A stretch of 37,514 nucleotides of DNA, from the NCBI RefSeq assembly GCF_002837145.1, contig NZ_NWMV01000101.1, positions 1-37,514 on the forward strand. The letters run 5' to 3'. The notes beneath the pieces are model-generated. The model ran no database searches and was not told where the DNA came from. It worked only from the letters and a program-made list of their open reading frames with translations. Position 1 is the stretch's first letter; each line of letters opens with the position of its first letter. Below are positions 1 to 37,514 of this stretch, one piece after another. Position numbers and translations under genes: made by a program. The DNA comes from Macromonas nakdongensis. Its GTDB lineage: Bacteria > Pseudomonadota > Gammaproteobacteria > Burkholderiales > Burkholderiaceae_C.

Positions 1-1
1 G

Positions 2-1528
2 CACCAGCCGCGGCCCGATGTGCCGCTGGCCGCGCTGGAAGACCGCAGCCACCCGGCCTGGCAGCGCCTGAAGGCCGAGGAACTGCTGGCACAGCAACTG
101 TCCCAGCACCGCGCCAAACAGGAGCGGGCCGGGCTGCGCGCGCCCGTCTTGCCCACGCGGCCGGGCGGCTTGCACGAACAGTTGCTGGCGGTGCTGCCCT
201 TCCAGCTCACCGCCGCGCAGCGCCGCGTGGGCGACGACATCGCGCAGGACTTGGCGCGCCCCGTGCCCATGCACCGCCTGCTGCAAGGCGATGTGGGCAG
301 TGGCAAAACCGTCGTCGCGGCCTTGGCCGCCACGGTGGCCATTGACGCCGGCTGGCAGTGCGCCCTGATGGCCCCGACCGAAATCCTGGCCGAGCAGCAC
401 TTCGGCAAGCTGGTGGGCTGGCTCACCCCCCTGCTCGCGCCGCTGGGCAAGACCGTGGCCTGGCTCACCGGCAGCCAGAAAAAGAAAGAGCGCACCGCCA
501 TGCTGGAGCAAATCGCCAGCGGCGAAGCGGCGCTGGTGGTGGGCACCCACGCCGTCATCCAGGAACAGGTGCGTTTCCAACGGCTGGCGCTGGCGCTGAT
601 TGACGAGCAGCACCGCTTCGGCGTGGCCCAGCGCCTGGCCCTGCGCGAAAAAATGCAGGACGCCGGCCTGGAGCCGCACCTGCTGATGATGAGCGCCACG
701 CCCATCCCGCGCACCCTGGCCATGAGCTACTACGCCGACCTGGACGTCTCCACCATCGACGAACTGCCGCCCGGCCGCACCCCCATCGTCACCAAGGTGC
801 TGGCCGACAGCCGGCGCGACGAGCTCATCGCCCGCGTGCGCGCCGCCGTGGCGCAGGGCCGGCAGGTGTATTGGGTCTGCCCGCTGATCGAGGAAAGCGA
901 GGTGCTGGACCTGAACAACGCCACCGCCACCCACGCCGAGCTGTCGGCCGCGATGGCCGGCCTCACCGGGGCCGATGGCTCGCCCATCCTGGTGGGCCTG
1001 TTGCATTCGCGCATGCCATCGGCCGAGAAAAAGGCGGTGATGGCCCTGTTCAGCGCCGGGGTCATGGGCGTGCTGGTCAGTACCACCGTCATCGAAGTGG
1101 GGGTGGATGTGCCCAACGCCTCACTCATGGTCATCGAGCACGCCGAGCGCTTTGGCCTGAGCCAGTTGCACCAGTTGCGTGGCCGGGTGGGGCGGGGCAC
1201 CGCGGCCTCGGTCTGCATGCTGCTGTACTCGCCCAACGAAAATGGCCGCGTCAGCGAAACCGCGCGCGAGCGCCTGCGGGCCATGGCCGAGACCAACGAC
1301 GGCTTCGAAATCGCCCGGCGCGACCTGGAGATCCGTGGACCCGGCGAGTTTTTGGGCGCACGCCAGTCCGGCGCGCCGCTGCTGCGTTTCGCCGATCTGG
1401 CCACCGACACCCACCTGCTGGACTGGGCCCGCGCCTGGGCGCCGCGGCTCTGGGCCGAGCAGCCGCACCTCGCCGAACGCCACGTGGAGCGTTGGATGGG
1501 TGCAAAATCCGACTATCTGAAAGCCTGA
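2..1528 (+). CDS. recG: ATP-dependent DNA helicase RecG, 3' part
   Basis: RecG remodels stalled replication forks and branch-migrates Holliday junctions in the cytoplasm. The frame is open from base 2 and runs off the left edge, so only about 509 C-terminal residues are visible; the wedge domain and roughly the first 180-200 residues are missing compared with the usual ~690-700. Seen in order: Walker A GDVGSGKT (about base 290), the DEQHRFGV box that replaces DEAD in RecG, motif III MSATPIPRTLA, the family signature VSTIDELPPGRTPI, and helicase motifs V/VI (VIEVGVDVPNAS, QLRGRVGRG). A GTG at base 20 could be mistaken for a start but lies inside the conserved protein. It is followed 12 bp later by oxyR. 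Identification is secure; only completeness is limited by the window. Confidence 0.97.
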   Translation, partial: HQPRPDVPLAALEDRSHPAWQRLKAEELLAQQLSQHRAKQERAGLRAPVLPTRPGGLHEQLLAVLPFQLTAAQRRVGDDIAQDLARPVPMHRLLQGDVGSGKTVVAALAATVAIDAGWQCALMAPTEILAEQHFGKLVGWLTPLLAPLGKTVAWLTGSQKKKERTAMLEQIASGEAALVVGTHAVIQEQVRFQRLALALIDEQHRFGVAQRLALREKMQDAGLEPHLLMMSATPIPRTLAMSYYADLDVSTIDELPPGRTPIVTKVLADSRRDELIARVRAAVAQGRQVYWVCPLIEESEVLDLNNATATHAELSAAMAGLTGADGSPILVGLLHSRMPSAEKKAVMALFSAGVMGVLVSTTVIEVGVDVPNASLMVIEHAERFGLSQLHQLRGRVGRGTAASVCMLLYSPNENGRVSETARERLRAMAETNDGFEIARRDLEIRGPGEFLGARQSGAPLLRFADLATDTHLLDWARAWAPRLWAEQPHLAERHVERWMGAKSDYLKA

Positions 1529-1540
1529 GCCGATAGCTGC

Positions 1541-2512
1541 ATGACCCTGACCGAACTCAAATACATCGTCGCCGTGGCGCGCGAAAAGCACTTCGGCAAG
1601 GCGGCCGAGGCCTGTTTCGTCTCCCAGCCCACCCTGAGCGTGGCCATCAAGAAGCTGGAAGAGGAGCTCGAACTCAAGCTGTTCGAGCGCAACGCCACCG
1701 AAGTCGCCGTCACCCCGCTGGGCGAGGACATCGTGCGCCAGGCGCAGACCGTGCTGGAGCAGGCCGCGGCCATCAAGGAAATCGCCAAGCGCGGCAAAGA
1801 CCCGCTGGCCGGTCCGCTGCGGCTGGGTGTCATTTACACCATCGGCCCCTACCTGCTGCCCGATCTGGTCAAGCAGGTGATCGAGCACACGCCGCAGATG
1901 CCGCTGATGCTGCAGGAGAACCTGACCGCCAAGCTGCTGGAGCAACTGCGCCTGGGCGAGATCGACGCCGCCATCCTGGCCGAGCCCTTCCCCGACACCA
2001 ACCTGGCCATCGCGCCGCTGTACGACGAGCCGTTCGTGGCCGCCGTGCCCGCCGCCCACCCGCTGGCCCAGCGCGAACAGGTGACGGCCGAGGAGCTGAA
2101 GCAGGAAACCATGCTGCTGCTGGGCAACGGCCATTGCTTCCGCGACCACGTGCTGGAGGTCTGCCCCGAGTTCGCGCGCTTCTCCAACGACGCCGAGGGC
2201 ATCCGCAAGAGCTTCGAGGGATCCAGCCTGGAAACCATCAAGCACATGGTGGCCGCGGGCATGGGCATCACCCTGGTGCCGCGCCTGAGCGTGCCCGCAG
2301 CCGGGCTCGAGCCCGCCGCCCGCCACGTCACGCCCGGGGCCGGGCCGGGCGACGCGTCCTACGTGCGCTACCTGCCGTTTGCCGGTGACCCGCCCATGCG
2401 TCGGGTGGTGCTGGCCTGGCGCCGCAGCTTCACCCGCTACGAAGCGATCGCCGCCTTGCGCAACGCCATCTACGGCTGCGAACTGCCCGGCGTCCAGCGC
2501 CTGTTTGCCTGA
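1541..2512 (+). CDS. oxyR: OxyR, hydrogen-peroxide-sensing LysR regulator
   Basis: LysR-type activator of 323 residues that senses H2O2 through a disulfide and induces peroxide defence genes. The N-terminal winged helix-turn-helix (about residues 1-60) includes the segment [19 protein letters not shown]. The regulatory domain keeps [12 protein letters not shown], with cysteines at residues 199 and 208, exactly the E. coli OxyR positions; this separates it from generic LysR proteins. The C-terminal GMGITLVP segment is also typical. It starts at ATG 12 bp after recG, so it may be partly co-transcribed with recG; recG-oxyR adjacency is common in beta-proteobacteria (recalled, not checked). No katG or ahpC lies in the window. 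Confidence 0.94.
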
Positions 2513-2528
2513 ACCGGGTGGTGGCTCC

Positions 2529-3386
2529 GTGCGCGACAAACTGGCTCTCTACCTCGACCTGATCCGCTGGAACCGGCCCGCCGGCTGGTTGCTGCTGCTG
2601 TGGCCCAGTTTGTCGGCCCTGTGGCTGGCGGCCGACGGCTGGCCCGGTTGGCACCTGCTGGCCGTGTTCGTGCTTGGCACCATCCTGATGCGCAGCGCCG
2701 GCTGCTGCATCAACGACGTGGCCGACCGCGACTTCGACCGCCACGTCAAGCGCACCGCGCAGCGCCCGGTCACCAGCGGTCGCATCGGCGTGCGCGAGGC
2801 GTTGGCCGTGGGCGCGGTGCTGGCCTTCGTGGCCTTCCTGCTGGTGCTGACCACCACGCCGACCGCGGTGGCCTGGTCGGTGCCGGCGCTGGCCGTGGCC
2901 CTGGCTTATCCCTTCGCCAAGCGCCACGTGTCCATGCCGCAGGCGGTGCTGGGGGTGGCCTTCAGTTTCGGCATCCCCATGGCCTACGCCGCCACCCAGA
3001 ACCAGGTGCCGTGGCCGGCCTGGGCGCTGCTGCTGTCCAACCTGTTCTGGGTGCTGGCCTACGACACCGAATACGCCATGGTCGACCGCGACGACGACCT
3101 GCGCATCGGCATGAAAACCTCGGCCATCACCCTGGGCCGCTGGGACGTCCTGGGCGTGACGGCCTTTTACCTGGTGCACCTGGCTTCGTGGGGGGCGCTG
3201 TTGTGGCCGCAGGCCGGAGGGCCTTATTTGGGTCTGGCCCTGGTGCTGGTCCTGGCGCAGGTGCTGTGGCACTTCGGCATGATCCGCCACCGCACCCGCG
3301 AGGGCTGTTTCCGGGCTTTTCGCCTCAACCACTGGCTGGGCTTCACCCTGTTTGCCGGCCTGCTGCTGGAGATGACCCTGGCCTGA
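2529..3386 (+). CDS. ubiA: 4-hydroxybenzoate polyprenyltransferase UbiA
   Basis: Integral inner-membrane enzyme that attaches the polyprenyl tail to 4-hydroxybenzoate in ubiquinone synthesis. From GTG at 2529 it gives 285 residues, close to the usual ~290. Both Mg-diphosphate binding Asp motifs are present: [19 protein letters not shown] near residue 65 and [13 protein letters not shown] near residue 180. Several hydrophobic segments are consistent with eight or nine helices. The frame is open further upstream, with an ATG inside oxyR, but homology begins at [19 protein letters not shown], so the GTG is preferred; the Shine-Dalgarno is weak (GGTGG). Its substrate, 4-hydroxybenzoate, is also the predicted end product of the pch operon in this window; that may be coincidence. 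Confidence 0.94.
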
Positions 3387-3412
3387 GCGGGGCGGCCCGC
3401 GCCAGGCCTGGC

Positions 3413-4249
3413 TCAGCCGCCGAACTCGTCGCCCAGTTCCCGGGCCCGGCCTCGGGCCGCGTGCATGGCCGCGACAAAGGCGTCGGCCACGCCGCGTTCG
3501 GCCAGGGCCGTCAGCGCGGCGTAGGTGGTGCCGCCCTTGGACGTGACGCGTTCGCGCAGCACCTCGGGCGGCTCGCTCGCCTGTTGCGCCAGGTGCGCGG
3601 CCCCGGCAAAGGTGCCGATCGCCAGCTGCGTCGCCGTGTCCGCCGACAGGCCCATCTCGGTGCCGGCGCGGCGCATGGCTTCCAGAAAATAGAACACATA
3701 GGCCGGACCCGAGCCGGACAGGGCGGTCACCGCGTCCAGGTCCACTTCCTGCGGCAGCCACAGAAAGCGGCCGGTGGTGCCCACCACCGCTTCCACCAGC
3801 GCCCGGTCCTCGGCCGAGGCCGCCGGGCGGGCGTACAGACCGGTCATGCCCTGGCCGACCAGGGCCGGGGTGTTGGGCATGGCGCGCACGATGCGTTCCG
3901 TGCCCAGCCAGGTGGCCATGCTGTCGCTGCGGATGCCGGCGGCCACGCTCAGGTGCAGCGCCGCCCGGGTGTGCGCCGCGCAATCCCGTGCCGCGTCCTG
4001 GAAGGTCTGCGGTTTCACCGCCCACACCACCACCTGCGCCTGGGCCAGGGCAGGCGACGGCGCGGCGTGCACCTGCACGCCGAAATCGGCGGCCAATTTG
4101 GCGCGCTGGGCCTCGAACGGTTCGACCACGTCGATCTGGGTCGGCGCCAGGCCCTGGCGCAGCAGTCCGCCGATGATGGCGCTGGCCATGTTGCCGCCGC
4201 CGATGAAAGCCAAGCGGGTGGTGGGAGGGAGGGAGGGGGTGGAATTCAT
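3413..4249 (-). CDS. proC: Pyrroline-5-carboxylate reductase
   Basis: Catalyses the NAD(P)H-dependent last step of proline synthesis. 278 residues from ATG at 4249. The N-terminal Rossmann motif AFIGGGNMASAIIGGLL, the VRAMPNTPALVGQGMTGL segment and the C-terminal signature with LSGSGPAYVFYFLEAM are diagnostic of ProC. An upstream in-frame ATG at 4258 (three residues longer) and another at 4300 exist; the Rossmann strand begins about 10 residues after the 4249 start, the normal spacing, and no strong ribosome site decides between 4249 and 4258. It is convergent with ubiA (26 bp) and divergent from the ribosomal operon, sharing the 272-bp region upstream of rplN. Confidence 0.94.
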   Translation of the reverse strand: MNSTPSLPPTTRLAFIGGGNMASAIIGGLLRQGLAPTQIDVVEPFEAQRAKLAADFGVQVHAAPSPALAQAQVVVWAVKPQTFQDAARDCAAHTRAALHLSVAAGIRSDSMATWLGTERIVRAMPNTPALVGQGMTGLYARPAASAEDRALVEAVVGTTGRFLWLPQEVDLDAVTALSGSGPAYVFYFLEAMRRAGTEMGLSADTATQLAIGTFAGAAHLAQQASEPPEVLRERVTSKGGTTYAALTALAERGVADAFVAAMHAARGRARELGDEFGG

Positions 4250-4344
4250 GGGCGTCATTGTCGCGCGGAACGCCGCGCGCCTGCCCGTGCCCGGGTGCAC
4301 AGGCGGTGTCGCCCGGGCACCACATGTCCCGGCGGGATAAACGC

Positions 4345-4373
4345 TTGACTTTCCGGATTGAGTCTGTCAAAAT
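4345..4373 (+). promoter_or_regulatory. Candidate sigma-70 promoter of the rplN operon
   Basis: A -35 hexamer TTGACT at 4345-4350 is followed after 17 bp by CAAAAT at 4368-4373 (5/6 and 4/6 matches to consensus). It is the best match in the gap between proC and rplN and would give a leader of about 140 nt. Prediction only. Confidence 0.55.
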
Positions 4374-4431
4374 AACCAGCTTCGCCCGAAATGGGTGAAG
4401 TTTTCTGCCCACCGAAGTCGGCGGGTTTGCG

Positions 4432-4497
4432 GTTTGCGCAAACTTTCTGGCAACGACGGGCCCAAGACTGATCGCTTGCCGCCGTGGTGGTGGCAGG
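4432..4497 (+). promoter_or_regulatory. rplN leader with a palindrome and a hairpin
   Basis: The leader holds a perfect 12-bp palindrome GTTTGCGCAAAC at 4432-4443, and a hairpin with arms CTTGCCGCC (4475-4483) and GGTGGCAGG (4489-4497), two G-U pairs and a 5-nt loop, ending 24 nt before the rplN start. The palindrome could be a protein site and the hairpin a leader structure. The ribosome site of rplN itself is weak. Function is inferred. Confidence 0.35.
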
Positions 4498-4521
4498 GAT
4501 TCAAGTTGGGACTTAAATCAA

Positions 4522-4890
4522 ATGATCCAAACGCAATCTCGACTCGATGTTGCTGACAACACGGGCGCCAAGTCCGTGATGTGCATCAAAGTGCTGGGCG
4601 GCTCCAAGCGCCGCTACGCCAGCGTGGGCGACATCATCAAAGTGAGCATCAAAGAAGCCGCTCCGCGTGGCCGCGTCAAAAAAGGCGAGGTCTACAACGC
4701 AGTGGTGGTGCGCACCGCCAAAGGCATTCGCCGCGGCGATGGTGCTCTCATCAAGTTCGATGGCAACGCCGCCGTGTTGCTGAACGCCAAGCTGGAGCCG
4801 ATCGGCACCCGCATCTTCGGCCCCGTGACGCGTGAACTGCGTACCGAGAAGTTCATGAAGATCGTGTCCCTGGCCCCTGAGGTCCTGTAA
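4522..4890 (+). CDS. rplN: 50S ribosomal protein L14
   Basis: Large-subunit protein that binds 23S rRNA and forms bridges to 16S rRNA. 122 residues, the usual length, beginning [17 protein letters not shown] and containing the L14 signature region around [19 protein letters not shown]. It is the first gene of this block; no rpsQ or other S10-operon gene precedes it, so the S10 and spc parts are separated here, with a promoter directly upstream. Confidence 0.98.
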
Positions 4891-4899
4891 GGAATCGAC

Positions 4900-5220
4900 A
4901 TGAACAAGATCCGTAAAGGCGACGAAGTCATCGTCATCGCTGGTCGCGACAAGGGCAAGCGTGGCACCGTGGTGCAGCGCGCCGACGAAGAGCGCGTGGT
5001 GGTCGAGGGCGTGAACCTGGTCAAGAAGCACGCCAAGCCGAACCCGATGAAGGGCGTGACCGGTGGCATCGTGGAGAAATCCATGTCCATCCACCAGTCC
5101 AACGTGGCCATCTTCAACGCGGCCACCGGCAAAGCCGATCGCGTGGGTGTGAAAGTGCTGGCAGACGGTAGCAAAGTGCGCGTCTACAAGTCCAGCGGCG
5201 AAGAAATCAAGGTGGCATGA
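4900..5220 (+). CDS. rplX: 50S ribosomal protein L24
   Basis: Assembly-initiator protein of the large subunit. 106 residues with the N-terminal KOW motif ([19 protein letters not shown]). The start is preceded by AAGGA 8 nt upstream and lies 9 bp after rplN. Its TGA overlaps an ATG that could extend rplE by two residues. Confidence 0.98.
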
Positions 5221-5222
5221 CC

Positions 5223-5762
5223 ATGGCACGCTTTCAAGAAATCTACCGCGACAAGGTCGCGCCGGCTCTGAAAGAGCAGTTCGGCTACTCCTCCGTGATG
5301 GAAGTGCCGCGCATCACCAAGATCACCCTGAACATGGGTGTCGGTGAAGCCGTGGCCGACAAGAAGGTGCTGGAAAATGCCGTGGGCGATCTGACCAAGA
5401 TCGCCGGCCAGAAACCCGTGACCACCAAGGCCCGCAAGGCCATCGCCGGTTTCAAGATCCGCGAACTCCAGCCCATCGGCTGCATGGTGACCCTGCGTGG
5501 CGCCCAGATGTACGAATTCCTGGACCGTTTCGTCACCGTGGCCCTGCCCCGCGTGCGTGACTTCCGTGGTATTTCCGGCAAGTCTTTCGACGGCCGCGGC
5601 AACTACAACATCGGCGTCAAAGAACAGATCATCTTCCCCGAGATCGAGTACGACAAGGTGGACGCTCTGCGTGGTCTGAACATCAGCATCACGACGACCG
5701 CCAAGACCGATGCCGAGTGCAAGGCACTGTTGGCTGGTTTCCGTTTCCCGTTCAAGAACTGA
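5223..5762 (+). CDS. rplE: 50S ribosomal protein L5
   Basis: Binds 5S rRNA and contacts the P-site tRNA as part of the central protuberance. From ATG at 5223 it is 179 residues, the canonical length, starting [16 protein letters not shown], with the L5 signature around [15 protein letters not shown]. An ATG at 5217 overlapping the rplX stop (ATGA) would add Met-Thr; 5223 matches family N-termini better, though coupled initiation at 5217 is possible. Confidence 0.98.
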
Positions 5763-5770
5763 GGTGGTGT

Positions 5771-6076
5771 GTGGCTAAACAAGCTTTGCTCCAGCGTGAA
5801 CTGAAGCGCGAAAAACTCGCCGCCAAGTTTGCCAACAAATACAACGAGTTGAAGGCCATCGCCAAGGATGCCCAGCGTTCCGACGAAGAGCGCGACGCCG
5901 CCCGCCTGGCCCTGCAGAAGTTGCCCCGCAACGCCAACCCGACCCGCCAGCGCAACCGTTGCGAAATCACCGGTCGCCCCCGTGGCACGTTCAACCAGTT
6001 CGGTCTGGGCCGCATGAAGGTCCGTGAACTGGCGTTCGCCGGTGAAATCCCCGGTGTCACCAAGGCCAGCTGGTAA
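5771..6076 (+). CDS. rpsN: 30S ribosomal protein S14, zinc-free form
   Basis: Late-assembly protein of the 30S head. GTG at 5771 gives 101 residues starting [19 protein letters not shown], the standard long form. The C-terminal half has [19 protein letters not shown] and lacks the CxxC...CxxC zinc pair, so this is the zinc-independent paralogue type. The frame is open upstream into rplE, but GTG is supported by length and by the GAGGTG ribosome site just before it. Confidence 0.97.
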
Positions 6077-6097
6077 TCAGGCGCAAGGAGTTACGAA

Positions 6098-6493
6098 ATG
6101 AGCATGAGTGATCCTATCGCCGATATGTTGACCCGCATTCGCAATGCGCAGATGGTGAGCAAGGCCGTTGTGGCCATGCCGGCTTCCAAAGTGAAGTCCG
6201 CCATCGCACAGGTGCTGAAGGACGAGGGCTACATCGACGGCTTCCAAATCAAGACCGAAGACGGCAAGAGCCAACTCGAAATCACCCTCAAGTACTACGC
6301 TGGCCGTCCGGTCATCGAGCGCATCGAGCGTGTGAGCCGTCCTGGCCTGCGCGTCTACAAAGGCTCGAAGGCCATCCCCCAGGTGCAAAACGGCCTGGGC
6401 GTTGCCATCGTCACCACTCCGCAAGGCGTGATGACCGATCGCAAAGCGCGTGCTGCCGGTGTCGGCGGTGAAGTTCTGTGTTACGTCGCCTAA
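6098..6493 (+). CDS. rpsH: 30S ribosomal protein S8
   Basis: Primary binder of 16S rRNA helix 21 and, in E. coli, the translational repressor of the spc operon. 131 residues, starting [18 protein letters not shown] and ending in the conserved [11 protein letters not shown] tail. It has a clear AAGGAG ribosome site. No S8-binding mRNA fold was recognised by eye at the rplX-rplE junction. Confidence 0.98.
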
Positions 6494-6517
6494 CGCGCGC
6501 ATTGAGGAGTATCTGAA

Positions 6518-7051
6518 ATGTCTCGTGTAGGTAAAGCGCCCATCGCCATCCCCCAGGGTGTCGAAGTGGCCATCAAGCAGGACGTGATCAGCGTCAAGGG
6601 CACCCTGGGTGCCCTGAGCCTGAACGTGAACCCCCTGGTGCAGGTGAGCAACGTCGACGGCAAGCTGTCGTTCGTCGCTGCCAATGGCACCACCGAAGCC
6701 GATGCCCTGTGCGGCACCATGCGCCAGCTGGTGAACAACATGGTCAACGGCGTGAGCAAGGGCTTCGAGAAGAAGCTGAACCTGATCGGCGTGGGCTACA
6801 AGGCCGCCGCCTCCGGTAACAAGCTGAACCTGGCCGTGGGCTTCTCCCACCCCGTGGACTTTGTGATGCCCGAAGGCATCACCGTCGCCACCCCGACCCC
6901 GACCGAAATCGTGGTGAAGGGCGCCGACCGTCAGCGCGTGGGCCAGATCGCTTCCGAAATCCGCGCCGTGCGTCCTCCCGAGCCTTACAAGGGCAAGGGC
7001 ATCCGTTACTCGGATGAGAAGGTCGTCATCAAAGAGACCAAGAAGAAATAA
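6518..7051 (+). CDS. rplF: 50S ribosomal protein L6
   Basis: Large-subunit protein near the factor-binding site. 177 residues, the usual length, with the duplicated L6 fold and the C-terminal signature [15 protein letters not shown]. The start is preceded by GAGGAG; the gene lies 24 bp after rpsH. Confidence 0.98.
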
Positions 7052-7062
7052 GGACTGCGAAC

Positions 7063-7428
7063 ATGTTGACGAAAAAAGAACAGCGTTTGCGCCGTGCCCG
7101 TCAGACCCGCATCCGCATTGCCCAGCAAGGCGCCGTGCGTCTGAGCGTGAACCGCACCAACCTGCACATCTACGCCACCGTCATTTCCGACGACGGCGCC
7201 AAGGTGCTGGCCTCTGCGTCCACCGCCGAAGCCGAAGTGCGTGCCCAGCTGGGCGCCGCGGGCAAGGGTGGCAACAAGGCCGCCGCCGAGCTGATCGGCA
7301 AGCGCATCGCTGAAAAAGCGAAAGCCGCTGGCATCGAGAAAGTGGCCTTCGACCGTTCCGGTTTTGCTTACCACGGCCGTGTCAAAGCCCTCGCAGACGC
7401 CGCGCGTGCCGCCGGCCTGCAATTCTGA
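7063..7428 (+). CDS. rplR: 50S ribosomal protein L18
   Basis: Binds 5S rRNA with L5 in the central protuberance. 121 residues with the basic N-terminus ([16 protein letters not shown]) and the C-terminal [20 protein letters not shown] segment typical of L18. It begins 11 bp after rplF behind AAGGA. Confidence 0.98.
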
Positions 7429-7442
7429 TTGGGGATACGCAA

Positions 7443-7961
7443 ATGGCAAAAATGCAAGCAAACATGAAGAGCGAGGCCAACGACGACGGCTTGCGCGAAA
7501 AGATGATTGCGGTCAACCGCGTGACCAAAGTGGTCAAGGGCGGCCGCATCATGGGTTTCGCTGCGCTGACCGTGGTCGGTGATGGCGATGGCCGCGTCGG
7601 TATGGGCAAGGGCAAAGCCCGCGAAGTGCCCGTGTCCGTGCAGAAGGCCATGGACGAGGCCCGCCGCAACATGTTCAAGGTGTCGCTGAAGAACGGTTCC
7701 CTGCACCACGCGGTGCGCGGTCACCACGGCGCCGCCAACGTGATGATGCTGCCGGCCGCCAAGGGTACCGGCATCATCGCCGGCGGCCCGATGCGTGCCG
7801 TGTTCGAGGTGCTGGGCATCACCGACGTCGTGGCCAAGAGCCACGGCTCGAGCAACCCCTACAACCTGGTGCGCGCCACCCTGGACGCCCTGAAGAACTC
7901 CACGACGCCGGCCGAAGTCGCTGCCAAGCGCGGCAAGTCGGTCGAAGACATTCTGGGTTGA
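7443..7961 (+). CDS. rpsE: 30S ribosomal protein S5
   Basis: Small-subunit protein involved in mRNA entry and decoding fidelity. 172 residues with the S5 double-stranded-RNA-binding N-terminal domain ([20 protein letters not shown]) and a C-terminal domain containing [19 protein letters not shown]. It begins 14 bp after rplR. Confidence 0.98.
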
Positions 7962-7972
7962 TTGGAACGATC

Positions 7973-8155
7973 ATGACGACCACCAACACCATCAAAGTGC
8001 AACTCGTGCGCAGCCCCATCGGTTGCAAAGAAGACCACCGCGCCACCGTGCGGGGTCTGGGCTTGCGCAAACTCAACAGCGTCAGCGAACTGCAGGACAC
8101 CCCTGCCGTGCGCGGCATGATCAACAAGATCAGTTACCTGGTCAAAGTGATCTGA
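7973..8155 (+). CDS. rpmD: 50S ribosomal protein L30
   Basis: Small large-subunit protein, 60 residues from ATG at 7973, with the L30 signature [24 protein letters not shown] at 7958 in the same frame overlaps the rpsE stop and would add five residues, but ATG fits the family length and follows a GGAACG ribosome site. Confidence 0.97.
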
Positions 8156-8168
8156 TCGGAGTCTCAAC

Positions 8169-8600
8169 ATGGAACTCAACACTCTCAAGCCCGCTGAAGG
8201 CGCCAAGCACGCCAAGCGTCGCGTGGGCCGTGGCATCGGCTCCGGCCTGGGCAAGACCGCTGGTCGCGGTCACAAGGGCCAGAAGTCCCGCTCGGGTGGC
8301 TACCACAAGGTCGGCTTCGAAGGCGGTCAAATGCCGCTGCAGCGCCGTCTGCCCAAGCGCGGTTTCAAGTCGGCGAACCTGAAGTTCAACGACGAAGTGA
8401 CCCTGGGCGACCTGGAAGTCCTGGGTGCCGCTGAAGTGGACCTGCTGACCCTCAAGCAAGCCGGTCTGATCAGCGCCATCGCCAAGAACGTCAAGGTCGT
8501 CAAGACCGGCGCGCTGACCAAGGCGGTCAAGCTCAACGGCATCGGTGCCACCGCTGCTGCCAAGGCTGTCATCGAAGCCGCTGGCGGTTCGCTGGCCTGA
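8169..8600 (+). CDS. rplO: 50S ribosomal protein L15
   Basis: Late-assembly large-subunit protein. 143 residues with the glycine/arginine-rich N-terminal tail ([19 protein letters not shown]) and the C-terminal L15 fold ending [18 protein letters not shown] lies 7 nt before the start. It immediately precedes secY, as is usual. Confidence 0.98.
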
Positions 8601-8622
8601 TTCGGCACACCCGGAAACGCTC

Positions 8623-9942
8623 GTGGCCACAAACGCAGCAACCCTGGCCAAGACAGGCAAGTTCGGCGACCTCCGTCGCCGGCTGGTGTTCCTGTTGTTG
8701 GCTCTGGTGGTCTACCGCATCGGTGCACACATCCCCGTGCCCGGCATCGACCCGGAGCAACTTGAACAACTGTTCAAGGGGCAGCAGGGCGGCATCCTGA
8801 ACCTGTTCAACATGTTCTCGGGTGGTGCCCTGTCGCGGTTCACGGTGTTTGCGCTGGGGATCATGCCCTACATCTCGGCCTCCATCATCATGCAGCTGAT
8901 GACCTACGTGGTCCCCACGTTCGTCCAGTTGAAGAAGGATGGCGAAGCCGGGCGGCGCAAGATCACCCAGTACACCCGCTTCGGGACGCTGGCGCTGGCG
9001 ATCTTCCAGGCCCTGGGCATTGCCCTGGCCCTGGAGGGGTCGGCCGGTCTGGTGATCGACCCCGGCTTTGCCTTCCGCTTCACCGCGGTGGTCAGCCTGG
9101 TGGCCGGTACCATGTTCCTGATGTGGCTGGGTGAGCAGATCACCGAACGCGGCCTCGGCAACGGGATCTCGATCCTGATTTTCGCCGGTATCGCCTCGGG
9201 CCTGCCCAATGCGATCGGCGGCTTGCTGGAGTTGGTGCGCACGGGTGCCATGAACATCCTGGTCTCGATCTTCATCGCGGCCCTGGTGGTACTGGTCACC
9301 TACCTGGTGGTTTTCGTGGAGCGCGGTCAGCGCAAGATCCTGGTGAATTACGCACGCCGTCAGGTGGGCAACAAGGTGTACGGCGGTCAGTCGTCGCACC
9401 TGCCGCTCAAGCTGAACATGGCCGGTGTGATTCCCCCGATTTTCGCGTCGTCCATCATCCTGCTGCCCACCACCCTGGTCAGTTGGATCAGCACCGGGGA
9501 TTCGACCCGCTGGTTGCGTGACATCGCTTCGGCGCTGTCGCCCGGACAGCCGATCTATGTGGCGTTCTACGCCGCAGCCATCGTCTTCTTCTGCTTCTTC
9601 TACACCGCATTGGTGTTCAACAGTCGCGAAACGGCCGAGAACCTGAAGAAGAGCGGCGCCTTCATTCCGGGCATCCGCCCGGGGGACCAGACCGCCCGCC
9701 ACATCGACAAGATTCTGCTTCGGCTGACCCTGGCCGGTGCGATCTACATCACGCTGGTGTGTCTGTTGCCCGAGTTCCTGATCCTGAAGTACAACGTGCC
9801 CTTCTATTTCGGTGGCACCTCGTTGCTGATCATTGTGGTCGTGACGATGGACTTCATGGCCCAGGTGCAGAACTACATGATGTCGCAGCAATACGAGTCG
9901 TTGCTCAAGAAGGCGAACTTCAAGGCGACACCCGGTGTGTAA
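8623..9942 (+). CDS. secY: Protein translocase channel subunit SecY
   Basis: Forms the ten-helix channel of the Sec translocase in the inner membrane. GTG at 8623 gives 439 residues, the normal length; starts further upstream would run into rplO. Visible features are the first helix ([20 protein letters not shown]), the [20 protein letters not shown] plug/TM2 region, the C5 cytosolic loop with [16 protein letters not shown], and the last helix region. It is co-transcribed with ribosomal genes, the standard arrangement that ties translocon to ribosome supply. Confidence 0.97.
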
Positions 9943-9945
9943 GTC

Positions 9946-10164
9946 ATGTCGAAGGACGACGTCATTGAGATGCAAGGCGAGGTTCTTGAAAACCTCCCCA
10001 ATGCGACGTTCCGCGTGAAGTTGGAAAACGGGCACGTGGTGCTGGGTCACATATCGGGCAAGATGCGCATGCACTACATCCGCATCCTGCCCGGTGACAA
10101 GGTCAAAGTGGAGCTCACGCCCTATGACCTGACCCGTGCCAGGATCGTTTTCCGCAGCAAGTGA
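9946..10164 (+). CDS. infA: Translation initiation factor IF-1
   Basis: Binds the 30S A site during initiation. 72 residues, an S1-type OB fold with [20 protein letters not shown] and ending in FRSK. It starts 3 bp after the secY stop, so initiation is probably coupled. Placement between secY and rpmJ is typical of beta-proteobacteria and differs from E. coli, where infA lies elsewhere. Confidence 0.97.
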
Positions 10165-10194
10165 AGAGTTTTGAGATTTATCTAGGAGAGAAAC

Positions 10195-10308
10195 ATGCGA
10201 GTTTCGGCTTCGGTCAAGAAAATGTGCCGCAACTGTAAGATCATCCGTCGCCATGGCGTCGTGCGAGTCATCTGCACCGACCCGCGACACAAGCAGCGTC
10301 AAGGCTGA
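10195..10308 (+). CDS. rpmJ: 50S ribosomal protein L36, zinc form
   Basis: Very short gene (37 residues) starting [17 protein letters not shown], with a strong AGGAGAG ribosome site. It carries the zinc ribbon CxxC...C...H with Cys11, Cys14, Cys27 and His32, so it is the zinc-binding paralogue. It sits at the usual spc/alpha junction before rpsM. Confidence 0.96.
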
Positions 10309-10326
10309 CACGTTTAGAGGACCACC

Positions 10327-10692
10327 ATGGCACGTATTGCAGGTATCAACATTCCGCCGCACAAGCACGCCGAAATCGGCTTGACGGCCATCTTCGGCAT
10401 CGGTCGCACCCGCGCCCGTCAGATTTGCGAAGCCTGTGGCATCGCCTTCGACAAGAAGATCAAGGATCTGAGCGACGCCGAACTCGAAAAGGTGCGTGAC
10501 CAGGTCAACACCTTCACCATCGAAGGCGATCTGCGTCGCGAAACCACGATGAACATCAAGCGTTTGATGGATATCGGTTGCTACCGCGGTTTCCGCCACC
10601 GTCGCGGCCTGCCCGTGCGTGGTCAGCGCACCAAGACCAATGCCCGCACCCGCAAAGGTCCGCGCAAGGCAGCCCAGTCGCTGAAGAAGTAA
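10327..10692 (+). CDS. rpsM: 30S ribosomal protein S13
   Basis: 30S head protein that contacts tRNA and L5. 121 residues, starting [19 protein letters not shown], with helix-hairpin-helix segment [18 protein letters not shown] and the basic C-terminal [19 protein letters not shown]. It is the first gene of the alpha-operon section; only 18 bp separate it from rpmJ, so no separate promoter is evident. Confidence 0.98.
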
Positions 10693-10709
10693 TCGGTTAA
10701 AGGACAGTT

Positions 10710-11114
10710 ATGGCTAAGCAACCTTCCAGCAACGCGGCCGCCCGCGTGCGCAAGAAAGTCCGCAAGAACATTGCCGACGGCATTGCCCACGTGCACGCTT
10801 CGTTCAACAACACCATCATCACCATCACCGATCGCCAGGGCAACGCCCTGTCGTGGGCGTCTTCCGGTGGTCAGGGTTTCAAGGGCTCCCGCAAGTCCAC
10901 CCCCTTCGCAGCCCAGGTGGCTTCCGAAGTGGCCGGCCGCGCCGCCATGGAACAGGGCATCAAGAACCTGGACGTCGAAATCAAAGGCCCCGGCCCCGGC
11001 CGCGAGTCTTCGGTGCGCGCCCTGGGCGCCCTGGGCATCCGCATCACGTCCATCGCCGACGTGACCCCGGTGCCGCACAACGGCTGCCGTCCTCAGAAGC
11101 GTCGCCGCATCTGA
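10710..11114 (+). CDS. rpsK: 30S ribosomal protein S11
   Basis: Platform protein near the mRNA exit. 134 residues with [19 protein letters not shown] and the C-terminal signature [23 protein letters not shown] lies before the start. It is followed by an unusually long (164 bp) structured gap before rpsD. Confidence 0.98.
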
Positions 11115-11120
11115 GTGGTG

Positions 11121-11151
11121 CTTGGCGCCGTGTGGCGCCAAGTGCTACAAT
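11121..11151 (+). promoter_or_regulatory. Hairpin overlapping a candidate rpsD promoter
   Basis: Directly after the rpsK stop, arms CTTGGCGCC (11121-11129) and GGCGCCAAG (11134-11142) form a perfect 9-bp stem with a GTGT loop, extendable by three pairs. No T-run follows. The left arm contains a TTGGCG -35 match (11122-11127) and TACAAT lies at 11146-11151 after 18 bp. The element may act as a partial transcription block, a promoter, or both. Confidence 0.5.
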
Positions 11152-11168
11152 CTTTGGCTTTTGCCAAC

Positions 11169-11255
11169 GCCACTGCGGTTTGCCGCGGTGGCATTGTTGT
11201 TAAGACCACCGCCGTGTCCCAGGATGGGCGCGGCTCCCGCAGCGCATGGCTGCGG
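11169..11255 (+). promoter_or_regulatory. Structured rpsD leader with competing stems
   Basis: Segment A GCCACTGCGG (11169-11178) pairs with B CCGCGGTGGC (11183-11192) over 10 bp with one G-U and a TTTG loop. Part of B, GCGGTGG (11185-11191), is also fully complementary to C CCACCGC (11206-11212). A third stem CCGCAGC/GCTGCGG (11237-11243 and 11249-11255) stands 23 nt before the GTG start of rpsD. A:B and B:C exclude each other, as in a regulatory RNA. S4 is a known autogenous repressor of alpha operons, so this is a candidate S4 target; that role is inference. Confidence 0.45.
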
Positions 11256-11278
11256 CAGTTTGATCAAAGGAATTCCAC

Positions 11279-11902
11279 GTGGCACGTTACCTCGGCCCCA
11301 AGGCCAAACTTTCCCGCCGTGAAGGCACCGACCTGCTGCTCAAGAGCGCCCGCCGCTCGATCAGCGACAAGGCCAAATTCGACTCCAAGCCGGGTCAACA
11401 TGGCCGCACCTCCGGTCAGCGCACCTCCGACTTCGGCCTGCAACTGCGCGAAAAGCAGAAGGTCAAGCGCATTTACGGCGTGCTGGAGCGCCAGTTCCGC
11501 CGCTACTTCGCCGAAGCCGACCGCCGCCGTGGCAACACCGGTGCCAACCTGCTGAGCCTGCTCGAGTCCCGCCTGGACAACGTCGTCTTCCGCATGGGTT
11601 TCGCCTCCACCCGCGCCGAAGCACGTCAGCTGGTGTCGCACAAGGGCATCATCGTGAACGGCCAGAGCGTGAACATCCCGTCCTTCCTGGTGAAGGCCGG
11701 TGACGTGGTCGCCGTGCGCGAAAAGTCGCGCGGTCAAGCCCGCGTGAAAGAGGCGCTGGAACTCGCCAAGCAGATCGGCTTCCCCGCCTGGGTGGAAGTG
11801 GCCGCCGACAAAGTCGAAGGCACTTTCAAGAAGGCCCCGGACCGTGACGAATTCGGTTCCGACATCAACGAATCGCTGATCGTCGAACTGTACTCGCGTT
11901 GA
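11279..11902 (+). CDS. rpsD: 30S ribosomal protein S4
   Basis: Primary 16S rRNA binder and 30S assembly nucleator; in E. coli it represses the alpha operon. GTG at 11279 gives 207 residues, the standard length, starting with [18 protein letters not shown]. The S4 RNA-binding domain is seen in [20 protein letters not shown] and [18 protein letters not shown]. It lacks the N-terminal zinc cysteines, so it is the zinc-free form. AAAGGA lies 8 nt upstream. A long leader and probable own promoter set it apart from rpsM-rpsK. Confidence 0.97.
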
Positions 11903-11923
11903 TCGCGGGTCATCCCCTTAGAG

Positions 11924-11957
11924 CCCAGACGCTGCCGTTGGCGGTGTCTGGGATTTT
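11924..11957 (+). terminator. Terminator-like hairpin between rpsD and rpoA
   Basis: Arms 11924-11936 (CCCAGACGCTGCC) and 11940-11952 (GGCGGTGTCTGGG) form a 13-bp stem with two G-U pairs and a GTT loop, followed by ATTTT. It resembles a weak intrinsic terminator or attenuator that could lower rpoA and rplQ expression relative to rpsD. No strong promoter is seen between it and rpoA. Confidence 0.55.
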
Positions 11958-12011
11958 GTGCTCCATCGGCCTTATCGGTGTAACGAGCCGAGGGTATTGA
12001 AGGAAGTCCGA

Positions 12012-12998
12012 ATGCTGAACAACCTGCTCAAACCGAAGAACATCAACGTCGAGCAAATCTCGGCGAACCGCGCCGAAGTGACCCTCGAGCCTTTCGAGCG
12101 CGGTTACGGCCACACCCTGGGCAACGCGCTGCGCCGCGTGCTGCTGTCCTCGATGGTGGGCCACGCCCCGACCGAAGTCACCATCGCTGGCGTGGTGCAC
12201 GAGTACTCGTCCATCGACGGCATCCAGGAAGATGTGGTGCACATCCTCCTGAACCTCAAGGGCGTGGTTTTCAAGCTGCACAACCGCGACGAAGTGACGC
12301 TGAGCCTGCGCAAGGACGGCGAAGGCGTGGTGACCGCGGCCGACATCCAGACCCCGCACGACGTGGAGATCCTGAATCCGGAGCACCACATCGCTACCCT
12401 GGCCCCCGGTGCCAAGCTGGACATGCAGATCAAGGTGGAAAAGGGCCGCGGCTACGTGCCGGGTAACCTGCGCCGCGGTGACGACGCGACCCGCTCCATC
12501 GGTCGCATCGTGCTGGACGCTTCGTTCTCCCCGATCAAGCGCGTGAGCTACGCCGTGGAAAACGCCCGCGTGGAGCAGCGCACCGACCTGGACAAACTGG
12601 TCATGGACATCGAGACCAACGGTGCCGTGGGTCCGGAAGAGGCGGTGCGTGCCGCTGCCAAGATCCTGGTGGAGCAGCTGGCCGTGTTCGCGCAACTGGA
12701 TGGCGGCGACATCTTCACGACGGACGGTGCCGCCAGCCGCGTGGCCCAGCAGTTCGACCCGATCCTGCTGCGTCCGGTGGACGAGCTGGAGCTGACCGTG
12801 CGCTCGGCCAACTGCCTGAAGGCCGAGAACATCTACTACATCGGTGACCTGATCCAGCGCACCGAGAACGAGCTGCTCAAGACCCCGAACCTGGGTCGCA
12901 AGTCGCTCAACGAAATCAAAGAAGTGCTGGCTTCGCGCGGCTTGACGCTGGGCATGAAGCTGGAAAACTGGCCGCCCGCCGGCCTGGAAAAGCACTGA
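12012..12998 (+). CDS. rpoA: RNA polymerase alpha subunit
   Basis: Scaffold of RNA polymerase; the C-terminal domain binds UP elements and activators. 328 residues from ATG at 12012, behind GAAGGAAG. An upstream in-frame ATG at 11958 would add 18 residues and start inside the hairpin tail, so it is rejected. The N-terminal domain has [20 protein letters not shown]; the C-terminal domain has the DNA-contacting [14 protein letters not shown] and [13 protein letters not shown] segments. It is followed by rplQ after 69 bp. Confidence 0.98.
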
Positions 12999-13067
12999 TC
13001 GTTTTTTGCCCCTGACCCCCTGCGGTACCTGATCCGGCCGCAGGCGATTATTTGAAAGGAAATTACC

Positions 13068-13463
13068 ATGCGTCACGGAAACGGACTTCGCAAACTCAAC
13101 CGCACCAGCGCCCACCGCCAGGCCATGCTGCGCAACATGATGAACTCGTTGCTGACGCACGAAGTCATCAAGACCACCGTGCCCAAGGCCAAGGAACTGC
13201 GCCGCGTGGTCGAGCGCATGATCACCCTGTCCAAAGTGGACACGGTGGCGAACCGCCGCCTGGCCTTCGACCGCCTGCGCGACCGCGACGTCGTCACCAA
13301 GCTGTTCAACGACCTGGGCAAGCGTTCGGCCAACCGTCCCGGTGGCTACACCCGCATCCTGAAGATGGGCTTCCGCGTGGGCGACAACGCCCCGATGGCC
13401 TTGGTCGAGCTGGTGGACCGCGCTGAAGCCACCGTCGGCGAAGAAGTTGCCGCAGCCGAATAA
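13068..13463 (+). CDS. rplQ: 50S ribosomal protein L17
   Basis: Large-subunit protein around the exit tunnel. 131 residues starting [19 protein letters not shown], with the signature [18 protein letters not shown] and a short acidic tail. AAAGGAAA lies before the start. It is the last protein gene of the ribosomal block. Confidence 0.98.
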
Positions 13464-13476
13464 TTCGTGCTACAAT
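13447..13476 (+). promoter_or_regulatory. Candidate promoter for the initiator tRNA
   Basis: TTGCCG (13447-13452) and TACAAT (13471-13476) are separated by 18 bp; the element overlaps the end of rplQ. Transcription would start about 5 nt before the mature tRNA. The tRNA may also be read through from the ribosomal operon. Confidence 0.45.
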
Positions 13477-13487
13477 AACTGACTTGA

Positions 13488-13564
<77 letters not shown>

Positions 13565-13590
13565 ACAAATCAAGCGTCTGGCTTGTCATC

Positions 13591-13620
13591 AAGGCCCTCG
13601 GAAACGAGGGCCTTTTTGTT
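13591..13620 (+). terminator. Intrinsic terminator after the initiator tRNA
   Basis: AAGGCCCTCG (13591-13600), a GAAA loop and CGAGGGCCTT (13605-13614) form a perfect 10-bp stem with a stable tetraloop, and TTTTTGTTT follows. This ends the ribosomal block and tRNA transcripts. Confidence 0.95.
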
Positions 13621-13646
13621 TGTGTGTTCTCGCTCCTCTGGGGTTT

Positions 13647-14525
13647 TCAGGGGCCAAGGCGCCCGGATCGCCATTGCTCCAGCTGCCTGCGGTCGTGCGC
13701 GCTGGCCGCCTCCACCGAGGCTTCTGGTAGCTGCTTCTGGCATTCTTCCTGCGTGGCTGTGTCCACCTTCTCGGCGGAGGGCTGGACCGCCGCCCCCTGG
13801 GGGGCTTTGCCATCCCAGGCGTAGGGGTTGTGGAAGGCGGGCCGATCGGGCAGGCAGTCGTCTTGGTAGGTGGGGGTGTCGTCCACGGCGAACGGCTGGA
13901 AGGCAATGGTCTTTTCAAAGACCAGGGGCCGGCCCGTCGGCGTCGGGGGCAGGGCCGGCATGTTTTCAATGGCCTTGCGCGCCAACTGTTCGGCTGCGGG
14001 TGACGTGCTCTACAGGGTTTCCAACCGTGTCAGGCGGCCATCGGGTGCAATTTCCACCCGGAAACGCACCACGCCCTGGTCGGGCCCTTCGAATGCCCTG
14101 TCCAACATGCTGCGGATCTGTTGTCCCCAGGTGTGCCGGTAGCGTTTGCTGTTTTTCAATTTGTAGGTGGATGCCCGTGCCCATTCTTCTGCGCTGGGGG
14201 CCGGCGGTGCCTCCATCTGTGCGCGCGGCTGGTCTTGTGCGGCAGGCGCGGGTGTGGCGTCTGTCGGAACGCCGATGGCCGGTGAGGGCGCGGGCCGCGC
14301 GGGGGCTGCTGCGGGGAGCGGCCGAGTGGGTGCTGGCGCTGGGTCGGCAGGTGGTTCTGGCGGCGCGGCCGCCAGCATTTCCAGGAAGACGACTTTCTCC
14401 TCGGGCGTGGGCGTCTCGGGCTGGGAGGGCTTGAACGCGTACAGGCCCGCCGCCGCCAACACCAGGGCGTGCAGCGTCACCGACAGCGACACGGCGAACA
14501 GGTATTCGGCTTTGGCTTGGTGCAT
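13647..14525 (-). pseudogene. TonB-like energy transducer, amber-interrupted
   Basis: Read through, this is a 292-codon frame with one in-frame TAG at 14012-14010 (codon 172). The first 171 residues have a signal anchor (YLFAVSLSVTLHALVLAAAG), a Pro/Ala-rich periplasm-spanning stretch of about 80 residues, and the start of a TonB-type C-terminal domain (VVRFRVEIAPDGRLTRLETL). The same domain continues in the same frame after the stop (STSPAAEQLARKAIENMPAL and PPTPTGRPLVFEKTIAF), followed by a tail of about 70 residues. Codon use is alike on both sides. A C-to-T change at plus-strand base 14011 (TGG to TAG) would explain it. It may be a true pseudogene, a sequencing error, or a read-through gene. 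No ExbB, ExbD or receptor gene is nearby. Confidence 0.75.
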
Positions 14526-14562
14526 GGGCCCACACGGGTCTGCTGAGATTTGGATTTATTAA

Positions 14563-14578
14563 ATCAGAATATACTGAT
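14563..14578. promoter_or_regulatory. Operator-like dyad between tonB-like and rhodanese genes
   Basis: ATCAGAATATACTGAT is a 16-bp palindrome with seven of eight pairs matching, in an AT-rich patch (14548-14590) that stands out in the GC-rich sequence. It covers possible -10 boxes in both directions (TATACT on plus, TATATT on minus). The shape recalls operators of ArsR-family sulfur-sensing repressors of the BigR/SqrR type, which control rhodanese genes; the regulator is not in the window and the match is from memory. Confidence 0.45.
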
Positions 14579-14728
14579 ATTTAGAATGCGGGAAAGCTCG
14601 TTGTCTGTCGGCTCGCAGGCCAAGACATGGCAGACCGCTGGTCTGAACGGTCCAGGGACACCGCCATCGTGGCCTGTTGCAGGCGCCCGTTCTGCCCGTT
14701 TGCTGAATTCACAACGAAGGAGACAGTG

Positions 14729-15205
14729 ATGAACACCAAATTTTCTGCTGTGTGGGGCAGCGCTGTGTTGGGTGTGGCCGCCGCACTGAGCTGGGCGCCC
14801 GCTGCCTGGGCCGACAACAAGGCCGCGGCCATCGAGGAGATGGAGGGCTATCTGGAGTTCGTGGATTACGGCGGGGGCCTCATCTTCCCCGAGCAGATTC
14901 CCAAGGACGAGTGGCCCAGGATGCTGGTGATCGACGCCCGGGATGCGGGCCAGTTTGCCAAAGGGCACATCCCAGGTGCCGTCCACATGGATTGGCGGCA
15001 GGTGCTGGCCCGGCGCAGCTCCATTCCGAAGGACAAACCGGTGCTGATCTACTGCAACACCGGATCGCTGTCGGCGCAGGCGGGTTTTGCGCTGCGGGTG
15101 GCGGGTTGGGACAATGTGCGCATTCTGCAAGGCGGCCTGGAGGAGTGGAAGGCCAAGGGCGGCTTGGATGCCGCCACCCGGGCCACCGCACCCGCTAAGC
15201 ACTGA
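14729..15205 (+). CDS. Periplasmic single-domain rhodanese
   Basis: Sulfurtransferase-fold protein of 158 residues. A Sec signal peptide (residues 1-28, ending PAAWA) predicts periplasmic location. The rhodanese domain follows, with LVIDARDAGQFAKGHIPGA and the active-site loop YCNTGSLSAQA carrying Cys109, and the C-terminal LQGGLEEWKAKGG. The start at ATG 14729 has GAAGGAGAC upstream; the frame is open earlier, from 14627, but the signal peptide fixes the start. The loop is not the CRxGxR type of thiosulfate sulfurtransferases, so its substrate (polysulfide, persulfide or other) is unknown. It has a leader of roughly 140 nt after the AT-rich dyad. Confidence 0.88.
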   Translation: MNTKFSAVWGSAVLGVAAALSWAPAAWADNKAAAIEEMEGYLEFVDYGGGLIFPEQIPKDEWPRMLVIDARDAGQFAKGHIPGAVHMDWRQVLARRSSIPKDKPVLIYCNTGSLSAQAGFALRVAGWDNVRILQGGLEEWKAKGGLDAATRATAPAKH

Positions 15206-15238
15206 GCGGACGTCGAAGCTGCGGGCCCAGAAGGGACC

Positions 15239-15769
15239 TCAGCCGTCCACCGGATGCCGCGGCGTGTCCAGCAGCAGCTGGTACAAGGCCAGGTCAAGCC
15301 AGCGGCCAAACTTGAAGCCCACCTGAGGCAGCGTGCCCACGTGTTGGAACCCCAGGCGCCGGTGCAGCGCAATACTGCCGCCGTTGCTGGCGTCGATGGC
15401 GCCCACCATGGCGTGCATCTCGCGCTGCCGTGCGGCGTCGATCAGGGCTTCCATCACCTGCAGCCCCAGGCCTTGGCCGCGGTGGTCTTTGTGCACGTAG
15501 ACCGAGTGTTCCACCGTGTACTTGTAGGCCGGCCACGCCCGGAACGTGCCGTAGCTGCCGAAGGCGAGCAGTTGTCCGTTCGCGTCTTCCAGCCCGATGA
15601 CCGGGAAGTGGCCTTGGTCCTTCGCGGCAAACCAGGGCGCCATGCTCGCCAGGGTGCGCGGCTGGTAGTCGTACAAGGCGGTGGACGTGGCGATGGCGTC
15701 GTTGAAAATGTCCAGAATGGCCGACGCGTGCCGGGAGTGAGTGCAGGCGATGGGTTGGAGTGGGTTCAT
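15239..15769 (-). CDS. GNAT N-acetyltransferase, phosphinothricin-acetyltransferase-like
   Basis: 176 residues forming a single GNAT domain. Acetyl-CoA motif A is seen as EHSVYVHKDHRGQGLGLQVM, and the end segment with NGGSIALHRRLGFQHVGTL and GFKFGRWLDLALYQ is characteristic of the Pat/Bar/YncA branch, which acetylates L-amino-acid-like compounds such as methionine sulfoximine or phosphinothricin. The natural substrate cannot be told from sequence. ATG at 15769 lies 3 bp after the stop of the upstream lipoprotein gene, so it is the third gene of a glmS unit; it converges on the rhodanese gene. Confidence 0.85.
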   Translation of the reverse strand: MNPLQPIACTHSRHASAILDIFNDAIATSTALYDYQPRTLASMAPWFAAKDQGHFPVIGLEDANGQLLAFGSYGTFRAWPAYKYTVEHSVYVHKDHRGQGLGLQVMEALIDAARQREMHAMVGAIDASNGGSIALHRRLGFQHVGTLPQVGFKFGRWLDLALYQLLLDTPRHPVDG

Positions 15770-15772
15770 GGG

Positions 15773-15982
15773 TCAGGGCTCCGTCGCTTCGTCGTCGTCG
15801 GGGATCACGGCATCTGCCACCGCCCCCACGGCCTTGGCGGTGACCTTGACGCCGGTGGCCACCACGGTGATCGCGGCGTCGGTGACGGCCACCACCGCGC
15901 AGCCTGAAAGGCCGGAGCAGAGCAATACCAGCAGGATCCAGCGCCTTGCGTGTCTGATGTGGGCGGGCATGGCGTGTCTCAT
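15773..15982 (-). CDS. Small lipoprotein overlapping glmS
   Basis: 69-residue protein with a basic N-terminus, hydrophobic [10 protein letters not shown] and lipobox LSGC (lipidated Cys28). After it comes a short Val/Ala-rich stretch ([18 protein letters not shown]) and an acidic end (PDDDEATEP). Its ATG overlaps the TGA of glmS as ATGA, which suggests translational coupling; a second ATG at 15970 is possible. It resembles a family of tiny proteobacterial lipoproteins of unknown function. With +2 residue Ala, outer-membrane sorting is likely. No enzyme motif is present. Confidence 0.78.
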
Positions 15983-17901
15983 TCCACCGTCACCGATTTG
16001 GCCAGGTTGCGCGGCTTGTCCACGTCCGTGCCCTTGGCCAGCGCCGTGTGGTAGGCCAGCAGCTGCAGCGGCACCACGTGCAGGATGGGGCTGAGCACGC
16101 CGTAGTGCTCGGGCATGCGCACCACGTTCAGGCCTTCGCCGCTGGCGATGTGGGTGTCGGCGTCGGCCAGCACGTAGAGCACGCCGCCGCGCGCGCGCAC
16201 CTCCTGCATGTTGCTTTTCAGCTTCTCCAGCAGGGCGTCGTTGGGCGCCACCGTCACCACCGGCATGGCGCTGGTCACCAGGGCCAGCGGGCCGTGCTTC
16301 AGCTCGCCGGCCGGGTAGGCCTCGGCGTGGATGTAGCTGATTTCCTTGAGCTTCAGCGCGCCTTCCAGCGCGATCGGGTAGTGCAGGCCGCGGCCCAGGA
16401 ACAGCGCGTTGTCCTTTTGCGCAAAGGCTTCGGCCCACTGGATGAGCTGGGGCTCCAGCGCCAGCACGGCTTGCAGCGCCACGGGCAGGTGGCGCATGGC
16501 CTTCAAGTGTTGTGCTTCGTCCTCGGCGCTTAGGCGGCCTTTGGCCTGGGCCAGCGCCAGCGTCAGCAGGAACAGCCCTGCCAACTGGGTGGTGAAGGCC
16601 TTGGTGCTGGCCACGCCAATTTCCACCCCGGCGCGGGTGATGTAGGCCAGCTCGCACTCGCGCACCATGGCGCTGGTGGCCACGTTGCAGATGGTCAGCG
16701 TGTGGGTCATGCCCAAACTCTGCGCGTGGCGCAGCGCGGCCAGGGTGTCGGCGGTTTCGCCGCTCTGGCTGATGGTGACGACCAGCGTCTTCGGGTTGGG
16801 CACGCTGCTGCGGTAGCGGTATTCGCTGGCCACTTCCACCTGGGTCGGCATGCCGGCGATGCCTTCCAGCCAGTATTTGGCGGTGCAGCCGCTGTAGTAG
16901 CTGGTGCCGCAGGCCAGGATCAGCACCTGGTCGATGTCTTTGAACACGCGCCAGGCGGCGGTGGCGTGCTCGCCCTGGCCGTCGAACAGCTCAGGCGCGA
17001 TGCCCTCGATGCCTTCCAGCGTGTCGGCGATGGCGCGCGGCTGCTCGAAGATTTCTTTCTGCATGTAGTGGCGGTACGGGCCCAGCTCCACCGCGCCGCT
17101 GTGGGCGTGCACGGTTTTCACCGGACGTTGCCCGGCCGTCAGGGCCGCGCCATCCTGCCCGACCACCCAGTAGCGACCCAGTTGCAGGTCCACCACGTCG
17201 CCTTCGGCCAGGTAGACGATCTGGTCGGTCACACCGGCCAGGGCCATGGCGTCGCTGGCCAGGTAGTGCGGCGCAGGCTCCCCGCCCTCTGCACGGCCCA
17301 CGCCCAGCACCAGCGGCGAACCGGCGCGAGCGCCCACCACGCGCTGCGGTTCGTCCTTGTGGAACACCGCCACCGCGTAGGCCCCGTGCAGGCGTGCCAC
17401 GGCCGCGCGCACGGCCTGGAACAGGTCGCCGTCGTACAGCGCGTCCACCAGGTGGGCGATCACCTCGGTGTCGGTCTGGCTCTCGAACACATAGCCCTTG
17501 GCCTGCAGTTCGGCGCGCAGTTCCTCGTGGTTTTCGATGATGCCGTTGTGCACCAGCGCCACGCGCGCCGGGCGTTGGCCGGCCTGGGCGCCGGGGCCGT
17601 GGCTGAAGTGCGGGTGGGCGTTGTGCACCGCCGGCGCACCGTGGGTGGCCCAGCGGGTGTGGGCGATGCCGGTGCCGGCGCTCAGGCCGTCGCGCTCCAC
17701 CTGGGCCTGCAACTCGGCCACGCGGGCGGTGCTGCGGGCGCGCTGCAGGCCAGCGCCCGGGGCCGATGCGTCGCCCCCCGCGGCCCCCAGGTGCACCGCC
17801 ACGCCGCAGGAGTCGTACCCCCGGTATTCCAGCCGCTGCAGGCCCTGAACCAGCACCGGCACCACATTGCGCGCCGCCACCGCCGCCACGATTCCACACA
17901 T
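15979..17901 (-). CDS. glmS: Glucosamine-fructose-6-phosphate aminotransferase
   Basis: Makes glucosamine-6-phosphate from fructose-6-phosphate and glutamine, the entry step to UDP-GlcNAc, peptidoglycan and LPS. From ATG at 17901 the protein starts MCGIV, exposing the catalytic N-terminal Cys; an upstream in-frame start is rejected for that reason. Class II glutaminase domain ([36 protein letters not shown]) is followed by two SIS domains ([34 protein letters not shown]) and the C-terminal [15 protein letters not shown]. At 640 residues it is about 30 longer than E. coli GlmS; extra residues lie in loops of the glutaminase domain. No glmS ribozyme is seen in the short leader. Confidence 0.97.
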
Positions 17902-18038
17902 ACGCACGCCCCTTGTTTGAACAATGGGGGTCATGCTAGGCCGGCTCAAGAAAAATTTGCCAGCGTTTTTGCGATGAATTTGAAATAATTCGTCAGATCA
18001 TGGCGTATGAGAAATATTTAGTCTGATAAAATGCAAAA
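17902..18038. promoter_or_regulatory. Divergent glmS/Lrp control region
   Basis: 137 bp, markedly AT-rich from about 17950. TCAGA (17994-17998) and TCTGA (18022-18026) are inverted around the centre. TAAAAT at 18027-18032 is a -10 match only 6 bp before the Lrp-family start, and TATTTA lies at 18015-18020. Lrp-family proteins often control their own and divergent promoters; this is the likely site. Confidence 0.4.
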
Positions 18039-18545
18039 ATGAATGAAAATTTCTTGGATGAGCTGGACTTGCGCCTGCTGGATGCCCTCCAACACGACGC
18101 CAGCCAAGCCAACCACCGGCTGGCCGAGCGCTGCGGCGTGTCGCCCGCCACCGCCTTGCGGCGTGTGCGGCGCCTGCAGTCCCTGGGCATCGTCGAGCGC
18201 CAGGTGGCCTTGTTGCAGCCCGACAAGCTGGCTCTGGCCCTGGGTCACGGACTGACGGCGCTGGTGGAAATCAGCCTGGACCAGCAGGGCGACGAGCACC
18301 TGGCGGCCTTTGAGCGCCTGGCGGTGGCCGAGGCCGTGGTGCAGCAGTGCTACCGGGTCAGCCCTGGCCCCGACTTTGTGCTGGTGCTGGCCGTGACCGA
18401 CATGCCCGCCTACCTCGCCCTGGCCCAGCGCCTGTTCACACAGCACGCCAACGTGCGCAACGTGCGGGCGTTTTTCAGTGTGAAACGCGCCAAGTTTTTG
18501 CCGGCCCAGCCCTTGCCGCGCCCCTGGGCCGAGCGAGATGCGTGA
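18039..18545 (+). CDS. Lrp/AsnC-family transcriptional regulator
   Basis: 168 residues. N-terminal winged HTH (LDELDLRLLDALQHDASQAN and AERCGVSPATALRRVRRLQ) and a C-terminal RAM/AsnC ligand-binding dimerisation domain (VEISLDQQGDEHLAAFERL and YRVSPGPDFVLVLAVTDM). These proteins usually sense amino acids. It is divergent from glmS, which may be a target. No Shine-Dalgarno is seen before ATG 18039 and a -10-like box lies just upstream, so the mRNA may be leaderless. The specific ligand cannot be assigned. Confidence 0.9.
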   Translation: MNENFLDELDLRLLDALQHDASQANHRLAERCGVSPATALRRVRRLQSLGIVERQVALLQPDKLALALGHGLTALVEISLDQQGDEHLAAFERLAVAEAVVQQCYRVSPGPDFVLVLAVTDMPAYLALAQRLFTQHANVRNVRAFFSVKRAKFLPAQPLPRPWAERDA

Positions 18546-18646
18546 ACGGCCGCACAAAAGCGCATAATTTTGTCCATGCTGCCAGCACGGGGCAGACGCT
18601 TCACCCGAGCTGCCCCACAGACGGGCACACACCAGGAGGACACCGC

Positions 18647-19105
18647 ATGCGCACGATGGCCCACGCCCGCACCCTGATCACCGCTGCCGCCTTGGGGCTG
18701 GCGGCCCTGGCCCCGTCGTGGGCGCAGGAACTGGTCAGCGTGCGCAACCCCAGCGTGAACCTGCGCGCCGGCCCCGGCACCGACACCGAGGTGCTCTGGA
18801 AGCTGACCCAGGGCTACCCCCTGCAGGTGCTGGAAAAGCGCGGTGACTGGTTGCGGGTGCAGGACTTCGAGGGCGACGGCGGCTGGATCGCCCGCAGCGT
18901 CACCAGCGACGCGCGCCACCACGTGGTCAAGGCCACCCGGCTGAACCTGCGCGCCGGCCCCGGCACCGAGCACCCGGTGGTGGGCCAGGCCGTGTACGGC
19001 GACGTGCTGCGCACCGCCGTGCGCCAGGGCGATTGGGTGCAGTTGCAGGCGCCGCAGGGCGGCGGCACGGTGTGGGCCGCCAGCGATCTGTTGTGGGGCT
19101 GGTGA
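18647..19105 (+). CDS. Exported protein with two SH3b domains
   Basis: 152 residues with a Sec signal peptide (residues 1 to about 27, ending PSWAQ) and two tandem bacterial SH3 domains, each opening with NLRAGPGT (about residues 41 and 102). SH3b domains commonly bind peptidoglycan peptides, so a periplasmic, cell-wall-linked role is likely. No hydrolase domain or transmembrane anchor is attached. AGGAGGA precedes the ATG; upstream open frame is ignored because the signal peptide fixes the start. It converges with glmU (12 bp). Confidence 0.85.
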   Translation: MRTMAHARTLITAAALGLAALAPSWAQELVSVRNPSVNLRAGPGTDTEVLWKLTQGYPLQVLEKRGDWLRVQDFEGDGGWIARSVTSDARHHVVKATRLNLRAGPGTEHPVVGQAVYGDVLRTAVRQGDWVQLQAPQGGGTVWAASDLLWGW

Positions 19106-19117
19106 GGCCCAGTTCCC

Positions 19118-20518
19118 TCATTTCTGGGATTTGGGCGGCCGTTTCCAGTTGGGGATGCTGACCTGCTTGCCCCGCGCCACGCTCAAGGCGCCGGGCGGGG
19201 TGTCCTTGGTGATGGTGGAGCCGCCGGCCACCGTGCCGCCGGCGCCCAGCGTCACCGGGGCCACCAACACGCAGTTGCTGCCCACGTGCACGTCGGCCTC
19301 GATCACGGTGCGGTGTTTGTTGGCGCCGTCGTAGTTGGCGGTGATGCTGCCGGCGCCGTAGTTGACGCGCTCGCCCACGGTGGCGTCGCCCAGGTAGGCC
19401 AGGTGGTTGGCCTTGGCGCCGGCGGCCAGGGTGGAGTTTTTCACTTCGACGAAGTTGCCGATGTGCACCTCGGGCCCCAGTTGCGCGCCGGGGCGCAGGC
19501 GGGCGAAGGGGCCCACCCAGGCACGCTCGCCCACTTGGACGCCGGCTTTTTCACCGTCGATGTGGGTGAAGGGGTGGACCACCGCGCCGGCTTCGATGCG
19601 GGCGTTGGCGATCACGCAGTTCGCGCCAATGCGCACGCCGTCGCCCAGCGTCACCGTGCCCTCGAACACGCAGTTGACGTCGATGTCCACGTCCTGCCCG
19701 CAGGTGAGCGTGCCGCGCACGTCCAGCCGGGCCGGGTCGGCCAGGCGCACGCCGGCTTCCATCAAGTCGGCGGCCAGGCGGCGTTGGTGGGCACGCTCCA
19801 GCTCGGCCAGTTGCGCCGGGCTGTTGACGCCGGCCACCTGCACCGCGTCGTCGATGCGGTGCGCCAGCACCCGGGCGCCGTCGGCCACGGCGAACTGGAC
19901 CACGTCGGTCAGGTAGTACTCCTGCTGGGCGTTGCGGTTGTCCAGTCGCGCCAGCCAGGCGCGCAGTTGGCGCGTGGGCACGGCCATGATGCCGCTGTAG
20001 ATCTCGGTGATGGCGCGCTGCGCCTCGGTCGCGTCCTTGTGCTCGACGATGGCTTGCACGCCGTCAGTGGCGTCGCGCACGATGCGGCCGTAGCCGGTGG
20101 GGTCGGGCAGGTCCAGCGTGAGCAGGGCCAGGTGTTCGCCCGCGCACAGCGCCAGCAGGGCCTGCAGGGTGTCGGGCCGGGTCAGCGGCACGTCGCCGGA
20201 CAACACCAGCGTCACGCCGTCGTCGGCCAGCACCGGCACCGCCTGCTGCACCGCGTGGCCGGTGCCCAGCTGGGGTTCCTGGCGCACAAAGTCCAGCGCC
20301 AGCGCCGGGGTGGCCAGGGGCGCCAGCGCGGCTTCCACCTGTTCGGCGCCGTGTCCGGTGATGACCACCGCCCGCCGTGCCCCCAGTTGGGCGGCGCAGC
20401 CGATCACATGCGCCGCCAGGGCCTTGCCGCCCAGGCGGTGCAACACCTTGGGCGTGCGGCTCTTCATGCGCGTGCCCTTGCCGGCGGCCATCACCACCAC
20501 ATCCACTGTCAATGCCAT
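19118..20518 (-). CDS. glmU: Bifunctional GlcNAc-1-P uridylyltransferase / GlcN-1-P acetyltransferase
   Basis: Catalyses the last two steps to UDP-GlcNAc. 466 residues from ATG at 20518. The N-terminal nucleotidyltransferase domain has VVMAAGKGTRMKSRTPKVLH, the QEPQLGTGHAVQ loop and the VLSGDVPL metal site. The C-terminal left-handed beta-helix shows hexapeptide repeats and the acetyltransferase region (NFVEVKNSTL, NHLAYLGDATVG, GAGSITANYDG). Together with glmS on the same strand, only glmM is missing locally from the pathway. An upstream in-frame start (20599) is rejected, since family homology begins near TVDVVVMAAG. Confidence 0.97.
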   Translation of the reverse strand: MALTVDVVVMAAGKGTRMKSRTPKVLHRLGGKALAAHVIGCAAQLGARRAVVITGHGAEQVEAALAPLATPALALDFVRQEPQLGTGHAVQQAVPVLADDGVTLVLSGDVPLTRPDTLQALLALCAGEHLALLTLDLPDPTGYGRIVRDATDGVQAIVEHKDATEAQRAITEIYSGIMAVPTRQLRAWLARLDNRNAQQEYYLTDVVQFAVADGARVLAHRIDDAVQVAGVNSPAQLAELERAHQRRLAADLMEAGVRLADPARLDVRGTLTCGQDVDIDVNCVFEGTVTLGDGVRIGANCVIANARIEAGAVVHPFTHIDGEKAGVQVGERAWVGPFARLRPGAQLGPEVHIGNFVEVKNSTLAAGAKANHLAYLGDATVGERVNYGAGSITANYDGANKHRTVIEADVHVGSNCVLVAPVTLGAGGTVAGGSTITKDTPPGALSVARGKQVSIPNWKRPPKSQK

Positions 20519-20613
20519 GCGTCCTCCGTGCCGCGTTGTGCGGCTGTCAGCCGGCGGATTATCCCGCGCCGGCGGTGGTACGCTGCGGCTTTTCCCCACT
20601 CCAGCTTTCTGCC

Positions 20614-21537
20614 ATGCAATTCGCCATCATGGGCGCCGGCGCCGTGGGCTGCTACTACGGTGGCATGCTGGCGCGCGCGGGCCACGCCGTCACCCTGGTT
20701 GCCCGCCCGGCACACGTGGACGCCATTCGCGCCCACGGCCTGCGCTTGCAGACCACCGCCTTCGACGAACAGGTGCCGTTGCGCGCCACCGCCACGCCCG
20801 ACGGCGTGGCCGGCGCCGACGTGGTGCTGTTCTGCGTCAAGTCCACCGACACCGAAAGCGCCGGCGCCGCCATGCGCCCGCACCTGGCCCCGCACGCCGC
20901 GGTGCTGAGCCTGCAGAACGGGGTGGACAACGCGCCCCGCCTGGCCGATGTGCTGGGCCGCCCGGTGGTGCCGGCCGTGGTCTACGTGGCCGCCGGCATG
21001 GCCGGGCCGGGGCACGTGCAGCACCACGGGCGCGGCGAACTGGTCGTCAGCCCCCACCCGGGGGCCGAGGCGCTGGTGGCCGCCGCCGCGCAGGCGCAGG
21101 TGCCCATCCAGCTGTCGGACGGGGTGCTGGGCGAACTCTGGGCCAAGCTGTTGCTCAACTGCGCCTACAACCCGCTGTCGGCCATCACCCGGCTGCCGTA
21201 CGCGGCGCTGGTGGCCTGCCCCGGCGTGTGGGACGTGCTGCGCGACGTGGAGCGCGAATGCCGCGCCGTGGCCGCCGCCGACGGGGTGCAGATCCCCGGC
21301 GACACCTGGGCCGCGCTGGAGGGCATTGCGCGGACCATGCCGACGCAGCTGTCGTCCACCGCACGCGACCTGATGCGCGGCAAGCCGAGCGAGATCGACC
21401 ACCTCAACGGCTACGTGCTGCGCCGCGCCGCCGCCCACGGCCTGGCGGTACCGGCCAACCGGCTGCTGCACACGCTGGTGCGAGCGCTGGAGTCCGGCGC
21501 CGCCGCCGCGCCGGCCTGCGACAATGCAGCCCCATGA
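20614..21537 (+). CDS. panE: 2-dehydropantoate 2-reductase (ketopantoate reductase)
   Basis: NADPH-dependent reduction of ketopantoate to pantoate for coenzyme A. 307 residues. The N-terminal Rossmann motif is FAIMGAGAVGCYYGGML; VLFCVKSTDT and LSLQNGVDN follow; the catalytic lysine is in ELWAKLLLNCAYNPLSAI (Lys178); the C-terminal KPSEIDHLNGYV holds the substrate-binding Glu. Paralogues of this family act on other 2-oxoacids, so the exact substrate is likely but not certain. Its TGA overlaps the purU ATG. Confidence 0.88.
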   Translation: MQFAIMGAGAVGCYYGGMLARAGHAVTLVARPAHVDAIRAHGLRLQTTAFDEQVPLRATATPDGVAGADVVLFCVKSTDTESAGAAMRPHLAPHAAVLSLQNGVDNAPRLADVLGRPVVPAVVYVAAGMAGPGHVQHHGRGELVVSPHPGAEALVAAAAQAQVPIQLSDGVLGELWAKLLLNCAYNPLSAITRLPYAALVACPGVWDVLRDVERECRAVAAADGVQIPGDTWAALEGIARTMPTQLSSTARDLMRGKPSEIDHLNGYVLRRAAAHGLAVPANRLLHTLVRALESGAAAAPACDNAAP

Positions 21538-22382
21538 ATTCCACCTACGTTTTGACCCTGTCCTGCCAGGACAAGCCCGGCATCGTGCACGCGGTGTCGG
21601 GGTTTCTGCTGGAGCACGGCGGCAACATCGAGGAAGCCGCCCAGTACAACGACCACGACACCGGCCTGTTCTTCATGCGGGTGCAGTTCGTCTGCGCCGG
21701 CCTGGACGCCGCCGAGCTGCGGGCCCGCGTGGCCGCCTTCGCCCAGGCCCACGCCATGCAATGGGGCCTGCACGCGCTGAACCAGCCCATGCGCACCGTG
21801 CTGCTGGTCAGCCAGCAGGGCCACTGCCTGAACGACCTGCTGTTCCGCTGGAAAAGCGGCCTGCTGCGGCTGGACATCCGCGCCATCGTCAGCAACCACC
21901 GCGACTTCTACCAGTTGGCGGCCAGCTACAACATCCCCTTCCACCACCTGCCGGTCACGGCCGACACCAAGGCCCAGGTGGAGGCCAAGCAGCTGGAGAT
22001 CATCCGCCAGGAACAGGCCGAACTGGTGGTGCTGGCGCGCTACATGCAGATTTTGTCCAACGACCTGTGCACCCAGTTGGCCGGCAAGGCGATCAACATC
22101 CACCACAGCTTCCTGCCCAGTTTCAAGGGCGCCAAGCCCTACTACCAGGCGCACGACCGCGGCGTGAAGCTGATCGGTGCCACCGCCCACTACGTGACCG
22201 CCGACCTGGACGAGGGCCCGATCATCGAGCAGGACGTGGCCCGGGTGGACCACAGCATGGCCGTGGACGACCTGACCGCCCTGGGCCGCGACACCGAGAG
22301 CCAGGTGCTGGCCCGTGCCGTGAAGTGGCACAGCGAGCACCGCGTGCTGCTCAACGGCCACAAGACCGTGGTCTTCAAGTGA
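21534..22382 (+). CDS. purU: Formyltetrahydrofolate deformylase
   Basis: Hydrolyses 10-formyl-THF to formate and THF, balancing one-carbon pools. 282 residues: an N-terminal ACT domain (VLTLSCQDKPGIVHAVSGF) and a C-terminal formyltransferase-fold domain with the N-H-D catalytic set (INIHHSFLPSFKGAKPYYQA and the D of DEGPIIEQD). The ATG overlaps the panE stop (ATGA), implying coupled translation. The downstream GcvA-type regulator (17 bp) fits a one-carbon theme. Confidence 0.95.
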   Translation: MNSTYVLTLSCQDKPGIVHAVSGFLLEHGGNIEEAAQYNDHDTGLFFMRVQFVCAGLDAAELRARVAAFAQAHAMQWGLHALNQPMRTVLLVSQQGHCLNDLLFRWKSGLLRLDIRAIVSNHRDFYQLAASYNIPFHHLPVTADTKAQVEAKQLEIIRQEQAELVVLARYMQILSNDLCTQLAGKAINIHHSFLPSFKGAKPYYQAHDRGVKLIGATAHYVTADLDEGPIIEQDVARVDHSMAVDDLTALGRDTESQVLARAVKWHSEHRVLLNGHKTVVFK

Positions 22383-22399
22383 CCTCCTGAGCACACGCC

Positions 22400-23284
22400 A
22401 TGGCCGTCCGCATCCCCCCGATCCAGTGCCTGCTGACCTTCGAGGCGCTGGCGCGCCTGCGCAGCGTGACCCAGGCCGCCGAAGAGCTGTGTGTGACCCC
22501 GAGCGCGGTGAGCCACCGCGTCAAACAGCTGGAGCAGGTGCTGGGGGTGAAGCTGTTCGGCCGCGCCGACTTTTCGCTGACCACCGAAGGCAGCGAGTAC
22601 CTGGCTCACGTGCGCGAGGGCCTGGCCACGCTGCAGCGTTTCCCCAGCCGCCAGGCCAACCCGGGGCGGCGCAAGTTGCGGCTGGCGGTCACGCCCACCT
22701 TCGCGCGCTCCATCGTCATGCCGCGGCTCAAGCAGTTCGCCGAGGCCTACCCCGAGATCGACATCACCATGCAGGTCAGCATCCCGCTGCTGGATGTGGT
22801 GGCCGAAGACGCCGACCTGACCGTGCGCTTTGGCACCGGTCGCTACGCCGACGTGGAGCACGTCTGCCTGACCAAGGACGTGGTGGTGCCACTGGCCGCG
22901 CCCGGCTTCGTGCGCGAGCACGGCCCCTTCGTGACCGCCAGCGACCTCGAAGGCGTGCCGCTGCTGCGCAGCCCGCTGGAGCCCTGGCGCACCTGGTTCG
23001 CCGCCAACCACCTGGACTGGCCGGAGCCGACCGACGGCTCCCAGTTCAACGACATCGGCCTGATGTGCGACGGGGCCGCCGCCGGCATGGGGGTGGCGCT
23101 GGTCCGCCCCAAGCTGGGCGCCCCCTGGATCGAGCACGGTGCGCTGGTGCGGCTGGGCGAATCCGAGGTGTTCAACCGCGAGGTGCCCAGCCCTCACGCC
23201 CACTACCTGTGCTGGCGCGCCGGCACGATGGAACGGTGGGAGTGCGCCGCCTTCGCCGAGTGGCTCAAGCAGGCCACGCGCTGA
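22400..23284 (+). CDS. LysR-family regulator, GcvA type
   Basis: 294 residues. N-terminal HTH (about residues 8-67, with SVTQAAEELCVTPSAVSHRV) and a substrate-binding domain with VTPTFARSIVMPRLKQF, DLTVRFGTGRYADVE and GAAAGMGVALVRP. The PIQCLLTFEALARL start and LTVRFG motif are typical of the GcvA group (glycine cleavage regulators and many paralogues). It follows purU by 17 bp on the same strand. Target genes are not evident; gcv genes are not in the window. Confidence 0.85.
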   Translation: MAVRIPPIQCLLTFEALARLRSVTQAAEELCVTPSAVSHRVKQLEQVLGVKLFGRADFSLTTEGSEYLAHVREGLATLQRFPSRQANPGRRKLRLAVTPTFARSIVMPRLKQFAEAYPEIDITMQVSIPLLDVVAEDADLTVRFGTGRYADVEHVCLTKDVVVPLAAPGFVREHGPFVTASDLEGVPLLRSPLEPWRTWFAANHLDWPEPTDGSQFNDIGLMCDGAAAGMGVALVRPKLGAPWIEHGALVRLGESEVFNREVPSPHAHYLCWRAGTMERWECAAFAEWLKQATR

Positions 23285-23296
23285 AGGCGGGGTGGC

Positions 23297-23719
23297 TCAT
23301 TCCACCGCCAGGCGCTGGCTGCCGCCGCTGAGCTTTTTCGGCAGCGTCAGCACCAGCACGCCGTTGTCGTAACGGGCCTTGGCCGCGGCGTTGTCGATGT
23401 CCACCGGCAACTGGAAGCTGCGCGCCACCGAACCGAAATAGCGCTCACTGCGCAGCAGTTTCTCGTCGGCATTCTGGCTGTCGAGCTGCTTGACCTCGGC
23501 GCGCAGCGTGACCACGTTGCCGTCCACCGTGACGTGGATGTCCTCCTTGGCCACGCCGGGCAGTTCGGCGTGCACCGTGTAGGCCTGTGGGGTTTCCTTC
23601 ACGTCCACCTTGATGGACTGGGGCAGCGGATCGCCGTGCAGCGGGCGCACAAAAAAGCCGGGCGCCATGTCCTTGAAGAAGTCGTCGAGCAAACCGCTGC
23701 GGGTGACCAAACCGTTCAT
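23297..23719 (-). CDS. Small heat-shock protein, Hsp20 family
   Basis: ATP-independent holdase chaperone of 140 residues. The alpha-crystallin domain spans about residues 38-130 (KVDVKETPQAYTVHAELPGV to ARYDNGVLVLTLPKK) with the A-x-x-x-n-GVL signature. The N-terminal arm (MNGLVTRSGLLDDFFKDMAP) is short, and only a brief tail follows the domain. The start at 23719 is set by a strong AAGGAGA ribosome site. A sigma-32-like promoter lies about 80-110 bp upstream. It converges with the LysR gene. Confidence 0.93.
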   Translation of the reverse strand: MNGLVTRSGLLDDFFKDMAPGFFVRPLHGDPLPQSIKVDVKETPQAYTVHAELPGVAKEDIHVTVDGNVVTLRAEVKQLDSQNADEKLLRSERYFGSVARSFQLPVDIDNAAAKARYDNGVLVLTLPKKLSGGSQRLAVE

Positions 23720-23800
23720 ACCGATCTCCTTGCGAAACGTGGGATGAAATCCGCCACCGGCCAGTGGCAGGCACTGACCCAAGGCGACGGGACAATCGGA

Positions 23801-23829
23801 AAATAGCGCCGCCCGGCGTCCTTTTCAAG
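23801..23829 (-). promoter_or_regulatory. Candidate sigma-32 heat-shock promoter of hsp20
   Basis: On the minus strand, CTTGAAA (23829-23823) and CGCTATTT (23808-23801) are separated by 14 bp, close to the CTTGAAA / CCCCATNT sigma-32 consensus and spacing. It would give a leader of about 75 nt to hsp20. Confidence 0.6.
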
Positions 23830-23853
23830 GGCCTGTGGGCGGGCCAGCCGGCG

Positions 23854-23902
23854 CCCGTGCACGGGGTTTGACGCACATCAAACCGCGCCCGTGCCGCACG
23901 GG
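23854..23902. promoter_or_regulatory. FNR/Anr-like box flanked by two GC palindromes
   Basis: TTGAC-GCAC-ATCAA at 23868-23881 differs by one base from the FNR consensus TTGAT-N4-ATCAA and sits inside a longer dyad GGTTTGA/TCAAACC. On either side are CCCGTGCACGGG (23854-23865, perfect) and CCCGTGC-C-GCACGGG (23888-23902, perfect with one central base); the string GCGCCCGTGC occurs twice. The cluster lies between hsp20 (minus) and glcD (plus), with the box centred about 80 bp upstream of the predicted hsp20 transcription start. Confidence 0.5.
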
Positions 23903-23965
23903 ATTCACAAGCGCTTGCAGCTTTTTTCAACCGCCGCCGCGGGGCTTGGCCTACACTGGCCCACC

Positions 23966-25480
23966 ATGAACGCCCCCGCCGATTCCCGCCTGACCCAGGC
24001 CCTGCAACGCGCCCAGGACCGCGGCGCGCGCCAGGCCGAAGTGGTGCACGCCCTGCAGGCGGTGCTGCCCGCGCACGCCTTGTTGTACACGCTGGAAGAC
24101 ACCGTGCCCTACGAGTGCGACGGCCTGACCGCCTACCGCGAGCGCCCCTTGTGCGTGGCCCTGCCCGAAACCGAAGACCAGGTGCAAGGCGTGCTGCGTG
24201 CTTGCCACCTGCTGGACGTGCCGGTGGTGGCGCGCGGGGCCGGCACCGGCCTGTCGGGCGGCGCCATGCCGCACGCCCTGGGCGTGACGCTGAGCCTGGC
24301 CAAGTTCAACCGCATCCTGTCCATCGACCCGCTGGCCCAGACCGCCGTGGTGCAGGCCGGTGTGCGCAACTTGGCCATTTCGGAGGCGGCGGCGCCGCAC
24401 GGCCTGTACTACGCCCCCGACCCGAGCAGCCAGATCGCCTGCACCATCGGCGGCAACGTGGCCGAAAACTCCGGCGGCGTGCACTGCCTGAAGTACGGCC
24501 TGACGGTGCACAACATCCTGCAGGTGCGGGGCTACACCATCGAGGGGGAGCCCGTCACCTTCGGCGGCACCGCGCTGGACGCGCCGGGGCTGGACCTGCT
24601 GGCGGTGCTCATCGGCAGCGAGGGCATGCTGGCGGTGACCACCGAGGTCACCGTCAAGCTGGTGCCCAAGCCGCAACTGGCGCGCTGCATCATGGCCAGC
24701 TTCGACGACGTGCGCAAGGCCGGCGAAGCGGTGGCCGCGGTGATCGCGGCCGGCATCATCCCGGCGGGCCTGGAGATGATGGACGGCCCCATGACCGTGG
24801 CGGTGGAGGACTTTGTCCACGCCGGTTACGACCTGAACGCCGCGGCCATTTTGCTGTGCGAGAGCGATGGCACGCCCGAGGAGGTGGAGGAAGAGATCGG
24901 CCGCATGAGCGAGGTGCTGCGGGCGGCGGGCGCCACCGCCATCGCGGTCAGCCGCGACGAGGCCCAGCGCCTGCGGTTCTGGAGCGGCCGCAAGAACGCC
25001 TTCCCGGCCAGTGGGCGCATCAGCCCCGATTACATGTGCATGGACAGCACCATCCCGCGCAAGCGCTTGGCCGACATCCTGGAAGCGATTGCGGGCATGG
25101 AGCGCAAATATGGGCTCAAGTGCCTCAACGTGTTCCACGCCGGCGACGGCAACCTGCACCCGCTGATCCTGTTCGATGCGAACGACCCCGACCAGTTGCA
25201 CCGCTGCGAGCTGTTCGGCGCCGACATCCTGGAAACCAGCGTGGCCATGGGCGGCACCGTGACCGGCGAGCACGGCGTGGGTGTGGAAAAGCTCAACAGC
25301 ATGTGCGTGCAGTTTTCCCCGGAAGAAAACGAGCAGATGTTCGGCCTCAAGCGCGCCTTCGATACCAAGGGCCTGCTCAACCCGGGCAAGGTCATTCCCA
25401 CGCTGCACCGTTGTGCCGAGTACGGCAAGATGCTGGTGCGCGCCGGGCAGATCAAGCACCCGGATTTGCCGCGCTTCTGA
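23966..25480 (+). CDS. glcD: FAD-linked glycolate/D-lactate oxidase subunit GlcD
   Basis: 504 residues from ATG at 23966. FAD-binding PCMH-type domain (VPVVARGAGTGLSGGAMP and CTIGGNVAENSGGVHCLKYG) and a C-terminal FAD-oxidase domain with FHAGDGNLHPLILFD, GTVTGEHGVGVEKL and the final FDTKGLLNPGKVIP. These are characteristic of GlcD, which oxidises glycolate or D-lactate with GlcE and GlcF. Neither partner is adjacent: the next gene is on the other strand. It may act with distant partners or be another 2-hydroxyacid dehydrogenase. A TACACT -10-like box (23952-23957) lies only 9 bp before the start, with no good -35. Confidence 0.85.
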   Translation: MNAPADSRLTQALQRAQDRGARQAEVVHALQAVLPAHALLYTLEDTVPYECDGLTAYRERPLCVALPETEDQVQGVLRACHLLDVPVVARGAGTGLSGGAMPHALGVTLSLAKFNRILSIDPLAQTAVVQAGVRNLAISEAAAPHGLYYAPDPSSQIACTIGGNVAENSGGVHCLKYGLTVHNILQVRGYTIEGEPVTFGGTALDAPGLDLLAVLIGSEGMLAVTTEVTVKLVPKPQLARCIMASFDDVRKAGEAVAAVIAAGIIPAGLEMMDGPMTVAVEDFVHAGYDLNAAAILLCESDGTPEEVEEEIGRMSEVLRAAGATAIAVSRDEAQRLRFWSGRKNAFPASGRISPDYMCMDSTIPRKRLADILEAIAGMERKYGLKCLNVFHAGDGNLHPLILFDANDPDQLHRCELFGADILETSVAMGGTVTGEHGVGVEKLNSMCVQFSPEENEQMFGLKRAFDTKGLLNPGKVIPTLHRCAEYGKMLVRAGQIKHPDLPRF

Positions 25481-25498
25481 GACCGGTGCCCGTCGGGT

Positions 25499-27286
25499 TC
25501 AGGCGATGCCCAGGCGCTTGAGCCGGTAGGCCAGCTGGGCCCGGCTCAGGCCGAGTTGGCGCGCCGCCTCGGCCACGTTGTACCGGCTGGCCACCAGGGC
25601 GTTGCGGTAGCGCTGCGCTTCTTTGGGTTGGGGTGGCCGCGGGCGCTTCGGGCCGCTGCCTTCGGGTTCGGTGGCCGGGGGCGCGGGCTGGGGCGCCTCG
25701 GTCAGGCGGCCGCTGTGCGCCAGGCTCCAGACCTGCGGCGGCGCCCCTTCGCCACTGCGGAACAGGTGGTGCAGGTCGATCGGCTCGTCGTCCCCGGCCA
25801 TGATGACACCGCGCTCCACCAGGTTCTGCAGCTCCCGGATGTTGCCCGGAAAGTCGTACTGGAGCAGGGCCTGCACCGCGCGCGGGGTGAAGCCCGGCAC
25901 GCGCCGCCCGTGCAGCTGGCGGTAGCGGCGCAGGAAGGCCTCCATCAGCTGCGGGATGTCGTCGCGCCGCTCCTTCAGCGGTGGTAGCTGCACCGGGAAC
26001 ACGTTGAGCCGGTAGTAAAGGTCCTCACGGAAGCGGCCGCGCTCGACCTCCTCGCGCAGGTCCACGTTGGTGGCGGCCACCACGCGCACATCGACCCGGA
26101 TTTCGCGCACGCCGCCCACGCGTTCGATGCGCCGCTCCTGCAAGGCCCGCAGCAGCTTGCCCTGGGCCGCAAACGACAGCGAAGCGATTTCGTCCAGGAA
26201 CAGGGTGCCGCCGCTGGCGCGCTCGAAGCGCCCCGGGCGTGACACGGTGGCGCCGGTGAAGGCGCCGCGCTCTACCCCGAAAAGCTCGGATTCGATCAGC
26301 GTGTCGGGCATGGCCGCGCAGTTCAGCGCCACAAAGGGGGCGGGGGCGCGTGGGCTGATGCGGTGCAGCGTTTGCGCAAACAGCTCCTTGCCCGCCCCCG
26401 AAGGACCGGTGAACAGCACCGTGGCCGAGGTCGGCGCCACCCGCTCGATGAGGTGGCGCGCCGCGCTGAAGCTGGACGAAATCCCGATCAGGGGTGGCAG
26501 TTCGTCGCCGGCCGGGGCGGTGCTGTCGTCGTCGGCCAGGGGGCGGCCGATGTCGGCGATGCGCGGCGCCACCTCGGCGCGCGCCGGTGGGTTCAGTTGG
26601 CGCGCCGATGCGTCGGGAAGGAAGTGGTGCAGGTCGAGTTCCGGGTCGGGCCAGTGGTCGGCGGGGCGGCCGACGATGCGGCAGACCTCGGCCCCGGAGG
26701 CGCGGCAGCTCAGTTCGCGGAAGACGATGAGCTTGCCCATGAAGGCGCTGGCGTAACCGCTGGCGTAGCCCAGCTGCATCCAGCAGGCGGCCTCGGTGCC
26801 GATGCCGAAGGCGGCGATGTGCTCGTCGTCTTCGCTGGAGTCGTGCCAGAGGAATTCGGCGTAAAAGTCGCCGCGGCCGATGTCGAACTCGAAGGCCACG
26901 GTCTGTGGCCGCACAAAGCCTTCGAGCTGGTGCATGCGCGGGCCGGCGTCGAAGACGTTGGCCGGGTCGCTGTCGGACCACAGGGTGCGCACCAGCTCGG
27001 CGTCGCGGGCGCCAGCGGCGTAGCCCACCCGGGTCAGCAGGGAGCGGGCACCGTCCATGCCCAACCGGGCCACCAGCTCGCGCCGCAGCGAGCCGTAGGT
27101 GGACGCGCGCCACAGCAGCATGCGCTGGTCGTTGAGCCAGATGCGCCCGTCGCCCGGGGCGAACACCAGGGCCTCGGTCAGCTCGCGCAGCGTGGGCGAG
27201 GCGCCGGCGTCCAGGTCGGCGCTGGTGCGCGCCTGCACGGCGCGCTGTTGCAATTCGGCCAGGGAGATGCGGTCGGTGGGCGGCAT
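25499..27286 (-). CDS. XylR/DmpR-type sigma-54 activator, likely of the pch operon
   Basis: 595 residues from ATG at 27286. The N-terminal XylR_N sensory domain (about residues 30-140) and a V4R domain with the cysteine pair CRASGAEVC (Cys194, Cys202) are followed by a linker, an AAA+ domain with Walker A GPSGAGKE (294-301), the sigma-54-contacting GAFTGA (341-346) and Walker B TLFLDEI, and a C-terminal Fis-type HTH. Members bind aromatic effectors directly. Alternative in-frame starts at 27325 and 27388 would put the predicted upstream activator sites inside the coding region, so 27286 is preferred. Divergent from pchACXF with a sigma-54 promoter between; 4-cresol or a related phenol is the likely effector (inference). 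Confidence 0.92.
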   Translation of the reverse strand: MPPTDRISLAELQQRAVQARTSADLDAGASPTLRELTEALVFAPGDGRIWLNDQRMLLWRASTYGSLRRELVARLGMDGARSLLTRVGYAAGARDAELVRTLWSDSDPANVFDAGPRMHQLEGFVRPQTVAFEFDIGRGDFYAEFLWHDSSEDDEHIAAFGIGTEAACWMQLGYASGYASAFMGKLIVFRELSCRASGAEVCRIVGRPADHWPDPELDLHHFLPDASARQLNPPARAEVAPRIADIGRPLADDDSTAPAGDELPPLIGISSSFSAARHLIERVAPTSATVLFTGPSGAGKELFAQTLHRISPRAPAPFVALNCAAMPDTLIESELFGVERGAFTGATVSRPGRFERASGGTLFLDEIASLSFAAQGKLLRALQERRIERVGGVREIRVDVRVVAATNVDLREEVERGRFREDLYYRLNVFPVQLPPLKERRDDIPQLMEAFLRRYRQLHGRRVPGFTPRAVQALLQYDFPGNIRELQNLVERGVIMAGDDEPIDLHHLFRSGEGAPPQVWSLAHSGRLTEAPQPAPPATEPEGSGPKRPRPPQPKEAQRYRNALVASRYNVAEAARQLGLSRAQLAYRLKRLGIA

Positions 27287-27295
27287 GGCGGTGTT

Positions 27296-27330
27296 TTGAT
27301 CAATTTTTGATGATAAATGATCCATCAAAT
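27296..27330. promoter_or_regulatory. Candidate upstream activator sites for the sigma-54 regulator
   Basis: TTGATCAA (27296-27303) is a perfect palindrome, and TTTGATG (27306-27312) and CATCAAA (27323-27329) form a perfect inverted repeat with 10 bp between. They lie about 110-140 bp upstream of the predicted pchA start of transcription, the usual position of enhancer-like sites for XylR/DmpR proteins, whose known sites are rich in TTGA/TCAA. Confidence 0.55.
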
Positions 27331-27380
27331 TCGCACATGTGGATTCCACGTTTTCCCGGTGTTTGATTTGTAAGTCATTG

Positions 27381-27397
27381 ATTTTCATTGTGAAAAT
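27381..27397. promoter_or_regulatory. AT-rich dyad between activator sites and promoter
   Basis: ATTTTCA-TTG-TGAAAAT is a perfect 7+3+7 inverted repeat, centred about 49 bp before the predicted transcription start. It could be a second regulator or bending-protein site. Only the symmetry is observed. Confidence 0.35.
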
Positions 27398-27411
27398 TGA
27401 GTGCCTTGGGC

Positions 27412-27427
27412 TGGCACATGGGTTGCA
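27412..27427 (+). promoter_or_regulatory. Sigma-54 (-24/-12) promoter of pchACXF
   Basis: TGGCAC at 27412-27417, five bases, then TTGCA at 27423-27427: the invariant GG and GC are 12 bp apart, as required. Transcription would start near 27438, 37 nt before pchA. Together with the divergent GAFTGA activator this is strong support for sigma-54 control. Confidence 0.88.
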
Positions 27428-27474
27428 AAGTCGGCCGGTCTGCAATCGACACAAGACCCCACCCGAGGACCCCC

Positions 27475-28926
27475 ATGCCCACCATTTCCATGCTGATCGG
27501 CGGCGAAAGCCGCGCCGCGTCGAATGGCGCCACCTTTGAGCGCCGCAACCCCCTGGACCACAGCGTGGCCACCCGCGCGCCGGCCGCCACCGCAGACGAC
27601 GGCCGCGCCGCCGTGGACGCCGCCGCTCAGGCCTTCCCGGTTTGGGCCGCCCTCGGCCCGGGCGCGCGCCGCGCGCTGCTGATGAAGGCCGCCCACGCCC
27701 TGGAAGCCAAGGGCGAGGCCTTTGCCCAGGCCATGGCCGCCGAAACCGGTGCCTCGGGCATTTGGGCCGGCTTCAACGTCCACCTGGCGGCCGACATGCT
27801 GCTGGAAGCCGCCGCGCTGACCACCCAGATCGACGGCCAGGTCATCCCGTCCAACGTGCCCGGCAACCTGGCCCTGGCCGTGCGCCAGCCGGCCGGCGTG
27901 GTGCTGGGCATCGCCCCGTGGAACGCCCCGGTGATCCTGGGCGTGCGCGCCATCGCCACCCCGCTGGCCTGCGGCAACACGGTGGTGCTGAAGGGCTCTG
28001 AACTGTGTCCGGCCACCCACGGCCTGATCATCGAGGCCTTGCAGGAAGCCGGCCTGCCCCCGGGCGTGGTCAACTTCGTCACCAACGCCCCGGCCGATGC
28101 GGGCGCGGTGGTCGAAGCCATGGTGGCCCACCCGGCCTTGCGCCGCGTGAACTTCACCGGTTCCACCAAAGTGGGCAAGCTGATCGCGCAGACCTGCGCC
28201 AAGCACCTGAAACCCGCTGTGCTGGAGCTGGGAGGCAAGGCCCCGTTCGTGGTGCTGGACGACGCCGACCTCGACGCCGCCGTGGCCGCGGCCACCTTCG
28301 GCGCCTTTGCCAACTCGGGCCAAATCTGTATGTCCACCGAGCGCATCATCGTGGACCAGGCCGTGGCCGACACCTTCGTGGCCCAGCTGGCCGAGCGTGC
28401 CAAGGGCCTGCCGCTGGGCGACCCGCGCCAAGGCCCGGTGGTGCTGGGTTCGGTGGTGGACATGGCCACCGTGGAGCGCTGCAACGCCCTGATCGACGAC
28501 GCCCTGGCCCTGGGCGCGACGCTGGTGTGCGGCGGCAAGGCCACCGACACCTTGATGCCCGCCACGCTGCTCGACCACGTGACCCCGGCGATGAAGATTT
28601 ACCAGGAAGAAACCTTCGGCCCGGTCAAGGCCATCGTGCGGGTGAACGGCGTGGAAGAGGCCGTGGCCTGCGCCAACGACAACGAGTTTGGTCTGGCCGC
28701 CGCCGTGTTCGGTCAAAACACCGCGCGCGCCTGGCAAGTGGCCAGCCGCATCGAGTCGGGCATTTGCCACATCAACGGCCCCACGGTGCACGACGAGGCG
28801 CAAATGCCCTTCGGCGGCGTCAAAGGCTCGGGCTACGGCAAGTTTGGCGGCCAGGCCGGCATCGACGCCTTCACCGAGCTGCGCTGGATCACGGTGCAGA
28901 ACACCCCGCGCCATTACCCGTTCTGA
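27475..28926 (+). CDS. pchA: 4-hydroxybenzaldehyde dehydrogenase PchA
   Basis: NAD(P)-dependent aldehyde dehydrogenase of 483 residues, expected to oxidise 4-hydroxybenzaldehyde to 4-hydroxybenzoate in the cytoplasm. Catalytic elements: PWN oxyanion Asn150, ELGGK with Glu251 and GQICMS with nucleophile Cys285; FTGSTKVGKLIAQ is the cofactor-binding region. It belongs to the vanillin/benzaldehyde dehydrogenase group. First gene after the sigma-54 promoter, in the order ALDH-cytochrome-unknown-flavoprotein that matches the published pchACXF operon of Pseudomonas putida; the substrate call rests on that context. GAGG lies before ATG 27475. Confidence 0.9.
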   Translation: MPTISMLIGGESRAASNGATFERRNPLDHSVATRAPAATADDGRAAVDAAAQAFPVWAALGPGARRALLMKAAHALEAKGEAFAQAMAAETGASGIWAGFNVHLAADMLLEAAALTTQIDGQVIPSNVPGNLALAVRQPAGVVLGIAPWNAPVILGVRAIATPLACGNTVVLKGSELCPATHGLIIEALQEAGLPPGVVNFVTNAPADAGAVVEAMVAHPALRRVNFTGSTKVGKLIAQTCAKHLKPAVLELGGKAPFVVLDDADLDAAVAAATFGAFANSGQICMSTERIIVDQAVADTFVAQLAERAKGLPLGDPRQGPVVLGSVVDMATVERCNALIDDALALGATLVCGGKATDTLMPATLLDHVTPAMKIYQEETFGPVKAIVRVNGVEEAVACANDNEFGLAAAVFGQNTARAWQVASRIESGICHINGPTVHDEAQMPFGGVKGSGYGKFGGQAGIDAFTELRWITVQNTPRHYPF

Positions 28927-28957
28927 GTTTCCCACACCATCAGAGGAGAGACATCCC

Positions 28958-29269
28958 TTGAAACCGCAACACCGCCCCTGGGCTGGCCTGCTGGTCGGCG
29001 CCGCCCTGTTCGCTGGCCTGGCCACCACCGCCAGCGCCCAGACCCTCACCAAAGGCCAGCAGTTCTACCAAAAGGTCTGCGCCAAGTGCCACGAAGTGGG
29101 CACCGGCCCGGTGTTGCTGGGCCGCCAACTGCCCGAAGCCACGGTCCAGATCATCGCGCGCCATGGCTTGAACGCCATGCCCGCGTTCCGCCACACCGAC
29201 ATCGACGACGCCACCCTGCAGGAGCTGGCGGCTTTCATCCACAAGTCCCCCGCCCCGGCGAAAAAGTAA
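28958..29269 (+). CDS. pchC: p-Cresol methylhydroxylase cytochrome c subunit PchC
   Basis: 103 residues. It starts at TTG 28958, eight bases after AGAGGAGAG; no ATG fits. The Sec signal peptide ends near residue 27 (TTASAQ). The haem c motif CAKCH gives Cys41, Cys44 and axial His45, and NAMPAF supplies the likely axial Met74. The mature protein of about 76 residues matches the small cytochrome of 4-cresol dehydrogenase, which takes electrons from PchF and passes them to azurin or another periplasmic acceptor. It lies 31 bp after pchA. Confidence 0.9.
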   Translation: MKPQHRPWAGLLVGAALFAGLATTASAQTLTKGQQFYQKVCAKCHEVGTGPVLLGRQLPEATVQIIARHGLNAMPAFRHTDIDDATLQELAAFIHKSPAPAKK

Positions 29270-29282
29270 ACGGAGACCGCCC

Positions 29283-29798
29283 ATGAGCACCGATCGACGT
29301 TCGATTTTGAAAGGCCTGGCCGCCGCTGGTTTGGTGATGGCCGGCATGCCCTGGGCCCAGGCGAAGCCTGTGGCCGATCTGCCCGCCGGCGCCCCCGCGC
29401 CCCGCAGCGTGACCTCCTTGGTCAGCGGCTCGGCCCTGGACGCGGCTTTCCTGAGCGGTGTGCGCCAAGGCGCCCAAGGCGAAGGCCACGGTCTGGCGGC
29501 CCAGCCCTTGAAGGGCTTGGAAGCCGGCACCTACGCCCAGCTCAACCGCCTGCTACAAGACGGCGAACCGACCCTGCTGGTGGGCCTGCTGGACGACGCC
29601 GCCGCCACCCTGGTGCTGGACCTGGTCCGCAGCCACGGTGGCCGCGTGCTGGCCATGCAGACGCACCGCGTTGGCGCCGACGCGGCGCCTTGGGCCCAAG
29701 CCCTGGGCCAAGCGCTGGTGAGCCAACCGAACCAGGCCCCCGTGGCGCCCACCGCCCACGCCGGCCGCACCTACGTCTCTTTGAGCTGCGTGATTTGA
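29283..29798 (+). CDS. pchX: PchX, Tat-signal protein of unknown function
   Basis: 171 residues, in the position of pchX in the pchACXF operon. The N-terminus STDRRSILKG plus hydrophobic LAAAGLVMAG and AQA at 25-27 is a twin-arginine signal. The mature part has no cofactor motif; it shows an Ala/Leu/Gly-rich domain with LLVGLLDDAAATLVLDLVR and ends in AGRTYVSLSCVI. Function is not known. Since PchF has no signal peptide but must meet a periplasmic cytochrome, a role in PchF export, folding or flavinylation is a reasonable guess. It lies 13 bp after pchC and 36 bp before pchF, with its own GGAG site. Confidence 0.8.
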   Translation: MSTDRRSILKGLAAAGLVMAGMPWAQAKPVADLPAGAPAPRSVTSLVSGSALDAAFLSGVRQGAQGEGHGLAAQPLKGLEAGTYAQLNRLLQDGEPTLLVGLLDDAAATLVLDLVRSHGGRVLAMQTHRVGADAAPWAQALGQALVSQPNQAPVAPTAHAGRTYVSLSCVI

Positions 29799-29834
29799 GC
29801 GCGTTGAACCCGCGCCGATAAGAGGAACCCCGCC

Positions 29835-31394
29835 ATGAGCACCCAACCCCGCAAATACCTCGCCTTGCCCAAGGGCGTGAGCGAAAACCGCTTCGACGCG
29901 GCGATCAAGAAATTCCAGGCCGCCCTGGGCACCGAGCAGGTGCTGTTCTCGGCCGAACACCTGGCCCCCTACACCAAGGTCATGATGGCCGTGGACAGCG
30001 CCCAGCACACCCCATCCGCCGTGCTCACCGCCACCAGCGTCGAGCAGGTGCAGGCCGTGGTCAAGATCTGCAACGAGTACCGCATTCCGGTGTGGACCAT
30101 CTCCACCGGCCGCAACTTCGGTTACGGTTCTGCCGCCCCGGTCGAGCGGGGCCAGATCGTGCTGGACTTGAAGAAGATGAACAAGATCCTGCACGTGGAC
30201 CCCGAACTGTGCACCGCGCTGGTCGAGCCCGGCGTGACCTACCAGGACTTGTACGACTACATTGAAGAGCGCAAGCTGCCGTTGATGCTGTCGTTCTCGG
30301 CGCCGTCGGCCATTGCCGGCCCGTTGGGCAACACCATGGACCGTGGCGTGGGTTACACCCCCTACGGCGAACACTTCCTGATGCAGTGCGGCATGGAGCT
30401 GGTGCTGGCCAACGGCGACGTGCTGCGCACTGGCATGGGCGGCGTCAAGGGCGACAAGGCGTGGCAGGTGTTCAAGTGGGGTTACGGCCCGACCCTGGAC
30501 GGCATGTTCACCCAGTCCAACTACGGCATCTGCACCAAGATGGGCTTCTGGCTGATGCCCAAGCCCCCGGTGTTCAAGCCGTTCGAGATCAAGTTCGACA
30601 ACGAAGCCGACATCAACGAGATCGTCGAGATGCTGCGCCCGCTGCGCATCGCCAACATCATCCCCAACGCGGTGGTGATCGCGGGCACGCTGTGGGAAGC
30701 CGCCACCTGTGGCACCCGCCGCTCCGACTACACCACCGCACCGGGCGCCACACCGGACTCCGTGCTGGCCCAGATCCGCAAAGACAAGCACCTGGGTGCC
30801 TGGAACGTGTACTGTGCCCTGTACGGCAGCCCTGAGCAGGTGGAAGTGAACTGGAAGATCGTTACCGAGACCATCAAGCGCGCTGGCAAGGGCCGCATCG
30901 TGACGCAGGAAGAGGCCGGTGACACCCAGCCCTTCAAGTACCGTGCCCAGTTGATGTCGGGCGTGCCCAACCTGCAAGAGTTTGGCCTGTACAACTGGCG
31001 TGGGGGCGGTGGCTCCATGTGGTTCGCCCCGGTGAGCCAGGCCCGTGGCAGCGAGTGCGACAAGCAGTTCGCGCTGGCCAAGAAGATCCTGAACAAGCAC
31101 GGCCTGGACTACGTGGGCGAGTTCATCGTCGGCTGGCGCGACATGCACCACGTGATCGACGTGCTGTACGACCGCACCAGCGAAGAAGAAACCCAGCGCG
31201 CCAACGCCTGCTTCGCCGAACTGCTGGACGAGTTTGAGAAAGAAGGCTACGCCGTGTACCGTGTGAACACCGCCTTCCAGGAGCGCGTGGCGCAAAGCTA
31301 CGGCCCGGTCAAGCGTTCGGTGGAACGCAAGATCAAGCGCGCCCTTGACCCGAACGGCATTCTGGCCCCGGGCAAGAGCGGCATCCGCATCTGA
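29835..31394 (+). CDS. pchF: 4-cresol dehydrogenase (hydroxylating) flavoprotein PchF
   Basis: 519 residues of the vanillyl-alcohol-oxidase family. It oxidises 4-cresol to 4-hydroxybenzyl alcohol and then to 4-hydroxybenzaldehyde, using water as the oxygen source. FAD domain: TISTGRNFGYGSAAP; the QEFGLYNWRGGGGSMWFAP segment carries Tyr386, matching the covalent FAD-tyrosine (Tyr384) of the P. putida enzyme with an offset of 2. With the same offset Tyr97, Glu382, Trp396, Glu429, His438, Asp442, Tyr475 and Arg476 match active-site residues I recall as Tyr95, Glu380, Trp394, Glu427, His436, Asp440, Tyr473 and Arg474. The C-terminus reads PGKSGIRI where PGRSGI is remembered, and is shorter. No signal peptide is present. 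Confidence 0.93.
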   Translation: MSTQPRKYLALPKGVSENRFDAAIKKFQAALGTEQVLFSAEHLAPYTKVMMAVDSAQHTPSAVLTATSVEQVQAVVKICNEYRIPVWTISTGRNFGYGSAAPVERGQIVLDLKKMNKILHVDPELCTALVEPGVTYQDLYDYIEERKLPLMLSFSAPSAIAGPLGNTMDRGVGYTPYGEHFLMQCGMELVLANGDVLRTGMGGVKGDKAWQVFKWGYGPTLDGMFTQSNYGICTKMGFWLMPKPPVFKPFEIKFDNEADINEIVEMLRPLRIANIIPNAVVIAGTLWEAATCGTRRSDYTTAPGATPDSVLAQIRKDKHLGAWNVYCALYGSPEQVEVNWKIVTETIKRAGKGRIVTQEEAGDTQPFKYRAQLMSGVPNLQEFGLYNWRGGGGSMWFAPVSQARGSECDKQFALAKKILNKHGLDYVGEFIVGWRDMHHVIDVLYDRTSEEETQRANACFAELLDEFEKEGYAVYRVNTAFQERVAQSYGPVKRSVERKIKRALDPNGILAPGKSGIRI

Positions 31395-31423
31395 GGGCAG
31401 AGGGCGCTGGCCGCCCCCTCGGC

Positions 31424-31450
31424 CCCTGGGCTGGGGGGCTCAGCCCAGGG
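31424..31450. terminator. Stem-loop between convergent pchF and HDOD gene
   Basis: CCCTGGGCT (31424-31432) and AGCCCAGGG (31442-31450) form a 9-bp perfect stem with a 9-nt loop. No T-run follows on either strand, so it is at most a weak bidirectional terminator; it overlaps the HDOD stop codon. Confidence 0.4.
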
Positions 31451-32501
31451 CCGCTTGCACCAGGGCGTCCAGCTCCTGGCAATAAGCCGGTTGCAGGAAG
31501 GCCGCAGCCAGCCCGGTCATGCGCGGCTGCAGCATGAAGTGGGTCTGCAGGTGAAAGAACTCGCTGCCTTCCAGCGCCCCGGGCGTCGCCTGCTCGGCGC
31601 GCCTCCACTGGCCGCGCGCCAAACGCTCGGCCGTGCGCACGCAGTAGTAGGTGAGGGCGGTGCGCAGGCCCTGTTCGGGTGTCAACTGGCGAGGGGGCAT
31701 CACCAGAATGCGGTCGATGGCCCGCACCTGCTCGACGATGCTCGCCGGCATGTCCCATTCGGCCATCATCAGGCAGCCCAATTCACCGGCGCACAGGCCC
31801 AGGTCGTCCTGCTCGGCACGTGTGCGCTCGAGGAAGTCGAGCGTGCTGTCGCGCAGGGTGTCCTGCGGGGCGCGCAGCGACAGGGCGGCCATGTGCCCCA
31901 CGAAGGACAGCACCGCCAGCGTCACCATGCCACCGGGGTCGCTCACCCCCACCTGCTTGCCGAGCCGCAGGCACAGCTGGCCGGCCAGGCCGCTGGCGCG
32001 CCACCAACGGTCGAACAGCGGCGCCAGGCGCGGGTCGGTCGGGCGCAAGGCCTCGGCCAGCAGGCATTGCACGGCCGTGGCGCGCACCGTGTCCAGTCCC
32101 AGGTAGACGATGGCCGTGGGCACGTCGCTCACCGGCCGCGGCAGGCCGTGGAACGGCGCGTTCACCCTGGCCAGCAGGCGGGCGGCTAGGTGCGGGTGTT
32201 TCAGGATCGCGTCGGCCATCTGTTCCGCGCTGGCGCCCTGCAGGAAGGATTCCGACAGCAGCTGTTCGCTGTTTTGCGGCGGGCGGGGCAGGTGCGCGAC
32301 CCGGCGCGTCAGGGCCTCCAGGGTGCCCACCGGCAACTGGAAAGCCTCGGTGCGCTGAAAGCCGATCAGGGCGGGCGGGATGTCCCATTGCCTGGGCACG
32401 AAGGCCGTGGCCGCCGGGGGTGGTGGGGCACTGGGCGCAGCAGGGGCGGCGCCCGTGGCGGTGCGTGGGCGCCAAGCGTTCATCAGCCACCGAAACAGCA
32501 T
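31440..32501 (-). CDS. HDOD-domain signalling protein
   Basis: 353 residues: a Pro/Ala-rich N-terminus (to about residue 35) and an HDOD domain, recognised from ILKHPHLAARLLARVNAPF, VSDVPTAIVYLGLDTVRA and the central FVGHMAALSL. HDOD proteins are degenerate HD-fold scaffolds in signalling; catalytic HD metal ligands are not evident. There is no receiver, GGDEF or kinase domain attached. It is divergent from a PAS histidine kinase (59 bp), so the two may share control and pathway. Confidence 0.82.
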   Translation of the reverse strand: MLFRWLMNAWRPRTATGAAPAAPSAPPPPAATAFVPRQWDIPPALIGFQRTEAFQLPVGTLEALTRRVAHLPRPPQNSEQLLSESFLQGASAEQMADAILKHPHLAARLLARVNAPFHGLPRPVSDVPTAIVYLGLDTVRATAVQCLLAEALRPTDPRLAPLFDRWWRASGLAGQLCLRLGKQVGVSDPGGMVTLAVLSFVGHMAALSLRAPQDTLRDSTLDFLERTRAEQDDLGLCAGELGCLMMAEWDMPASIVEQVRAIDRILVMPPRQLTPEQGLRTALTYYCVRTAERLARGQWRRAEQATPGALEGSEFFHLQTHFMLQPRMTGLAAAFLQPAYCQELDALVQAALG

Positions 32502-32560
32502 TCTGCATTCCTTGCGGCCAAAAGGCCGTGAGCAGTATAGCCTTGGGGTACAGTCGGGCC

Positions 32561-34234
32561 ATGAGCCCCACGCCGTTCGACGACAAGCTGCCCGAGTCGT
32601 TCTTCGAGGCGCTGTATCCCCCGCTGGACGACGCTGCGCCAGCGCCGCTCCACCTCGCCCCGGCGGGCGGCGACGGGCGGCTGGGCCGCTTGATCGACAA
32701 CTGGCCCGGGGCGGTGTTCTGCCTGGACCAGCACCTCAACTGCCTGTTGGCCAACCGCGAGGCCCGGGGCTGGTGCCTGGCCGGGCCGGAAGCGCCCGGG
32801 TCGGCCCTGCCGCAGCCTTTCTACACCCTGGTGAGCGCGCCCTTGCTGGAGGCCCTGCTGCCCTACCTGTCGGCCGCGCTGCGCGGCCTGGAAATGGGCC
32901 TGGACGAAAGCTTCGAGCACCCGCGGCTGGGCCAGCGCCACGTCAGTGTGCGGGTCCAGCCCGACCACGACGCCGGACACGTGGCCGGCGTGTTCCTGCA
33001 CCTGCACGACACCACCGACCTGCGCCAGGCCACCGAGCTGGCCAGTGCCGCGTCCCCGCCCCCCGCCACCGACCACGAAGCCCACCTGCGCTGGATGGCC
33101 GAGGGCCTGCGCGACGCGGCGATCTTTTTCCTCGACGCGCATGGCCGCGTCAGCGACTGGACACCCAGCGCCGAACGCCTGCTGGGTCACCGCGCCGACG
33201 CCGTGCTCGGCCGCCCGGTGAGCGAACTGGCGGGCGTGCCCGGCGCCGTGGCCGATGCCGAAGATCCCATGCTGCTGGGCATGGAGCGCGCCGCCCTGCT
33301 CGGGCAAAGCGAAACGCCGGGCTGGCAGCGCCGCGCCGACGGCAGCCAGTTCTGGGCCAACACCCTGCTCACCGCATTGCACGACGAGGCCCGTGGCGAA
33401 TCCCGCGGCTACGCCTGCCTGATGCGCGACATGACCGAGGTCAAGCGGCTGGTGGACATGCTCCAGACCCTCAACCAGGAGCTGGAAAGCCGCGTGGCCG
33501 AACGCACCCGGCAGTTGGAGGACATCAACCAGGACCTGGAGGCGTTTTCCGCCTCTGTCTCGCACGACCTGCGCGCGCCCTTGCGCCACATCACCAGCTA
33601 CCTGGAGCTGCTGCGCGAAGACCTGGGTCCCGACGCCCCGGCCGCCGCGGCGCAGGACATGGACCGCATTGGCCAGGCCGCACAGCACATGGGCGCCCTG
33701 ATCGAGGGGCTGTTGGCGTTCTCGCGCCTGGGGCGGGCGCCCTTGCAGCGGCGCACGGTGGCCATGGGGGCCGTGCTGCAGTCCAGCCTGAACCGGGTGC
33801 TGCACGATCCGGCCCTGCGCCGCCCGGCCGAAGAACTGGAATGGACCCTGCCCAACGACCTGCCCGAAGTGCCCGGCGACGCCCTGCTGCTGAGCCAGGT
33901 TTGGGACAACCTGCTGGCCAACGCGCTCAAGTACACGCGGCCCTGCCGGCCGGCGCGCATCGCCGTGGGCTGGGCGCGCGATGCGGTGGCCGACACCTAC
34001 CGCTTCTGGGTGCGCGACAACGGCGTGGGCTTCGACCCGAAACGCGCCGACCAGCTCTTCGGTGTGTTCCAGCGCCTGCACCGGGCGCAGGATTTCGAAG
34101 GCACCGGCATGGGCCTGGCGCTGTGCCGCCGCATCGTGGAGCGGCACGGCGGCCAGGTTTGGGCCGAGGGGCAGGTCAACGTCGGCAGCACCTTCGGCTT
34201 CAGCCTCCCTGGCGGCGCCGTGCCCGCGGCCTGA
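32561..34234 (+). CDS. PAS-PAS sensor histidine kinase, cytosolic
   Basis: 557 residues from ATG at 32561. Two PAS domains (about residues 45-155 and 180-295), a short coiled coil (about 295-325), HisKA with the H-box SVSHDLRAPLRHI (His335), and HATPase with DNLLANALKYTR (N box), DNGVGFD (G1) and GTGMGLAL (G2). No transmembrane segment is seen, so it senses an internal signal. No response regulator gene is adjacent; it is orphan in this window. The HisKA-HATPase part with QRLHRAQDFEGTGMGLA is like the phytochrome-type kinases. Confidence 0.9.
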   Translation: MSPTPFDDKLPESFFEALYPPLDDAAPAPLHLAPAGGDGRLGRLIDNWPGAVFCLDQHLNCLLANREARGWCLAGPEAPGSALPQPFYTLVSAPLLEALLPYLSAALRGLEMGLDESFEHPRLGQRHVSVRVQPDHDAGHVAGVFLHLHDTTDLRQATELASAASPPPATDHEAHLRWMAEGLRDAAIFFLDAHGRVSDWTPSAERLLGHRADAVLGRPVSELAGVPGAVADAEDPMLLGMERAALLGQSETPGWQRRADGSQFWANTLLTALHDEARGESRGYACLMRDMTEVKRLVDMLQTLNQELESRVAERTRQLEDINQDLEAFSASVSHDLRAPLRHITSYLELLREDLGPDAPAAAAQDMDRIGQAAQHMGALIEGLLAFSRLGRAPLQRRTVAMGAVLQSSLNRVLHDPALRRPAEELEWTLPNDLPEVPGDALLLSQVWDNLLANALKYTRPCRPARIAVGWARDAVADTYRFWVRDNGVGFDPKRADQLFGVFQRLHRAQDFEGTGMGLALCRRIVERHGGQVWAEGQVNVGSTFGFSLPGGAVPAA

Positions 34235-34252
34235 GCTTCCCTGGGCCGGGGG

Positions 34253-34960
34253 TCAGGCCGCGTCGGGGTACACCCTGCGGCCGAAAATCGCGCTGCCCAC
34301 CCGCACCATCGTGCTGCCGCTGGCCACCGCCGCCTCCAGGTCGTCGCTCATGCCCATCGACAAGGTGTCCAGCGGCAGGCCCGTGGCCACCAGGTCGTCG
34401 AACAGGGCGCGCGCGCGACCCAATACCGCGCAGGCCGCCGCCACATCGGGCGCGGGCTCGGGGATGCACATCAGGCCGCGCAGGCGCAGCCGTGGCAGGG
34501 CCGCCACCGCCTGGGCCAGGGCCAGGGCTTCGGCCGGTGCCACTCCCGACTTGTTCGGGCCACCGTCCACATTCACCTGCACGCACACCTGCAAGGGCGC
34601 CAGGTGCGCGGGGCGCTGCTCGCTCAGGCGCTGGGCGATCTTGAGGCGGTCGACCGTGTGCACCCAGTCGAAATGCTCGGCCACGGGCCGGGTCTTGTTG
34701 CTTTGCAAAGGGCCGATGCAGTGCCACACCAGCCCCGGCAGGCCCACGGCGCGCAGGGCCTGGATTTTCCCCACCCCTTCCTGCACGTAGTTCTCGCCGA
34801 AGGCCCGCTGGCCGGCGGCGTGGGCGGCCTGCACCGCGTCCGCGTCGAAGGTCTTGGAGACGGCCAGCAGCTGGACGCTGGCCGGGTCACGCCCGGCCCG
34901 GGCACAGGCCAGGGCGATGCGGTTGCGCACCCGCTGGAGATTGTCCGAAATCGTTGCCAT
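34253..34960 (-). CDS. yggS: Pyridoxal-phosphate homeostasis protein YggS
   Basis: 235 residues, alanine-racemase-like TIM barrel that binds PLP and balances vitamin B6 and amino-acid pools. PLP lysine is in LLAVSKTFDAD (Lys36); other family marks are FGENYVQEGVGKI, WHCIGPLQSNKTR, VNVDGGPNKSGV and LSMGMSDDLEAAVASGSTMV. Divergent from pilT with only 32 bp between, a pairing common in proteobacteria. Confidence 0.95.
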   Translation of the reverse strand: MATISDNLQRVRNRIALACARAGRDPASVQLLAVSKTFDADAVQAAHAAGQRAFGENYVQEGVGKIQALRAVGLPGLVWHCIGPLQSNKTRPVAEHFDWVHTVDRLKIAQRLSEQRPAHLAPLQVCVQVNVDGGPNKSGVAPAEALALAQAVAALPRLRLRGLMCIPEPAPDVAAACAVLGRARALFDDLVATGLPLDTLSMGMSDDLEAAVASGSTMVRVGSAIFGRRVYPDAA

Positions 34961-34992
34961 AATGGATCAGACCACACTCTTCGGGAATTGGG

Positions 34993-36036
34993 ATGGACAT
35001 CACTCAACTGCTGGCCTTCAGCACCAAGAACAAGGCGTCCGACTTGCACCTGTCTGCTGGCCTGCCACCGATGATACGGGTGCATGGCGACGTGCGGCGC
35101 ATCAACGTCGAGCCGCTGGAGCACAAGCAGGTGCACGGCATGGTCTACGACATCATGACCGACGCCCAGCGCAAGCACTACGAGGAGTTCCTGGAGGTCG
35201 ACTTTTCTTTTGAGATCGAGGGACTGGCGCGCTTCCGCGTCAACGCCTTCAACCAGAACCGCGGCGCGGCCGCCGTGTTCCGCACCATCCCCAGCAAGAT
35301 CCTGACGCTGGAGCAGCTCAACTGCCCCAAGATCTTCGCCGAGCTGTCGCTCAAGCCGCGCGGCCTGGTGCTGGTCACCGGGCCCACCGGCTCGGGCAAA
35401 TCGACCACGCTGGCGGCCATGGTCAACCACCTGAACGAGAACGAGTACGGCCACGTGCTCACCATCGAAGACCCGATCGAATTCGTGCACGAATCGAAGA
35501 AGTGCCTAGTCAACCAGCGCGAGGTCGGCCCGATGACGCTGAGCTTTGCCAACGCGCTGCGCTCGGCCCTGCGCGAAGACCCGGACGCCATTCTGGTGGG
35601 CGAGATGCGCGACCTGGAAACCATCCGCCTGGCCATGACCGCCGCCGAAACCGGCCACCTGGTGTTCGGCACGCTGCACACGTCGAGTGCCGCCAAGACC
35701 ATCGACCGCATCGTCGATGTGTTCCCGCCCGAGGAAAAGGAAATGGTGCGCGCCATGCTGTCCGAGTCCCTGATGGCGGTGATCTCGCAGACGCTGCTCA
35801 AGACGTCCGACGGCAACGGCCGCGTGGCCGCGCACGAGATCATGATCGGCACCCCCGCCATCCGCAACCTGATCCGCGAGAACAAGGTGGCGCAGATGTA
35901 CTCGGCCATCCAGACCGGCCAGGGCTTCGGCATGCAGACCCTGGACCAGAGCCTGATGGACCTGGTGCGGCGCAACCAGGTCACGGCGGCCGAGGCGCGC
36001 GCCAAGGCCAAGATCCCCGACAACTTCCCCGGCTGA
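34993..36036 (+). CDS. pilT: Type IV pilus retraction ATPase PilT
   Basis: 347 residues, hexameric motor that depolymerises type IV pili for twitching and DNA uptake. Walker A GPTGSGKST (130-138), Asp box with DPIEFVHESK, Walker B region ALREDPDAILVGEMRD, His box FGTLHTSSAAKTIDR, and the PilT-specific AIRNLIRE motif near the C-terminus, which distinguishes it from PilB and PilU. It is followed by pilU after 13 bp. Confidence 0.97.
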   Translation: MDITQLLAFSTKNKASDLHLSAGLPPMIRVHGDVRRINVEPLEHKQVHGMVYDIMTDAQRKHYEEFLEVDFSFEIEGLARFRVNAFNQNRGAAAVFRTIPSKILTLEQLNCPKIFAELSLKPRGLVLVTGPTGSGKSTTLAAMVNHLNENEYGHVLTIEDPIEFVHESKKCLVNQREVGPMTLSFANALRSALREDPDAILVGEMRDLETIRLAMTAAETGHLVFGTLHTSSAAKTIDRIVDVFPPEEKEMVRAMLSESLMAVISQTLLKTSDGNGRVAAHEIMIGTPAIRNLIRENKVAQMYSAIQTGQGFGMQTLDQSLMDLVRRNQVTAAEARAKAKIPDNFPG

Positions 36037-36049
36037 GCCAGGAGCCCCC

Positions 36050-37186
36050 ATGGAACGCGATCAAGCCAGCAATTTCGTCAACGACCTGCTCAAGCTGCTG
36101 GTCAGCCGCAACGGCAGCGACCTGTTTCTGACCGCCGAATTCCCGCCCGCCCTCAAGGTGGACGGGAAAATCACCAAGGTGTCGCCGCAGCCGCTGACCG
36201 GGCAGCACACCCAGGCGCTGGCCCGCGCCATCATGAACGACAAACAGGCCGCCGAGTTCGAGCGCACCAAGGAGTGCAACTTCGCCATCGCGCCGGGCGG
36301 TATCGGGCGCTTCCGCGTCAACGCCTTTGTGCAGATGGGCAAAGTCGGCCTGGTGATGCGCACCATTCCGGCCAAGATCCCCACCGTGGACGAACTCGGC
36401 CTGCCCCAGGTGCTGAAGGACGTGGCCATGTCCAAGCGCGGCCTGGCGATTTTGGTGGGCGGCACTGGCTCGGGCAAGTCCACCACGCTGGCGGCCATGG
36501 TGGACTGGCGCAACGAAAAGACGCACGACCACATCGTCACGGTGGAAGACCCGGTGGAATTCGTGCACCAGCACAAGAACTGCATCATCACCCAGCGCGA
36601 GGTGGGGCTGGACACCGACAACTGGGAAAACGCGCTGAAGAACTCGTTGCGCCAGGCCCCCAACGTCATCCTCATGGGCGAGATCCGCGACCGCGAAACC
36701 ATGGAGCACGCCATTGCCTTCGCCGAAACCGGCCACCTGTGCCTGGCCACGCTGCACGCCAACAGCGCCAACCAGGCCATGGAGCGCATCATCAACTTCT
36801 TCCCCGAAGAACGCCACCCGCAGTTGCTCAAGGACGTCTCGCTCAACCTGCGCGGCATGATCGCCCAGCGCCTCATCCCCAAGGAGGACGGCAAGGGCCG
36901 TACCGCGGTGGTGGAGGTGCTGCTCAACAGCGGCCTGATCGCCGACCTCATCGTCAAGGGCGAGATCAACGAGATCAAGGAGGTGATGAAGCGCAGCCAG
37001 GAGGTGGGTATGCAAACCTTCGACCAGGCCCTGTACGAGGCCTTCGAGGCCCGCCAGATCTCTTACGAGGATGCGATCCGCAACGCCGACTCGCAGAACG
37101 ATCTCAAGCTCAACATCAAGCTCAACAGCCAGCGCGCCCGAACCACCGACCTGGCCGCCGGCACCGAACACCTGCAAATCGTCTGA
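36050..37186 (+). CDS. pilU: Type IV pilus retraction accessory ATPase PilU
   Basis: 378 residues, PilT paralogue that supports retraction under load. Walker A GGTGSGKST (137-145), VTVEDPVEFVHQHKNC, Walker B region ILMGEIRDRETMEHA and His box LATLHANSANQAMER. The divergent ending (TFDQALYEAFEARQISYEDA) replaces the AIRNLIRE motif of PilT and is typical of PilU. The start has a CAGGAG site 8 nt upstream. Confidence 0.96.
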   Translation: MERDQASNFVNDLLKLLVSRNGSDLFLTAEFPPALKVDGKITKVSPQPLTGQHTQALARAIMNDKQAAEFERTKECNFAIAPGGIGRFRVNAFVQMGKVGLVMRTIPAKIPTVDELGLPQVLKDVAMSKRGLAILVGGTGSGKSTTLAAMVDWRNEKTHDHIVTVEDPVEFVHQHKNCIITQREVGLDTDNWENALKNSLRQAPNVILMGEIRDRETMEHAIAFAETGHLCLATLHANSANQAMERIINFFPEERHPQLLKDVSLNLRGMIAQRLIPKEDGKGRTAVVEVLLNSGLIADLIVKGEINEIKEVMKRSQEVGMQTFDQALYEAFEARQISYEDAIRNADSQNDLKLNIKLNSQRARTTDLAAGTEHLQIV

Positions 37187-37203
37187 CCCCCAGCCCCCCC
37201 ACC

Positions 37204-37514
37204 ATGCCCAGCCTGAACCCGAAAACCTACGAACCCGCACCCCGCACCCGCGTCGCCTTTCTGGGCCTGGGGGTGATGGGCTACCCCATGGCCGGCCACC
37301 TGGCCCTGGCCGGCCACGACGTGACGGTGTACAACCGCAGCGCGGCCAAGGCTCAGGCCTTCGTCGCCGAATTCGCCGCCCAGGGCGCGCGCAGCGCCCC
37401 CACCCCGCGCGAAGCGGCCGCGGGCGCCGACATTGTGTTCTGCTGCGTCGGCAACGACGACGACCTGCGCGCCATCGTGCTTGGGGCCGCGTTGCCCGGT
37501 GGCCAGCGCGGCGG
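37204..37514 (+). CDS. Beta-hydroxyacid dehydrogenase family, 5' part
   Basis: The first 103 residues are visible before the window ends. After a short N-terminal extension it has the NAD(P) Rossmann motif VAFLGLGVMGYPMAGHLA and YNRSAAKAQ, then ADIVFCCVGNDDDLRAI, the standard start of the 3-hydroxyisobutyrate / tartronate-semialdehyde / glyoxylate reductase family (GarR/GlxR/MmsB-like). The substrate signature and catalytic lysine lie outside the window, so the exact member cannot be named. It starts 17 bp after pilU. Confidence 0.85.
   Translation, partial: MPSLNPKTYEPAPRTRVAFLGLGVMGYPMAGHLALAGHDVTVYNRSAAKAQAFVAEFAAQGARSAPTPREAAAGADIVFCCVGNDDDLRAIVLGAALPGGQRG

Follow-up and report, generated by a model that had tools for sequence, protein, structure and literature searches.

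How does the flavoprotein subunit of p-cresol methylhydroxylase (PchF), which lacks a signal peptide, reach the periplasm? In P. putida the enzyme lies in the periplasm (Hopper 1985, cited in PMC12724174), and the passage of its signal-less subunit has been a gap ever since this location was determined (1985) and the genes were sequenced (1994; dates as cited in PMC12724174). The window analysed here, a stretch of 37,514 nucleotides from Macromonas nakdongensis, carries pchA, pchC, pchX and pchF as consecutive genes, all on its plus strand. The twin-arginine translocase (Tat) carries folded proteins together with partners that have no signal, and a first-pass annotation of this locus had proposed that PchX may take folded PchF across the membrane in this way. 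The features concerned are:

27397..28926, plus strand: ORF of a pchA-type aldehyde dehydrogenase, upstream of pchC; its real start is probably internal to the listed ORF
28958..29269, plus strand: pchC, cytochrome c subunit (TTG start, 103 aa, CAKCH, Pfam Cytochrome_CBB3 with E 5.7e-18)
29283..29798, plus strand: pchX, proposed Tat carrier of PchF (ATG start, 171 aa)
29283..29363, plus strand: Tat-type signal peptide of PchX, residues 1-27 (from the sequence; PF10518 and TIGR01409 matches below cut-off)
29292..29312, plus strand: twin-arginine motif DRRSILK, PchX residues 4-10 (67-row alignment)
29835..31394, plus strand: pchF, flavoprotein subunit of p-cresol methylhydroxylase (519 aa, without signal peptide)

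The window PchF, which begins with MSTQPRKYLALPKG, is closely related to the flavoprotein of P. putida (PDB 1dii; E 9.3e-280). Its Tyr386 within GLYNWRG was taken, by placement in the sequence, as the flavin-linking tyrosine, the number of which in P. putida PchF is given in PMC12724174. The PchF sequence, the adjoining cytochrome subunit and the tyrosine at the flavin-linking place together identify the enzyme as a p-cresol methylhydroxylase. PchC had been described as carrying a Sec signal and a haem c motif, and both were found again: the N-terminus is of Sec type as judged by eye, and CAKCH is present. A search for TatC in the host genome detected it with E 2.2e-61. The pch genes adjoin a divergent, regulator-like ORF on the minus strand (25499-27454), the GAFTGA of which is presumably of the sigma-54 activator type.

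PchX starts with a Tat-type signal (MSTDRRSILKGLAAAG...AQA-K), and its N-terminus through the signal end reads MSTDRRSILKGLAAAGLVMAGMPWAQA-KP. The motif DRRSILK noted at first pass was confirmed, with RR at residues 5-6 followed by an uncharged stretch and then by AQA, after which the signal would be cut. Pfam TAT_signal matched residues 4-20 (E 0.0095, 16.3 bits; cut-off 22.7) and TIGR01409 residues 3-22 (16.3 bits; cut-off 16.7); as both scores lie below the curated cut-offs, the window PchX taken alone is a borderline call. Among ten PchX relatives scanned, L003 scored above the TIGR01409 cut-off and none above that of Pfam.

Absence of the RR from most PchX homologues was the finding that the first-pass annotation had named as speaking against export by PchX. 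A PchX profile built from the body alone, with the signal removed, was run on the ORFs of L002-L089 and L126-L165 and matched 87 ORFs; one had an unreadable N-terminus and RR was present in all 86 readable ones, which are also on our PchX list (see below). The proposal thus withstood this test. By comparison, the chance rate of our loose Tat test is about 5-6%: of the 383 crude ORF calls of at least 300 aa from 80 loci (L010-L089), 34 passed it, 15 of them being PchX itself, as did 12 of 199 ORFs of 120-300 aa outside the PchX stretch. The last profile, run also over L196-L275, matched 112 ORFs forming 42 groups at 50% identity, with RR in 111 and one unreadable; this count is looser, as RR was accepted anywhere from 75 residues ahead of the body to the first few residues of the body itself. 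The PchX list of 114 proteins was compiled by place and signal, with 88 linked by profile to the window's PchX body and 26 by position and signal only. The wider list has RR in 114 of 115 entries and KR in one, a count that is circular because the list was compiled by place and Tat signal. Its motif consensus over the 115 entries, [STDE]RRx[LFV][LI]KG, closely resembles S/T-R-R-x-F-L-K, the Tat consensus that published abstracts state.

In the 67-row PchX alignment, the rows of which are 20-61% identical to the window PchX, no column is invariant except R5 and R6. Tblastn of PchX on the plasmid records gave no match at E 10 although some of these records hold PchX-like genes, so the PchX body diverges fast. 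Among 60 relatives of the window's genome, PchX was detected in one, the own genome. In three PchX genes KR replaces RR (L138, MNKREFLQL; L238, VSKRQFLTG; L266, VNKREFLAG); all three accompany a distant PchF, and we count them against PchX as a carrier.

The reported lack of a signal peptide on PchF held as well. A crude hydrophobicity test on the N-termini of 143 PchF genes flagged six; those of L005 and L143 are RR signals, and those of L066, L073, L153 and L162 look by eye like stretches of the mature protein. In the crystallised PchF chain (PDB 1dii, 521 residues) an LP lies at 9-10, compared with 10-11 in the P. putida gene (L024), a shift that fits loss of the Met only and no cut leader. 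By sequence, the signal is found on one partner only, as in a hitchhiker pair, with RR on PchX and none on PchF.

Loci were collected with PchF. Eight plasmid-record regions and 13 more were picked from 351 matching records, and the best 80 of 543 PchF relatives were taken from genome contigs. A survey of the class revealed at least 22 places in at least 11 of 369 genomes and a survey of the phylum at least 13 places in at least 9 of 398 genomes, each including the own genome; a one-family survey contributed 80 of 85 places listed in at least 53 of 397 genomes, and 3 of the other 5 had already been collected. Survey counts are lower bounds, because genome-wise searches score at most a few candidates per genome. 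PchX calls in L196-L275 were made by place and the loose Tat test; spurious patterns (including L205 and L209) were struck by hand, as were false own signals at L259, L264 and L265. Before the route count 19 of 232 rows were dropped, leaving 213 assessable rows. Eighteen were removed by hand because the contig ended there, a flank was missing or could not be read, an insertion intervened or the gene was one more partial copy (a single row: L007 (minus copy), L047, L072, L135, L153, L154, L220, L229, L231, L234, L243, L254, L267, L270; two rows each: L134, L157); all 18 scored 'none' and seven have a cytochrome. L043, dropped as a partial gene, bears an RR PchX. At L157, on pBN3 of Paraburkholderia aromaticivorans, the gene of an IS5-family transposase abuts a shortened PchF start, and no PchX was found there. 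Eight rows were set aside by hand as second copies.

Related gene sets for the most part either retain a PchX or have the same kind of signal on the enzyme itself. The 183 assessable rows with a linked cytochrome comprise 152 with RR-PchX, three with KR-PchX, 18 with an own signal on PchF, seven second copies, which sit in a cluster already having a carrier or an own signal, and three with neither, so that 173 of the 183 have one route or the other. With the 18 hand-dropped rows and L043 restored, a route is found in 174 of 191 cytochrome-linked rows and none in 17. Among the 30 rows without an adjoining cytochrome on the same strand, 16 have neither route, 12 have PchX, one has an own signal (L204) and one is a second copy; the 16 may be cytoplasmic oxidases. 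Common descent means that the rows do not count as independent events, and since some genomes were sampled twice (e.g. L057/L126, L056/L128), clustered counts are safer. Clustering at 80% gave 97 groups: 58 PchX, six own signal, three KR, two none and six second copies with a linked cytochrome; four PchX, one own signal, 16 none and one second copy without.

Six loci count against PchX as a carrier in addition to the KR genes. L245, L256 and L271 are cytochrome-linked and have neither PchX nor an own signal in reach, and in L144, L145 and L155 PchX follows PchF and no cytochrome was found nearby. At L153, also among the 12 PchX rows without an adjoining cytochrome, a cytochrome lies further down the same strand. 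The gene order is variable (C-X-F, X-C-F, X-F-C, F-C-X); in many loci of the order F-C-X, X begins before C has ended. Two PchF genes but only one PchX were found in each of the stretches L083 and L129-L132, where the two flavoproteins might share a carrier. Upstream of PchF in L067, a short PchX and a cytochrome share one frame with no stop between them and an internal second signal; either the genes are fused or the assembly of this metagenome bin is wrong here.

At 19 loci the RR signal is on PchF itself, and PchX was found neither by place nor by profile. In Novosphingobium ES2-1 (L005) pchX is missing from its place and PchF begins with MSDLNLDRRGLLGAGIIGAASLGLGTGASA; the same arrangement was found in G705 (L143) and in 15 loci of that family (L196-L210), while L224 and L225 have an RR-signal PchF on another branch of the PchF tree. 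The body profile gave no PchX match at these 19 loci; since short PchX proteins of other Sphingomonadales escape it as well, the absence of PchX rests on place too. None of the 213 assessable rows was scored with both PchX and an own signal, loose hits having been struck by hand. A quick-search PchF tree of 97 groups (LG+G4) requires at least two changes of the own-signal state; a sign test of signal in cis against signal in trans has only two independent pairs and thus no power. With the signal on PchF the carrier can be lost, which indicates the purpose of PchX, at least in those lineages. In L143, L198, L199 and L200 the RR signal of PchF ends in LASC-D, a lipobox-like site, and these PchF may be membrane-anchored Tat lipoproteins.

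The published suggestion for a related enzyme is another one. BpfAB, a PCMH relative of Sphingobium yanoikuyae, has a SignalP 6.0 signal in the cytochrome BpfB and none in BpfA, and the 2025 bisphenol F paper credits the cytochrome's signal, which was suggested to guide the complex (PMC12724174). The FAD protein of S. yanoikuyae SJTF8 has 100% homology to BpfA according to the same paper. In our sample, the gene right after the cytochrome of SJTF8 (L007) encodes MSAIEVTRRVALGAGALGVGAVALSS..., an RR protein of 189 aa, which speaks against guidance of PchF to the periplasm by the Sec signal of the cytochrome. The own-signal loci do so as well: the cytochrome adjoins PchF on the same strand in 16 of the 17 loci L005, L143 and L196-L210 (opposite strand in L204), and of the cytochrome N-termini inspected at 16 own-signal loci most are signal-like by eye, yet PchF still has its RR, so the cytochrome signal does not serve PchF there. 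Moreover, the Sec translocase threads polypeptides in an unfolded state, and c-type cytochromes receive their haem on the outer side; a protein that has already folded can therefore not accompany the cytochrome. We give hardly any credence to this route.

The tyrosine at the flavin-linking place is absent in all 19 own-signal PchF; signal in cis and missing tyrosine co-occur, by function or by descent. That every PchF doing without PchX lacks the tyrosine would fit a PchX that helps to insert the flavin or to bond it covalently and is exported for that work, and so would the conserved D104, R116 and H128 of PchX. PchX accompanies a tyrosine-bearing PchF in 90 rows and a tyrosine-less PchF in 74 rows, though, and is therefore not tied to the covalent bond alone; a cytoplasmic factor, moreover, would need no conserved Tat signal. 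PchX as a flavin factor is in our judgement highly improbable. As the own-signal PchF all lack the tyrosine, PchX may still have some further role in the covalent enzymes.

The mature body of PchX was predicted as alpha/beta, with alternating strands and helices and a body pLDDT mostly of 91-97. R116, F56, L91, D104, H128 and G142 are conserved body residues in the 67-row alignment, so PchX may do more than carry a signal. The description of PchX as a protein of unknown function agrees with its annotation: annotated records label pchX 'hypothetical' and one calls it a Tat-signal protein, and Pfam and NCBIfam name no functional family in 11 PchX. For the window PchX, only Tat-signal models appeared up to E 1; for ten others, up to E 0.1, we found Tat models, formate_TAT below cut-off, one weak DUF6325 or nothing. 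There was no match to the gamma-subunit/gluconate 2-dehydrogenase subunit 3 family in the 11 PchX with Pfam and NCBIfam; PF13618, which we take to be the gamma family, should be contained in the libraries scanned. Foldseek with the PchX model detected nothing at E 0.001 or below, and no hitchhiker protein was among the fold matches listed for the model. A ribose-binding protein was the best VIA match (Z 8.8), in or near the range that the tool calls common, and no function was read from it; PDB matches to designed armadillo proteins were judged to reflect composition.

PchX and PchF were co-folded as one read-through chain with alignment A4 (13 read-through rows and 14 PchF-only rows); a mixed alignment, A3, was dropped, as its PchX-only rows were partly aligned over PchF. 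The model reached pLDDT 73.5 and pTM 0.65 with 13 of 27 rows paired and PchF poorly modelled in places, and gave no support for a PchX-PchF complex. This result, like the confidently predicted body with its conserved residues, would suit a PchX that is Tat-exported in its own right, as third subunit, periplasmic assembly chaperone or flavin holder, with PchF taking some other route. Such a PchX leaves PchF without a signal of its own and does not predict RR-signal PchF at PchX-less loci, on two branches of the tree, and we think it unlikely.

The conservation of RR, the RR-signal PchF at 19 PchX-less loci and the contrast between routes argue for PchX as a Tat carrier, and the first two lend support to the original proposal; the second, which that proposal had not anticipated, weighs most. 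We regard PchX as very probably a Tat-signal-bearing export partner of PchF: most likely, folded PchF is exported together with PchX by the Tat signal of the latter. PchF would fold in the cytoplasm around FAD, loaded before export, and bind the PchX body; the pair would then cross the Tat translocase, in a Tat-dependent manner, by the RR signal of PchX. As for its fate after export, PchX would have its signal cut in the periplasm. PchC would be exported unfolded by Sec and become holo-PchC by haem attachment outside, and PchF would meet holo-PchC in the periplasm to form the flavocytochrome. In PchF that carry the tyrosine, the covalent link to the flavin could then be made outside, after export. 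It also seems reasonably probable to us, with less confidence, that PchX is the first of a family of carriers, in several phyla, dedicated to Tat export of the cytochrome-linked half of the VAO/PCMH flavoenzymes. Little but the RR would be fixed in this family, a cluster with two flavoproteins could make do with one carrier, and the signal would have moved from carrier to cargo at least twice, with the carrier then lost.

If PchX is indeed the carrier of PchF, the gap in the route of PchF is filled by a carrier gene present in most operons sampled here. Making these enzymes, which are of interest in cresol, lignin and bisphenol chemistry, would call for expression of pchX as the third gene, and the loci would form a natural series of a Tat signal moving between carrier and cargo. 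Our literature search, with most subscription journals outside its scope, revealed no paper on the pchX gene of the pch operon.

Known systems share parts of this arrangement. NapD-kind chaperones bind the enzyme's own signal, and in PaoABC of E. coli the Tat signal sits on a redox subunit. Like PchX, NapD-kind chaperones are small helpers of one exported redox enzyme, but they are described as staying in the cytoplasm (PMC4159696), whereas PchX would bring the signal itself. PaoABC is described as a three-part Tat hitchhiker, the signal-less subunits of which cross by the Tat signal of their partner, as proposed for PchX and PchF (PMC4273604); it belongs to a different enzyme class, and no redox motif was seen in PchX. 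The nearest model is the gamma subunit of the FAD glucose dehydrogenase of B. cepacia, called a hitchhiker protein and held to be necessary for folding and secretion of the catalytic subunit (PMC6719666). Like PchX, it is a small Tat-signal protein accompanying an FAD enzyme that passes electrons to a c-type cytochrome subunit; it differs in having five alpha-helices (PMC6719666), whereas PchX is predicted to be alpha/beta and not all-helical, and in a partner that resembles GMC oxidoreductases, whereas that of PchX belongs to the VAO/PCMH family. By this comparison, PchX fits the hitchhiker role but differs from the gamma subunit in its predicted fold and in the family of the enzyme that it would serve.
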